From: Rhodopirellula sp.
GTDB lineage: Bacteria > Planctomycetota > Planctomycetia > Pirellulales > Pirellulaceae
Direction: 5' to 3'
Length of the DNA stretch: 58,412 bases
NCBI GenBank assembly: GCA_002690925.1
Contig: NZGD01000136.1
Coordinates: forward strand, 1 to 58,412
Both the position numbers and the translations under genes were made by a program. Positions 1 to 58,412 of the stretch are shown piece after piece; position 1 is the first letter of the stretch, and each line of letters opens with the position of its first letter. The notes beneath the pieces were generated by a model. It searched no databases. It had not been told where the DNA came from and saw only the letters and a list, made by a program, of their open reading frames with translations.

Positions 1-429
1 GGCCTCGCGCATCGCCTCCGCAACGGTAATCTCCTCGAGCGGCAAGTTTGAGAGATACCGCGCCTCCCGCATCCGATACTTGGTCGCATCCCAACGCCCA
101 GATGGCAACCACTGCGTCAGCAACAATCTTGCCGGATACTTACCACTGAGAATTGCCGCGCGTGTCGGCGAGCACACGTTACATGCTGCGTAACCATCAG
201 TGAACCTGACGCCGCCGTTAGCCAGAGCATCAATGTTGGGCGTTCGATAGTATTTGCTCCCATAACACCCCAAGTCACTCCATCCCAAATCGTCAATCAG
301 AATCAGAACGACATTCGTTCGATTTTTTCCGTTGGCTCGTAACTCTTTTGACTTTTCATCTGCACAAGCCTCACCAGAAGCAACACACAAAAACACGATG
401 AAAGAAGCATGAAAAACACGACTCAACAT
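1..429 (-). CDS. Sulfatase, N-terminal part (runs off left edge)
   Basis: This is the first 143 codons of a type I (formylglycine-dependent) sulfatase; the C-terminus lies outside the window. It starts with an ATG at 429 and a hydrophobic signal peptide (residues 1 to about 23, ending near ASGEACA), so the enzyme is exported. The N-terminal metal-site motif VVLILIDDLGWSDLGCYG follows at about residues 40-57. The sulfatase signature CSPTR lies near residue 87; its Cys is the one normally converted to formylglycine. Family knowledge: such enzymes hydrolyse sulfate esters, often of algal polysaccharides, and are abundant in marine planctomycetes. The substrate cannot be told from this fragment. 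It is on the same strand as the TPR/sialidase set upstream of it, 232 bases away. Confidence 0.93.
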   Translation of the reverse strand, partial: MLSRVFHASFIVFLCVASGEACADEKSKELRANGKNRTNVVLILIDDLGWSDLGCYGSKYYRTPNIDALANGGVRFTDGYAACNVCSPTRAAILSGKYPARLLLTQWLPSGRWDATKYRMREARYLSNLPLEEITVAEAMREA

Positions 430-661
430 GGCAGATAGCCCAACCTACGACACTTTAAAAAAACAACACGACTCACAACGTGAGTTGCTAAACACGCCCT
501 CGAACCATTTGCTCTTCATCTGAACACGAAGACAAAAGGCTTTCAATTGATGGCCACAAGATTACTTACTGGTTCCTGAAACAAACCGCCACGATAAATC
601 AGGCCTGGCACGATAAAAGCAAGGCACGCCCTCCATTTCTGCCTACCAGTACACGAGCCTC

Positions 662-1738
662 TCATGGCTTCTCGGCCCAGACACTTCCAGCATATCGCTG
701 TTGTAGCAAATTAGCTGCAACCGCGGCCCGATCCTGATTCTTGGCAACTTGCCAGAGCTTACTGAGATGATAGAGCGCTTCGGCATGCGTTTCAGCATCT
801 CCATAAAAGAGAACATCGACATGCAAATACGCCATCAAAGCATCTTTCGGCTTATTTGAAATCTGCAAGCAGGCCCCCAGGGCATTATAGGCTCGCCCAA
901 ATAACTCCGTATCAGCGGCATCATTCTCAGCGATCACCTGCTCAATCACATTGATTCCTTCGTCAGCAGTTGTTGTTTCAGCCAAACACCTGCCACGACC
1001 AACCTCAGCCAGCAGTTTCAACCGCTTTTCCTCTGGTGCGTCTGCTTTCTGTGCCAAGATACTCTCGTACCTCTTCTGTGCCTCAGTAAAATTTTCCTGC
1101 TTAACCCTTGCATCTGCCTCGGCCAACAGGGCGCGCATCCGGTCCTCAGCCCAAGGATTCTTACTCGAAATACCGCCGTAGTACTTGACTGCGCTTTCAT
1201 AATCTCCCTGAGCAACAGCCAGATCACCCAGCACATCAGCCGCCTGAAAAAAGTGGTTGCTGCTAGCGTTCGATCTGACGAAAGCCAACATTGCCTCAGT
1301 CGCCTCTGCCTTCCCTGCTCCCGACCGAAGAGCTTCTCGTCCCTGGCAAAGAGCTAGATAGAACTGCAGATCCAACTTCACGAGGGGCCGGCTGATGGAT
1401 GTTGCATCAACTTTTTTCAATTCCTGCAAAGCATCGGCGAACTTACCCGCAACGGCACGAGCACGCCCTTGTCGTAAACCCGGCGGTTCATCACCAAAAT
1501 TTACCACCCGGATCTCGTTGACGCTCACGCTCCGCTTCTGTCCAGCCACATCAAGCGTGACCTGAACCGGCGAAACCTCACCGACCTTCCCGCGCACCGT
1601 TGCACCACGCTTCACGTAAACCTGATCCTCTTCGGCAACCGCGGAGCTGCCACTTGCCATCAAAGCAAAGCAAACCACAGGTAGCATACGAATCTTCATA
1701 CTCTTAGACCGCTCAACAAATCGACACACGGAATTCAT
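662..1738 (-). CDS. Exported TPR-type protein
   Basis: This 358-residue protein has an N-terminal hydrophobic segment (about residues 17-36, ending SSAVAEE) that looks like a signal peptide. The rest is helical, with repeated A/L/Y-rich 34-residue-like units typical of tetratricopeptide repeats (for example around residues 160-230 and 270-345), implying protein-protein contacts outside the cytoplasm. The ATG at 1738 overlaps the stop of the 1075-codon gene upstream as ATGA, suggesting translational coupling. An alternative ATG at 1699 would give a more compact signal peptide (MKIRMLPVVCFALMASG). A short beta-rich stretch at about residues 40-75, before the repeats, resembles the N-terminal domain of other planctomycete TPR proteins. 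No enzymatic motif is seen. It is probably a partner of the two genes before it. Confidence 0.82.
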   Translation of the reverse strand: MNSVCRFVERSKSMKIRMLPVVCFALMASGSSAVAEEDQVYVKRGATVRGKVGEVSPVQVTLDVAGQKRSVSVNEIRVVNFGDEPPGLRQGRARAVAGKFADALQELKKVDATSISRPLVKLDLQFYLALCQGREALRSGAGKAEATEAMLAFVRSNASSNHFFQAADVLGDLAVAQGDYESAVKYYGGISSKNPWAEDRMRALLAEADARVKQENFTEAQKRYESILAQKADAPEEKRLKLLAEVGRGRCLAETTTADEGINVIEQVIAENDAADTELFGRAYNALGACLQISNKPKDALMAYLHVDVLFYGDAETHAEALYHLSKLWQVAKNQDRAAVAANLLQQRYAGSVWAEKP

Positions 1739-4700
1739 TTTAATGCACCACCCGCTCGTTTAATCTCATCATGAAGCTCTTCGTATCTCAAACTCCACTT
1801 CTCACCACCGAGCTTGGGATACAGTTTTTCTGTTAACGCCAGTGTTTTTTCAGCTGCAGCCAACTGTTTCGTTCGTTCCGCACCACCGAGCGTCATCGCA
1901 CGTGCGCACTGGCAAGCAGCAATTTCGTATCTTGCCTCATAGAAAACATCGCGAAACTGAGCATGAGGCATCGTTGCATTGGCAATCTTACCCCAGCCCC
2001 AAACACCACCCTTCTCGCTGCTGCGCACGCCTTTAATTGCATCCGAATACTTCGCGGAATCAACGCTTCCCCATTGCTGCAGAACTTTCGCTGCCTCGAC
2101 TTGCAAGTTCACTGCTGCGGGATTCACTTTGAGCAATTGCCGCATGTCCGACATTGCACCTTGGTAGTCCCGATTCTTCGCTTTCACTTCAGCCATTCTC
2201 GCACGCACCTGTGTTTGCAAAGCTGGCTGCAAATTGATTTGGCCGAGCAAGTTCTGAAAAGCGTCGATCGATTTTTGGTAATAGAGTTTAGCGTTGGCAT
2301 CCAATGCTTTCCCCCCATCATCAAATCCAGATCCCAAGCTCGCAAAGGTCTCAGCGACCCAATTCAGCGTACCGGGATCATCTGCATCAGCACTCAAAGC
2401 AGCGAGAAATGCTTCGAAGACGCCCGACATTTGTTTTCGCGACTGTGGAGGTGCCTTGGCGAGATTAGACTCCATGGTTTGCGCCAACGTTACGTATATT
2501 GCGAGCATGCGTCGTTTACCGACATCATCTGCTCCCACCGATTGGCGCAACTTGCCCATCATGTCCTGAGCCTTCGCCATCATGGCCACCGGATCGCTGT
2601 CCAGAGACGAAACGTACGCTTGTAGTGCGGTCCGCAATGATTCCTGCACGAAGATCGGATTCTGTGCTGCCTCGTGCTCACGATCGATCAAAGCCAGCGG
2701 GCCAAAAGTCTCGTCCTCCAGAATTTCCACTACTTTACTACCATTCCTTGAGGCTTTTTCACTCGACTCAGAAACGGACTGCTCGTTCGCTACCAATGCT
2801 TGAGCCAAGGACAAAACAGCAGTCGCCACCGAGGCATCGATTCTGGTGTCTTTGGGAAGATGTTCGTAACCGGAAAGCAACAAATCCAATGCATCCCGCC
2901 CATCATTTTTGCCTGCGGACAATGGCGTTGCGATCGATGGAGAAGCACCTGATGTGGGTTCACTCTGTTGCCGGGTCAACTGTGCCGCCCATAAAGCCTG
3001 CCCGGTAACCAATTCAGCCATCGCTCGTTCACGGGATGCCTCGGGCAAACTTTGTGCAAACTCAGAAGCCAGTTCCAATGCATCAGCGTTCACCATGATC
3101 GGCACCACAGTGGCCAACGATTCAATCGCTTCGGGCGTGTCTTGCCACTGTTCTGCGATCCATCTTGTCGCCTCAGCAACATGCTCAATTTCAAAAGAGT
3201 TCGATGTGCCACCTGCAGATTCCAACATTTTTAAATAGCAGGCGAGTGATATTTTCGCACACTGCTTCGCTCCCGCACTCTGGGGAAACCTTCTCGCAAC
3301 AAAGTCACCCACAACCGCTGCATCGTAATATTGACCTTTTGTGAAATACAGATAACAGACGAAATACCGAACTAAATTCAATTCACTTGGTGGGGTATCA
3401 AGATCCGCCAAACGCATCGCCAAACGGTAGGAAGCAAGTGCATTTTTCTGTACGAACGCGAGATTGGCCTTCGCTTTATCCAATTGCTGCCCAATCGCTT
3501 CACGTTCTGCCGGTTGGGATCGCAATGAGCGAGCTTCAAGATTTGCGACTTCCTGAGCGGCAGGGCCGATTTCATCAAGAGATTTTTTCCCCTCTTTTTG
3601 AGCTTCTGCAAACGTATCTGGTAGTGCATCAGGATCGCCCACCGCTCGACCACCCAGCCCAAGCACCAACTCTGCTGCTTGCTCCTGAAGATCTCCTTCT
3701 TCGGCGGCAACGAACCTTGCATTTTTCAGTGACTCTTCATACGAGTTTCGAATGGTAGCCACGTCGGGCGACTTGCGTTTTTCATATTCTTCCGCCTGCA
3801 TCTGCAAAGCAACCGCCAAGCTCAACCGAATCGCCAACATGTCAGGAGACCGCTGAGTACTCCGTGGTGCAGCTTCAACCCAGCGTGATGCTTGTTTGAT
3901 GGCTTCCACATACTTGCGTTCCTGTGGGGCCAACCATGAGTCCATCGCGAGACGCAAGGTTTTTGTTTTTAAGTTCCAAAATGCTTCAGGTGAACTGGGT
4001 TGATCGAGAAGCTCCGCGTAATGTCCTAACGCGTCTTTGGTTCTCCCCAATCGATGATTGCAGCGGCCTTGATACATTCTCGCGTAAAGCCCTGCCAAAC
4101 GACTGCGGTATTTCTTATAGATTGCATCATAAAGACCGGCTGCTTCCACAAGGTAATCGGTCCAGGCTTCTGACCCGGCAGCCACGGTATCGGCGGCCTC
4201 TTCGCGAATCGCTGCAGCTAACAACTCCGTTTGCAGATTATCCGCACGAAGTTGCTTTCGCCGCTCTGCCAGCTTTGCCTCCTCACGATCACGCATATTA
4301 AGGACCTTTGGGATAAGATCCAATTCTTTGCTTACCGCTGCTTCTAGCAGGTTGCACTCTTCAAACGCCTGATCGTAAAGCTTTCGTGCCTCGGCTCTTA
4401 ATGTCTTCGAATTACCCGACCCTGCTTCCCCAACCTTGATACGTGCACGTTCAACGATCAGGTTTCCCAATTGGCTCCTCGCCGCATACAGCTTTGGGTG
4501 CCTGCTCTTAGCAGCGATAAATTCACGCAGTAAAAACTGTGCCTCGTCGAGCATCTTGTACCGCTCCTCGAGCTCGCTTGAATCCCTTGAGGCAATCACC
4601 AATGTCAACGCGGTTTCATAACCCAGCACATCACGCATTCCTGCTGGCAACAATCGGCTTGTTTCAAGACTCTTGAGATATTCAAGAGCTGTGTCGTGGT

Positions 4701-4959
4701 AACCCCGGGCCCGAAGTCCGTCCAAAAACTCCAACGCGGGTTCCTCGGCAAATATGGGTTTACAGCAGCTCCCTAACAAACCACCCATAAACAACAGCAC
4801 GAGCAACGACCGCAACCAAATCTGTTGCCCCCGCTCCGTTTGGGAAGAGACGTAACGATGCTCCACTGCGATAGTATCGCCTGCACCCGCTTCAGCACTT
4901 TGATTCTGTCGATTAGCAAGCACCGCTTCGACATATTTCTGTTGCAGTGGATACCTCAT
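1735..4959 (-). CDS. Large membrane-anchored TPR protein
   Basis: This is a very long, mostly helical protein of about 1074 residues. A single hydrophobic segment at about residues 48-67 is preceded by a charged stretch, giving either an anchor or a long signal sequence. The following LLGSCC could be a lipobox, and IFAEE a signal peptidase I site. The remainder is rich in A, L, E and K with recurring helical pairs (for example YKKYRSRLAGLYARMYQGR), consistent with many TPR/SEL1-like repeats acting as an extracytoplasmic scaffold. The ATG at 4959 overlaps the stop of the sialidase-like gene (TGATG), and an in-frame GTG lies one codon earlier at 4962. Its own stop overlaps the next start as ATGA. 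I see no catalytic motif. Specific function unknown. Confidence 0.83.
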   Translation of the reverse strand: MRYPLQQKYVEAVLANRQNQSAEAGAGDTIAVEHRYVSSQTERGQQIWLRSLLVLLFMGGLLGSCCKPIFAEEPALEFLDGLRARGYHDTALEYLKSLETSRLLPAGMRDVLGYETALTLVIASRDSSELEERYKMLDEAQFLLREFIAAKSRHPKLYAARSQLGNLIVERARIKVGEAGSGNSKTLRAEARKLYDQAFEECNLLEAAVSKELDLIPKVLNMRDREEAKLAERRKQLRADNLQTELLAAAIREEAADTVAAGSEAWTDYLVEAAGLYDAIYKKYRSRLAGLYARMYQGRCNHRLGRTKDALGHYAELLDQPSSPEAFWNLKTKTLRLAMDSWLAPQERKYVEAIKQASRWVEAAPRSTQRSPDMLAIRLSLAVALQMQAEEYEKRKSPDVATIRNSYEESLKNARFVAAEEGDLQEQAAELVLGLGGRAVGDPDALPDTFAEAQKEGKKSLDEIGPAAQEVANLEARSLRSQPAEREAIGQQLDKAKANLAFVQKNALASYRLAMRLADLDTPPSELNLVRYFVCYLYFTKGQYYDAAVVGDFVARRFPQSAGAKQCAKISLACYLKMLESAGGTSNSFEIEHVAEATRWIAEQWQDTPEAIESLATVVPIMVNADALELASEFAQSLPEASRERAMAELVTGQALWAAQLTRQQSEPTSGASPSIATPLSAGKNDGRDALDLLLSGYEHLPKDTRIDASVATAVLSLAQALVANEQSVSESSEKASRNGSKVVEILEDETFGPLALIDREHEAAQNPIFVQESLRTALQAYVSSLDSDPVAMMAKAQDMMGKLRQSVGADDVGKRRMLAIYVTLAQTMESNLAKAPPQSRKQMSGVFEAFLAALSADADDPGTLNWVAETFASLGSGFDDGGKALDANAKLYYQKSIDAFQNLLGQINLQPALQTQVRARMAEVKAKNRDYQGAMSDMRQLLKVNPAAVNLQVEAAKVLQQWGSVDSAKYSDAIKGVRSSEKGGVWGWGKIANATMPHAQFRDVFYEARYEIAACQCARAMTLGGAERTKQLAAAEKTLALTEKLYPKLGGEKWSLRYEELHDEIKRAGGALK

Positions 4960-6191
4960 CACGATTCAACGCTCCATTCTGCTTGCCTCAAAACAGCCTT
5001 GGGAGAAGTCTTCATGCGTTCATACCACACTGTCAGCAGCTTTCCCCCTGGCAGCTCCACGGTGCTGGGATACCCCAAGTCTCCACCCACGCCGTCGGAT
5101 GCGATACTCAGCGGTTTGCTCCATGATTCACCGGAATCCTGACTTAGACGGGCCTGAATCCCAAACGGCTTTCGACGATATCCATAACTCATCAAGAGAC
5201 GACCGTCACTTAAACGCAGTAGATGTGACGGCAATCCCCAAACGTTGATTGAATGTGGCATCGTCCAGGTCTTCCCACCATCTTTCGATTCACACTGCAA
5301 GGTTTCTCGATGGTTCGTTGTATTGTGGTTTCGGATTTGTACGACAATCGTGCCATCGGTCGCTTCCACCGCGTGCAACTCGTGATAATTTTTTGGATCA
5401 TCCCCCGGGCGTGTCGGAATCTCAGCAAGCCATTTCCAACTTTGACCATCGTCAACCGATTGACACACGCCAACCAATCGGGATGGGTCCCACAACTTGA
5501 CTCCCGCGTACAGCTGCCTACCGTCCGACAACTGAATTGGACCGTGCGGACTATTCACAATACTGGGGTAACGCTCTGACCATGTAATGCCACCGTCCGT
5601 CGAGCGTATCATCCACTGCCCCAACTCGCTTCGCCTCTGTTCCTCGCTCATCCGTTCGTGAACGGCAAGCCAGTTTCGCAACCGATCTTCTGACCATCCT
5701 TGTTCGGTACCCTGTTGGCGAATCGCTTTTTTCAATTCGTAATCAACGTAGGCTAACGAAGTGAAGGTTGTCACAAGCAGTGAGCCACTTGCTGTTTCAA
5801 GCACACCTGCATCTCGATCATCGATCGCTCCATCAAGCAGAGTTCGTGGCCAAGACCATGTCTTCCCTTCGTCGTCGGACTTCATAGCGTCGACCCGCCC
5901 AAACGGACAAACATGCTGCTCTCTTCCTCCAGACCAAACGAGAATCAACTGACCGTTAGAACGTCGAGTCAACGTCGGCCAACCACAATAGTACCCGTCA
6001 TTACGACTGATCACCCGTATTGAATGAACACGAACAGCTAGTCCACTACCGCTTTCTGCCAGCGTATCTGCCTGGGCGCCTGCATCCTGCCCCAACGATG
6101 ACGATGACCAGGAGAGACCGGGCACTGCTGGAGAAGCAGCAGCGAACATTCCGACACCAAGTGTTCGTCTTGAAAATGATTTAAGTCGCAT
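4959..6191 (-). CDS. BNR-repeat sialidase-like protein, Tat-exported
   Basis: This protein has five Asp-box (BNR) motifs with the pattern SxDxGxxW: SDDEGKTW, STDGGITW, SVDDGQSW, SKDGGKTW and SQDSGESW, at about residues 105, 197, 245, 302 and 350. They mark a six-bladed sialidase-type beta-propeller. The start at 6191 gives MRLKSFSRRTLGVGMF, a twin-arginine signal; a further in-frame start at 6239 would place 16 residues before it. GTGAG lies just upstream of 6191. Family knowledge: members are exo-alpha-sialidases or lectin-like propellers. I did not find a clear arginine triad, so enzymatic activity is uncertain. It is first in a set of three overlapping genes with two TPR proteins and lies near a sulfatase, which fits extracellular glycan handling. 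Confidence 0.88.
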   Translation of the reverse strand: MRLKSFSRRTLGVGMFAAASPAVPGLSWSSSSLGQDAGAQADTLAESGSGLAVRVHSIRVISRNDGYYCGWPTLTRRSNGQLILVWSGGREQHVCPFGRVDAMKSDDEGKTWSWPRTLLDGAIDDRDAGVLETASGSLLVTTFTSLAYVDYELKKAIRQQGTEQGWSEDRLRNWLAVHERMSEEQRRSELGQWMIRSTDGGITWSERYPSIVNSPHGPIQLSDGRQLYAGVKLWDPSRLVGVCQSVDDGQSWKWLAEIPTRPGDDPKNYHELHAVEATDGTIVVQIRNHNTTNHRETLQCESKDGGKTWTMPHSINVWGLPSHLLRLSDGRLLMSYGYRRKPFGIQARLSQDSGESWSKPLSIASDGVGGDLGYPSTVELPGGKLLTVWYERMKTSPKAVLRQAEWSVES

Positions 6192-6239
6192 CAACTCACT
6201 AGCACAAAGCGAAGAAAAAACGCAAAACACGTGGCACAA

Positions 6240-6836
6240 ACGGACGGCTCAATCTTGGCCCGCATCCCACATCACGTCTGCGAGTATACCAAATCCCAAC
6301 CAAAAAGGTCCGATCCTACAGCACCGCTTCAAACAACAGCCCAACCAAAAAGACATTCGAAACCATGCAAACCAAAATACATACCAGCCGAAAAACTAGC
6401 GTCGTCAAACGAAGCATTTCCCAACACATCCGTACTCTCCACCAAAGCTGGCAGTCACCATGAAGCCCAACATTTCAAAACTTAAAGCCCCCTCGGGAGT
6501 ACTACGCTGTTGCTTTCCCAAGATGAACCCCCGTCAGGATCACTCCTACGGGGGTTGTTCGATCTCCACTGGACATGTCTATCCACTGCATATGTCTTTC
6601 TTTTAATAAGTCATTGACTGAGTACACAACTCTTTTTCCGAAAACGAACCACAGTGCCGTTGATTCAACTGCGAACAAAAATTACCTGACCGTTGTTGGT
6701 CAGTGCGCCGCATCAGGAGCGTGCTTTTTATACTTGAAGACCGTAATGGTGCTATCGGCTGTCGTCGGTCTGAATTTCTTTGGCTGATACGCAGCGTCGA
6801 ATCAGACAACTGAAGTAGGCATGCTGATAGACCTGC
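6240..6836. other. Intergenic gap without a convincing gene
   Basis: No supported gene in about 600 bases. It contains one strong hairpin (6526-6556, listed separately) and otherwise A- and C-rich sequence. Short open frames here lack ribosome-binding sites and protein-like composition. The promoter of the leftward sialidase/TPR genes should lie in the 6200-6450 part. Confidence 0.5.
6526..6556. terminator. Hairpin, possible terminator
   Basis: The inverted repeat AACCCCCGT ... ACGGGGGTT (9 bp) continues inward as AGGA/TCCT around a four-base loop, with a single C bulge. The flanks carry only a weak T run (GTTGTTC), so it may be a factor-independent terminator or another RNA structure. It lies downstream of the small leftward membrane-protein gene and is best read as that gene's terminator. 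Confidence 0.5.
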
Positions 6837-7025
6837 TCAGGTATCTGCATTTTCCAATGCTGCACGTCGCATGAAAAGTGGAACTGCAGCAACACCTATC
6901 AGAACCAAATAGACGGCCGGATTGACGCTTAACGCGTCTGCGAGGAATCTTGGCCAAATGGTGAGTGCGAATATGGTACTCAACATTGTCACGATGATCA
7001 TGCTTTGTCTTTGGAGCACGCTCAT
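6837..7025 (-). CDS. Small two-helix membrane protein
   Basis: This is a 62-residue hypothetical protein. With the ATG at 7025 it begins MSVLQRQSMIIVTMLST and has two hydrophobic segments (about residues 9-24 and 34-51), separated by a short polar turn and followed by a basic MRRAALEN tail. An AGGTGA Shine-Dalgarno sequence sits 2-3 bases before the ATG, which argues that this small frame is real. An in-frame start 12 codons upstream (7061) would add a charged N-terminus and is less likely. I recognise no family. It stands alone, with gaps on both sides and a strong hairpin about 280 bases downstream. Confidence 0.5.
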   Translation of the reverse strand: MSVLQRQSMIIVTMLSTIFALTIWPRFLADALSVNPAVYLVLIGVAAVPLFMRRAALENADT

Positions 7026-7061
7026 CTTCACCTCACGCCTGAATCGATCTTTGATTCTCAC

Positions 7062-7403
7062 AACTCAAACTCCAGCTTGCATTTCAATGAGGACACCAGC
7101 CCTTCCCAGACTTCAGGATACCATGTTCCTAATAAAACTCAGGTGAAATCCCCTTAATCGCCTTGCTCGCAGAATCACTGATTAACCATACGGGTTGCAA
7201 AGGGAAATATAATCCACGCAGCAAATCCACTGAGCCAATGCAACCACAAGCAACACGTATTGAAGAGCGTAGAGTGGCATACACAACACGTATAACTCAG
7301 ACAATTCATCCCGATGCCGGATCACGCCACGCGATTTACTTGCATATACTCAACCAACGACTAGTCTGCCTAGACTGCGTTTCCATAGGAAAAGCGAAAG
7401 CTG
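7062..7403. other. Intergenic gap
   Basis: I see no supported gene here. A 90-codon rightward frame at 7163-7432 has no recognisable motif or ribosome-binding site and overlaps the start region of the acyltransferase gene. The stretch probably holds the divergent promoters of the small membrane protein and the acyltransferase. Confidence 0.4.
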
Positions 7404-7439
7404 GTGAGCGTTACTCCGCGATGCACCACTAATTTGTTA

Positions 7440-8513
7440 ATGAAACACAATAAAGCTAACTCATCTAAATCACCTTTGCGTCCGCGCAATCTACAAATTG
7501 ATGCATTGCGCGGAATCGCAGCCTTGTCCGTCATGCTCTTTCACTTCACAGCATGGTACGGAAAATCTCAAGTCGATGGAATTCTCCAACTTGATGACTT
7601 CCTTCATGAGCCACACCTCCTCTTCTACTTCGGCGATCTCGGTGTCCCCCTTTTCTTCATGATCAGCGGATATGTGATCACGGAAAGTTGCGAGCACAAG
7701 AAAACACTTACATCCTTTGCTTACAGCCGATTCACTAGACTTTATCCGCTCTATTGGTCCTCGATCATCTTTGCGGTGATGTGCTACCTGCCGTCCAATA
7801 GCAGACTTGCCAGTTACGATCCCGATTGGCTCACAATCGCACTCAACTTCTCGATGCTGCAAACAAGCATTGATGTTCGCAACGTCAACGAAGCATACTG
7901 GACCCTTTATATAGAATTGCAATTTTATTCATTCGTTGCACTCATGCTCGCAACACGGCGAATCAAACAACTCCCACTGCAAGTTCTCGGCCTGACAACC
8001 GCCTATGCCATCGCGACTGCGTTCCGGTGCTGGGATTGGATCCCAGGCATCTGGCGAATCAAGTCAGTTTTCCCATTGCTTGTTTTCCTCAACTATTTTG
8101 CGTTGGGAATATGGGTACGAAACCTGCAGAAACCAGAGGCAAGTAAGAAGCAAGCATTAGCAGCCATCAGCCTCTCCTGCGTCTTCCTTTTCATCCGGTC
8201 ACCCTACGACCCCTTCGCAGTCCTTACCATCTTTTTTGTGTTCTGGGCCGCATGTGAGCAAAAGCTGAACCTACTCGAGAATCGACTACTGGTTTCCTTA
8301 GGAACAATTTCCTATGCCCTTTACTTGGTCCACGGCCCATGTGGCTACACCATGCTAAATTACCTGCAGCAATATGTGCAGGTGGACATACTCATCACCA
8401 CCGCGGTGCTTACATCAATCATCGTGGCAGCCTTGTTTACGTTCGCAGTGGAAAAGCCAGCACACAACTTTCTTCGCGAAGCAGTTCGACCAGAAACGCC
8501 ACATAGTCGTTAG
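7440..8513 (+). CDS. Acyltransferase family 3 membrane protein
   Basis: This is an integral membrane acyltransferase of the OafA/YrhL type (Acyl_transf_3), a family that moves acetyl or other acyl groups onto extracellular sugars or cell-envelope glycans. The family signature LQIDALRGIAALSVMLFHF lies at about residues 18-36 and includes the conserved Arg and His. About ten hydrophobic helices follow, among them VPLFFMISGYVI and the C-terminal LVSLGTISYALYLVHGP, also typical. The length of 357 residues is normal. The ATG at 7440 places the signature at the usual distance from the N-terminus; an in-frame GTG at 7404 would add 12 residues. Neither start has a good Shine-Dalgarno sequence. The acceptor is unknown and no glycan biosynthesis genes are adjacent. 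Confidence 0.9.
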   Translation: MKHNKANSSKSPLRPRNLQIDALRGIAALSVMLFHFTAWYGKSQVDGILQLDDFLHEPHLLFYFGDLGVPLFFMISGYVITESCEHKKTLTSFAYSRFTRLYPLYWSSIIFAVMCYLPSNSRLASYDPDWLTIALNFSMLQTSIDVRNVNEAYWTLYIELQFYSFVALMLATRRIKQLPLQVLGLTTAYAIATAFRCWDWIPGIWRIKSVFPLLVFLNYFALGIWVRNLQKPEASKKQALAAISLSCVFLFIRSPYDPFAVLTIFFVFWAACEQKLNLLENRLLVSLGTISYALYLVHGPCGYTMLNYLQQYVQVDILITTAVLTSIIVAALFTFAVEKPAHNFLREAVRPETPHSR

Positions 8514-8975
8514 CATACCGCAAAGCAAACACTTGTCCCGTTTACAGACTCGCTTGAACAGCGGAAGGATTCAAAAGCGGCCTTGCACCTTATCTGACGG
8601 CCACATGAACACGTACAAATGGCATCTGCAAAAAAACCGAGGCGGAGAAAATTCAAATCCCAAAGTCAGATCCAGAGAAACGCCCTTGAGCGAGTTAAAA
8701 TGACCAGCAAGACAGACCGATCCTATCCACCCTGCAAAACCGTCTGTGACTTGGATTTTCGTTGAACGAAGAAAAGAATTGCGCAGAGACTGATGTCGCA
8801 CAGACGATGGATGCGTGCTCACTGCCGCAGTGGAACTTCAGCTTTATTCTTTGATACCCGATGGCAGCTCACAAAGGTCGTTGGATGAATCCAATACAGT
8901 CACTAACAGCATCTCGACTCTCCGCAGACAGACAACCAAAGCCAGCATTTACAAGGTTGCCTCTCTTGTTAGGCT
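8514..8975. other. Gap between convergent genes
   Basis: About 460 bases between the rightward acyltransferase and the leftward pckA gene. I see neither a gene nor a clear terminator hairpin. Short frames on both strands have no motif or ribosome-binding site. Confidence 0.4.
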
Positions 8976-10574
8976 CTAGCCATTCCGATTCATCGAGGGG
9001 CCTGCCGCTCGTATCGCTTCACTGGCGCCAGCTTCGAACTTAAGAAAGTTCTGTTGGAACAAATCGGCGAGACGCCTGGCGCTACTTTCGTACGCCTCGG
9101 AGTCTCCCCAGACATCGCTAGGCCACAGCAGATCTGATGGCACTCCGTTGCACTCAACTGGTACGTCAAATCCGAACAGTTGATCCATTCGACCTTTGCG
9201 TGTTGACAACGATCCATCATGAATCGCGTCGATGATGGCACGAGTATGCTTCAAGCTCATACGTGAACCAGCGCCATAACCTCCCCCGGTCCATCCAGTG
9301 TTGACGAGCCAAACCTGACTCCCCTGCTTGCGGATCCGGTCTGCCAATAATTCGGCATACTTGGCAGGATGCCAAACCAGAAAGGCCGCACCAAAGCAGG
9401 CGCTAAATGTAGCAGTAGGCTCTGTGACATTCATTTCGGTGCCAGCGACTTTCGCAGTGTATCCGCTGATGAAATGATACATCGCCTGTTCGGGAGTCAA
9501 CCTGGAAACCGGGGGCAAGACTCCAAAGGCATCACATGTCAGAAAGATGATGTTCTTTGGCTGTGGCCCAACACAAGGGATCTTTGCATTATCAATGAAC
9601 TCAATTGGATAAGCCACGCGAGTATTCTCAGTGATCGAAGCGTCATCGTAATTGACTTCATGCGTTGCTTCATCGAACACCACGTTTTCAAGTACGGCCC
9701 CGTACCGAATGGCTTCGAAAATCTCCGGTTCACTCTCTTTGCTCAGATTGATCACCTTGGCATAGCAACCACCTTCAATATTGAATACGCCATTATCAGT
9801 CCAGCAGTGCTCGTCATCTCCGATCAACTGTCGTCGTGGATCCGCGGACAAAGTGGTCTTTCCTGTTCCTGAAAGCCCAAAGAACAACGAAACGTCACCC
9901 TCTGCTGATGTATTGGCACTGCAGTGCATGCTGAGCACGTCCTGCTTGGGCATCAGGTAGTTCATGACGGTAAAAACGCCCTTCTTCATTTCGCCAGCAT
10001 ACTGGGTTCCCAGAATGATCAATTCACCGTTTTCGATCGACAAATCAATGCTTGTCGTGCTAGTCATCTGGGCTGTGTATGGATTCGCCGGGAACGAGCC
10101 TGCATTGAAAATGACGACATCCGGTTCACCGAAGTCTTTTAATTGCTGCTCCGTGGGTCGAATCAGCATGTTGTGCATGAAGAGGGCGTGGTAGGCACTC
10201 TCAGCGATGACACGCACCTTGATTTGGTAATGAGGGTCCCACCCGGCGTAACCATCAAAAACAAATATCCGCGGGCGAGTATTCAGGTAATCCAGCGCCC
10301 GCTGCCGGTTAATTAAAAAAGAACGTTCCGTCATTCGCATGTTGACGTCACCCCACCAGATATCATCCGAAGAGGCGGGATCATCAACAATACGTTTGTC
10401 CTTGGGACTGCGACCTGTCTTGTCACCGCTTCTGGTTGCCAAAGCACCTGAAGCCGAAATCACTGCGTGATGATCCACAATTGCGAATTCATACAGCCGC
10501 GCAGGCGTTGCATTGTGAATGATGTCGTCCACATCCAGACCATAACATGACAAATCGATCGGGTTGACACTCAT
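8976..10574 (-). CDS. pckA: Phosphoenolpyruvate carboxykinase (ATP)
   Basis: ATP-dependent PEP carboxykinase converts oxaloacetate and ATP to PEP, CO2 and ADP in the cytoplasm, the entry step of gluconeogenesis. Diagnostic motifs: the kinase-1a P-loop GLSGTGKTTLSADPRR (about residues 233-248), the kinase-2 motif LIGDDEHCW just after it, the metal/substrate segment YAGEMKKGVF (about 193-202), and the oxaloacetate-binding GDKTGRSPKDKRIV near residue 50. The length of 532 residues is normal for the ATP-type enzyme; GTP-type enzymes are longer and lack these motifs. The ATG at 10574 is preceded by GGTGAG; an in-frame GTG lies three codons upstream. It is a single-gene unit, oriented towards the acyltransferase. 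Confidence 0.97.
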   Translation of the reverse strand: MSVNPIDLSCYGLDVDDIIHNATPARLYEFAIVDHHAVISASGALATRSGDKTGRSPKDKRIVDDPASSDDIWWGDVNMRMTERSFLINRQRALDYLNTRPRIFVFDGYAGWDPHYQIKVRVIAESAYHALFMHNMLIRPTEQQLKDFGEPDVVIFNAGSFPANPYTAQMTSTTSIDLSIENGELIILGTQYAGEMKKGVFTVMNYLMPKQDVLSMHCSANTSAEGDVSLFFGLSGTGKTTLSADPRRQLIGDDEHCWTDNGVFNIEGGCYAKVINLSKESEPEIFEAIRYGAVLENVVFDEATHEVNYDDASITENTRVAYPIEFIDNAKIPCVGPQPKNIIFLTCDAFGVLPPVSRLTPEQAMYHFISGYTAKVAGTEMNVTEPTATFSACFGAAFLVWHPAKYAELLADRIRKQGSQVWLVNTGWTGGGYGAGSRMSLKHTRAIIDAIHDGSLSTRKGRMDQLFGFDVPVECNGVPSDLLWPSDVWGDSEAYESSARRLADLFQQNFLKFEAGASEAIRAAGPSMNRNG

Positions 10575-10867
10575 GACGCACACTCACCGTAAGTTTTTGA
10601 CGCGTTCAATGCTCACACAACAGCATCAACGTAGGGCCAGTTCAGCATACTCGGCGTAAGATCAGACCGGCTTGCAGAGTCTAGCGCAAGAGCCCCCTCA
10701 TGACGACCCCAATCATGGCTGCAGGGTGTGACATACGGAGTGCTGCACCGCCTATCGCCCCGGGTCAGAATCGCCCGGTAGTAGGCTACCAGCGGTGAGA
10801 ATATTCAAGGCGGAAGAAGTCAGGGCAAGACGCGTCACAAGCATACCAAGCAGACGCCTGAGGGCGG

Positions 10868-11884
10868 CTAATTTGATCCACCTGAGACCGTGCCAGTTAC
10901 GATGCAAGACGCTGACTTTTCCCCAGGCAGACTGGTCACAATGCGAATCTGCTGCGAGATCCGGTCATCACTTCCATTCCCCTTGAACTCGACCGACATC
11001 AAATGAACTTTCTTCCGGCCTGTCGGAACTTTGAACTGAAAACGCTGATCTGCACACTGCACGTCCATGATCTCAAACGGTTCATCTCCACGCACGACAA
11101 GCCTTCGCGACATCTTACTGTCGGGAGATGTATTTCCCAGGCTGACCGATGCTGGCGAGACACTCACTGAGGGGCGAACCCTTCCAGCAATCGCCATTTC
11201 AGTGGTCGGAAACTGCGAGTCGTTACTGATCAAGGTCAGACGTTCCCTGATGTCCCCTTCCCCCATCGATTTATCGAGCTTTACCGACATGCGGTACTGC
11301 ACCTGCCCCTGCGACCTCTGCGGTGGATCAAGCCGAACCTCAAGGTGACGACAATGACTTCGTACATCCGTGATTTCCCAGTTACTATTACCGCGATGAG
11401 TGATTGTCACCGCCTGCTCGCGAGTGGTCCCCGCTGCAAGTTCTCCGTAATTGATTTCCGGCGGATCAAAGGTGATGTCAGTGCGAATGTAACCACTCAC
11501 TTTCAGTTGAACTTCCGCGTACGCGGGACGGTCAAAAACGACGGTGATGGTGGCTGATTTCTGACCCACAAAGCTGTTGGTATTGAAAGTTGCTTTAACG
11601 GATGCAGTTTCGTGAGTCTTCAGTGTTTTCTGGCTAACGGTCGGTGTCGTGCAGCCACAGCTGGTCCGGACTGCCGCAATGTGCACATCTTCTTCGTACA
11701 AATTACTGAAATCGAAGTGGAAGACACTTTTCGTGCCACGTCCCACGCTACGAAAATCGTGAGTCGTAACTTTGAACATCTTCTCAGCCCAATTCTGGGC
11801 CGAAAGCTGCTGCGAGAATGCTGGCAAAAAGATTCCGAATGCAAGCAAGATCAAACAAAGACCTCGACGCCCGAAACTGACCAT
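10868..11884 (-). CDS. DUF1573 protein, exported
   Basis: This 338-residue protein has a signal peptide (residues 1 to about 29, ending FSQQLSAQ) followed by DUF1573/ASH-type beta-sandwich repeats. The first repeat has the hallmark RTSCGCTTP (Cys76 and Cys78). Further units start near ITFDPPEINYG and VSVSPASVSLG. DUF1573 proteins are common in planctomycetes and Bacteroidetes; their role is unknown, but they are probably extracytoplasmic binding or structural modules. The ATG at 11884 has GGTGA about 7 bases upstream. It is the last of three leftward genes (DUF3467, Maf, DUF1573) with gaps under 50 bases, so co-transcription is likely, though no functional link is evident. Confidence 0.9.
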   Translation of the reverse strand: MVSFGRRGLCLILLAFGIFLPAFSQQLSAQNWAEKMFKVTTHDFRSVGRGTKSVFHFDFSNLYEEDVHIAAVRTSCGCTTPTVSQKTLKTHETASVKATFNTNSFVGQKSATITVVFDRPAYAEVQLKVSGYIRTDITFDPPEINYGELAAGTTREQAVTITHRGNSNWEITDVRSHCRHLEVRLDPPQRSQGQVQYRMSVKLDKSMGEGDIRERLTLISNDSQFPTTEMAIAGRVRPSVSVSPASVSLGNTSPDSKMSRRLVVRGDEPFEIMDVQCADQRFQFKVPTGRKKVHLMSVEFKGNGSDDRISQQIRIVTSLPGEKSASCIVTGTVSGGSN

Positions 11885-11931
11885 TGTGCTTCACCGGTGC
11901 TTAAATAGACAAACCCGCCAGAAACGCCGCA

Positions 11932-12615
11932 TCAAGACGAAGAGTTGTTGGGTGGACTGATACTTCCTGTATTAACGGTTTCGGCTGTTGAGTTGAAATT
12001 TTCCAGTAATTCCGCCAATCGCTCCATCGGTAGTCCAACGACGTTGCTCTCGCTCCCTGACCTGACAAACAACCAGTCGTGCCCATCCTGATACCCGAAA
12101 GCCCCTGCTTTACCCTCCCATTTCATGGAATCAAGGTACTCCTCGAGCATTTTTTCAGAGAGTGGCAACATTTCAAGTTCGGTACGCACGACATCAACGA
12201 GACATCGATTTTGCCTTGCAGACCAGAGACATACGCCGGTGTAGACATCATGCCGACGGCCACTTAGCAGACGTAAAATGTCCTCGGCGTGCTCCTGGTT
12301 TCGAGGTTTACCAAGAATTTGGCCGACGCAGGATGCAACCGTATCCGCCGCCAGGACAAAGCCGTCATCAATTCGAGACACCACGTCTGCGGCTTTGCGA
12401 TAGGCGTAGCGTGCCACCATTTCGGGGGCTGTCTCACGGCTGCACATCCCGCATTCTGCATCTTCACCGGCGACGATTACCGTGAATTCATATCCAGCAG
12501 CAGTCAGTAACTCAGCCCGTCTCGGCGAACCGCTGGCGAGGATCAAAGGTTCGCTAGAAGGCAATGCAGCTGCCGGCAGGCCATGCATCAGCAGGTTTTT
12601 CCTCGGCTCGCTCAT
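11932..12615 (-). CDS. maf: Maf-like nucleotide pyrophosphatase
   Basis: This is a Maf/HAM1-superfamily nucleoside triphosphate pyrophosphatase, a cytoplasmic housecleaning enzyme that hydrolyses dTTP/UTP or modified nucleotides to the monophosphate. Motifs: the N-terminal LILASGSPRRAELL (about residues 24-37), the catalytic-base region LAADTVAS (Asp91), GKPRNQEHA, and the C-terminal GKAGAFGYQD where most members have A(Y/F)xIQG, so the Gly is replaced by Asp. The start at 12615 gives about 227 residues, slightly over the usual 190-200 because of an 18-residue N-terminal extension and an N/S-rich tail. The open frame continues to 12789, but that part overlaps the preceding gene and does not look like Maf. 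Substrate class cannot be assigned safely. Confidence 0.9.
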   Translation of the reverse strand: MSEPRKNLLMHGLPAAALPSSEPLILASGSPRRAELLTAAGYEFTVIVAGEDAECGMCSRETAPEMVARYAYRKAADVVSRIDDGFVLAADTVASCVGQILGKPRNQEHAEDILRLLSGRRHDVYTGVCLWSARQNRCLVDVVRTELEMLPLSEKMLEEYLDSMKWEGKAGAFGYQDGHDWLFVRSGSESNVVGLPMERLAELLENFNSTAETVNTGSISPPNNSSS

Positions 12616-12661
12616 CAGCCACGAAACCGTGCAATGGTCTTGAACAACTGAAGAATTTCGA

Positions 12662-13387
12662 TCACTGCTTCGGTCCCTCAGGTTCTCCCGGTTCATCATC
12701 TTGTGCCGCGGGTGGCTCAACATCCTTGTCCTGCCGAGCCTCGCTGGCTGACTCATTACTAGGTGGAGCGGCATCAGAAGCCGGCTCAATGCCAGCGGAT
12801 GGATCTCCTACCGGCTCAACACTGGCCGTCGCAGTGGCCTGTTGTCGCTGTTCCAATTGGCGAACTGCACTCCTCAGCGATTCCAACAGACGGGGAACTT
12901 GACCAGCGGAGACGAAGACTCGGGCGCTCACTGCCGACTGTGGGAAAAAGCTGGTCAGAAAATCCAGCCCGAACTCACTGGCACCGTGGCCAATCATCAC
13001 ACCGTTGGCATACACGCCGCTAAGCACCTCATCGGGTAGCTTGAGATCGTCGTAAATTTCTTGGGGTGTTGGTCGCCGAGCCTGATTCTGATTTTGCGGC
13101 GGTGTCGGCGGTTCTCCGAAACGGGATTTGTAAAGATCGAGGTTTGTATTCAGAGCATCAATGAACTGCGGCATCACAGGGTGGGGCACAATGACTCGGC
13201 GAGCCACACGGTGGGGCCGTCCGATCGTCTGCAGAAAATCGACTACATACTCACTTGGACCAGTCATCACGATCGCCCCAGTGCTGAAGCAACCGTCAGC
13301 CACATGATCCGGAACACGTGCCCTGAGTGCAGGATTACCCTCATTCGGGTCAGGGCGATCAGCCTGCGATGGAGAATCTGAGGACAT
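12662..13387 (-). CDS. Tandem DUF3467 protein
   Basis: This 241-residue protein has two copies of a DUF3467-like unit. The second copy is the more canonical: GVYANGVMIGHGASEF, then LDFLTSFFP, ARVFVSAGQVPRLLESL (about residues 124-190). The first is degenerate but parallel: GCFSTGAIVMTGPSEYVVDFL, ARRVIVPHPVMPQFIDAL, ending YKSRFGEP (about residues 33-95). Single-copy DUF3467 proteins of about 100 residues occur in many bacteria and archaea and have no known function. The C-terminal 50 residues are acidic, Pro/Ala-rich and probably disordered. The ATG at 13387 is preferred over a TTG at 13429. It is first in a likely three-gene unit with maf and the DUF1573 gene. Confidence 0.8.
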   Translation of the reverse strand: MSSDSPSQADRPDPNEGNPALRARVPDHVADGCFSTGAIVMTGPSEYVVDFLQTIGRPHRVARRVIVPHPVMPQFIDALNTNLDLYKSRFGEPPTPPQNQNQARRPTPQEIYDDLKLPDEVLSGVYANGVMIGHGASEFGLDFLTSFFPQSAVSARVFVSAGQVPRLLESLRSAVRQLEQRQQATATASVEPVGDPSAGIEPASDAAPPSNESASEARQDKDVEPPAAQDDEPGEPEGPKQ

Positions 13388-13741
13388 GCGTTTTGCACCC
13401 AGTTTGACGTGAAAAAACTCGTAAAACAACTATCCGAGAAGCGTCTTTCCTTCAACCAACCTGCTAACTACCTCTCTACCCACTCATTCTAAACATCTCA
13501 ACCAAAACGCCCACCCCCGAGGCTTAAATGCCCAAACGCCTTATCTTCCCACGCAATTTGGCATAAACCGCTATCAACAAACACCACTCGGGATACCCTG
13601 CAGAATTCGATGCAGCAACCTCAATTTCAACAACTTAACTGACGTCATCAAGATTCGTCCGTTCCGGCATTTTCAAGGCCATTTTGGCCGGAAACTCACA
13701 CTCGCTTAAAGCAAAGGCCTGAAAGCCAATCGCTTCCAGCG
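13388..13741. other. Intergenic gap
   Basis: About 350 bases between two leftward genes. I see no gene and no clear terminator. The promoter of the DUF3467/maf/DUF1573 genes is expected in its left half. Confidence 0.4.
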
Positions 13742-15367
13742 TTATCCTCGCCTCCTCTTTTCCAACTTCATCTTTTCCTGCTCCTCCCGCACGCGCTCTG
13801 GTGTGGCTGTTCGGCGAGGCCTCACCAATGCCGGGTTCAAAAACATGATTGCCAATAGCCCAAACGCGTTAACGATTCCCATAGCCTTTATGACCCCGTA
13901 ACAATCGACGCCATCTGCAATGCTGTAGAGAGTCCAAATCCAATTGGCCGCTTGCCAACCGGAATAGGGAAAATCGAGAAAGTCGTTGAAATAGAGTTCA
14001 GTCCCGTACGGCCCAAGAGCTGCGAAAAGAGCCACAACCACCAAGGCAGCAAAACCGACCTCAACACGAGGATTGTTTTTACGACGCAGTAACCGCATCA
14101 ATCCATAAACGAGTAATAAACCACTGGTCAGGTACGAAGCTGCTGCCAATATGAACTGGAGCAGGATTCTATGTTCACTCATGCGTAATGCGCCATCCAC
14201 GGTGTGGAAGATCGTACCACCTACCACCAGACCGGCCAGCAACCACACGTTTAGCATCGAGAAAACCAACCCTGTTACAGGACCGGGAGCCAACCAAGTG
14301 AATGTTGCTCGGGCCAAAAAACTCTGAGGTAGATCTCTCTGCACCTTGGGTGTCAAAACCGCTGACTCAGAAACCAACATGGCACTGGCCAACACCCACA
14401 GCAACATCAAGCACGTGCCCCCCAACAGTAAAACTTCTGTCCCTTCTAAGGACTGCGAACTTCCAAGCGTAACCCATAAGATGACAGTCGCGTTGACAAC
14501 CAACAGGGCGATACGAATTTTCGTGGACCGATTTTCAATGACCGGGGTAAGTTGCGCTGCCGTCAAAGTCAACAACAGATTGCCCACTGCAGGGACCACA
14601 AACCCAAAGAGACCGCCCAAAATCAGCAAGCCATTCTCCCAGCCCGCCCACCAGATAAATTCATTAGTGATCATGCCATACGCAGCCATCCCCAAGAGCC
14701 ACTCGGCACCAACGAGCAACATGATCACGACAAGCAACATCACCACACGCCCTGTGCGTGACCGTGAAAGGGGAGCGAAAAACAATGCCACGATCGTCAT
14801 CATGATTCCCATAAAGAATAACATGCCTAACAGCATGACCGTGGTGGGAAAATCGATGCCCCGCAGCGTATAGGCGTATGAAACACAAGGAAACAGAACT
14901 ACAAAATACAGCAGCATTTGCAGCATTGCGCTGGCGAGCTTCCCCAAAACAATCTGCCTAGGCGACAGCGTCGTAATTGACAACAACTCCAAAGTCCCGT
15001 CATCAATCTCGCCTTCCAGCGACCTGTATGCAGCAAGAGGTACCACCAGCAACATCGGCAGAGCGAGCACAAAATAGTAACCGAGCATCATTGTTGGAGC
15101 AGATGGCGTGTCATAAATCGCTGGCATCAATGAAAAGGTGCCGATGATGGTCCAAGATAAAGCCGCGAATAAGAGAAGAGAAAACGTAATGACGAACTGT
15201 CGACTTTTTAACGCCTGTCGGGTTTCCTTGACCAAGATTGGATTACACCAATCTCCCCACTCTTCGCACCAAGCATCCACTCGCTCCATGCTTCGCCTGG
15301 CCCCGATCACGGAGTCATTGGCCGCTTCTTGCGGGGTCGAATTTCCCGGCGGTAAAATGGCAGCCAT
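13742..15367 (-). CDS. ABC-2 type transporter permease
   Basis: This 541-residue protein is mostly hydrophobic, with roughly twelve membrane segments. Its N-terminal part has the ABC-2 permease pattern: NPILVKETRQALKSRQFV before the first helix, then EGEIDDGTLELLSITTLS, the cytoplasmic coupling-type segment that in this family includes a conserved 'E..gTlelLl.tp' motif. The C-terminus is basic (EKMKLEKRRRG). The ATG at 15367 has GAGGAG 7 bases upstream; a TTG one codon earlier is an alternative. It is the last of four leftward genes and presumably pairs with the ATPase encoded 193 bases upstream to form an exporter or envelope-remodelling transporter. Substrate unknown. Confidence 0.88.
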   Translation of the reverse strand: MAAILPPGNSTPQEAANDSVIGARRSMERVDAWCEEWGDWCNPILVKETRQALKSRQFVITFSLLLFAALSWTIIGTFSLMPAIYDTPSAPTMMLGYYFVLALPMLLVVPLAAYRSLEGEIDDGTLELLSITTLSPRQIVLGKLASAMLQMLLYFVVLFPCVSYAYTLRGIDFPTTVMLLGMLFFMGIMMTIVALFFAPLSRSRTGRVVMLLVVIMLLVGAEWLLGMAAYGMITNEFIWWAGWENGLLILGGLFGFVVPAVGNLLLTLTAAQLTPVIENRSTKIRIALLVVNATVILWVTLGSSQSLEGTEVLLLGGTCLMLLWVLASAMLVSESAVLTPKVQRDLPQSFLARATFTWLAPGPVTGLVFSMLNVWLLAGLVVGGTIFHTVDGALRMSEHRILLQFILAAASYLTSGLLLVYGLMRLLRRKNNPRVEVGFAALVVVALFAALGPYGTELYFNDFLDFPYSGWQAANWIWTLYSIADGVDCYGVIKAMGIVNAFGLLAIMFLNPALVRPRRTATPERVREEQEKMKLEKRRRG

Positions 15368-15560
15368 CAAACACTCCTCTGCAATGCTTTACCAGCCATC
15401 GCCTCGACTGAAAAACGAACCCGGCAACCCAACAACCACCATGAACTTTTCCGAGACTTCTCTGCAGCAACTCTCGCCCAGACACCACTGACACTCTTTG
15501 CTAACTGGCAGCTCTGTCCGCGTTCCTGCTTAACCCAGCACCCTTCCTTAGCCATTTCGC

Positions 15561-16694
15561 TCATTGCACCAACCCCTGGGTAATTTGCAGAAACACGTCT
15601 TCGAGACTTTTTCGATGCGAGGTACATTCAGCAACAGGAAATCCACGCGCAAACAGCAGCGCCAACAGCTCAGTCTGCTCTTTCATGTCACCACCAAATT
15701 CGAAACGCAAAAACTCACCGTCGATAAGAATTTCACCGACATGCTGCAGGGACTGAAGCACGGATGCCGCGTCTTGGGAACGCTCCAAAACGCGAATCAC
15801 GAGCTCTTTCTTTTCTACCTGTTGATTCTGGATTTCCTCCACGCTTCCAGTCGCGAGCAGTTTTCCCTGTTCTAGGATGCCCACAGAATCACACACTTCA
15901 GCCAATTCGGTCAGGATGTGACTGCTGATCAAAATCGTTTTTCCTTGATCAGCCAAATCGCGAATCATGCGTCGCAGGTCGATGCGGGCCCGCGGATCCA
16001 GCCCAGCGGCAGGCTCGTCCAAAATGAGCACAGAGGGGTCATGAATCAATGCTCGACCAAGACACAGTCGTTGCTTCATCCCCTTGCTCAAACCCCGTAT
16101 CGGTTTGCTCGCCATTCCCTCAGTTCCGGTAAACCCCAGAACCCAGCGAAGCCTTCTGTTTCGTTCAGCTCCAGTAACCCCGTACGCCCTGGCGAAGAAA
16201 TCCAGATATTCATGACAATTCACATCACGATATGTGCCGAATGAGTCAGGCATGAACCCGAGGCGTCTCCGCACCAAGTCCGGGTCATTCACACACGATA
16301 AACCATCGATGAATGAGTCACCGTAGCTGGGCAAATCCAAGGTTGCCAGAATACGCATTGATGTCGTTTTCCCCGCCCCGTTGGGACCAATGTAACCAAA
16401 TACATGCCCGCGTTTCACGGTGAAGGAAACATCATCAACCGCCTTGGTTTCTCCAAAAATCCGATGCAACCTCCGCATTTCGATGCAATCTTCAGAACGC
16501 ACGTTGACCGGTGGGTAACTTTCCAAACCCGATTCACCTCTGGCAAGCGACAGACTCATTTCTTCTGAACCGCCCCCTGCGCCCCCCGCTTCATTCAATG
16601 CGGCTGCTTCAGTAAGCGCGGTTGGCGTCTTGTCTGCAACAAGTTCAACCTTGCCATTATCATCGAGGGCTTGCTTTCCCTGGTCATGCATCAT
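15561..16694 (-). CDS. ABC transporter ATP-binding protein
   Basis: This 377-residue cytoplasmic ATPase has Walker A GPNGAGKTT (about residues 103-111), the signature LSKGMKQRLCLGRAL, Walker B SVLILDEPAAGLDPRAR, and the switch His in ILISSHIL. The LSKGMKQR form is typical of ATPases that partner ABC-2 permeases (NatA, GldA and CcmA types). The first 70 residues are a Gly/Ala/Glu-rich, probably disordered extension not usual in the family. The C-terminal 80 residues resemble the DUF4162-like tail of such ATPases. Its ATG at 16694 overlaps the stop of the 784-codon gene as ATGA. It likely energises the permease encoded downstream. Confidence 0.93.
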   Translation of the reverse strand: MMHDQGKQALDDNGKVELVADKTPTALTEAAALNEAGGAGGGSEEMSLSLARGESGLESYPPVNVRSEDCIEMRRLHRIFGETKAVDDVSFTVKRGHVFGYIGPNGAGKTTSMRILATLDLPSYGDSFIDGLSCVNDPDLVRRRLGFMPDSFGTYRDVNCHEYLDFFARAYGVTGAERNRRLRWVLGFTGTEGMASKPIRGLSKGMKQRLCLGRALIHDPSVLILDEPAAGLDPRARIDLRRMIRDLADQGKTILISSHILTELAEVCDSVGILEQGKLLATGSVEEIQNQQVEKKELVIRVLERSQDAASVLQSLQHVGEILIDGEFLRFEFGGDMKEQTELLALLFARGFPVAECTSHRKSLEDVFLQITQGLVQ

Positions 16695-19021
16695 GGCAGC
16701 GTCCCGATTACGTAGTGCACACTATTCTCAATCTTGCACCCTTCAACTGCCGGCACCGTCTGCGTAACGTCACACACCGCAACAAAAAAGCCGAGTGGCA
16801 ATTCTACAGTGAGCTGCAGGGAATCACGAAGCCAACCCTCGAACCTTCCTTCGGTCACGCGGGCTCCACTGTGCAAATTCGAATTCAGCTCAGTCGTAAG
16901 ATTCATTACCCCACCGCCCCAACTTGGGCCGCGGCTCGCCTGCGAACCTCTAGCAGCCACTGGGTTGTGATCAAGGTAATAATTCCCCAGCACCGATCTT
17001 GCTGCTTCTTCCGCTAGCATCACCGCGACTTGCGACTCCCCTGGCTTGAGATTCTTAACCTGCCAGTAGGTTCCCTGACGATCGCGTACCACCGCATCAT
17101 TAATGCGGAAATCGAGTTCATTGGCAACTTGACATTTCGGCTCTTTTGCATCGGTCCGTGAAAGCGTCAATCGTCCCACATCAAACCGAGGTCGATGCGA
17201 TACGAATTGCTTCTGCTCGCGGGATGGAAGAAAGCTGCGACTAAAGCGTTGCACTTTTTCGGTAATGGCCACCGAACCCAGCGGTTTTGCCACCATTTCG
17301 TGCCGCGATCCCCACGGCTTGAAATCCCGACGTCGCACAGAAAGCACCTCCGCATCACCAGAAAATGTTAGGCCAGCGCGGGGACTGATCGGTGCAAAAT
17401 AGGTTTCTCGCACCCGCTCGCCAGCAGTTCCCGTGGCCCCATCAATCCAGGTGATTTGCCGTATTCGCCCAAGGGTAGAAAACCCATCCACGGTAAGGCT
17501 GTAAGCAAACATGCTCACAGTGGTTACCATAGCGAGCATCGGGGCGATCACGAACATCAGATGCCCACGGCCACTTTTTGTCGTTCGTCGGTAGGCGACT
17601 GGGCCAACAAGAATCACAAAGATCGCCAAAAAAGTCACCAACACATAAACGGGCGGCCGTGCGACACCAGGCACAAGCCATTTTCTATATTCTCCGGTTC
17701 CAAGTATCGGTTCTGCTCCGCGTCGCAGAATCGGAGACACGTCTTTCCCCAGCAACTTTAAGTAGAAATCCCACTTCGGCCGGTTCAACAGGAAATTGAA
17801 CTTCGCATTTTGCGAATCGATGCCACTCACAGCGATGGCTTTCCCTGCCCCCAAAGCAACTCCATAGAAGCTCGGCTTACAGGGACCGGGGTGCGTGGTA
17901 ACTCCAGAAGCATTCACACCTAGAACACCCTCCAAAAAGTATTCCCCTGAATCTGAAATTTGTATCCCCGCTCGGTCAAAGTCATCTTGGTAAAAACCAA
18001 GATCTCCAAATTGCTTCAAGGTAAGCTTGGATTCAGTTGCCACAGCCCTGTCAAACAAGGCCTCCAACTCTGCTTGTGATTCAACATCCCAAACAACGAG
18101 TGTGCCACCACATAGCGTCCACCCCAACAGTGCATTCCACTCAGCTTCGCGAGCTTTTATTTTCGCAATTGCCGCTTTGGTCAAAACGATCGAATCCCAA
18201 CGCTGATAACCGCGCCAGTCTTTGGGCAAGCTTCCGGTTCCACAGGACATGGCTGCAGCCGGAAACTTACCAAAGTTTGCGATATTATGATTGGTAGCCC
18301 ACGGAACAGTGATTTCAAAAAGCCAAGGCAGACGCATAGAATTCAAGGTCTTAGACTCACCAACAGTCAAGTCAGCCGGTGTGATCAGCAGCAAGTCAAG
18401 TGCCAGATCGCTCACAGCCTGCTGCTCCCAACGAAGGCCATAACCCAGATTTTGATAATCTGTTGTGGATCCAACCACACCCCGATACCCGGGCAATATG
18501 ACACCATCTTGGCTGACCGACACTTCATAACCGTTGCCCATCATCCACTTGGGAAGATAGCGGACCCATTTCCTCGTTCTGGTCCCCTGTGGGACGAAAA
18601 TCGGGATATCAACTGACAGGCGATTATCATCAGGCGTTTGAGTTGATAGAAGATTGACAACCTGATAGTTCAAACGCAAATCTCCCCTCGTGGCAAACTG
18701 CGATCTGAAGACGATTTCAACTGGTTGGTAACCCACACCCGAGAAGTCAGTAAACCCAATCGAAGTGCTAAAGCCCCCCCCTGGTTTGACACCACCCAAA
18801 CCGCGGTTAGCAGGAGAAAAACGAATCTCGTGCAATGCACCATCTGGTAACTCAGCACGAGCGACATGATTCACATTGCCCAAGACACCCACTGCAGCCA
18901 CGACAAACCAGATGACCGTCGTGAACGCGTTCCGCCTGCAACCCGGCAATCGCTTTGCAGCATATTCATCGACTTTTTTTTCTACGTGACTGAACCTGGA
19001 CGCAATTCTGTCGATTTGCAT
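16691..19021 (-). CDS. Large membrane protein of the ABC cluster, unknown function
   Basis: This protein of about 776 residues has an N-terminal membrane segment (FTTVIWFVVAAVGVLG), a large extracytoplasmic region of about 390 residues, two further adjacent membrane helices (around YVLVTFLAIFVILVGPVAY and FVIAPMLAMVTTVSMFAY), and a C-terminal domain of about 270 residues. The sequence PPVYVLVTFLAIFVILVGP resembles a motif I recall next to glutamine-amidotransferase-like folds in other envelope proteins, but I cannot name the family. The ATG at 19021 is chosen; a TTG at 19045 overlaps the preceding stop (TTGA) and would fit the coupling seen at the other end, where its stop overlaps the ATPase start (ATGA). 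Its tight link to an ABC ATPase and permease suggests an accessory subunit. Confidence 0.83.
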   Translation of the reverse strand: MQIDRIASRFSHVEKKVDEYAAKRLPGCRRNAFTTVIWFVVAAVGVLGNVNHVARAELPDGALHEIRFSPANRGLGGVKPGGGFSTSIGFTDFSGVGYQPVEIVFRSQFATRGDLRLNYQVVNLLSTQTPDDNRLSVDIPIFVPQGTRTRKWVRYLPKWMMGNGYEVSVSQDGVILPGYRGVVGSTTDYQNLGYGLRWEQQAVSDLALDLLLITPADLTVGESKTLNSMRLPWLFEITVPWATNHNIANFGKFPAAAMSCGTGSLPKDWRGYQRWDSIVLTKAAIAKIKAREAEWNALLGWTLCGGTLVVWDVESQAELEALFDRAVATESKLTLKQFGDLGFYQDDFDRAGIQISDSGEYFLEGVLGVNASGVTTHPGPCKPSFYGVALGAGKAIAVSGIDSQNAKFNFLLNRPKWDFYLKLLGKDVSPILRRGAEPILGTGEYRKWLVPGVARPPVYVLVTFLAIFVILVGPVAYRRTTKSGRGHLMFVIAPMLAMVTTVSMFAYSLTVDGFSTLGRIRQITWIDGATGTAGERVRETYFAPISPRAGLTFSGDAEVLSVRRRDFKPWGSRHEMVAKPLGSVAITEKVQRFSRSFLPSREQKQFVSHRPRFDVGRLTLSRTDAKEPKCQVANELDFRINDAVVRDRQGTYWQVKNLKPGESQVAVMLAEEAARSVLGNYYLDHNPVAARGSQASRGPSWGGGVMNLTTELNSNLHSGARVTEGRFEGWLRDSLQLTVELPLGFFVAVCDVTQTVPAVEGCKIENSVHYVIGTLP

Positions 19022-19041
19022 TTTCCAACCGTTCGAAACTT

Positions 19042-19365
19042 TCAATTCGATGGATCCGTAGGAGGCAAAATCTGCGGAGGCAGCTGCCCATCAGCAAACG
19101 GGCTACCAGCCTCCACTAGATCACGACGTGGTTGCAACCCCGCCATGACCCACTGCACTAGAAAGAGAAGAAACCCAACTACAAAAAATGACAACCCTGA
19201 CCCCAACAGCACAAGCAGGCTGATCGCGATGGTGTAACCTGTGAATGCTGCCTCTACTAACGCACCAAGCACCGCGCCGGCAAACGTTACAAGGAACAGG
19301 AAACGGAATGTGAATCGCGGAAGCAAACGACTCTTCAACAACGGTTCGACAGCGGGAGTATTCAA
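19042..19365 (-). CDS. Small membrane protein of the ABC cluster
   Basis: This 107-residue protein has two to three hydrophobic segments (about residues 20-42 and 46-73) and a Pro/Asp-rich hydrophilic tail (PPQILPPTDPSN). Its stop overlaps the TTG start option of the following gene, supporting it as the first member of the cluster with the 784-codon protein and the ABC subunits. The only in-frame start near the 5' end is TTG at 19365, just after an in-frame TAA; no clear Shine-Dalgarno sequence precedes it, so the start is uncertain. No family recognised. Confidence 0.65.
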   Translation of the reverse strand: MNTPAVEPLLKSRLLPRFTFRFLFLVTFAGAVLGALVEAAFTGYTIAISLLVLLGSGLSFFVVGFLLFLVQWVMAGLQPRRDLVEAGSPFADGQLPPQILPPTDPSN

Positions 19366-19597
19366 AGGTCTGCAACCAAATTAAATGTTTGACACTAACA
19401 ACTGCATCCACCGCGATATGAAGCCAGGACCACGATGGTCCAAATCACCCATCGCACGGCTTCACCTCCCTAGCTTCCGTTGCCTCTGACTACCGATGGC
19501 AACAGCTCAAGCTTGGAACAAAGTCACAATTAACTTTGCTGACTCCAATTACAATACTCACATCGAACATCCCATTACCGTCAGCGACGTTGCCCGA

Positions 19598-19637
19598 CCG
19601 CCCCATCAACTTTGGGGCCGCCTCATCAACTCTGGCT
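19598..19637. repeat. Imperfect 20-base tandem duplication
   Basis: Two adjacent 20-base units (19598-19617 and 19618-19637), both beginning CCGCC and sharing CATCAACT, match at 16 of 20 positions. It lies in a non-coding gap. No function is evident. Confidence 0.55.
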
Positions 19638-19956
19638 TATTGACTCGCAATTGAGAAAAGCAGGAAGAACAGTACGCGTCACTGGCAACTCCACGTCGTC
19701 TCTATCTTGCTTATCTTAGCGTGTAGCAAGCACCCGAGAGAAGTACCCACTATCCATGAAGGATTCCGTAAAACCCGAAAACTTCGCTACAGAAACAGCC
19801 AACCACGGCCTTGCTCTCACCAACATCAGCACGCAAATTGGTTAGATTGATGCAAATTCCGAAGCTACAAACAAAAGCCGCATCCCTGCCCGAGTGGCCG
19901 CCAACCAAGAAGTTCAGATTCAGTTGAGACAACCAAGCTGTATTGCCTAGTGCATT

Positions 19957-19992
19957 GCCGCCACAGTGCCCTCAGCCGCCACAGGGCCCCCA
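19957..19992. repeat. Imperfect 18-base tandem duplication
   Basis: GCCGCCACAG occurs at 19957 and again at 19975, followed each time by a GCCC-containing stretch (period 18). It is non-coding and has no recognised function. Confidence 0.45.
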
Positions 19993-20152
19993 TTTCCGCA
20001 TGAACGAAACATGAAACCGTGATATCATTTTAGTCCGTTCAACCCAAACCCATGCATCGACTTAACACCAATTCGCATGCCCCGCGGCAAACGTAAACCA
20101 GTGACGCCAAGTGTTTAAAGCTCCGTCACAAACACCAACGAAAAGGATTCCC

Positions 20153-20872
20153 ATGTCAAATTCGCAAACGACTCCTGAAGCGACTTCCTCTACCACTACC
20201 GCAGCCCCACCCAAAGGCAGTTCAAAGCGTTTAGGCATTCTGCTTTTCGTGCTTGCTGGTAGCGTCGCAGCCATGGGCTACGATCGATACGTTGCGAAAC
20301 CTGCGGTCCAAGCAGCCTACAACGCCATCCTCAAAGAGAATGGCAAAGTCTATACAACCATCGGCAAGACGTTCACGAACAAGGATTTGCAGAACCTAAT
20401 TGGCAAGACGCCCGCGAAAACATTGACTGATTCAGACGGAAACACAGTAGAGATTTATCAATGGCGAGCTGGCCTACCCATCCGAACCCATGATCTATTC
20501 GCGATCTATGAACAGAAAGACGACAGCCTGATATTCCGCGAGGTTGGCACGGGGAACTATGAAGACATTGTGGAGGCGAGTGCCAGCATGAGCGGAGAGA
20601 CAACGCTTATCGTTCCAACGCAGGAAGAATTGGCAGACTATGCCCGTGCTGACCGTGAATCAAATTCAGGCGGCGGCGATGACAACTCATTTTCCGATGC
20701 TGATCAAGAATCGCTGGAACAAGCAGAGGAAGACCAAGAGAACAACAAACAAAGAAACGCAGACACAGAGGACGAGGATTCCGACGGTGCTAGCGCGCCG
20801 GATGCTGACTCGCCCGCCACCGACTCAGAGCCCAGTAAGCCCCAACCCAGCGTCAATGCCTCCGCACCCTAA
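20153..20872 (+). CDS. Single-pass membrane protein with acidic tail, unknown
   Basis: This 239-residue hypothetical protein has, in order, a Ser/Thr-rich N-terminus (about 22 residues), a basic KGSSKRLG, one membrane segment (ILLFVLAGSVAAMGY, about residues 29-43), a small folded domain (about residues 50-145, with YTTIGKTFTNKDLQNLIGK and VEIYQWRAGLP), and a 90-residue acidic, Asn/Ser/Pro-rich tail that is probably disordered. The start at 20153 has AAGGA five bases upstream; an earlier ATG at 20111 has none. Similar short anchored proteins with an EIYQW-like beta motif are seen in planctomycetes, but I know no function. It is monocistronic, with long gaps on both sides. Confidence 0.75.
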   Translation: MSNSQTTPEATSSTTTAAPPKGSSKRLGILLFVLAGSVAAMGYDRYVAKPAVQAAYNAILKENGKVYTTIGKTFTNKDLQNLIGKTPAKTLTDSDGNTVEIYQWRAGLPIRTHDLFAIYEQKDDSLIFREVGTGNYEDIVEASASMSGETTLIVPTQEELADYARADRESNSGGGDDNSFSDADQESLEQAEEDQENNKQRNADTEDEDSDGASAPDADSPATDSEPSKPQPSVNASAP

Positions 20873-21850
20873 ACCTCATAAAATCAACCTTATAAACTCA
20901 GCAGTTGCCACTATCAAACCTTGCGGCCTCCGCTATTTCACGTGAGCCGCTAGCCACGCGAAACCTGGGACCCCAATGAGCTGGGGTACATGAATGTCGC
21001 CCAAGAAAAGTCATAGAGTGTTGACGCAAATAGCAAGGAAACGCTTCTTGCTTCTACCGCAAAGTAAAAATGCCTAGCGATCGAGATCGATCAAGGCATT
21101 TCGGTTGATCACGACTATCAGTCTCGCAACAAAAGTATCACTCTCAAGATCTGGCTTGAGCCTGGACGGATACAATGATTTTGAAAATCGCTGATCGCTA
21201 TGGCGGCAACAGCGTTTCATGCTTCTAACGATGGACGAACAATTCTCGTTGCAGACTGCCAGAGCATCTTTTTTGCAGAACAGGGCTCACGTATCATTTC
21301 TACAACTTGGAGCGTGCGCCGAGCGATTGAATCCAGCGACACTGCCAAATCCAGCAACACCGCGCAACGTCTGCATCATCAGTCCAGTAAGTATTGATGC
21401 AGCTCTCACCAATGCCCGAAAGACCATCTCAAGTTCAATTTCGGCTGCGGTGCACGAACGAGCCCCACTGTGATCAACACAACGAGGAAATACGGGGACA
21501 ACGTCAATCAGTTCCCTAACGTTTTCCCTGCGAGTTCGCGGCATGAAATTGCAAAAGAAACCACTTGAATACTTCCGTCTACGCGGCGTAGCATCCAAAC
21601 GAAAATCGACATTGACTCCTGAGTCATCGCTAGCAGATCACATCCTATTTTGATGAGCAATGTTGGTTTAGTGAAGCCGCCGCAAGAGCAACACCAGTTA
21701 TGGACATCGCCGTCCACCTTGAAGCAACGAAAACCGTATCCTGCACAACTACAACGGGATTTGGATCAGGGAATCCTCTCTGGACACTAAGTGCACTGGT
21801 CAAATTTCACCCATTCATTTAGCAAGGCAAGTGCATGGGCTTGGTCCTAA
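20873..21850. other. Long gene-poor region
   Basis: Nearly 1 kb with no supported gene on either strand. Short frames overlap each other and lack motifs and ribosome-binding sites. It holds a small hairpin, ACCCCA ... TGGGGT (20970-20987), and the stronger one at 21068-21101. It may be a decayed gene or simply spacer; I cannot tell which. Confidence 0.45.
21068..21101. terminator. Hairpin, possible terminator
   Basis: The 8-bp inverted repeat AAATGCCT ... AGGCATTT encloses a GATCG/CGATC-rich centre that can extend the stem. T and A runs on either flank are short. It lies about 200 bases after the stop at 20872, and could end that transcript or act in either direction. Confidence 0.5.
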
Positions 21851-22612
21851 TTAATTCAACATAGGGCTTATGACTCCTGCAGCTCCCATGAGCAACAACA
21901 ACCCGAGTGTGATTCGTCGCAGCCGCTGACGCCCAAGCAGACTCCCAAATTTCAATCCAAAATACGTCACAACCCACAGCACTGGAATCATCGCCAACGC
22001 TAACAACCCCGGCTCGATGACCTCGCTTCCAAATGCAATGTACAGAAAGGCCAATGCGGGAAAAATGCTGACCAGATACATCATGAAGAGAAAACTTCTT
22101 GTCTTCTCAGTGCTCCAGTCGTGTGCCTGAACCCAGAACACCATAGGCGGCCCGCCCATGCCAACAAGCCCTTGAAAAAAACCGGACAACGGAAACGCGA
22201 CCATCGCCCACCCCGGGTGAAGATGTTTGCGCGGTGTGGGGCGGATGAAAATGATCATCAGTGTCACCAGCAAAACAATCACACCCACCAATTGCCTGAT
22301 CGTCTCTTCATTGACGGAATCCATCCACTGCAAAACGATGATCCCAGTTGGCAGAAACAGCACACGCCCCAAACCTGGCCAGACAACCTCTTTGGGCTTA
22401 ATCGACTCACGCAAACTCCAAACGCCCCAAATGTTTTGAGGAATCGTAGCGACAAGCAACGAACATTGCGCCGCAGGAATGCTGTAGCCAAACCACAACA
22501 GTGCAGGAACGATGACAAGCCCTGCCGCAAATCCGGCGGCAGCCTGAACAAAAATCCCGGCACACAATATTGCAGCGAACGGGAGAAGCGAAAGTATCAT
22601 CTCAACATCCAT
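21851..22612 (-). CDS. TauE/SafE family (TSUP) permease
   Basis: This 253-residue integral membrane protein has about eight helices arranged as two similar halves. The characteristic TSUP glycine-rich segments are GIFVQAAAGFAAGLVIVPALL (first half) and SGFFQGLVGMGGPPMVFW (second half). The family exports sulfite, sulfoacetate or related organosulfur anions, or imports sulfur compounds. The substrate here is not known. The ATG at 22612 lies 33 bases after the stop of the MalK-like ATPase gene, so the two are probably co-transcribed, although TSUP carriers do not normally need an ATPase. Confidence 0.92.
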   Translation of the reverse strand: MDVEMILSLLPFAAILCAGIFVQAAAGFAAGLVIVPALLWFGYSIPAAQCSLLVATIPQNIWGVWSLRESIKPKEVVWPGLGRVLFLPTGIIVLQWMDSVNEETIRQLVGVIVLLVTLMIIFIRPTPRKHLHPGWAMVAFPLSGFFQGLVGMGGPPMVFWVQAHDWSTEKTRSFLFMMYLVSIFPALAFLYIAFGSEVIEPGLLALAMIPVLWVVTYFGLKFGSLLGRQRLRRITLGLLLLMGAAGVISPMLN

Positions 22613-22644
22613 GCGGGCATCGTAGCCGAATAGCGATCAGATCG

Positions 22645-23766
22645 TCAGCCTACGTCACCCAACTTCAGACGCTGCTCGGTCACACGTGAGAATACATGAA
22701 GATCAGCTGCTGAGACCCATAAAGACAATTCCTGGCCGACTGACAACCCAATGCTTAACTTCGAGCCTTTGCCAGAGCGCGCAAAAACAGCCAAAAAACG
22801 GGAACCATTTGCCAACCAAATAACTTCATTTGATTCCTCAACGATCCTACAATCTTGGATCACCGCCCGAATTGTGATGCCTTGTCCACGGGCACTTGTG
22901 TCAAACGCAGTACTGTTGTGAAAAGCTTTTGGCCGTACACCAACCCAAACGGGTCCGTCCGGAGCAGCGACCCGCAAGGCACTACCGGAACTCACGTCTG
23001 ATTGTTCGCTCATTTGAATGACGCCATCGACAAGCTCGGCTTGCAGCCAATTCATGGTGGGTGTCCCAATCGCCTTCGCGACGGCGATTGTCTGCGGCTG
23101 ATCATAAAGTTGGTCGGGAGTGCCCATTTGGATGATTCTGCCACCATCCATGACGGCAATCTGATCTGCCATCCGCATTGCCTCACTTCCATCATGGGTC
23201 ACGTGAATGGTTGTTCCAGGTACCCTTTGATGCCACTGGAGGATATCTCTCTGCAGCCGCTCCCGCACTGCAACGTCCAAACCTGACAAAGGTTCATCTA
23301 GCAATCGGACGGCAGTTTTTTTTGCAACAGTAGCAGCAAGGGCAGCACGTCGACTTTCGCCCCCACTGAGTTGCCGCGGCAACTTCCCCAGCAAATCACC
23401 AACTCCTGCAATGCGGACAGCGTCCGAAAGACGGGCCTCCAATTCGCTCTTTGCACAACGCCCCTGCAACGAGAGACGGAGAGTTTGCTCAATGGTCAAA
23501 TGCGGATAAAGCCCATCATTTTGGAACACCATGGAAACATCGCGTTTTCTGGGCGCGACTCTGGTCACGTCGTTTCCATTCATAACGACCTTCCCCGTGG
23601 CTGGGGTATCCAACCCAGCAATCATCCGCAAAGTCGTCGTCTTGCCGCACCCGCTCGGTCCTAGCAATACAACGTAGCTTCCGGATTCGATTGTCAGATC
23701 AAGATTGTCGATGACAATCTGCCCCGCAAAACTCTTCTTCAGGCCGCAAAGGTGGACGCTTGTCAT
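22645..23766 (-). CDS. MalK/UgpC-type ABC ATPase
   Basis: This 373-residue ATPase has Walker A GPSGCGKTT (residues 36-44), the Q-loop MVFQNDGLYPHL, the signature LSGGESRRAAL, Walker B RLLDEPLSGLD, the switch TIHVTHD, and a C-terminal TOBE-like beta region (about residues 235-370). This is the architecture of sugar or glycerol-phosphate importer ATPases (CUT1, MalK, UgpC). The signature differs from the usual LSGGQ(Q/R)QR at positions after GG. No permease or binding-protein gene is next to it, so it may serve permeases encoded elsewhere. The ATG at 23766 has no clear Shine-Dalgarno sequence. It is followed by the TSUP permease gene. Confidence 0.9.
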   Translation of the reverse strand: MTSVHLCGLKKSFAGQIVIDNLDLTIESGSYVVLLGPSGCGKTTTLRMIAGLDTPATGKVVMNGNDVTRVAPRKRDVSMVFQNDGLYPHLTIEQTLRLSLQGRCAKSELEARLSDAVRIAGVGDLLGKLPRQLSGGESRRAALAATVAKKTAVRLLDEPLSGLDVAVRERLQRDILQWHQRVPGTTIHVTHDGSEAMRMADQIAVMDGGRIIQMGTPDQLYDQPQTIAVAKAIGTPTMNWLQAELVDGVIQMSEQSDVSSGSALRVAAPDGPVWVGVRPKAFHNSTAFDTSARGQGITIRAVIQDCRIVEESNEVIWLANGSRFLAVFARSGKGSKLSIGLSVGQELSLWVSAADLHVFSRVTEQRLKLGDVG

Positions 23767-24286
23767 ACAATGCTACAAATTGAAAAATGGGGTAAGGACC
23801 GACCGCATGAACCAACCAGTACGACGTCCGAGAGTGCACGAAGGTACCACGCCTCGCCGCGATCCCTCTACAGGTTACATGGGTAGACCAAGCGTGGGGC
23901 CAGCCATACTTTACCTCGAACCCCACCATTACAAATAGACAGTGATACTAGTGAAGCGTTGCAAACAGCTGGCGAAAGAACCCATTCACGTCACGCTCTT
24001 GACTTAGCAAAGCTAACCACAAGAGAACAAGTGCCCCGTCGACCGAGTTCTCACCACTCCACTCGCCCAGAGGGTGTTAAGTGAAAAAGGTGAGATGGCA
24101 CAAGCATGACAACCAGGAAAATGACAATCAGCATAGCCATAACGGAAGCGGTTCCACTGCTATCACGCCAAAAAATCATTCCTAGACCTACAAACTGAGA
24201 ATTTAGCCTGAGACTCAATAGACTTGCCACCTATCGTCGCCTTGAGCGATAATATGGGCAAGAGATTTTTTACCAGGAGCCACCTC
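23767..24286. other. Divergent intergenic region
   Basis: About 520 bases between the leftward ATPase gene and msrB. It should hold both promoters. No gene is supported. Confidence 0.4.
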
Positions 24287-24859
24287 ATGATGACGAAACA
24301 AAATTTAAAATGGCTGCTATGCGGCATCACGACTGTTGCGATCGCGGCGGCACCAGGCGCATGGCCAATGCTTGCACAAGACGAAACATCAACCAAGTCT
24401 GCTGCTGAAGAACCACCGTACAAGCCAAAAACCAAAAGGGAACTACAGCGGCAACTCACGCCCTTGCAGTTCGAGGTCACCCAAAACGAAGGTACTGAAC
24501 CTGCGTTCAAGAACCGCTACTGGAACAATAAGAAGAAGGGCGTCTATAAGTGCATTGTGTGCGACCGACCTCTTTTCACCAGTAACACCAAGTACAAGTC
24601 GGGGACTGGCTGGCCGAGCTTTTACACGCCTTACAAGTCAGGCAACGTAGCGTACCGGAAAGACAACAAGTTTTTCTACACACGCATCGAAGTTCATTGC
24701 TCAAGGTGCGAGGCACACCTCGGACATGTTTTCGATGATGGCCCGAAACCCTCTGGAAAGCGTTATTGCATGAACAGCGCCGCAATGAAATTCATCGAGG
24801 ACCGTGCGGCTAAGAAAACGGCTAGTGACGAGAAGAAACCTGAACAAATTCAAAAGTGA
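24287..24859 (+). CDS. msrB: Exported methionine-R-sulfoxide reductase
   Basis: MsrB reduces the R-epimer of methionine sulfoxide in oxidised proteins. The family fold is clear: LTPLQFEVTQNEGTEPAF, the zinc-binding pairs CIVC (Cys89, Cys92) and CSRC (Cys138, Cys141), GTGWPSFY, LGHVFDDGPKPSGKRYC with catalytic Cys161, and MNSAAMKF. An N-terminal signal sequence (LLCGITTVAIAAAPGAWPMLA, about residues 10-30) means the enzyme acts outside the cytoplasm. A Lys/Glu-rich 20-residue tail follows the domain. The ATG at 24287 has AGGAG nine bases upstream; an upstream in-frame ATG at 24224 is less likely. A strong terminator follows at 24882. Confidence 0.95.
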   Translation: MMTKQNLKWLLCGITTVAIAAAPGAWPMLAQDETSTKSAAEEPPYKPKTKRELQRQLTPLQFEVTQNEGTEPAFKNRYWNNKKKGVYKCIVCDRPLFTSNTKYKSGTGWPSFYTPYKSGNVAYRKDNKFFYTRIEVHCSRCEAHLGHVFDDGPKPSGKRYCMNSAAMKFIEDRAAKKTASDEKKPEQIQK

Positions 24860-24881
24860 GCACATCGGCAACCTCGTTAAC

Positions 24882-24920
24882 AATCGCAGCCATCGTATTT
24901 CGATGGTTGCGATTTTTTGT
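24882..24920 (+). terminator. Rho-independent terminator of msrB
   Basis: A 14-bp stem (24882-24895 with 24901-24914, one G-U pair) closes a five-base loop and is followed by a T run (TTTTTTG). It lies 23 bases after the msrB stop and has all features of an intrinsic terminator on the plus strand. Confidence 0.9.
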
Positions 24921-25149
24921 TGCCACGGCTAGCCAATTTCACCAAGCACCCAAAGTTCTTGCGAATGGCGGTCACTAGGCGTGACCACGACAGATACAGC
25001 GAACCCCAACCACAGTTGCCGCTCATCATTTTCGCCAATGACTAGGCGAGTAAAATAACCAACTCACCTGAATTCACGTTTAAACAAACAATTGCTCCCA
25101 CCAACATTCCTCCATCGAATGAAATTACTTTGCCGGAAGTAGCCCCCAC

Positions 25150-25195
25150 CCAGATGGCTCCCGTGCGAAATAACCAGATGGCTCCCGTGCGAAAT
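25150..25195. repeat. Tandem duplication, 24-base period
   Basis: Two 22-base copies starting CCAGATGGCTCCCGTGCG at 25150 and 25174 are identical over those 22 bases and separated by AA. The period of 24 would preserve a reading frame (MAPVRN in one frame). It lies in the leader region of the peptidase gene. Confidence 0.8.
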
Positions 25196-25371
25196 CAACT
25201 GCCAATCAATAAATTATTCGCAGATGACACCAAGGCAGTTGCCTTGTTTTCTGAATCGCTCGCTGAATTCAGCTTCGAAATTACTTCTCATCCGGTAACT
25301 TTGAAGGTGCGTACAAGGCTCTTGAAGACTAGATTGTTGTCTTCATTTTCAACATTGCCGTGGAACCCACC

Positions 25372-27723
25372 ATGACCTGCAACTGCAACACCACTTTGTT
25401 TTCTTTGTTTTTGTTGACTCTGAGTCAATTTTTCAGCCCACTGGCCGTTACGACGGCAACAGAACAAGCTGGCAGTGACCGTCAACTCTCCGATCCAGCA
25501 ATTCTTACCATCGATCGCATCTACGATGGATCTGAATTCAGCGGCAAATCATTCTCCGGAAAGTGGCTTTCAGATAAAGACAGTTACACGAGTCTCGAGC
25601 CGACTGCAGCGGGTACCCAGCAGATCGTGGGACACGATGCAGCAACCGACTCAACAGTAATTCTGGTCAGCGCAGATGATTTAACACCGGCACAAGCATC
25701 CAGCCCACTCAAGATCGAAGGCTACACATTCTCACCTGACCAGAGTCTGCTGCTGATCTACACCAACAGCAAGCGTGTTTGGCGTAACAACACTCGGGGC
25801 GACTACTGGGTACTTGACCGTGCAGCAGGCCAATTGAAACAACTCGGCGGCAACATTCCACCGTCCAGCATGATGTTCGCGAAATTCTCGCCGTCTAGCA
25901 AGCAGGTCGCTTACGTGCATGAAAACGATGTGTACGTGGAAGACCTATTGAACAACACCATACAGAAGTTAACTCAACGTTCCAGTGATGCGATCATCAA
26001 TGGAACAACGGATTGGGTCTATGAAGAAGAACTAGGACTGCGTGATGCATTCATGTGGAGCCCAGATGGCAAGAGAATTGCCTTCTGGCAACTGGACACG
26101 AGTGCCGTTCCTCAGTTCCCCCTCGTTAACCACACCGATTCGCTGTACCCGGAAGTGACGTGGTTTGGTTATCCCAAGGTGGGCCAGCACAATGCCGAAT
26201 GCCGAGTCGGCATGGTAGAAATCGAAACGGGTGAAACAAAATTGATTGAGTTACCCGGCGATCCGGGCGAACACTACATTCCTCGAATGGAGTTTTTACC
26301 TCAGGATCGTGATTTGGGGGAACAACCAAGAATTTTGATTCAACAACTCAACCGCCTTCAAAACACGAACCGGCTGTTTCTTGCGGATTTTCGCAGCAAC
26401 ACTGTCTCGGAAGTCATGGTAGAGCGTGACGCAGCGTGGATTGACGTACATGACGAATTGAATTGGCTGGACAACGCATCGGCCTTCACATGGATGAGCG
26501 AGCGGGATGGATGGCGTCACCTCTACGTGGTGTCTGTCGACGATGGGGCAACGAAACAGATCACCCATGGAAAATTCGATGTCATCGAGTTATTGAAAGT
26601 GAACGAGGCAGATGGGATCGCGTACTTCGTCGCATCGCCCGATGAGGCATCTCAGCGTTACCTTTATCGCGTGAATCTGGATGGAACGGACTTGAAACGG
26701 GTGACGCCCGACGGTATTGCCGCTACGCACAGCTACAAAATTTCGCCAGATGCTGGCTGGGCAATTCACCAAGTATCTCGTTTTGATGAGCCACCAACGT
26801 GGGACTTGGTGACTCTGCCGGACCACAAACGGGTGCGAACACTCGAGTCCAATGAGGCTCTACGAAAAACGATCAGCGGTTTGGCCCGAACCCCAACCGA
26901 GTTCTTTCGAGTCACCCTGCCACCTGATGGAACGGCTGATGAGCAAGATTCGAAACCACTGGAACTGGAAGCATGGTGCATGCTTCCGCCCAACTTCGAC
27001 AGCACCAAAAAATACCCTCTCCTGATATATGTTTATGGCGAGCCGGCGGGCACTACCGTGGTGAATCGCTGGAGCAGCAAGTCCTATCTTTGGCATCAAC
27101 TGATGGCACAGAAAGGTTACGTGGTGATGAGCTTTGACAACCGCGGCACAAAATCTCCGCGGGGAAGAGCATGGCGTAAGAGCATTTACCGCAAGATTGG
27201 GATTATTCCGCCGGCAGACCAAGCAGCAGCCGCGAGGACCGTCTTGAAAGATCGCACTTACCTAGATCCTTCACGTGTGGGAATTTGGGGCTGGAGCGGC
27301 GGCGGTTCCTCCAGCTTGCATGCCATCTTCAAACATCCGGACCTGTACTCGACTGCCGTTGCCGTCGCGCCTGTACCGAACCAGAGATACTACGACACGA
27401 TCTATCAGGAACGGTACATGGGCCTGCCTGATACCAACGTAGAAGGTTTCACCGAAGGATCCCCCATCAATTTTGCAAAACAACTGGAAGGCAATCTGCT
27501 GCTGATTCACGGAACTGGTGATGACAACTGCCACTACCAGACTCTGGAACTACTCATCAACGAGCTGATCAAGCAAAACAAGCAATTCAGCATGATGTCG
27601 TATCCGAACCGAACGCATTCCATCCGGGAAGGAAAAAACACAACACGGCATCTGCGGGATCTGATGACGAGATACATTCTGGACAACCTGCCGGCTACTC
27701 CGTCACCTGCTTCGAAGAACTAA
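25372..27723 (+). CDS. Dipeptidyl peptidase IV (S9B family)
   Basis: This exported serine peptidase removes N-terminal X-Pro/X-Ala dipeptides. The start at 25372 gives a signal peptide (TLFSLFLLTLSQFFSPLAV); a GTG at 25360 would add four residues. The N-terminal half is a beta-propeller and carries the double-Glu motif WVYEEELGLRDA that binds the substrate N-terminus in DPP-IV. The C-terminal alpha/beta-hydrolase domain has nucleophile GWSGGGSSS (Ser at about 642), Asp in HGTGDDNCHYQ (about 718) and His in YPNRTHSI (about 749). The nucleophile elbow reads GWSGGG where most S9 enzymes have GWSYGG. The length of 783 residues is typical. The threonine aldolase gene begins 25 bases after the stop. 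Confidence 0.95.
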   Translation: MTCNCNTTLFSLFLLTLSQFFSPLAVTTATEQAGSDRQLSDPAILTIDRIYDGSEFSGKSFSGKWLSDKDSYTSLEPTAAGTQQIVGHDAATDSTVILVSADDLTPAQASSPLKIEGYTFSPDQSLLLIYTNSKRVWRNNTRGDYWVLDRAAGQLKQLGGNIPPSSMMFAKFSPSSKQVAYVHENDVYVEDLLNNTIQKLTQRSSDAIINGTTDWVYEEELGLRDAFMWSPDGKRIAFWQLDTSAVPQFPLVNHTDSLYPEVTWFGYPKVGQHNAECRVGMVEIETGETKLIELPGDPGEHYIPRMEFLPQDRDLGEQPRILIQQLNRLQNTNRLFLADFRSNTVSEVMVERDAAWIDVHDELNWLDNASAFTWMSERDGWRHLYVVSVDDGATKQITHGKFDVIELLKVNEADGIAYFVASPDEASQRYLYRVNLDGTDLKRVTPDGIAATHSYKISPDAGWAIHQVSRFDEPPTWDLVTLPDHKRVRTLESNEALRKTISGLARTPTEFFRVTLPPDGTADEQDSKPLELEAWCMLPPNFDSTKKYPLLIYVYGEPAGTTVVNRWSSKSYLWHQLMAQKGYVVMSFDNRGTKSPRGRAWRKSIYRKIGIIPPADQAAAARTVLKDRTYLDPSRVGIWGWSGGGSSSLHAIFKHPDLYSTAVAVAPVPNQRYYDTIYQERYMGLPDTNVEGFTEGSPINFAKQLEGNLLLIHGTGDDNCHYQTLELLINELIKQNKQFSMMSYPNRTHSIREGKNTTRHLRDLMTRYILDNLPATPSPASKN

Positions 27724-27747
27724 CCCCCGTCCCGCAGAACACACACC

Positions 27748-28794
27748 ATGTCGATCCAACCCGGATGCCAGTTTGCCAGTGACAATACCGCCGGCATCTG
27801 TCCTGAAGCAATGTCCGCGATGACAGAGGCGAATCAGGACGCCGCCAAACCCTACGGTGAAGACCCTTGGACCAAGCGTGCAACCTCACTGATTCGTGAC
27901 GTTTTCGAGGTCGATTGCGATATTTTCTTCACCTTCAATGGCACTGCCGCCAATGCACTTGCCCTGTCAGCTTTGTGCCAATCGCACCATGGTGTCTTAG
28001 CGCATCGATGGTCACACGTAGAGACCGATGAGTGTGGCGCGCCAGAGTTTTTTTGTAATGGAAGTAAAATCCTGCTTGTTCCGGGAGAAAATGGGCGTGT
28101 TGATGGTGACCAAGTCGCAGACGTTGCCGAAAGTCGAACCGACGTGCACTTCCCCAAGGCAAAAGCACTGAGCATTACTCAGTCCACGGAAGTCGGCACG
28201 GTCTACGACCTAGATATGCTGGAAGGAATTCAAGAAAGTGTTCGTCGAAGCAAGCTAAGTTTCCATATGGACGGAGCTCGTTTTGCAAATGCGATTGCAA
28301 CGCTTGGTGTTGCACCGAGCGAAGTGACCTGGAAACGCGGAGTCGATGTTCTGTGTCTTGGCGGCACAAAAAACGGAATGGCTGTTGGTGACTGCGTGGT
28401 CTTCTTCAATCGGGAACTCGGCCAGGAATTCGAATACCGGTGCAAACAAGCCGGGCAACTTGCGTCCAAAATGCGTTTTCTGTCAGCACCTTGGGTGGGA
28501 TTACTGACAGACAACATCTGGCTCAGCAACGCACAGCACGCGAACGAAATGGCACAAAAGCTGGCGACTGGCTTGAAACAACTCGGCATTCGCATTGCAG
28601 CCCCTGTGCAGTCCAACGCAGTTTTTGCTGACCTGACAGTCGAGCAAACCATTGCCATTCGAAAACGGGGCTGGATTTTCTATGAGTTTGACGGCATCGG
28701 AACACCCCGCCTGATGTGTTCATGGAAAACGACCACTGCTGAGATTGATGCATTCCTGCTTGACTGCAAACATACTCTGGCTGCGAACCCTTGA
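27748..28794 (+). CDS. Low-specificity threonine aldolase-like PLP enzyme
   Basis: This 348-residue cytoplasmic fold-type I PLP enzyme belongs to the threonine aldolase (beta-eliminating lyase) family, which cleaves L-threonine or L-allo-threonine to glycine and acetaldehyde. It has FTFNGTAANALAL (PLP phosphate region), HVETDECGAPEFF, FHMDGARFANA (Asp175, PLP ring N), and LGGTKNGM with the Schiff-base Lys at 208. The length is normal. The ATG at 27748 lies 25 bases after the peptidase stop with no obvious Shine-Dalgarno sequence, so it may be translated by coupling. Together the pair could turn peptides into glycine, though this is only an inference from adjacency. Confidence 0.93.
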   Translation: MSIQPGCQFASDNTAGICPEAMSAMTEANQDAAKPYGEDPWTKRATSLIRDVFEVDCDIFFTFNGTAANALALSALCQSHHGVLAHRWSHVETDECGAPEFFCNGSKILLVPGENGRVDGDQVADVAESRTDVHFPKAKALSITQSTEVGTVYDLDMLEGIQESVRRSKLSFHMDGARFANAIATLGVAPSEVTWKRGVDVLCLGGTKNGMAVGDCVVFFNRELGQEFEYRCKQAGQLASKMRFLSAPWVGLLTDNIWLSNAQHANEMAQKLATGLKQLGIRIAAPVQSNAVFADLTVEQTIAIRKRGWIFYEFDGIGTPRLMCSWKTTTAEIDAFLLDCKHTLAANP

Positions 28795-29228
28795 TGCACA
28801 AAATCAAACTTGGCATTGTGAGAAGGACAAAGAGTCACCCCACCCTGTAATGAAGCCGCTTCGTTGGCATCCCGAAATTGCAGCCTACTTCGGACAGATC
28901 CGAGGGAATCACGCCGAAGCGTTTTCGCCGCGAATGTGAGCGATTCCCAGGACACTCGAACCGTCTAAACAAGCAGCACCTGAACTTACCAACGTGAGAT
29001 CCTACTCGTCACGCGTTTCCAGTAGGGTGCCAACGATGAATTCGGACTTTTTGAAACCTAAAGACACAGACCGAGTCATCGACAAGCGAACGAGGGCCTG
29101 AACAGATATACTTAAACAGTGTGGACACAGGATCACAATCACCGACATTGTGGTCTGGTGTTTCGATCTTTAGCCCGATCTTGACTTTGACTTGTGACTT
29201 TGAGCCCGCCCACGGAAACCCCACCCAA
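28795..29228. other. Intergenic region before the sulfatase gene
   Basis: I see no supported gene. Part of it (29121-29228) is open in the sulfatase frame but does not look like protein. The sulfatase promoter is expected here. Confidence 0.4.
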
Positions 29229-30839
29229 ATGCTTCAGCTACCTCTTATTAACCAATGTGATCGAGCCGTGCAGCTAACTTGCCGAAATGTCTGCAATCTC
29301 ATTTGCATGCTGCCCGTGCCAATGGTGGTCCTTGCCTTCGCAATATCTCTCCAGTCAACTTCCACCGCAGCTGAGGCGAATACTCAATCACGTCCCAACA
29401 TCGTGATGATTGCTATCGATGACTTGAACGATTGGGTCGAACCGCTAGGAGGACACCCGGACGTCAAGACGCCGGCCATGAAACGGCTGGCGGAGCGTGG
29501 ACTGACCTTCACGAACGCCCATTGCCAAGCCCCCCTGTGCAATCCAAGTCGTACATCCTTGATGACTGGCAAACGCCCTACATCGACGGGAATTTATGGG
29601 TTGAGCCCGTGGATCCGAAATGTCCCCGACTTAAAAGACTTGGTAACACTCCCGCAGCATTTTTCCAAGCATGGCTACCACACCTTGATTGGTGGAAAAA
29701 TTTATCATGGTGGCAACGGCCGAAAAAAAACGAAGGGGCAAAAAAACAACGAGGAATGCGACGTATGGGGCCCCAATGCTTCGGTCGGGGCGAGACCAAA
29801 GGCGAAGTTAATTCCACCAACTCCCGGTGGTAATCATGGGCTAATGGACTGGGGTACGTTCCCGCACCAAGACGAAGACAAAGGGGACTGGAAAGTCGCT
29901 TCATGGGCGGTTGAACAAATCGACCAGATGCCAACAGATCAACCATACTTTTTGTCGGTTGGCTTTTTCCTGCCACATGTGCCTTGCTATGCAACGCAAA
30001 AATGGTTTGACCTGTATCCAGAAGAAACACTGACCATGCCGCCGATATTGAAGGGTGACCGGGACGATACCCCTAACAGTTCCTGGTACATCCACTGGGA
30101 TCTGCCCGAACCGAGGACAAGCTGGCTCGCTCAGAACAAGCAACTTCGTCCTTTGGTTCGTTCTTACTTGGCCTGCGTCAGTTTCGTGGACAGCCAGGTT
30201 GGCAGGGTACTCGACGCAGTCGAAAGATCGCCTCAGGCTGATAACACGATCGTCGTTCTTTGGAGCGACCACGGTTACCACCTCGGCGAAAAGGCGATTT
30301 CAGGAAAGAACTCACTGTGGCGTCACTCAACTCGTGTCCCCCTGATTTTCGCGGGGCCTGGCATTCCAACTGGCAAAAGCTGTGATCAACCAGCCGAACT
30401 GCTGGACCTTTATCCGACCCTCAGTAGCCTTGCCGGCCTGCCTGGCAATATTCAGACGGAAGGAATCAGCTTGGAACCACAGATCGACGATCCCAACAAA
30501 AGCCGCCAGCGACCCGCGATGTGCACGCATAACGCTGGAAATCACTCAATCTGCGACCAACGCTGGCGTTTGATTCGCTACGCCGACGGCCAATCTGAAT
30601 TGTATGACCGCGACAGTGATCCGTGGGAGCACAATAACCTGCTCAAAGACGATCCATTTTACAAAGATCGAGGCACACTCTCTTCTGTGGCACGCAACGC
30701 TGCGGATCGATTGCTGGAGTATTTACCTGAGCAGGAACTCCCCTTGGCGCCGGGTAGCAGAGCACGAATTTTGGAAAAGCGAGCCGATGGTTTCTACTGG
30801 CAGGAGAAAAAAATAGTACCTGAGGATCTCGTTGATTGA
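29229..30839 (+). CDS. Sulfatase, iduronate-2-sulfatase-like
   Basis: This is an exported type I sulfatase. Motifs: [20 protein letters not shown] (N-terminal metal site), the signature [15 protein letters not shown] whose Cys becomes formylglycine, [11 protein letters not shown], and [23 protein letters not shown] (metal and sulfate residues DH and K). The DDLNDW and GYHLGEK forms are those of iduronate-2-sulfatase-like enzymes (SulfAtlas S1_7-type), which act on sulfated glycans. The N-terminus is unclear: ATG at 29229 gives a long lead, whereas ATG at 29307 gives a compact signal peptide ([20 protein letters not shown]); neither has a good ribosome-binding site. A terminator follows at 30852. 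Confidence 0.93.
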
Positions 30840-30851
30840 GTCCCGTGTCGC

Positions 30852-30889
30852 AAAAGAAGCACTCGCAATGTAGCGGTTTGCTTCTTTTT
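30852..30889 (+). terminator. Terminator after sulfatase
   Basis: The perfect 10-bp stem AAAAGAAGCA / TGCTTCTTTT (30852-30861 with 30879-30888) surrounds a 17-base loop with a possible inner CGC/GCG pairing. It is followed by C and then GC-rich sequence, so the T run is part of the stem. It starts 13 bases after the sulfatase stop. Because of the A-rich left arm it could also act on the minus strand. Confidence 0.7.
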
Positions 30890-31105
30890 CCCGCGGATTC
30901 ACACCCCACTTTGACACGGCCTTGGTGGCCACAGTTGCGGCCACTGGGCAGCAGACCCAGCCATCAGCAAGTCTTGAACAGATTCAGGCGGGTTGCCGAA
31001 TCACAAAAATCCTTCGATAGTATTCATCTATCGGGTTGGTGTTTCCGGCTCGATGAACAAGATTTTCGTCCCGCCCATACCATCTTTAGAAGTAAAGAGT
31101 TCGCG

Positions 31106-31699
31106 ATGAGTGTTTTGGTAACCCAACAAGCTCCTGATTTCACCGCACAAGCCGTCATGCCTGATGGTCAGTTCAAAGAAGTCTCCCTCAGCGACTACAA
31201 AGACCAATACGTCCTGTTATTTTTCTGGCCATTGGATTTTACGTTCGTCTGTCCCACAGAAATCATAGCATTCAGCGATCGCGCAAAAGATTTTGCAGCT
31301 CTCGGCGTGCAGATTCTGGGCGTTTCCATCGACAGCCATTTCACGCACTTGGCGTGGACCAATACCGCTCGTGACCAAGGTGGAATCGGCAAGACTGATT
31401 ACCCCTTGATTGCTGACCTTAACAAGCAGATCTCTCGCGATTATGACGTCTTACTTGACGGTGGTGTTGCACTACGAGGACTGTTTTTAATTGACAAAGC
31501 AGGTGTCGTCCGACATCAGGTTGTTAATGATTTGCCTTTGGGAAGAAGCGTCGATGAAGCCTTCCGGATGGTACAAGCCCTGCAATACTTCGAGGCGAAC
31601 GGCGAAGTATGCCCCGCGAACTGGAACGAGGGCAGTCGCACGATCAAACCCGATGTCGAGCAAAGCAAAGAGTTCTTCTCTGCTGAATACAGCGACTGA
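31106..31699 (+). CDS. 2-Cys peroxiredoxin (Prx1/AhpC type)
   Basis: This 197-residue cytoplasmic thiol peroxidase reduces H2O2 and alkyl hydroperoxides. The peroxidatic Cys49 lies in [12 protein letters not shown], and the resolving Cys lies in the C-terminal GEVCPANW (about residue 170), the typical 2-Cys Prx1 arrangement. [12 protein letters not shown] is the conserved dimer/decamer region, and a short YF-like C-terminal tail (EFFSAEYSD) is present. Trp replaces the usual Tyr before PLDFTFVCP. The start at 31106 matches family alignment; the frame stays open upstream to 30836, but that part is not peroxiredoxin. Its reductase (AhpF, thioredoxin) is not encoded here. Confidence 0.96.
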
Positions 31700-31754
31700 T
31701 CTAAGAAGTTGTCGATGCTCTCAATCGCCAAGCCAAACGTGCGACGTGTGCTAG

Positions 31755-32477
31755 GTGATCGCAGACGGATCGCTGCAATTTAATTCGAGCTTCCCTGACG
31801 TTACCGGACGTACCATGTGGATCACCAACCAACTCGGCGTGGCAACTTGGAGTGAGGCCGGTGCAGAATGGGAAATTGACGCTCGAGGCGGACAAGCGAT
31901 CAGCTTCGGATTCCAAGATGAGGCATCGGTTCAATTGAAACCGGTAGATGGCAAGACCCTCCCAGTAGCCGATGAGCATTTTGTGCGAGGCCGCTGCTGG
32001 AACATCAACTACCCGCAAGCAGGCCACCGACACGCTTTGCGAATCGCTTTTGAGCCGATTGAGACAGCAGCGGATAGCATACTGCTGGAAGCGACGATTT
32101 CGATCCAGACGGATCTGCTTGATTCTCATCCGAAAGTTGATATCCACTTTGATGGAAAGTTAATCAAAAAGATGAGCGTCCCCGGTGCGTCCCCCCGCCC
32201 CGTGAATCAGTCAGGATCATCCGGCGTGACTCTTGCGAAATCGAAGCAGAACTTCACTGCCATTTTTCTGGGGGTGCACGACAGTCCATTCACAACGGAC
32301 CTGTCTACCTCCGAATCATTGCAACTGAGGCTCTTTGGAGAGTTTCTGGAGAAAGGCGTCATCCGCAAAGCACGCCCTTGGATTCTGATTCGTCGCGCGA
32401 CGAACGAGCCTTCAGATTCGGAACTGCAGGCGATCTCACAGCGTTTGGCTGAACGCCCTCTACCGTTGGCGTTCTGA
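31755..32477 (+). CDS. Hypothetical protein
   Basis: This 240-residue protein starts with GTG at 31755, 55 bases after the peroxiredoxin stop. It lacks a signal peptide or membrane helix. Composition is protein-like, with alternating beta-type segments (LLEATISIQTDLLDSHPKVDIHF) and a C-terminal helix (DSELQAISQRLAERPLPLAF). I recognise no family and see no catalytic motif. GTG is the only early start; an ATG at 31815 would lose 20 residues. It may be co-transcribed with the peroxiredoxin. Confidence 0.72.
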   Translation: MIADGSLQFNSSFPDVTGRTMWITNQLGVATWSEAGAEWEIDARGGQAISFGFQDEASVQLKPVDGKTLPVADEHFVRGRCWNINYPQAGHRHALRIAFEPIETAADSILLEATISIQTDLLDSHPKVDIHFDGKLIKKMSVPGASPRPVNQSGSSGVTLAKSKQNFTAIFLGVHDSPFTTDLSTSESLQLRLFGEFLEKGVIRKARPWILIRRATNEPSDSELQAISQRLAERPLPLAF

Positions 32478-32859
32478 GAAGACGAACTCCAGTCCTATGT
32501 GGTTCTTGCGTCACGACTCGCCGTGCGGCAGTACGGTTGCGTGTCCCGACACGAAAAACAGATCGCTGCTATCAACCAAATCATAATGTCGTGATTATTG
32601 AATACAAAGTTTGTACACGAGTATTCCCAAGTGATGACCAGCCCCCCCCAAACCTCGGTTAACAGGACACCAGCGAAAACGCAGGGTCGTTGGAGGAGCC
32701 TTTGACAAGGCCCGTATGAAACAGACAACACCCCCTACCCACCCTTCCAGTTCTCTCTGAATGGTTTTGCATCTTCTGAATCTCCACAATGATTAATGGT
32801 TTCAGTTAGAATGTTGCTTTATCACGCAACCCCACCTTCCACCTTAGGAACTCTCTCTT
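32478..32859. other. Intergenic region before a Tat oxidoreductase gene
   Basis: About 380 bases. I see no gene. An AGGAA ribosome-binding site lies about ten bases before the ATG at 32860, and the promoter should be just upstream of it. Confidence 0.4.
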
Positions 32860-34212
32860 ATGGAATCATCACGTCGTGGATTTCTAAAGGCAACCGCAGC
32901 TGGATCTGCCTTGGTAGTATCAACGGATGCCATTGCTCAGGATGAATCGAAAAAACTTCGCCTTGCATCGATTGGCGTTGGCGGCAGCCGTGGCCGATAC
33001 AGTCGAGGCGGCAGTATCGCACGTGACGCGGCGAAACACGCCAACATGGTAGCCGTTTGCGACGTAGATGATGTACACGCCGCGGAATTCAACAAAGCCT
33101 TCGGGGGCAAACTGAATACCTATCGTGACTACCGAGTGATGCTCAAAGAAGAAAAACCGGATGTCGTGACGATCGGGACTCCCGATCACTGGCACGTACC
33201 GATTGCCATTGCCGCTCTTCGAGCTGGTGCTGACGTTTATTGCGAAAAGCCGCTGACATTAACCATCGATGAAGGCAAACAAATTCGGAAAGTCGTCGAA
33301 GAAACAGGACGCGTCTTTCAGGTGGGCACCCAGCAACGGAGTTCAAAAGATAAGTTCCTGACAGCCATCGCGATGGTACGAAGTGGACGTTTGGGCAAGA
33401 ACGTTAATGCTTATGTAGCCATTGGCGGAGCTCCCGCAGGCGGGCCATTTGAAAACACAGAGGCGCCAGAAAATATTGATTGGAACATGTGGGTAGGCCC
33501 TGCCCCCATGGTTGACTACTCAAACGAACGCCGCCGAATGTTCCGTTGGTACTTCCAGTATTCCGGAGGAAAGATGACCGACTGGGGCGCCCACCACATA
33601 GACATTGCGCAGTGGGCACTGGCACCTGGCGAAGACGGGCCAGTCAAAGTGTCGGGTGAGGGTGAATTTCCAAAGGTTGTGCCAAATGATTTCAACTGGG
33701 GCAAGTTCCTTAATGGAGAGGCTTCACTACCCAACGCTTTCAATACAGCAACTCGCTTTAACATCGACCTGACTTATGGCAATGGAGCGGTGATGAGCGT
33801 CAACAATCACTACAAACGTGAAGGTGATAATGTTGACTTTGGGAATGGAATCCTTTTTGAAGGTGAAAAGGGCCGAATCTTCGTTAATCGCGGCAAAATC
33901 GAAGGCAAACCCTATCAAGCTTTGACGGATGGCGACCGTGCAGAATTGGACGAGCTGATCGTGAAAATGTGTAAAGGCAAACGTCCAGGAAATCACATGC
34001 AAAACTTCTTCGATTGCATCAGTGATGGAGGAAAGCCAATTTCAGACGTTTGGTCCCACCACCGGACGATGACTTCATGCCACCTCTGCAACATAGCACT
34101 CATGCTTGGACGCGAATTGCGATGGGATCCGAAGGCCGAACGATTCATCGATGATGACGAAGCGAATGCATTGATGACACGAAAATCCCGTGACTTCGAT
34201 CCAAAAGTCTGA
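32860..34212 (+). CDS. Gfo/Idh/MocA oxidoreductase, Tat-exported
   Basis: This 450-residue NAD(P)-dependent sugar or inositol dehydrogenase-like enzyme begins with a twin-arginine signal, SSRRGFLKATAAGSALVV, so it should be exported folded with its cofactor. The Rossmann domain starts LRLASIGVGGSRGRY; GTPDHWHVPIAIAALRAG and YCEKPLTLT contain the family's cofactor/catalytic EKP lysine. MTDWGAHHIDIAQWAL belongs to the C-terminal substrate domain and includes the conserved W-G-x-H-x-x-D pattern. Exported Gfo/Idh proteins of this kind are expanded in planctomycetes. The substrate is unknown. It converges on a second gene of the same family, with a two-way terminator between them. Confidence 0.94.
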   Translation: MESSRRGFLKATAAGSALVVSTDAIAQDESKKLRLASIGVGGSRGRYSRGGSIARDAAKHANMVAVCDVDDVHAAEFNKAFGGKLNTYRDYRVMLKEEKPDVVTIGTPDHWHVPIAIAALRAGADVYCEKPLTLTIDEGKQIRKVVEETGRVFQVGTQQRSSKDKFLTAIAMVRSGRLGKNVNAYVAIGGAPAGGPFENTEAPENIDWNMWVGPAPMVDYSNERRRMFRWYFQYSGGKMTDWGAHHIDIAQWALAPGEDGPVKVSGEGEFPKVVPNDFNWGKFLNGEASLPNAFNTATRFNIDLTYGNGAVMSVNNHYKREGDNVDFGNGILFEGEKGRIFVNRGKIEGKPYQALTDGDRAELDELIVKMCKGKRPGNHMQNFFDCISDGGKPISDVWSHHRTMTSCHLCNIALMLGRELRWDPKAERFIDDDEANALMTRKSRDFDPKV

Positions 34213-34337
34213 TCCGAAGCGCCCACCCCAAAGTAAAGCGAAAAAGCTGGACGCAAAGTTGTCGAACAACACCCGCAACCGGCTGCCAACTCAACTTCAG
34301 AGGCTGAGTGTTGCTTGGTGAATTTCGGGGACTGCGC

Positions 34338-34380
34338 AAAAAAAACGGGTGCCGACACTTACCGACACCCGTTTTTTTCG
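34338..34380. terminator. Two-way terminator between convergent genes
   Basis: A GC-rich hairpin, ACGGGTG ... CACCCGT, is flanked by an A8 run on the left and a T7 run on the right. It therefore reads as an intrinsic terminator on either strand. It lies between two convergent Gfo/Idh/MocA genes and probably serves both. Confidence 0.88.
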
Positions 34381-34395
34381 TTTTTTTACGGTGAC

Positions 34396-35907
34396 TCAAA
34401 CTTTATCAGCCGCTGGCACTTCGAACCCACTGCGGTAATCACGAGTCAGCATGGCGTTGGCAGCTTCGTTATTTGTGAAACGCTCCGTCGCGTTATCGAA
34501 TTTCAACAGAGGACCAAGAGACAGAGGTGTTTTTGCCAGTTCGACATTACTCTTTTCCAGATGTTCCACGGTGCGTTGTAAAGTCGCCGCATTGTCATCA
34601 AGACTTTTAATCGAAGCCAGCGTCTGCTTGATATCATCCATCGAAGCTCGATTCTTCTCGCCGAGATAATACGAAATATTACCAAGATGACTGACACCGG
34701 CAGACAGATGTCCGGTCATCGCATCAGCGTTCAATGAATCGTAATCACGAGAAACACATGCATCAATGAAGTTAGCAAAGTGAGCATCACCAACGTTACT
34801 GACTTTGAATTCTTTGACCTGCTTCATGTCCTTGTCATAGACCTTACATAGGTCGTATCGGGTCTGAGCAACATAGCCATCAGTACCGTAAAAGATGACA
34901 CCAATCTTGTTGCCTTTACCTTGACCGAACATCGCTTCGACTTCTCTACCAGCCGACTCTGATACATCGAGGCCTCGCGTCTCAAACACGATGCATTTGT
35001 CACCGTAGTCATAAATACTGACTTCGGTATTGGCGGTGTCACCAGCATCAACGTAGTTTTCATCCTTACGCTCAGCGGGATAACCTAACCGACCTCCATA
35101 ACTGATCACTGATTCGGGATGACGATTCAACCCCAAACCCCATCGTGCAATGTCTGTTTGGTGAGGTCCCTGGTTCCCAAGGTCACCGTTGCCGTAATGT
35201 CGCTGCCAATGCCAGTCATAGTGAAAACGCTGACGTGTCAACTTGGGGTCGGTATACGCAGCCGGTCCGCTCCACATATTGAAGTCGACGTTATCTGGAA
35301 TTCTGTAGTCGCCCAGTGATCCGATTGATTTACGTCGCTTGTAACAGAGACCACGGGCAAAGTTCACATCACCGATTCCACCATCTGCAATGAACTTCAC
35401 TGCGTCCTGACATGCAGCGCTACTACGGGACTGCGTTCCAGTCTGGAACATTCGACCATATCTTTTTGCGGCCGCGACCAAAGCTCGACCTTCATGGATG
35501 TTGTGACTAACTGGCTTTTCCACATAAACATCTTTACCTGCCTGCATCGCCCACACGCCCATCAATGCGTGCCAGTGATTCGGAGTCGCACAGGTCAAAA
35601 TATCGATGCCATCCATATCAAGCGCTTGACGAACATCTTTGAAAACTTCAGGCGCCTTGCCCTGCATTTTGGCGACCTGTTCAGCACGCTTACGCCCGAC
35701 TTCCTCATCAATATCAACAATGGCTCGGATCACCGTACGCGGGTCTTTATTGAATCCACGGATATGCTCGCCCCCACGACTATTTACTCCAGCAACACAA
35801 ACCCCCAATTGCTCATTCGGGCTTTGAGCTGATGTCCGGGGAATGGAGGCGGCGGCAACCGTGGCAGCGGCGGCAGCTGAAAATTGACGACGATTCAGTC
35901 TTGGCAT
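34396..35907 (-). CDS. Gfo/Idh/MocA oxidoreductase, Tat-exported
   Basis: This 503-residue member of the same family begins with the twin-arginine signal LNRRQFSAAAAATVAAASIP. It has the Rossmann start LGVCVAGVNSRGGEHI, ATPNHWHALMGVWAMQAGKDV and YVEKPVSHN (catalytic EKP), then GNQGPHQTDIARWGLG in the substrate domain. It is longer than its neighbour at 32860 by about 50 residues, mostly in the C-terminal half. The two are clearly different within the family: GWGAHHIDIA-type versus NQGPHQTDIA-type motifs. Substrate unknown. The ATG at 35907 is preceded by weak GGTCTG. Upstream lies a 565-base gap. Confidence 0.93.
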   Translation of the reverse strand: MPRLNRRQFSAAAAATVAAASIPRTSAQSPNEQLGVCVAGVNSRGGEHIRGFNKDPRTVIRAIVDIDEEVGRKRAEQVAKMQGKAPEVFKDVRQALDMDGIDILTCATPNHWHALMGVWAMQAGKDVYVEKPVSHNIHEGRALVAAAKRYGRMFQTGTQSRSSAACQDAVKFIADGGIGDVNFARGLCYKRRKSIGSLGDYRIPDNVDFNMWSGPAAYTDPKLTRQRFHYDWHWQRHYGNGDLGNQGPHQTDIARWGLGLNRHPESVISYGGRLGYPAERKDENYVDAGDTANTEVSIYDYGDKCIVFETRGLDVSESAGREVEAMFGQGKGNKIGVIFYGTDGYVAQTRYDLCKVYDKDMKQVKEFKVSNVGDAHFANFIDACVSRDYDSLNADAMTGHLSAGVSHLGNISYYLGEKNRASMDDIKQTLASIKSLDDNAATLQRTVEHLEKSNVELAKTPLSLGPLLKFDNATERFTNNEAANAMLTRDYRSGFEVPAADKV

Positions 35908-36472
35908 GGGGGCAGGTCTCAGATGCAGGGGAAGGGAGAGGGTTAATCACGAGAGCCGTATTATTGCACGGAATTCCAAGTCGTGCATCAACATAATCAT
36001 GGACATCCCCAAAGGAAAAAGAGCCTACCCGAGGAAACACTGACTAAATCTGGCACCACTTGCCTGTGCAAGCAAAATCCCCCCGCGGAATGGCTCGTGT
36101 ACCTTTGATTCAAACTCACGCAACTTGATATGATTTTGAACGCCGCCTGGTTCAATTCGGAAAGTCGCTGCCCATGACCACAGACTGATAGGGCCGCCCC
36201 GTTGATGCTGCCACGATCGAGACAACAACCCGTGGGTCCGAGAACCAGCAACCGGCACACACCACGTTCCTGTCGCCTCCCGTTCCATGCAAAAATCCTA
36301 AGAAATGGCTCGAAAAGCTGCATGCCATAATTTCCCAGTCAAACTGTAGCGAAGCATCGCATCACAGTTTTTTTGCACATAGTCGCCTCCCTGCCCCCCC
36401 ATCCGTTGATGCTGCACCAGCACAGGCGACCCAGCACAGGCGACCCAGCACAAAACCGACCAGCACAGACAA
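35908..36472. other. Intergenic region with an unassigned frame
   Basis: About 565 bases. A leftward frame at 36025-36288 (87 codons) has a fairly protein-like composition (for example AATFRIEPGGVQNHIKL), but lacks a ribosome-binding site and any known motif; I do not call it. A tandem repeat lies at 36417-36470. Confidence 0.4.
36417..36470. repeat. Short tandem repeat, CCAGCACA units
   Basis: Two identical 14-base units (CCAGCACAGGCGAC at 36417 and 36431) are followed by two variants starting CCAGCACA at 36445 and 36460. The array ends three bases from the stop of the 953-codon fusion gene. Confidence 0.85.
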
Positions 36473-39322
36473 TCACTCCTTTGGCCAAGTCTTGACCTGG
36501 TTTGCCATCTGATGCAGTAATTGATCCATTTCGCGTCCGAGGTGTTCGGAAACCGGGCTTACTCTCGAATTCATGAGAGCAACAAAATTTTTGCCATCAT
36601 GTCTGCGGATCAGAATGCTTGCGGTGCCTGGCAGCGAACCTGTGTGCCAATGATTCAACTTGCCATGACGAACCACACGATTGCTCCACCCAAACGAATA
36701 GTAGACGGTTTTTTCGCTTCCGTCCTTCCCATATCCTGCAACACCTGGTGGGCGTTGGTGCATCAATTCGATGCTTGCCTCAGACAGAATGGGACAAGTC
36801 GCAGGATTATCGAATGCAGCGGCAAACTTCGCCAAATCGGTAGCCGAGGCCAACCAGCCTCCATGCGAATCCATCGCTTCCAAATTCCATGCACCGTAGG
36901 GATGGGGCACCTGCTGTTTCAAGTCACTCTGAAACACTGAGGTTCCCGTGCCAGGATGATAGTACCGCACCTCATTTTCAGCTCGCCTCGTTAAGCGAGT
37001 CGCTCCTAAACGCATTTTGGTTGCACCAACTGGGTCAAGCACATTCTGCTTTACATACGACTCGTATGACTGTCCACTCAACTTTTCAATCACACGCCCC
37101 AGCAGGCAATATCCGAAATTCGAGTAGGCATACCGCTCGCCTGGCGCGAAGTCGAGCGGTTGTTTCAACATCGCATCGATCACAGCCTGCTGATCCGCTG
37201 GTGATTCGCCACCGGATTTTTCAGCAAACGTCACAGACCGAAACATTGCATCGAACGATACATTGCGATCCCATCCCCCACGATGCTGCAATAAATGCCG
37301 AACGGTAATATCTCGCAATCGTTTCTCTGTTCCTTCTGTGGTCTGGATCACATCATTGAGTTCGAGCAGCATGAACACAGAATCGTCGAGATCAAGTTTC
37401 CCGCGTTCATGCAATTGTAAAATTGCTACTGCAGTGATCGGCTTGGAGATGCTTGCGATTCGGAAGAGACTATCGCGATGAACCTTTTTACCAAGAGCCA
37501 CGTCGGCGTACCCATAACCGTTGGCAAAAACAACCTTACTGTCATTCGTGACTGCAATCGAGGCTCCGGGCAATCGGTGCTTTTCCAGAAACTTGGCCAT
37601 GGAACGGTCGTAATTCTCAAATGGAGGCTTGGTCTCAGAAGATTTCACATGGTGTGCCGCCAATTCTGGTCGATAACCGGGGCCTCGCAGAACTCGCCCC
37701 GGTCGTCGATTGGTCAACTGGCCACTTTGCAACACGACTTGCCCATTGACCAAGACAAACTTCATACCCTGCGAAACCGCATCTGGCTGCCGAAAACTCG
37801 CCTTATCTACGATTCCCTCCTGATCAAAGACAATCAAATCAGCAGGTGCCCCAATTTCAATTTTTCCCCGGTCAAACAGGTAAACAGCCTGCGCAGCAGC
37901 AGCGCTTGCCTGCGCCACCATTCGTTCGAGTGAGATGACATTCTGTTCTTTGACGTAGCGTGCGATGATGCGTGGAAACGCACCAAAAGCTCGGGGGTGC
38001 GACGCATTTCGCCCCCCCCTGACGGGTCCCACGTCTGTGCAAAACGAGATGAAATCCTGCTTGATTGCAATGACTTTATTCGCCTCGGACATTGTTTCCG
38101 GTAAAGCGAAGGCACCACTGACAACCAGATTAAAAAAGGTATCCCATGGGTCTTCTCCACTGGCTTTCGCGATCTGGGCAAGTGGCAAACCGTCCCACTT
38201 TCGGTATCTCGGATGATTGCTTTTACCAATCACAATACGATTCCAATCATGGCCAGCATGACGGTACCAGTTTTCCCACCCAGCGGTAGACTCCATTTCT
38301 TCACGAACTTCACTCCGAAACTTTTGATCAGCGAGTTTTCGAATCAAAGCGGAACGACCGGAAGTGAAGTGCCTGGGATGAATCAAAGCTGCAATACCCA
38401 GTCCATTATTGATGTAAGGATAAATGTCTGCCGTGACTTGCTGCCCCGAGGCTCGGGCATTCTTGATCAATTCAATTGCACGAGGTAATTTTCCCCAGTT
38501 CGCTTTACCCGCTGCCTTCAAATGAAAAATGTGCACAGGTGTTTTTGCATCGCGTCCAATTTGCAGGGCCTCTTCGACCGCTTCTAACAACCGATCACCT
38601 TCGTTTCGCATGTGCGTGAAATAACCACCGCCAAATTCACCAGCAACCGCAGCCAAAGCACTGATTTCCCGTGGCTGTGCATACACCGCTGGCGGATAAA
38701 TCAACGCAGTGGAAACGCCTATCGCCCCTGCCTGCATTGCCTCACGCGTCAACTGCTTCATCTCTTCAAGCTCTGCCAAGTTTGGGCGTCGCTCGACATC
38801 ACCCAACACCAGACGCCGAATCTGCGTGTGCCCAACCGTTTGAACCAAATTGACTGGCAGACCTGTCAGTTCCAATAATGCGAAGTACTCACGCATCGTT
38901 GAGTAGCCAGCCTGTTTTGCATTATTGGGCGATAAAGGAGCGGCAGATTCCCCCTCACCCGCATTGATGGTTGTGATTCCCTGAGTCAGCAAATTGTACG
39001 CCGACTCGTCAGAATGAATCATCGGACTTGCAGTCTGCCCCATCATGTCGATGAACCCGGGAGCTACCACCAAGCCCGTAGCATCAATCACCTTTTCGGC
39101 CTGTATTTCCTTGTTGTTTCCAATGAAAGTGACACGACCATCTTTCACCGCAATGTCGGCGATGTAACGTGGTTTTCCTGTGCCATCAATCACAGTCCCA
39201 CCACGTATGACGACATCAAAAAACACGTCACTACCGTAACTCGTCGAACTGGTAAAACTCGCAATTACCAAGACGACGAGTGTCCGAAACAGTGCCCTCA
39301 GATGAAACAAACGCGGTGTCAT
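36473..39322 (-). CDS. D-aminoacylase-like / serine beta-lactamase-like fusion
   Basis: This is a single exported chain of 949 residues (ATG at 39322; a GTG at 39334 would add four). After a signal peptide (TLVVLVIASFTSSTSYGSD) comes an amidohydrolase domain of the N-acyl-D-amino-acid deacylase type (about residues 35-555): DVVIRGGTVIDGTG, VVAPGFIDMMG, GGYFTHMRNEGDRLLEAV, VHIFHLKAAGK, FCTDVG and IGAPADLIVFD. The usual first HxH metal ligands after PGFID are absent (DMMGQT). A second domain (about 565-945) is a class C beta-lactamase/D-peptidase-like serine hydrolase: SISK (nucleophile S624), YSN (733-735) and HTG (893-895). Both families handle D-amino-acid compounds, so linked peptidoglycan or D-peptide processing is plausible, but this is inference. 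Confidence 0.9.
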   Translation of the reverse strand: MTPRLFHLRALFRTLVVLVIASFTSSTSYGSDVFFDVVIRGGTVIDGTGKPRYIADIAVKDGRVTFIGNNKEIQAEKVIDATGLVVAPGFIDMMGQTASPMIHSDESAYNLLTQGITTINAGEGESAAPLSPNNAKQAGYSTMREYFALLELTGLPVNLVQTVGHTQIRRLVLGDVERRPNLAELEEMKQLTREAMQAGAIGVSTALIYPPAVYAQPREISALAAVAGEFGGGYFTHMRNEGDRLLEAVEEALQIGRDAKTPVHIFHLKAAGKANWGKLPRAIELIKNARASGQQVTADIYPYINNGLGIAALIHPRHFTSGRSALIRKLADQKFRSEVREEMESTAGWENWYRHAGHDWNRIVIGKSNHPRYRKWDGLPLAQIAKASGEDPWDTFFNLVVSGAFALPETMSEANKVIAIKQDFISFCTDVGPVRGGRNASHPRAFGAFPRIIARYVKEQNVISLERMVAQASAAAAQAVYLFDRGKIEIGAPADLIVFDQEGIVDKASFRQPDAVSQGMKFVLVNGQVVLQSGQLTNRRPGRVLRGPGYRPELAAHHVKSSETKPPFENYDRSMAKFLEKHRLPGASIAVTNDSKVVFANGYGYADVALGKKVHRDSLFRIASISKPITAVAILQLHERGKLDLDDSVFMLLELNDVIQTTEGTEKRLRDITVRHLLQHRGGWDRNVSFDAMFRSVTFAEKSGGESPADQQAVIDAMLKQPLDFAPGERYAYSNFGYCLLGRVIEKLSGQSYESYVKQNVLDPVGATKMRLGATRLTRRAENEVRYYHPGTGTSVFQSDLKQQVPHPYGAWNLEAMDSHGGWLASATDLAKFAAAFDNPATCPILSEASIELMHQRPPGVAGYGKDGSEKTVYYSFGWSNRVVRHGKLNHWHTGSLPGTASILIRRHDGKNFVALMNSRVSPVSEHLGREMDQLLHQMANQVKTWPKE

Positions 39323-39334
39323 GAGTTTTCTCAC

Positions 39335-39683
39335 TACCTTACTTCGAAATTAAAATCCTAAATCAACGACCAGCCAAACACACCCATTCCAATCTGTCAG
39401 TCAACCCTACCAGCGCAGATGCTCATGACATTGAAAATACAGATTGGCATGTTCTGAATGCTCAAAACCGTCGAGTTGTGAATCCGCACAGCCCATGCAG
39501 TTGACTTCGCACGCATACACGCCAAGCCACTTGATACAACAACAATCGCTCAGTAAACCAACACCATCCCCCCCAATCCCTTGGATTCCTTAATCGAGAG
39601 TGAACTGCTGTGCGTCGGCACTTCATGCTTACATTCGATCACAACAGAATCAAAACACCAAAGCCTGCATTAGGATTGATGGT
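39335..39683. other. Divergent intergenic region
   Basis: About 350 bases between the leftward fusion gene and the small rightward frame. I see no gene. It should hold the promoter of the fusion gene. Confidence 0.35.
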
Positions 39684-39884
39684 ATGGGAATCGTCTTCAC
39701 TGCTGGAATAGTCGCCAGTGTAGCAATTACAGCAAACAATCAAGAAGAATCGCCAGTGCTATGGGGTTTGCCAGCATTCTTGCTTTGTATCGTTGGTGGA
39801 TTTACTGGCGGTTTCATTGGACAGTTTTTGGGTGGTGGAGCCGCCTTCAGTGCCTTGCAAATGAAGACATCCCGATTTGGTTGA
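39684..39884 (+). CDS. Small membrane protein (tentative)
   Basis: This possible 66-residue protein has two hydrophobic segments (GIVFTAGIVASVAITA, about residues 2-17, and LPAFLLCIVGGFTGGFIG, about 29-46) and a Gly-rich end (FLGGGAAFSAL). AGGA lies about eight bases before the ATG at 39684. Its frame is also open upstream to 39600, but that part is not hydrophobic and lacks a signal. No family is recognised and it may not be expressed. Confidence 0.4.
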   Translation: MGIVFTAGIVASVAITANNQEESPVLWGLPAFLLCIVGGFTGGFIGQFLGGGAAFSALQMKTSRFG

Positions 39885-40064
39885 CTTCCCAGAGACGGTT
39901 ATCCAACGCGATGCTTGTCGCAAGACCGCTTCAGAGAATATCGACCTGATGCAACTGATTTTCGAAGCTCGGCGTGTTGCTTGATCAGCAATCGCAACTT
40001 GCCCTACGCATCAGCGGCGACGTCTTTTTGGGCAATGAGTTTTTATCATTTCCCTCTCTACAGG

Positions 40065-41042
40065 TTACGTACCGGCAGCTCTACGTTGCCGATCTCTTAA
40101 TGCGAGACCGATACCGTCCTCCGACGCAGTTTGAACGAAAACCCTTTCGAACGCTCGGCGATCAACTTCCCGCAAGAATTCATAGAAGCCGCCAGCGTAG
40201 TCTTCCAAAGATCCGAAAATTTTGGCGAGTGCAAACTCGTGAAGTCCTTCAAACTCTTCGGTTCCGCAGAATGCCGACACTGCCGAAACACCAACCGAGA
40301 TACCGACCGGCGGCACTTCGACCAGGATGACTTCGGCACGGGGTTGGTAATGGGGATGCAGGATTCCCGGAGAATTAACCGGTTCTCCAGAAACAAGCCT
40401 CCGCCGCTCTTCAACCGGTCCGAACTCCCGGGTCTGAGGGACAACTTGCTGCAGCTGTTCCAGCGTTATCGCGCCAGGCCTCAGCACAACGGGATGCGTA
40501 CTGCTGCAATCTACAACGGTTGATTCGATCCCGATCGTGGTCGAATCTGCAGTAAAAATTGCATCAATACGTCCGTCCAAATCCTCAGACACTGCCTGCC
40601 AAGTGGTTCCACTGGGTCGACCCGACCGGTTCGCAGAAGGCGCGGCAACCGGAACAGCGGCAGTACGCAAAATCGCTCTGGCAATGGGATGATCCGGAAT
40701 ACGTACACCAACCGTCGCCAATCCCGCGGTCACTTCATCGCTGATGATCTGCCGTTTGGGAAGCACAAGCGTTAATGGTCCGGGACAGAAAGCGTCCAGC
40801 AACGCCTCAGCAACCGTTGGCAATTCTGCTGCCGCGCGGGCCCAATGGCGACCATCATCCAAATGCACAATCAATGGGTTGTTGCTTGGCCTGCCCTTGG
40901 CTTGAAACAGTTTCGCCACAGCATCGCCATTGGTGGCATCCACCCCGAGCCCAAACACGGTTTCCGTTGGAAACGCCACCAGACCACCCATGCGAATGAT
41001 TTCAGCCGCTCGCTCAGTGGAATCGATATATTCTGTCAACAA
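40065..41042 (-). CDS. L-threonylcarbamoyladenylate synthase (Sua5 type)
   Basis: This enzyme makes threonylcarbamoyl-AMP from threonine, bicarbonate and ATP, the first step of the universal t6A37 tRNA modification. It has the YrdC core (about residues 8-205) with VAFPTETVFGLGVDA, KGRPSNNPLIVH (49-60) and APSANRSGRPSGT (134-146). The C-terminal domain (about 220-325, with SPGILHPHYQP) makes it Sua5 rather than the short TsaC form. The length of 325 residues agrees. Start codons are two adjacent TTGs (41042, 41039), preceded by AGAG. It is a single leftward gene, and the partner genes tsaB/D/E are not in the window. Confidence 0.93.
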   Translation of the reverse strand: MLTEYIDSTERAAEIIRMGGLVAFPTETVFGLGVDATNGDAVAKLFQAKGRPSNNPLIVHLDDGRHWARAAAELPTVAEALLDAFCPGPLTLVLPKRQIISDEVTAGLATVGVRIPDHPIARAILRTAAVPVAAPSANRSGRPSGTTWQAVSEDLDGRIDAIFTADSTTIGIESTVVDCSSTHPVVLRPGAITLEQLQQVVPQTREFGPVEERRRLVSGEPVNSPGILHPHYQPRAEVILVEVPPVGISVGVSAVSAFCGTEEFEGLHEFALAKIFGSLEDYAGGFYEFLREVDRRAFERVFVQTASEDGIGLALRDRQRRAAGT

Positions 41043-41266
41043 TATTCGCGTCTCTTGTCAGCGTTGCCAATCAATAAGATCCCCAGGGTGTCACGTTAAG
41101 TCCCACACTCATGATGCTTCCTGCAAGGTGATGAGCATCTGCCGCACACCCCGAGACTACGCACAGGGTGACCATGTGCACTCCTTTTCGGCACCCCCCA
41201 GGATTCCTTACCACAGCGTTTCAAAGTAACGAAGCGTGCGATCCCACACCTTTTTCTCTGTCAACG

Positions 41267-42184
41267 CTACTTCTTTTCCGGAGCGAGTGCCGCGTCGCCC
41301 TGCGAACTCTTTGAAGTCGGTGCATCGTCGATGGCAAGATCACCCATCGCGTACTGAATCCCATCGAGCATGTGCTGCAGGATCACAGGATTCTGAAACG
41401 TCTCTGGCCGATGCCCAAAGTTGGTGTAAAACACCCGTCCATCACCGGCTTTGCGTACCCATGAAACGGGAACTTCTCGTGGCCCATCTTTGATTCGATC
41501 TGAAACCGTGTTCTTGGACATATCCAAGCTTACCAGCACCCGCAGAATCTCAGGCCCCACATAGGATTCAGGTTTATATTGATAGATCTCATCCTGGTGC
41601 CAGAACCCTTTTCCACCAAACGCTTGATTCAATTTGTGATCTGGGTCGTCAAGTTTGAATGCCCACGTGCCACCGGCTCCCCATGGGTGACCATTGAAAA
41701 TGCCACCAACCATGGCAAGAGCTTCTGGATGTCTTCCAAAGTTATCACTGGCAGCATGAAACCCAGCCAGCCCCTTGCCTTTAGAAATGAAGTCAAGAAA
41801 CGCATTCAATTGTGAAGCTTCCGGGAACTGCATGTGCGTTGTATTGTTTAAAAGAATGCAATCGTACTTCGCAAGGTTGTCGGGCGTGAACACCTCGTAG
41901 TCTTCAGCGAGGTCCACTTGAAACGCACCCGTTTTGTCACCCATCATTTCAACCGCAAAGTTTCCGAACGGAATGGACTGGTGAACAAAGCCACCGCAAC
42001 GGGAAAACACGAGAACACGGCGTTCTTTGGCTGGCTTCGCTGTCGCAGCTTTGGGGACCGCCTCGGTGATGGCCTCACGAGCCTTATCTGGAATTGGCTT
42101 GAAGCGTGACTTTTTGTTCTGTTGTGCGAACAAAAATGATGGCAGCAATAAAGCGAAGATCAAGGTGCAAAACAGACGAGGCAT
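41267..42184 (-). CDS. ThuA domain protein, exported
   Basis: This 305-residue protein has a signal peptide (FCTLIFALLLPSFLFAQQ, about residues 4-21), a short Lys/Ala-rich linker, and a ThuA-like class I amidotransferase-fold domain (about 55-280). Motifs: RVLVFSRCGGFVHQS, YDCILLNNTTHMQF, GKGLAGFHAASDNF, GGIFNGHPWG, PVSWVRKAGDGRVFYTNFGH. ThuA proteins were linked to trehalose use in rhizobia, and in planctomycetes are common secreted proteins of unknown function. The ATG at 42184 has GGAG six to seven bases upstream. Family assignment is secure; activity is not known. Confidence 0.92.
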   Translation of the reverse strand: MPRLFCTLIFALLLPSFLFAQQNKKSRFKPIPDKAREAITEAVPKAATAKPAKERRVLVFSRCGGFVHQSIPFGNFAVEMMGDKTGAFQVDLAEDYEVFTPDNLAKYDCILLNNTTHMQFPEASQLNAFLDFISKGKGLAGFHAASDNFGRHPEALAMVGGIFNGHPWGAGGTWAFKLDDPDHKLNQAFGGKGFWHQDEIYQYKPESYVGPEILRVLVSLDMSKNTVSDRIKDGPREVPVSWVRKAGDGRVFYTNFGHRPETFQNPVILQHMLDGIQYAMGDLAIDDAPTSKSSQGDAALAPEKK

Positions 42185-42347
42185 TCAACTCTCCAAAAGT
42201 CAGGCGGGAATGGGATCTCAGGCAAATCTTCCCGAGGGCCAACGAGCAACACTATAGCATAAGCTTCATCGTTGCTGATGCTACTCGATGGCCGGAAGAC
42301 GCACGGTACCTCCGACACCCATTGGCCTGCATCGTTAGGAGAACACA

Positions 42348-45300
42348 CTAATGTTCAGTAGCTAGATACACTTCAGCATCCGCAACAACGTGATCCGAGG
42401 CGTGCCGCAATCGCTGATATATTTGCTGAGGATACTGCAAATCTCCCGCCAAAAGAGCATCTTCCATTTCCCGTGCCAACTGATGTGCATGAATCGCTCC
42501 CACCGACAGTGACGCCCCTTTGTAGGTATGAACAGCGCGAAGGATTTCGTCACGATCGTTCTGCTCAATAGCACGCTGCACAGACTGCAACAGACAATTG
42601 GACTCTCCCAGGTAAACACGAAGCAGATCCCGCAGCAGCTCCTCATCGCCGCCAACTGCTTGTCGGGCCTGACTCCAGCAGATCGCCTCACCGTCCTCTG
42701 GTTGAGGCAAGGTCGACTTTCCGACCCGGCTGGCAGTAGCGATGCGTGCGTGCTCCACGTCGGGACCATTGGTTGCTGTCTTGCCGCTTTTCGATTCTGA
42801 ACCAGAATCACTCGCAGGGTCGGCGGATTGCTCGAGGCCCGATTTCCGTAGTTTTTGAAAATCGGCTGGCTCATTATCTGCCAGCTTGCTGTTTGCCAAG
42901 TCCGAACTGGACGCCTTCTCTGCCGCCAACCCGAGCACCGCAGAGAGTTTCTCGAGAACGATCCCTACTCGAATCGGTTTTGCCACGTATTCGTCCATTC
43001 CGACGGAAAGACATTTCTCACGATCACCTTTCATGGCATGAGCCGTCATCGCAATGATCGGTAAGTACAGTCCACTTACCGCTTCGCGGTTCCGAATTGC
43101 CTTCGTCGCCTCGATACCATCCATGATCGGCATCTGAATGTCCATCAATAGAACGTCAAACTTCTGCCGCATCGATACCTCGACCGCTTCTCGACCATCC
43201 TTGACTGTCGTGACATGGTGCCCATGCTTTTCAAGTACTCCCACCGCAAGCCGCTGATTGATCACATTGTCTTCGGCAAGCAGGATTCTGAGCTTCCCTA
43301 ATTCAGAGACTGAAGCTGAACCAGCATCGATCACAACATCTTCAGGTTCAGCAACTCCAAGACAACGTACAATCGAATCAAACAAATCAGATTGCTTGAC
43401 TGGCTTCATAAGGCGTTCCGTAATCCCTAACCGAGTGCGAACATCGCTGTCTCCATCCCGCCCGCCACTTGTGAGAACGATGACCTGATTTTCCGCGAAG
43501 CCAACCTGCTGTCGCATTTCGGCGATGAAGCCGTACCCATTCATGACTGGCATATTCACGTCGGTTACAACGAGAGAGATCGGCTCTTCACGAGCATCCG
43601 CGTTTTGCAATTCCTTGAGAGCCATTTCGGCAGAGTTGGCAAGATAGGGCACCATCCCCCAATTGGACAGCATTTCATCAAGAATCATCAGGTTCGTTTC
43701 ATTATCATCAACAACCAATACCCGTGTTCCACCAACAACCACGACACCACGTTCCTGTTGTTGCTCAATCCCATCTGGAGCCCGCGTGAAAGATAACTGG
43801 AAGTGAAAATTACTTCCTCGATCCAACTGGCTGGAGAGTTCGATTTGTCCGCCCATCAGCTTTACCAACCGGGACGAGATCGATAGTCCCAACCCTGTGC
43901 CGCCATAACGCCGGGTGGTGGACGTATCTGCCTGCTCAAACTCCCCGAAGATCGCACCATGCTTCTCTTCCGGAATTCCAATTCCCGTATCCCTGACTGA
44001 GATTTCCAAGCGCACCTCACCCTGAGTGGCGGGTAGATCGGAAACATGCACCAAGACCTCACCCGCGTGCGTGAACTTGACTGCGTTCCCAATCAAATTA
44101 TTCATCACCTGACGCAAACGCCCGGAATCGCCAATGACAAAGCGAGGTACATGCGGATCAACTCTAAAAGCCAATTCAATGCTTTTCCCGTGCGCACGCG
44201 GCGCGAAGGCAGCGATTGTGTCACCAAGACTCTCGCGAAGGTCGAACACACGTTCTTCCAACTCGAGTTTCCCTGCTTCGATTTTTGAAAAATCAAGTAC
44301 ATCGTTGATCACGCCAAGCAGAGCATCTCCGGACTCCTCCACCATGGACAGGTACTTGCGCTGGTAATCATCCAATTTCGTATCTAAAACCAATTCAGTC
44401 ATCCCAATGATGGCATTCATAGGCGTACGAATCTCGTGACTCATATTTGCCAGGAAATCACTTTTCGCTCGATTAGCACGATCAGCCACTTCCTTGGCAT
44501 TCAGGATTTCCCGCTCGGCTCGTTTGCGTGCCGTGATGTCGTGCCCGATTCCTACAACACCGTTGACGACACCATTTTCATCAATGAGCGGAACTTTGGT
44601 GGTCAGCAACCAAATATCGTCTCCCGACTTTGCCTTGTGCGATTCTTCCCGATCAAGCAAAGATTCGCGTGTGCGCATCACGATCTGATCATCTGCGACA
44701 TAGTTGCAAGCTAATTCAGGTGGGGAGAAATCATAATCATTCCTGCCGACCAACTCAGACGGGTTATCAAGTTTCAACAACCGTAGTAAGGCAGCATTTG
44801 CAGTCACAAATCTTCCAGCACGATCCTTGACATAAATCAGGTCTGGCACGTTGTCGATAATGGTTTTGAGAAGATCTCTTTCCCGGGCAAGTCCCTGCTC
44901 AGCCTGCTTTTGCCTCGTAACATCCCGTGAAATACCAAAGGTGCCAATGACATTACCTTTTTTGTCTTTCAAGGGAACCTTGGTCGTACTACACCACGTT
45001 TCAGAACCATCACCAAAGGTCTCATGCTCGATTTCAGCAAGAATGGCCTGCCCTGTCTTCATGATTCCGCGTTCATCAGCCAGAGCTTTTCGGGAATGCT
45101 CCAGTGAAAAAAAGTCAGCATCTGACTTACCCACAGCCTCCCGTGGCTCGGCAAGCCCGAATTTGGTCGCACAACTTTGGCTCAACCGAATGAACCGACT
45201 GTCAGAATCTTTGAAGTAGACAGAATCAGGCACCGTTTCCAGAAGGGTCGCCAGTAGAAACTTTTCGAATTCAATCTGGTGCTCCGCATCTTTCTGGTCA

Positions 45301-46085
45301 CTGACATCCCAGAACATGACCTGAATCCCCACCACATCTCCTTCGGCACTATACACAGGTGCCTTCCAGACCTCAGCATGGATGGTTTTTTCGTTACCGA
45401 TCTGATGCCGTTCGACATTGTGGTACAGCTCGCCGGACTGCATGACCCGGCGATCATCAGTCATGTACTTCTTTGCCAAGTCAGCCGGAAACAGATCGAA
45501 ATCAGTCTTACCGATCAGCTCTGCAACTGAAACACCGAGCTGATCACATGCCTGTGCGTTCGCGTACTGAACCCTACCACGTGCATCTTTTCGAAGAACA
45601 CTTAACGGCAAACTCTCGACCAAAGAATGGTACACCGCCTCAGCATCACGAAGCGCAGCGTCAGAAGACGTATCCGCCTCACGTTGAGTTCTCTGCATAT
45701 GGGTCAGGCCCACAACTGCTAGGCTGCCTTCTTCTGACCGTCGACAATGCACCTGTTCACGCACCAGATGCGTGGTCTGCTTTGTATCAATCACACGAAA
45801 TTCGCGGTCCAAACACGCGTTCTCTTCGTGATGAAGAAGAAAGTCCGCAAACTGCTGGTGAACCCATGATCGGTCCTCAGGATGCACAGCGCCAGACCAT
45901 AATGTTGAGTCTGCCATCAGTTCTTCCGCTGGCCGCCCGTACAGATTTCCTGCGGCTGGGTGAATCCACTGAAGCGTCCCATCTGGATTGGCCGTCCACG
46001 AAATTTCGCGAACCTCCTTCAGGATCGCGTCGGGAAGTTGCGGACCCTCGTACCCCAATCCGTTATTGATCTCTGCGTTTGCCAT
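42348..46085 (-). CDS. Hybrid histidine kinase with four PAS, two REC and Hpt domains
   Basis: This 1245-residue sensor kinase has no membrane helix, so it is probably cytoplasmic. Four PAS domains lie at about residues 20-130, 150-265, 275-390 and 405-520. HisKA follows, with His550 in NMSHEIRTPMN. The HATPase domain has N-box NNLIGNAVKF, DTGIGIP (699-705) and GGTGLGLSIS (728-737). Receiver 1 (788-910) has phospho-acceptor Asp842 in TDVNMP, receiver 2 (932-1050) Asp982 in MDIQMP, and the Hpt domain (about 1135-1240) His1186 in VHTYKGAS. All key residues are present. A disordered linker (1055-1130) joins receiver 2 and Hpt. No response regulator gene is adjacent, so the output partner is elsewhere. 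Confidence 0.96.
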   Translation of the reverse strand: MANAEINNGLGYEGPQLPDAILKEVREISWTANPDGTLQWIHPAAGNLYGRPAEELMADSTLWSGAVHPEDRSWVHQQFADFLLHHEENACLDREFRVIDTKQTTHLVREQVHCRRSEEGSLAVVGLTHMQRTQREADTSSDAALRDAEAVYHSLVESLPLSVLRKDARGRVQYANAQACDQLGVSVAELIGKTDFDLFPADLAKKYMTDDRRVMQSGELYHNVERHQIGNEKTIHAEVWKAPVYSAEGDVVGIQVMFWDVSDQKDAEHQIEFEKFLLATLLETVPDSVYFKDSDSRFIRLSQSCATKFGLAEPREAVGKSDADFFSLEHSRKALADERGIMKTGQAILAEIEHETFGDGSETWCSTTKVPLKDKKGNVIGTFGISRDVTRQKQAEQGLARERDLLKTIIDNVPDLIYVKDRAGRFVTANAALLRLLKLDNPSELVGRNDYDFSPPELACNYVADDQIVMRTRESLLDREESHKAKSGDDIWLLTTKVPLIDENGVVNGVVGIGHDITARKRAEREILNAKEVADRANRAKSDFLANMSHEIRTPMNAIIGMTELVLDTKLDDYQRKYLSMVEESGDALLGVINDVLDFSKIEAGKLELEERVFDLRESLGDTIAAFAPRAHGKSIELAFRVDPHVPRFVIGDSGRLRQVMNNLIGNAVKFTHAGEVLVHVSDLPATQGEVRLEISVRDTGIGIPEEKHGAIFGEFEQADTSTTRRYGGTGLGLSISSRLVKLMGGQIELSSQLDRGSNFHFQLSFTRAPDGIEQQQERGVVVVGGTRVLVVDDNETNLMILDEMLSNWGMVPYLANSAEMALKELQNADAREEPISLVVTDVNMPVMNGYGFIAEMRQQVGFAENQVIVLTSGGRDGDSDVRTRLGITERLMKPVKQSDLFDSIVRCLGVAEPEDVVIDAGSASVSELGKLRILLAEDNVINQRLAVGVLEKHGHHVTTVKDGREAVEVSMRQKFDVLLMDIQMPIMDGIEATKAIRNREAVSGLYLPIIAMTAHAMKGDREKCLSVGMDEYVAKPIRVGIVLEKLSAVLGLAAEKASSSDLANSKLADNEPADFQKLRKSGLEQSADPASDSGSESKSGKTATNGPDVEHARIATASRVGKSTLPQPEDGEAICWSQARQAVGGDEELLRDLLRVYLGESNCLLQSVQRAIEQNDRDEILRAVHTYKGASLSVGAIHAHQLAREMEDALLAGDLQYPQQIYQRLRHASDHVVADAEVYLATEH

Positions 46086-46829
46086 AACTTTGTAAATCGA
46101 GCCGGGCCCGCCATAAGCATTGAATCAGACAAATCGTCGTCATTCCAATCATAAACCGTAAGCTAGGGAAACGAGTCATGTTCCTACCGCGAAAACTGAT
46201 GATTTCAGGCTAAAACCGACAGATCTCGTTCCAGACGGAGCCAGCGTAGACGGCGTGCGGCACGGAAATCGCGTCAGGTGGAATGTTCCCCAAATCCAGC
46301 AAAAACCGAAACCTGCTGCCCTACATGAACGAGCGGCACAAAATACAGGCAGAAAGGACAACCGAGCCATCGAGCCCCCCGGTGCAGCAGGGCCGTAGGA
46401 GCATCCCAAATCTCTTCGGTCATCGGATGTCACTTTCGCGTTAGTGTTCGACGGGACAATCTGCTAGCCCCCATCACCCACCATCTTCGTAAAAGCTGTG
46501 TCTGAACGCTATTGTGCCGAATAAACAAATGGTGTGGAACGCTTCGCCGCATGTCCACCCAAACGCCCTGTGCGGGCCCACATTGGCTCGAAACGCACCG
46601 CCGCCAAAAAAGGTTAGAACCCTCAAGCTTGGCCCTTACACAGAGGACCAATCAATCGCGGGCGAATTTTTCTAACCCAAATTGCTGGTGCCCATCACCC
46701 ATTGAAGCGACGGGCTCACGTGCCCCATCGATACGCAGAGTCTCACAAAATAAGCAGGATGGTAGAACGTATTTTTGCCTATCGCGACCAAGGCGATTGG
46801 TCGCGACGCACAGAAGAAAAAAAGCCGTC
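46086..46829. other. Long intergenic region
   Basis: About 740 bases between two leftward genes. Several short frames exist on both strands, but none has a motif or ribosome-binding site. A perfect hairpin lies at 46782-46806. The kinase promoter is expected within the left part. Confidence 0.45.
46782..46806. terminator. Hairpin after oxidoreductase gene
   Basis: The perfect 10-bp inverted repeat TCGCGACCAA / TTGGTCGCGA has a five-base loop and lies 24 bases beyond the leftward stop at 46830. No T run follows on the minus strand, but a TTTTTTTC run comes just before it. It is probably a structured 3' end; classification as an intrinsic terminator is uncertain. Confidence 0.5.
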
Positions 46830-48026
46830 TTAGCGACGCGCCACCTCGTGTTTCAACGGAAGCCACGCAGCATTTTCTTGACTACTGGCAACACATTGCT
46901 GAATGAAATACATCCCCTCCACCCCATCATAAATATTGGGGTAAAGCGTATCACGTCGTTCGAAATTTTCTCCTGACGCTCGCTTTGCCATGTCATCAAA
47001 CGCTGCCGTGTAGACATTCGCAAAGGCTTCAAAGAACGCTTCCGGATGACCAGCTGGCAAGCGGCAGGCGCCAGCCCCTAATTCATTGGTGAACGGGGCG
47101 TTGGGGTCGCGTGTGTATATCTGGTGCGGTTTTCCATTTTGTCGAAAAATCAATTCGTTGGGATTTTCCTGTCGCCATTTTAACGAACCTTTTGTTCCAT
47201 CAATTTCAATTTCAACATCATTCTCGCGACCATGACTGATTTGCGAAGCAGTGACGGTTCCCAGTCCACCATTGGCGTAACGAATAACGGCAGTGCCATA
47301 ATCATCAAGCCGCCGACCTTCGACAAAGGTCTTGAGACTGCAACTGACTGACTCTGGCATTTCGCCGGTCATGAATCGGCCCAGGTTATAAGCGTGTGTG
47401 GCGATGTCACCAAAAGCTCCTGCAGCACCACTCTTAGCAGGATCAGTCCGCCAAGCAGCTTGCTTCTGATCCTCGGCTTCCAGAGAAGTTCGCAACCACC
47501 CTTGGATATATTGCGAACGTATCGCATTGATTTCACCCAGCTCGCCACCGAGGATCATTTCCCGTGCCTGCCGCACCAGTGGATAGCCCGTGTAGTTGTG
47601 TGTGACGGCGAAGACAACATCACTTCCAGTAACTGTTTCAAGCAACGCTTCAGCTTGTGCCAAATCAAAGGTCAGTGGTTTGTCACAAACCACGTTAAAA
47701 CCAGCTTCAACCGCGGCTCTGGCAACTTCGTAGTGCGTATGATTGGGTGTTGCAACACTGACGAAGTCGATCCTGTCATCTTCTGGCAACTTACTTTCAG
47801 CGTCCAGCATCGCTTCATAGCTGCCATAAGCACGGTCTTCCTCGATCCCATATTCCGGTGCTGATGCTTTGGCTCGTTCCGGATTGCTCGATAGGGCTCC
47901 AGCCGTCACCACAGCCCGATTGTCAAGGCAGGCGCCGATCGAGTGAACTCGTCCGATAAAGGAACCACTTCCTCCGCCTACGAGTGCCATGCGGAATTTT
48001 CGATTCAGTGGTGCGTTGATACCCAT
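46830..48026 (-). CDS. Gfo/Idh/MocA oxidoreductase, cytoplasmic
   Basis: This 398-residue NAD(P)-dependent oxidoreductase has no export signal. The Rossmann start is RMALVGGGSGSFIGRVH, followed by VATPNHTHYEVARAAVEAG and CDKPLTFD, where Asp precedes the catalytic Lys-Pro instead of the usual Glu. Further on are GDIATHAYNLGRF and a long substrate domain with beta-sheet repeats (TAVIRYANGGLGTV). It differs from the two Tat-exported relatives in the window and resembles enzymes of inositol or sugar catabolism. The ATG at 48026 is chosen because the Rossmann fold begins 10 residues later; the frame stays open to 48524, but that part overlaps the divergent gene and is not protein-like. Confidence 0.93.
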   Translation of the reverse strand: MGINAPLNRKFRMALVGGGSGSFIGRVHSIGACLDNRAVVTAGALSSNPERAKASAPEYGIEEDRAYGSYEAMLDAESKLPEDDRIDFVSVATPNHTHYEVARAAVEAGFNVVCDKPLTFDLAQAEALLETVTGSDVVFAVTHNYTGYPLVRQAREMILGGELGEINAIRSQYIQGWLRTSLEAEDQKQAAWRTDPAKSGAAGAFGDIATHAYNLGRFMTGEMPESVSCSLKTFVEGRRLDDYGTAVIRYANGGLGTVTASQISHGRENDVEIEIDGTKGSLKWRQENPNELIFRQNGKPHQIYTRDPNAPFTNELGAGACRLPAGHPEAFFEAFANVYTAAFDDMAKRASGENFERRDTLYPNIYDGVEGMYFIQQCVASSQENAAWLPLKHEVARR

Positions 48027-48271
48027 GGTGTTTTGATGCTCTCGAGGGGGAAAAACGTTGATTTGGCGACAAGAGGACAAGATGTCGAATGTCTTTCTAA
48101 GAAGGCAATCGTAAAGATCAATCGAAGCGCGTACAATTACCGGTAGGTGAACAAGGTCCACGGAGGCCGGGATCTGCTGCCGTTTTGCTCGGCAAAACGT
48201 TAATAACGACCAAAGTTTGCCACCCGTCACACTCGTCAAATCCCTCCCGTTATCGCATGGAGTCACCAACG

Positions 48272-48907
48272 ATGCCTCAATCAACTGTCCCTCATACCCC
48301 ACCGACACTCGAAAAAACACCCGTTCAGCGAATAAAGCCCCATGGCGCGTGCTGCGACCTTCAGCGTGTTGGAATAGCCTTCCTCGCCGCAATAACGTTG
48401 ATTTCAGTAGGGATTGCAAGCTACTTTGCAGGCCGTCATCAATCGCCCTTGAATCAGGAACTGTCGCAACTGCCCCTTCTGAACGCTGCTGCGGCGGTGT
48501 CTGACGAGAAATACTCAATCGCAACCGGCATCATCAGCGAAGAGGCTGACGGATTCTTCGTTTTGGACCACAACTCAGGCCTACTGCAGTGCAATGTGAT
48601 ATACCCCCGACGTGGAGGACAATTCATGGCACGCTATACAACCAACGTGAACGAGGCTGTTGGAACAGGTGCCAAAGGTGGCAAGTACATGATGCTGACC
48701 GGCCGTGCTCAATTTCCACGAGCAAGCAATAACCCAGCCGCATCGACCGTGGTGTATGTGATGGATACCGCGAGTGGAAATTACGCTTGCTTTGGTATCC
48801 CCTACGACCGAGTCCTCGCCAACGCCAATCGGCCTCAGCAGGGTCCAATGCGTCTACTGACGACCGGCACCGCCAACCCAGTCATTGATCGTGACAATCT
48901 TCGTTAG
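48272..48907 (+). CDS. Membrane-anchored protein, unknown
   Basis: This 211-residue protein has a Pro/Thr-rich cytoplasmic N-terminus, one membrane helix (VGIAFLAAITLISVGIASYFAG, about residues 33-54), and an extracytoplasmic domain with paired beta segments (KYSIATGIISEEADGFFVLD, GGKYMMLTGRAQF, STVVYVMDTASGNYACFGIPY). The fold may be a small beta-sandwich. I recognise no family; similar short anchored proteins occur in planctomycetes. The ATG at 48272 has GGAG nine bases upstream, which is better supported than ATG at 48257 or 48185. It is divergent from the oxidoreductase gene and lies 117 bases before the helicase gene. Confidence 0.75.
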   Translation: MPQSTVPHTPPTLEKTPVQRIKPHGACCDLQRVGIAFLAAITLISVGIASYFAGRHQSPLNQELSQLPLLNAAAAVSDEKYSIATGIISEEADGFFVLDHNSGLLQCNVIYPRRGGQFMARYTTNVNEAVGTGAKGGKYMMLTGRAQFPRASNNPAASTVVYVMDTASGNYACFGIPYDRVLANANRPQQGPMRLLTTGTANPVIDRDNLR

Positions 48908-49023
48908 CAGCCAAGCTTATCGCCCCGAAGGTTCCCACTGTTCCAGGCATTTTGCGGCTTGTTACAGACATTTGATGACGTCTTGCAAACCAGACCTGCT
49001 CCAACTAACAAGCGCATAACGGA

Positions 49024-51072
49024 TTGAACGCAGCAACTCACGGATTGAATGGACCGCAAGCCGAAGCGGTCGCCACCCTGCGTGGTCCAATGTTGGTACT
49101 AGCTGGAGCGGGAACAGGAAAGACCCGAGTGGTTACGTTTCGAATCGCAAACCTGATTCGCAACGGAATCGCGCCAGAGCGAATTTTGGCGGTCACATTC
49201 ACCAATAAAGCCGCTGGCGAAATGCAGGAGCGAGTCAGTGAACTGATCGTAAAATCCCAACGACAAAATCGCCGCCCCAGTGGTAAACGGCGAATTGCGA
49301 AGAAAAAAACCAAACCGCCTCAACCTGTCATCAGCACTTTTCATGCGCAATGCGTGCAGATCCTGCGACGGCATGCAAAAGCGTTGGGATTCCCAGCCAA
49401 GTTTTCGATTTATGACCGTGGCGATCAGGAATCACTTGCCCGGGGGATCCTCAGAGAATTGCGATTACCAGGCACAGCATTGCGCCCCGGAGACATGCTA
49501 TCGATCATCGGTGGCTGGAAAAACGAATCCATCAAACCAGACAAAGCGGCTTTCCTCGCTTCAACAGATCGTGAACATTTCGCCGCTGCCGGCTATCGAC
49601 GCTATCAGGATGCGTTGCAAGCACGGGGTGCGATGGACTTCGACGATCTGCTGCTGCATACGGAAACCCTGTTCGACGAGCACCCTGCGATCCGCGATGA
49701 GGAAGCTGCCAAATACGACCACGTTCTTGTTGATGAATATCAGGATACCAATGGAAGCCAATACCGGATCACCAAACACCTAACGTTACGCCATCGCAAC
49801 CTCTGCGTTGTGGGAGACGACGACCAATCGATCTATGCATGGCGTGGGGCGGATGTCACCCACATTCTCAGCTTTAAAGATGACTGGCCCGATGCCAAAG
49901 TTGTGTGCCTTGAAAACAACTATCGCAGCACAGCTGAAATTCTGGCAATGGCAAACCGACTGATCGCCTTCAACACAGAACGCCACGACAAGATCCTGAT
50001 TGCCAGCCGCCCCAAGGGACCGCGTCCGCGAATTGAACAACACAAAGACGAACTCACCGAATCTGAAACCGTCGTCCGCGAAATCAAGAATCGTATCGAC
50101 AATGATCATGTTCAACCGCGTGATATAGCGATCCTCTTTCGAACCAATGAACAGCCGCGACTGTTCGAAACGGAATTGCGCAAAGCCAACATTCCCTATG
50201 TGATGCTTGGAAGCCAATCATTTTTTGATCGACGAGAAGTCAAGGATATCCTTGCTTATCTGAAATGGATTGAGCAGCCAAGTGACGAAGTCGCTTTACT
50301 GCGTGTGATCAACACACCCGCCCGAGGTCTGGGAAACAAAACCGTCAAGCTGCTGGTCCAGCGAGCAGTCGAACGAGGCGTCCCGGTCTGGGACGTGATG
50401 CAGGACCGCGCCGCCACGAGCGACCTGACTTCTGCCGCACAGCGAGGAATTGGTGAACTGGCTGCACTGGCAAAAGATGTCCAGCAAAGAGCCACCAATG
50501 AATCCCTGACAGACGCGATGCGCACCCTACTGGAACGCACCGCCTATTACGAAGAAATCACTCGTCTGTATGAAAAACCGGAGGAACGTCAGGCAAGACA
50601 AGCTTCTCTGGAGGAACTTACCAACGCTATTAACGCTTATGAGGAAAACACATCGAAAAAAGCACCTGACCTAACCGGTTTTCTGTCCGAAATCGCTTTA
50701 TCTGGACGCGAAATGGGAAATGAAAAAGACAAGCTGGCAGCGCAAAATGCAGTCTGGTTGTTGACTCTTCATGCCGCCAAGGGTCTTGAATTCCCGGTGG
50801 TCTATATGGTCGGCATGGAGGATGGAATCCTGCCCCACAGCCGCAGTGTCAAATCAGGAGAGGAAGAAGACATCGCAGAGGAACGACGTCTTTGCTATGT
50901 CGGTATCACGCGGGCACAGGAAAACCTAACCATGTCATTAGCGCTCACTCGCCGCAAATGGGGCAAAGCAAGGCCCACCACCCCAAGCCGATTCTTGTAC
51001 GAGATCACAGGAAAGGCAGACAATCCGAATAAATATCGCAAGAAAAAAAACAAGCGTTCCATCCAAGGCTAA
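49024..51072 (+). CDS. UvrD/PcrA-type SF1A helicase
   Basis: This 682-residue 3'-5' DNA helicase is of the UvrD/Rep/PcrA family, involved in repair and replication restart. Motifs in order: I AGAGTGKT (27-34), Ia VTFTNKAAGEM, II VLVDEYQDTN (235-244), III GDDDQSIYAWRGA, IV ENNYRS, V LLTLHAAKGLEFPVVYMVGMED and VI EERRLCYVGITRAQ. A basic insert of about 24 residues (78-101, rich in K/R: RRPSGKRRIAKKKTK) lies between motifs Ia and Ib, not usual in UvrD. The C-terminus is short and Lys-rich. The start is TTG at 49024 without a clear ribosome-binding site; a second TTG seven codons downstream (49045) is possible. Confidence 0.93.
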   Translation: MNAATHGLNGPQAEAVATLRGPMLVLAGAGTGKTRVVTFRIANLIRNGIAPERILAVTFTNKAAGEMQERVSELIVKSQRQNRRPSGKRRIAKKKTKPPQPVISTFHAQCVQILRRHAKALGFPAKFSIYDRGDQESLARGILRELRLPGTALRPGDMLSIIGGWKNESIKPDKAAFLASTDREHFAAAGYRRYQDALQARGAMDFDDLLLHTETLFDEHPAIRDEEAAKYDHVLVDEYQDTNGSQYRITKHLTLRHRNLCVVGDDDQSIYAWRGADVTHILSFKDDWPDAKVVCLENNYRSTAEILAMANRLIAFNTERHDKILIASRPKGPRPRIEQHKDELTESETVVREIKNRIDNDHVQPRDIAILFRTNEQPRLFETELRKANIPYVMLGSQSFFDRREVKDILAYLKWIEQPSDEVALLRVINTPARGLGNKTVKLLVQRAVERGVPVWDVMQDRAATSDLTSAAQRGIGELAALAKDVQQRATNESLTDAMRTLLERTAYYEEITRLYEKPEERQARQASLEELTNAINAYEENTSKKAPDLTGFLSEIALSGREMGNEKDKLAAQNAVWLLTLHAAKGLEFPVVYMVGMEDGILPHSRSVKSGEEEDIAEERRLCYVGITRAQENLTMSLALTRRKWGKARPTTPSRFLYEITGKADNPNKYRKKKNKRSIQG

Positions 51073-51132
51073 AAAACACAGTCACTCGCGAAACGCAACT
51101 ACCGCGCAAAAGCCTGCACTTCCGAGGAATAC

Positions 51133-52620
51133 TTACAAACCTTGCAGTGCCACGCCCCCGGTTTTTTTTGCTAACTGGATCAAGTCCTCGTTTTTTTCTT
51201 CCACAATGAAAACGTGCAGCATGATCCCCTTGAGCTCTTTGGGTTTCACGTTGATTCCATGATCACCGTCCGTGACGATAATCAATTCGGGACGCTCTGC
51301 ATCCACATCATCAACGACACTACGAATTCTCTTGATGCCCTCGCGCAAGGCAAGATTGATGTCGGTGTCATCCCCCATAAAAAAATCGTATTCGAGACGG
51401 CGAATTTCATCCTGTGCGTCAGCGACATCCTGCACCATCACCTGCTCATGCACGGCGGAATCGAAAAAACTGTACCCGAGAATCGCTTCTCGCCGCATCA
51501 CCGCTCGTAAACGATTCATCAGAATTGCCAAGAGCTTGTAAATCCGTTCACCCTGCTGCATGGATTTGCTGCGATCCAGCATGGCATAAAACACCTGCTT
51601 CTTGTCGCTTCTTTTGACTTTCTCACGCACCATGAAACTTTTGGTTGCAAGCCGATAACGAAAGTACTTTGCAGAGGCAACCTTGACCGCCCAAGCGGCA
51701 GGTGCCATGCGTGGCAACTCATCGTAGGACGCCATCATCCTCATTCGGGTTTGATCTCCATCTGCAGCAGGGAGCATTTTTTTCTCGAAGCGTGGCTGAA
51801 AAGCCACGTATTCATTTGCAACACGCGAAATCCGCAGCAAAGCCTCCATACTCGGTTCCGCCAGCAAGCGTGAAGCAACATTCAAACGCCGTACAGAAAG
51901 CGGGTGGATCTCTTTTTCCGCTGACACCTCACTCTTCCCACCAAAACATTCGGAAAACAGCGACGCAATCTTTCCCCGCGTATCAATATTCTCTACCAAC
52001 TGAATGGCGGTCACGCCCCGATCAACAGACATTTGAGAGTGATCTATTTTTTCCTCAGGCTTCAGCTTGCTTTCGTCAGGCAGACATTCCAGCAAGTCAA
52101 CTTCATCAGACTCAAGTCCACCAACCTCCTGAAGAGCCCAATTGATCTGTTCGGTGATCTTCTCAGCAGGAATACCAACTGCCAGAGACCGCTTGGCTGT
52201 TGCAATCACGGCCACATTGGCAATCGCTCGATCAATATCAGTACGTCCATGAATCTGCTCAAAGTCGATTCCCCCCAACAAAAGAGACAGCCGATAGTAC
52301 AGCTCAGCATCGCGAGTGGAACCCTGCAGATAATCATCCAGAAAACGCCAGCCCTTCCACATCCGCATGCGATAGGTCAGCCGCGTCCGACGTTCAATCT
52401 CATTTTTCCCCGCAAGCTTCCCCTCATCAACCAAGTGGACTCCATCCCAAATGATCGGCAATGGTAGATGCTGCATTCCGATGGCATCAAGTTTCTTCAC
52501 CACCTCAAGTGAATTGATTTGCTCTCGACGCTCGCTCATCTCCGGGTAGGTCACGTGGGTATGGAACCGAAGAAAGTCCCGATAACGCCGCTCAACACGA
52601 ATGCGTTCCACTGGATTCAT
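51133..52620 (-). CDS. VWA-domain partner of the MoxR pair (ViaA-like)
   Basis: This 495-residue cytoplasmic protein has a mostly helical N-terminal region (about residues 1-330) and a C-terminal von Willebrand A domain (about 340-495). The metal site is complete: D349-R-S-K-S353 (DxSxS), Thr419 in GDDTDINLAL and Asp451 in IIVTDGDHG. Length and layout match ViaA, the E. coli VWA partner of the MoxR ATPase RavA, though I see no clear sequence identity outside the VWA core. Its ATG overlaps the stop of the tandem ATPase gene (ATGA), so the two are translated together and very probably interact. The target of the pair is unknown. Confidence 0.88.
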   Translation of the reverse strand: MNPVERIRVERRYRDFLRFHTHVTYPEMSERREQINSLEVVKKLDAIGMQHLPLPIIWDGVHLVDEGKLAGKNEIERRTRLTYRMRMWKGWRFLDDYLQGSTRDAELYYRLSLLLGGIDFEQIHGRTDIDRAIANVAVIATAKRSLAVGIPAEKITEQINWALQEVGGLESDEVDLLECLPDESKLKPEEKIDHSQMSVDRGVTAIQLVENIDTRGKIASLFSECFGGKSEVSAEKEIHPLSVRRLNVASRLLAEPSMEALLRISRVANEYVAFQPRFEKKMLPAADGDQTRMRMMASYDELPRMAPAAWAVKVASAKYFRYRLATKSFMVREKVKRSDKKQVFYAMLDRSKSMQQGERIYKLLAILMNRLRAVMRREAILGYSFFDSAVHEQVMVQDVADAQDEIRRLEYDFFMGDDTDINLALREGIKRIRSVVDDVDAERPELIIVTDGDHGINVKPKELKGIMLHVFIVEEKNEDLIQLAKKTGGVALQGL

Positions 52621-54695
52621 CTCCCCGCTTCAATTTCACTCGCCAACTCATCGACGCGTTCCTCTGAAAGCCGCTGCCACTGCTGCAACTTGGGATCAGA
52701 AACTTGCAAATACTCCAGTTCATGCTTGAGGGCATCAATGCTGCTCATCAGTTCCAGCATCTCAGCAATTGCCCGGTCGTTCATTTCCAAACGGGCGTCT
52801 TCTTCGAGAACACTGGCCTGCTCAAAAATCTTATTAATATCCAGCATTTTCCCGTGCAAACGTTCGGTTCGCTCGTCTATGTCGCTCAATAAGACTTCCA
52901 CTCCACCCTCCAGCAACGCGGACCTTATCAACCCTTCGACATCTCGCTTGTAGGACTCCATACCCTGCACATTTCGAATGGTAAGAATATCCTCCACAAT
53001 CATCTTCTTGCGACCATGTCGGCCGACACTGTTCCCTGCAAGTCGCAGGCCTCCCAACGCAATTCGCGGTGAAACGTGGAACCCGTTTTCTCGATCATCA
53101 TTTAGATTTGCGATCACGTGAGCGTATATGCGATGCAATTTACGTTTATGCGAACTGGCATTTGGATTAGCAATCCGAAACAATTCTTCGTAATCAGCCT
53201 GTTCATAAGAAGGCCATCGAACTTCCAGTTGTAATGGAAATCGTTCCAGCAAAGCTTTGACGGCATCGCTGTCTTTTGCAAACTGCCGCGGATCCTTGTT
53301 CGTGCAAGCGACGATTACTTTTGACTTCATCTCAACGGGGGTGCTTCCATTCATGAAAGTCCGTCGAGTCAACACGTCCTTCAACGGCAACAATGCCTGA
53401 GAAGAAGCATCAAGGATCTCCTCCAAAACCACCACTTCATATGGCAGAAACGAGCGTGCTGTATCGTACTCGAGACAGACATCCAATTTTGCAATATTCG
53501 GTCCTCCCCAAAGCCGGTCCTCACTCATGCCTTCACCAAATGACTGCAGGAAAATCTGTTCGTCGGTGTAGCCCATGCTTCGCAATGCGGCCATCACCAT
53601 CTCAGATTTACCATGCCCGCCAGGGCCCCATAGCAGCACGTTACAAGGTTGAAAAAAACTGTGCGTCAACACCTGCACAATTTCATCACAGTGAATGAAT
53701 CGCGACTTGAGCGTGGTCGCTGTTAAATCAGGAATGGCAGATCTTGGTGCCTTGAGCGGGCCCTCGTCCTGACTACTGAAATCTCCGCGACCGAGCTGTA
53801 TGACAAAGTTTTCCTCGTTGGGTAGGCGTCTTTCGATTTTCCGAGATAAGTCCGCTGTGTAGGACTGCATCCCTTGAACAAAACGGATGCTCTGAAATGC
53901 ATCAGCAACAATACAGTCATCGCCTCTGACTCTTGCTGTATTCGAAACGACTTCCAACGCTTGCAGCGCCATCCTTGGCGACATGACGAACGTTTTGGTT
54001 TCATTTAAACCGGCAATTACCGACGAAAGCAGGCGATGCAACTCCCTACCTCCACGCGTTGCACCTGGCCTTACCTTTGCAAACAACTCTGCATAATTTT
54101 TCTGTTCATAACTGGGCCACCGCACCTCCTTCTGAAGCAAAAACCGCTCCATCAACGCCTGAACCGCATCGTTCCCATCACCAAATTCACGAGGGTCCTT
54201 GTTTGTGCAAGCAATCACGACCTTGGCGGAAAGGGGCACTCGATCAGGCCCGTTCATAAAGATGCGTCGAGTCAATACATCTTTCAATGGCAACAACGAC
54301 TGTGCAGGCGCATCAAAAATTTCCTCGAAAACAACGGCTTTGTACTGCGATGAAAGGAAGGACCTGTCCGTGTCGTATCGAAGACAAGTATCTAACGAAG
54401 CCATGTCAGGACCACCCCAAAGACGGTCCTCGCTCATCCCTTCGCCGAAGGACTGAATAAAAATCTCGTCATCCTTGAGCCCTAATGACTTTAGAGCCGT
54501 AAGGACCATATCCGACTTGCCATGCCCGCCCGGCCCCCACAAAAGCAAGTTGCAGGGTTCATAAAAGGCTGCCGAAATCAGATCAGCAACTTCTTGACTG
54601 TAAACAAACTTGTCCGCTAAAGCCTCTCGGGCCGTGGGAAGAATCTCCACGCGCGGCGTCGGCAACCATGCCCAATCGTTGGATTGCATTGACAT
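52617..54695 (-). CDS. Tandem MoxR-type AAA+ ATPase
   Basis: This protein of about 692 residues carries two MoxR-family AAA+ modules in one chain. Module 1 spans about 30-290, with Walker A WGPGGHGKS at 53-61, Walker B VVFEE at 121-125 and sensor 1 VIACTNKDP. Module 2 spans about 330-600, with the same Walker A at 355-363, VVLEE at 422-426 and IVACTNKDP. Both contain QSFGEGMSEDRLWGGP and LPLKDVLTRR. Hand alignment of 68 residues around Walker A gives 51 identities. Both Walker B motifs have Glu-Glu instead of Asp-Glu. A coiled-coil-like tail (about 600-690) follows. ATG at 54695 has AGGAG four bases upstream; the frame is open to 54749. MoxR ATPases pair with VWA proteins as chaperones; the VWA gene overlaps its stop. 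Confidence 0.9.
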   Translation of the reverse strand: MSMQSNDWAWLPTPRVEILPTAREALADKFVYSQEVADLISAAFYEPCNLLLWGPGGHGKSDMVLTALKSLGLKDDEIFIQSFGEGMSEDRLWGGPDMASLDTCLRYDTDRSFLSSQYKAVVFEEIFDAPAQSLLPLKDVLTRRIFMNGPDRVPLSAKVVIACTNKDPREFGDGNDAVQALMERFLLQKEVRWPSYEQKNYAELFAKVRPGATRGGRELHRLLSSVIAGLNETKTFVMSPRMALQALEVVSNTARVRGDDCIVADAFQSIRFVQGMQSYTADLSRKIERRLPNEENFVIQLGRGDFSSQDEGPLKAPRSAIPDLTATTLKSRFIHCDEIVQVLTHSFFQPCNVLLWGPGGHGKSEMVMAALRSMGYTDEQIFLQSFGEGMSEDRLWGGPNIAKLDVCLEYDTARSFLPYEVVVLEEILDASSQALLPLKDVLTRRTFMNGSTPVEMKSKVIVACTNKDPRQFAKDSDAVKALLERFPLQLEVRWPSYEQADYEELFRIANPNASSHKRKLHRIYAHVIANLNDDRENGFHVSPRIALGGLRLAGNSVGRHGRKKMIVEDILTIRNVQGMESYKRDVEGLIRSALLEGGVEVLLSDIDERTERLHGKMLDINKIFEQASVLEEDARLEMNDRAIAEMLELMSSIDALKHELEYLQVSDPKLQQWQRLSEERVDELASEIEAGR

Positions 54696-55277
54696 GCAAC
54701 TCCTGCAGCAAAGCTCGGGCACTTCCGCCTTGAGACAATCCAAAAGCAACGAAAAGAGAGCCCGTGGCCTTCATCTTCTCAGGAAATCATGCGTTGGAAA
54801 AGCACCAACCTAAGCTTACGGAGACAAAATCATGTGGTGGACCATGTTGCGTGGGACCATGCTCCGGCCCAGACCATGTTCCGGACCGTAAGGCACCCCG
54901 CATCCAACAACTTGTTTTCTAAGTACCCCAACTCCCAGACCGAGTGCAAAAGCAGTCACTGAAGATAAAACACCGTGGCACAACTGATTGCTTGGCATGC
55001 GGAAGCCCGCCACGAGGCATGGAACCTGTCAACTGAGCCGTGAGGAGGACGCTTCGAATGACTTTTGAGCTGACAATTCTGTCCTCGAGCAGCCTTATAA
55101 AACAAACAGTCCAAAAATATCGTAAAAACCGGGCTGCAGCACTCTCTTAAAACACCTCCCATACACCTCAAGGACAAATAAAGCGGATATAATGGGAGAG
55201 GCTTTCCTACCGCTTAAAAAAGCCATTCCCAATTACCGCCGCCCGGCGTCCAGTTCACCAGAAGATCCCCTCATCAA
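54696..55277. promoter_or_regulatory. Divergent intergenic region of the AAA/VWA locus
   Basis: About 580 bases between the leftward tandem ATPase and the rightward DUF58 gene. They must contain both promoters. Three copies of GACCATG (54840-54846, 54855-54861, 54872-54878) lie at spacings of 15 and 17 bases in a GC-rich stretch near the ATPase side. They could be a repeated binding site. No gene is supported here, and I cannot define -35/-10 boxes with confidence. Confidence 0.45.
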
Positions 55278-56180
55278 ATGCGCATTCTGGATCTCATCAC
55301 ACCGAAGGATCTTTCTCGGGTAGCCAAGCTTCAAATACTGGCCCGGCAGGTCGTCGAGGGACTTTGCTCGGGACGGCACCGATCCCCGCACAAGGGTTTC
55401 AGCGTCGAATTCAAAGAGCACCGGCCGTACGTCCGTGGTGACGAACTGAGCGACATTGATTGGAAAGTGTTCGCAAAAAGCGACCGGTTGTATATCCGAG
55501 AATTTGAAGAAGATACCAATCTGCGTTGCACCTTGGTTGTCGACCGCAGTGGATCCATGCGATACCGGGGCGAACGCTCCGAGGGTCGCAGCAAGTATGA
55601 ATATGCACAACAACTTGCTGCCTCACTTGCGTACCTGATGCTCGGCCAGCAGGATACGGTTGGACTGATTACTTTCGATGATGACTTACGGGACCAGTTG
55701 CCCGCACGCAGCCGACCATCACACCTGCAGGCATTGCTTTCAGCTTTAGCAATCGATAGCAGCAAGCGTGAAACAGACCTTGGTGGCGTATTTAGAAAAA
55801 TTGCCTCAAAGCTTGGGCGACGTGGACTGGTCATCATCATTTCTGATGCAATGGGTGACACAAGTTCAATCTCGCGGTCTCTGGCACACATCAGGAGCTC
55901 GAAACACGAAGTGCTGTTTTTCCAAATCATGGATCCTGACGAGGTTGATTTTCCGTTCTCCGGACGGATTCAATTCCGTGATCTTGAACAAGCCGAAAAC
56001 GAACACACCGTCGAAGCAGTCTCGATCAGAGAAGCCTACCTGAGTCGTCTACGCGAGCACGAAGAAAAACTTCGCGCTGCCTGCCGAACCAACAAGGTTG
56101 ATTTAATTCGTTTGACAACGGATCGCCCCTTTGCCGATGCGTTACACGAATACTTGGCATTGCGGAGGAGATTGAGATGA
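55278..56180 (+). CDS. DUF58 (VWA-like) protein
   Basis: This 300-residue protein of the DUF58 family lacks membrane segments. The N-terminal core has the signature HKGFSVEFKEHRPYVRGDEL and IDWKVFAKSDRLYIREFE (about 38-76). A VWA-type domain follows, with D89-R-S-G-S93-M as the metal site and IIISDAMGD as a later strand. DUF58 proteins usually lie between a MoxR ATPase and BatA-like proteins. The next gene, starting at 56177, overlaps it as ATGA and is BatA-like, which fits. The start ATG at 55278 is weakly supported by AGAAG. It is divergent from the tandem MoxR gene, which may supply the ATPase. Confidence 0.93.
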   Translation: MRILDLITPKDLSRVAKLQILARQVVEGLCSGRHRSPHKGFSVEFKEHRPYVRGDELSDIDWKVFAKSDRLYIREFEEDTNLRCTLVVDRSGSMRYRGERSEGRSKYEYAQQLAASLAYLMLGQQDTVGLITFDDDLRDQLPARSRPSHLQALLSALAIDSSKRETDLGGVFRKIASKLGRRGLVIIISDAMGDTSSISRSLAHIRSSKHEVLFFQIMDPDEVDFPFSGRIQFRDLEQAENEHTVEAVSIREAYLSRLREHEEKLRAACRTNKVDLIRLTTDRPFADALHEYLALRRRLR

Positions 56181-58412
56181 CACTGCTCAATGGCCTCCTT
56201 GCCTTCGGCGCGCTCGCGTTCACGATACCGCTTGCAATTCACCTGTTATTCCGTAGTCGTTTCAAGACGGTTGACTGGGGTGCCATGCACTTGCTGGACA
56301 CGGTGGTCCGCGTCAATCGGCGACGAATTCAACTACTGCATTTGCTATTACTTTTACTAAGATGCCTCTTGCCAGTCCTGCTGGCACTTTGTCTTGCACG
56401 CCCTATTTTGACAGGATTCCAAACGCTACCGGGGGATGCTCCTCAATCGCTAATCATTGCCATTGATGACAGCCGCAGCATGTCAGCCCGCGACGGGGGC
56501 GAGACAGGTATGTCACGGATGGGACGTCTGCAACAGGCTTTGAACGCCATTGTTGGTGGATTATCGAGACGGGACGAGATCATTCTCATACGTGCCAGTG
56601 ATGTCGGGTCACCGGCCGCTTCCATGGGTGTGCAGGAGGCGTTGCGGCAGATCAAAATGCTGAAAACCGAATATGGTCCAGTCGATCTGGATCGACTGGT
56701 CCGTGCCGCGGTCGAGGCTTCTGACGAGAGCTCGCATCCACAACGCCGTGTAATCATCGCATCCGACTTCCAAAGTCAAATGGTACACAGCGGTGTGCTT
56801 GAATCGCTGGAACGCATGGCCACTTCACTTTCCGCCATGACCATTCGCCCGGTAATCAGTTTTTTAAATTTTGGACAGGACTCCGAACAACTGGCAAACG
56901 TGTCAGTGGACTCGATTGACATTGAATCGCCCGCCGTTGTGGCAGGCCGCAATGCCCGCTATACCGCACGCATTCGCAGCTCCAGTGATACCCCAGCTCG
57001 CGACCTCCGACTCGTCTGGTCCGTCGATGGACAAATGCTGGAACCTCGCACCGTCACCATTCCCCCTCGATCCAGCATTACATCTCAGCTTACGAGAAAT
57101 ATTGAACAGGTGGGCGTGCACGAGCTAAGCCTGTTGGTTGAACACAGTGATGCCTTACTATCCGACAATCGACGCTCCATTGCAGTTGATGTGATTCGCG
57201 AGGTCTCAGTGCTACTAGTCGACGGACTCCCTAGCGACAAACCACTCGAGGGTGAGACCGACTACCTTGCGATCGCACTCAGCCCCTTTGCGTTTGGTGG
57301 ACAGGATCAACCCGATGCCGTGCGCACTTCAGTGATTGAGCCAGAACAGTTGGTAAACGAACTGAACGAGCAAACTCCTGACGTGATCATCATGGCGAAT
57401 GTCGCAAGCATTGAAGGCGAGTCGCGGCAGCGGATTTCAGAATTTGTGAATGATGGCGGCAGCCTGATCCTGTTTGATGGTGATCAGGTCAACGCTGACT
57501 CTTACAACACACCTTGGGAATCCAACGGGACGACATGGGCCTTGCCAGCACAGCTTGGAGAAATAGCTGGCGAGCCCACGGATGCAAGCGGTCAACTCGC
57601 GAGCGAGGAACCGCCCCCGTTGCCAATTGGAAATGCAAATCCGCTTTACACACCTTGGAATCTTCTCGGCACAGAAGATCAACGACCATTTGCCGACGTC
57701 GAAATTTATCGATACCGAAAGCTGACTCCCAACCGAGTCGCCAATCTCGAATTGGACAACGATACTGCGGACGGTCCTGGGCCAGATGCAACCTCCGCAA
57801 ATACGTCCGGAGCAGAGACAAACACCGTTACAAATTTATTGACGATGGCAAACGGCGATCCCATCGCTGTCTCGGGACGACGTGGTAAAGGACGAGTGCT
57901 GCAGTTCGCAATTCCCTGCAATACTGCATGGTCCTCGCTTCCCATGCGACTGGTTTACCTGCCGATGGTACAACAACTTGTTCTTGACTTGGCGGGCTCG
58001 CGTAAACAGACAACCTTGGATGTGGGCAGCGGCTTCTCCGTCTCCTTGGATGAATTTGTGTCAGCAACCACCTCTCCTCAGCCCAAAAAAGCGGAAGGCA
58101 GTCCCTCACTCGAAGACGACCAGACGAATGCAAGCGTCACGTACAGCGTCGAATACGCCGGAGAACCTGAAGAACTCATCGAAAACATTGAGGAAGGCGA
58201 CAGCGAACTGTTGATTCCATCAACTCAGAGGGGTGGTACTTACATCTTTCGAAAAACGTTATCTCAAAAGGCGGGTAGCCCCGAGATCAGTTCGACACTT
58301 CGAGTCGTCGAAGTACCGTCGACTGAATCAAAGCTGCGAGATGTAGAGGCAGCCAGATTAGCCACTGCTGCTGATTTGATCGACGCCAATATCTACACGG
58401 ATAGGCAGGAAC
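56177..58412 (+). CDS. BatA-like membrane protein with VWA domain, N-terminal part
   Basis: At least 745 codons, open to the right edge. It starts with the BatA N-terminal domain (PF07584 type): MTLLNGLLAFGALAFTIPL (helix 1), HLLFRSRFKTVDWGAMHLL, and a second helix (about residues 52-75). The VWA domain has the metal site D97-D-S-R-S101 and continues to about residue 240. It is followed by Ig-like and glutamine-amidotransferase-fold-like segments (ISEFVNDGGSLILFDG, about 420-440; RGKGRVLQFAIPC, about 570-582). BatA-type proteins are named after a proposed role in aerotolerance; the function is still unclear. GGAGGAG precedes the ATG, which overlaps the DUF58 stop as ATGA. Confidence 0.92.
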   Translation, partial: MTLLNGLLAFGALAFTIPLAIHLLFRSRFKTVDWGAMHLLDTVVRVNRRRIQLLHLLLLLLRCLLPVLLALCLARPILTGFQTLPGDAPQSLIIAIDDSRSMSARDGGETGMSRMGRLQQALNAIVGGLSRRDEIILIRASDVGSPAASMGVQEALRQIKMLKTEYGPVDLDRLVRAAVEASDESSHPQRRVIIASDFQSQMVHSGVLESLERMATSLSAMTIRPVISFLNFGQDSEQLANVSVDSIDIESPAVVAGRNARYTARIRSSSDTPARDLRLVWSVDGQMLEPRTVTIPPRSSITSQLTRNIEQVGVHELSLLVEHSDALLSDNRRSIAVDVIREVSVLLVDGLPSDKPLEGETDYLAIALSPFAFGGQDQPDAVRTSVIEPEQLVNELNEQTPDVIIMANVASIEGESRQRISEFVNDGGSLILFDGDQVNADSYNTPWESNGTTWALPAQLGEIAGEPTDASGQLASEEPPPLPIGNANPLYTPWNLLGTEDQRPFADVEIYRYRKLTPNRVANLELDNDTADGPGPDATSANTSGAETNTVTNLLTMANGDPIAVSGRRGKGRVLQFAIPCNTAWSSLPMRLVYLPMVQQLVLDLAGSRKQTTLDVGSGFSVSLDEFVSATTSPQPKKAEGSPSLEDDQTNASVTYSVEYAGEPEELIENIEEGDSELLIPSTQRGGTYIFRKTLSQKAGSPEISSTLRVVEVPSTESKLRDVEAARLATAADLIDANIYTDRQE

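Follow-up and report, generated by a model that had tools for sequence, protein, structure and literature searches.

A conserved two-module MoxR-type ATPase and its VWA partner in Pirellulaceae, from an unnamed family shared with phages

The window, the whole stretch of 58,412 nucleotides analysed here from a Rhodopirellula sp. contig (NZGD01000136.1), carries on its minus strand a 692-residue MoxR-type ATPase (52617–54695) and a 495-residue VWA protein (51133–52620), with the following features:

52617–54695, minus strand: two-module MoxR-type AAA+ ATPase, 692 aa (690 if the start is at 54689)
53826–54623, minus strand: AAA+ module 1, residues 25–290; Walker A at 54513–54536
53721–53825, minus strand: linker joining the modules, residues 291–325, the least conserved stretch
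52902–53720, minus strand: AAA+ module 2, residues 326–598; Walker A at 53604–53627
52620–52901, minus strand: C-terminal helical tail of the ATPase, residues 599–692, with an [LI]xVxD motif
52617–52620, minus strand: ATGA overlap of the MoxR gene stop and the VWA gene start
51133–52620, minus strand: VWA partner protein, 495 aa
51136–51633, minus strand: VWA fold at the C-terminus of the partner, about residues 330–495
51562–51576, minus strand: MIDAS DxSxS, partner residues 349–353, which with T419 and D451 is invariant in 25 rows
51736–51786, minus strand: candidate pore 'finger', a predicted beta-hairpin (residues 279–295) directly before the VWA fold, proposed by analogy with NorD

The initial annotation is right about the open reading frames, their strand, the presence of two modules and the coupling to the VWA gene, and its count of 51 identical residues out of 68 was reproduced exactly (residues 47–114 versus 350–417). 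Walker A is indeed present in both modules, but at residues 54–61 and 357–364 instead of 53–61 and 355–363. The MoxR gene may in fact begin at its second ATG, at 54689 instead of 54695; two of the 16 orthologues have no possible start codon before the equivalent of M3.

Compared half against half by BLASTP, the two modules share 143 of 261 residues with an E-value of 6e-109, which excludes a chance resemblance; identity is 50.9% across 289 aligned positions. A Pfam scan matched PF20030 (bpMoxR) twice (108.3 bits in total, cut-off 27) and AAA_5 as well, and in NCBIfam no family rose above the cut-off for either the MoxR or the VWA protein. The P-loop of both modules is GPGGHGKS, and Walker A, Walker B, a TNKDP sensor 1, an ERF arginine finger and an SPR sensor 2 are found in both modules of all 16 sequences in the two-module set, which omits L015 and L016 (same contigs as L031 and L032) and the partial L017. 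Walker B takes the hydrophobic-EE forms xxFEExFDA or xxLEEILDA, the usual D being replaced by E here and likewise in all relatives, the six single-module cellular ones among them. Judged by their motifs both modules look active, although ATPase activity is not assured given the EE instead of DE in Walker B. Both genes are under purifying selection: relative to the nearest relative, L011, the remaining pairs being saturated at synonymous sites, dN/dS is 0.017 for module 1, 0.010 for module 2 and 0.028 for the tail, with 0.030 and 0.015 for the two halves of the VWA gene.

Of 149 genomes sampled from the family, 12 carry the two-module protein at full length according to a protein search; the identity is 74–100%, and the 12 belong to 5 of the 68 genera (g1 has it in three of six sampled genomes). 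Searching the same 149 genomes with an alignment of the VWA protein returned the identical set of 12. Within this sample the pair strictly co-occurs, the MoxR gene being accompanied by one VWA gene. Seven further contig records, with titles naming Rhodopirellula, Rubripirellula or a planctomycete, lie near the window sequence at 90–97% identity, one of them partial. Among 397 genomes sampled from the wider class, 6 match at E 1e-30, each with both modules, and at this threshold no single-module member was found; in a phylum sample of 294 genomes the only full match was the window's own genome, plus one partial match at 31%.

The survey of gene neighbourhoods in Pirellulaceae that the initial annotation had called for found the MoxR and VWA genes adjacent in four of five genera; at the loci measured, their spacing ranges from −4 to +3 bases (one of these loci, L031, has alternative starts). 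The close coupling noted in the window thus holds in its own genus and in three others. In the fifth genus (g216) the genes are unlinked: in three genomes the distance between them is about 0.86, 0.33 and 0.92 Mb. Since g216 nevertheless keeps both genes, it is co-occurrence and not coupling that is constant. Beyond the pair, no neighbour family is common to all five genera in this survey; two family-level links, cl4 and cl9, recur in some of them (cl4 at only 24% identity), and ten neighbour proteins that were scanned contained housekeeping-type Pfam families or none. With no shared family and this housekeeping-type content, the neighbours were discarded as a clue to the target.

Single-module relatives of the ATPase are found on viral contigs and in a few cellular genomes. 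Scanning IMG/VR with the window's MoxR protein alone gave no match, but a search with an alignment of the modules and the cellular single-module proteins yielded 24 loci and a scan with the VWA alignment two more contigs, 26 in all, some of which are near copies of one another. All 26 encode one AAA+ module per MoxR protein, and on 25 a VWA relative lies directly downstream, the remaining contig stopping within the MoxR gene. The viral nature of these contigs rests largely on their IMG/VR classification; Terminase_6N matched 3 of 17 viral records, one above the cut-off, and the 95 ORFs neighbouring the viral loci gave single terminase, minor head and tail matches. Four viral-contig proteins had no match among 50,697 GenBank phage records. 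The window's MoxR protein has one weak match in named phages (23.9% identity, 'porphyrin biosynthetic protein'), a weak PHROG porphyrin-biosynthesis match (32.7 bits) and four weak matches in plasmids. Cellular single-module relatives occur in 5 of 239 genomes of the Candidatus Uhrbacteria phylum, one with a split MoxR gene and another with an apparently split VWA gene, and in 1 of 198 genomes of the phylum of the Elusimicrobia locus; the modules are 33–45% identical to them. The [LI]xVxD motif of the tail is common to the single-module relatives, D667 being nearly invariant (alignment A3), so that module 2 together with the tail is the counterpart of the ancestral protein, and the copy that was added is tailless.

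A tree was built from 20 two-module, 16 viral and 5 cellular rows, with the viral and candidate-phylum sequences serving as outgroup and six two-module genomes and 8 of the 24 viral loci omitted. In it the two-module rows form a clade with support 100/100, within which module 1 (98/93) separates from module 2 (100/99). The single-module proteins of cellular genomes branch from among the viral rows (L068 pairs with L074, 100/99, and L018 with L075, 99/92). The program warned of long branches and the overall root is unfixed; without any outgroup, support for module 1 was 86/88. Very distant MoxR outgroups were dropped for rooting because the module 1 clade broke up beside very long branches, and L069, whose MoxR gene is split over two frames, was excluded from all trees. 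In the tree with viral and candidate-phylum rows the sister clade of module 1 is module 2, which supports an internal duplication that predates the split of the five genera. This bears out the internal duplication postulated in the initial annotation, the modules being each other's closest relatives and not members of different MoxR subfamilies, and no family database names a well-characterised two-module class.

The MIDAS residues of the partner (D349, S351, S353, T419 and D451) are invariant in 25 aligned VWA sequences. In Pfam the protein has only a sub-threshold match to VWA_2 (24.1 bits, cut-off 27) and none to VWA_CoxE (PF05762), the family used to check for a CoxD-CoxE couple; that family is above the cut-off in two of the three single-module partners scanned. 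Its structural model (pLDDT 70.2, pTM 0.63), in which the protein ends with the VWA fold, matches CLCA1 first (E 1.1e-6) and then other VWA domains; it also matches NorD of the NorQD complex (9qhd_G, E 1.7e-4) and the midasin MIDAS. When it is compared with viral models, the match at rank 6 is ORF892 of Acidianus two-tailed virus.

How does this pair compare with known MoxR systems (for which we also drew on a part of PMC8651126)? Unnamed viral and candidate-phylum pairs share its MoxR family, tail motif, VWA family with MIDAS and gene order, but their ATPase has one AAA+ module and that of the window two. NorQ-NorD and CbbQ-CbbO likewise consist of a MoxR ATPase and a partner with a C-terminal VWA, and differ by a single-module ATPase, another N-terminal region of the VWA protein and known targets. 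Phage CobS-CobT and p618-p892 of Acidianus two-tailed virus are virus-borne AAA+/VWA pairs too, with a single module and distant sequence. RavA-ViaA is again a MoxR ATPase with a VWA partner, RavA being single-module, and the 'RavA-type' label is not supported. A phmmer search of PDB chains found RavA only at E 0.08 and over the AAA+ core only, with no relation beyond this core, LARA domain included, and the P-loop GPGGHGKS differs from the GPPGTAKS of the same genome's RavA/bpMoxR-like protein; membership was therefore rejected. The beta-propeller systems provide the best Pfam match, have a VWA partner and are reported in planctomycetes, but PF20030 exceeds the cut-off in control genomes as well (12 of 14, E. 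coli included), so that the bpMoxR name carries little weight. We rejected membership in this ternary system as well: the window's pair has two modules, no third component and no beta-propeller C-terminal to the vWA, and its P-loop lacks the GXXXTAKS form frequent in bpMoxR systems. Several MoxR-clade AAA+ modules per chain are found in dynein, midasin and VWA8. All three are eukaryotic, dynein and midasin have six modules, and the VWA is part of the chain in midasin and VWA8 while it is a separate protein here. VWA8 of animals has two AAA+ domains and a VWA, according to PMC10743472, and the two-module architecture thus has a eukaryotic parallel. In our searches of open-licence papers, no listed title or abstract described a bacterial two-module MoxR protein.

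An AlphaFold2 model of the single MoxR chain (mean pLDDT 76.6, pTM 0.71) predicts the tail as three long helices and, where the beta-hairpin insert in helix 2 is concerned, shows no more than short strand bridges, at residues 96 and 107. The alignment is shallow for module 2, the single-module rows aligning to module 1, and contacts of homomeric rings in the training data may have carried over into the AlphaFold2 model. Among the 50 Foldseek matches listed of 1,042, 21 are dynein or axonemal chains with a query TM of 0.48–0.55, a rough fit with an rmsd of 7–12 Å (about 26 Å for two chains), and 29 are Clp/Hsp104 chains with a TM of 0.22–0.26 and an rmsd of 17–25 Å. Since the dynein matches outscore the stacked Clp/Hsp104 ones, the modules appear to lie side by side in the monomer model. 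Further, 23 positions are conserved within the modules yet radically different between them, and at eight differing positions of any kind the ancestral state could be inferred, five being derived in module 2 and three in module 1. Derived residues 424, 428 and 431 flank Walker B in module 2, and 186 and 189 follow the arginine finger in module 1. The placement of these two independent clusters is a small hint of mixed contacts between modules 1 and 2, the specialisation positions being too few to prove an interface.

Based on the model and on analogy, we prefer to a pseudo-dodecamer a single ring in which three chains set modules 1 and 2 in alternation and which would act on its target via the VWA protein. 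The pair would then be a MoxR/VWA remodelling machine with a tandemly duplicated ATPase that works in a NorQ-NorD-like manner, a reading to which we assign a probability of about 50%. According to PMC13036017 and PMC9976466, the NorQ hexamer binds one NorD and a finger of the NorD VWA domain enters the pore, the NorD MIDAS is required for the target and dispensable for NorQ binding, and hydrolysis twists NorD. By analogy, three two-module chains would assemble into one six-module ring on which one VWA protein docks, and the beta-hairpin preceding the VWA fold would insert into the pore. The MIDAS might then grip an acidic residue on the target, and ATP hydrolysis could twist or stretch the VWA protein and so remodel the target.

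The main structural alternative is that six chains form a double ring, module 1 stacked on module 2, as a pseudo-dodecamer like ClpB or p97. Type II two-module AAA+ proteins do make stacked rings, as the abstract of PMC5447069 states, and Clp and Hsp104 chains occur among the Foldseek matches listed. Their low TM and high rmsd look as if just one module had been superposed, however, and the tandem modules of dynein, from the same MoxR/dynein clade, share one ring (abstract of PMC4047620); the split of the derived sites, near the arginine finger in module 1 and Walker B in module 2, is also a slight point against stacking. We consider the double ring unlikely. Of the asymmetric or double-ring assembly proposed in the initial annotation, the stacked version is thus disfavoured by the side-by-side model, and a single ring of alternating modules would keep the asymmetry.

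Other alternatives concern the role of the pair. One is a role in defence or conflict, as in the MoxR-vWA systems that Kaur et al. 2020 described in planctomycetes; this appears improbable. Such systems are reported in planctomycetes (PMC7159879), the distribution is patchy within the family, relatives lie on viral contigs, and besides the double PF20030 match there is a weak one to PADLOC mad8 (21.1 bits). The unspecific PF20030 match and the P-loop without the TAKS form argue against it, as do the absence of a third component, effector or beta-propeller from the locus, the neighbours that vary by genus and are housekeeping-type where tested, and a VWA protein without a PADLOC match. Somewhat harder still to uphold is a domesticated phage virion-assembly chaperone that would continue to act on an assembly of phage origin, for instance a tail-like particle. 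The closest relatives are the single-module pairs on viral contigs, among which the candidate-phylum proteins nest, and MoxR-VWA pairs are implicated in the tail development of one archaeal virus, whose ORF892 the VWA model matches, and proposed to act in jumbo phages (PMC4124505 and PMC7824862). However, there is no phage structural gene among the seven Pirellulaceae neighbours tested (three genera plus g246), and with the tree root unfixed the direction of transfer is not established. Finally, DUF58 genes are often accompanied by MoxR genes, and a DUF58/Bat-like operon begins at 55278, 0.6 kb from the MoxR gene; wherever a locus of the window's genus extends that far (seven loci), this operon lies there in divergent orientation. 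It is nonetheless very hard to believe that the double MoxR serves this operon, since in the four other genera the pair does not lie beside it and everywhere has its own VWA partner.

The two-module MoxR and VWA pair is real and conserved, and the phage-shared family behind it has no name. The pair is common to uncultured phages, Pirellulaceae and candidate-phylum bacteria, without a named family or structure. If the ring alternates, the protein would be a natural two-module MoxR whose single-module relatives survive, and the transition from a ring of six identical subunits to a dynein/midasin-like concatenated one could be tested in a bacterium. That it represents a bacterial first step towards such rings, with an obligate alternating ring of three chains, specialised modules and an origin in the phage-shared MoxR-VWA family, is a tentative idea that we hold to be possible but rather doubtful. 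The two modules differ in pace: by path lengths from the window's own modules, module 1 evolves ~1.5–2.5 times faster than module 2.

MoxR-type genes are numerous in the genome to which the window belongs, as judged by matches to the Pfam bpMoxR model PF20030: there are 19, two of them within the two-module ATPase of the window and the remaining 17 outside the window. Beginning 0.6 kb from the ATPase gene, and in divergent orientation to it, lies the following stretch, whose genes stay adjacent to the MoxR-VWA pair within the window's genus:

window 55278-58411, +, DUF58 gene, then a gene for a large VWA-like membrane protein

A pair of MoxR and VWA genes is also carried by 26 IMG/VR contigs (L073-L096, L108, L112). 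A search of 50,697 records of named phages with four MoxR proteins from these viral-contig pairs gave no match. In one of these contigs (L093) and in two loci of candidate-phylum bacteria (L067, L069) a gene appears to be split over two frames, which reflects either decay or sequencing error:

L069:6887-8033, MoxR gene
L067:8647-9994, VWA gene
L093:6586-8894, MoxR gene

Small proteins are encoded in the vicinity of four of the candidate-phylum pairs:

L018:5012-5944
L019:1559-2074
L067:7037-7387
L068:7021-7497

Pfam had no match for the three of them that were scanned, and by eye we observed a partial resemblance among the four.

Elsewhere in the window the product of a further gene was judged by eye to be hybrid sensor kinase-like, seeming to combine multiple PAS-like repeats with a pair of receivers and, at the C-terminus, an Hpt-like part:

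window 42348-46085, -, 1245-residue protein
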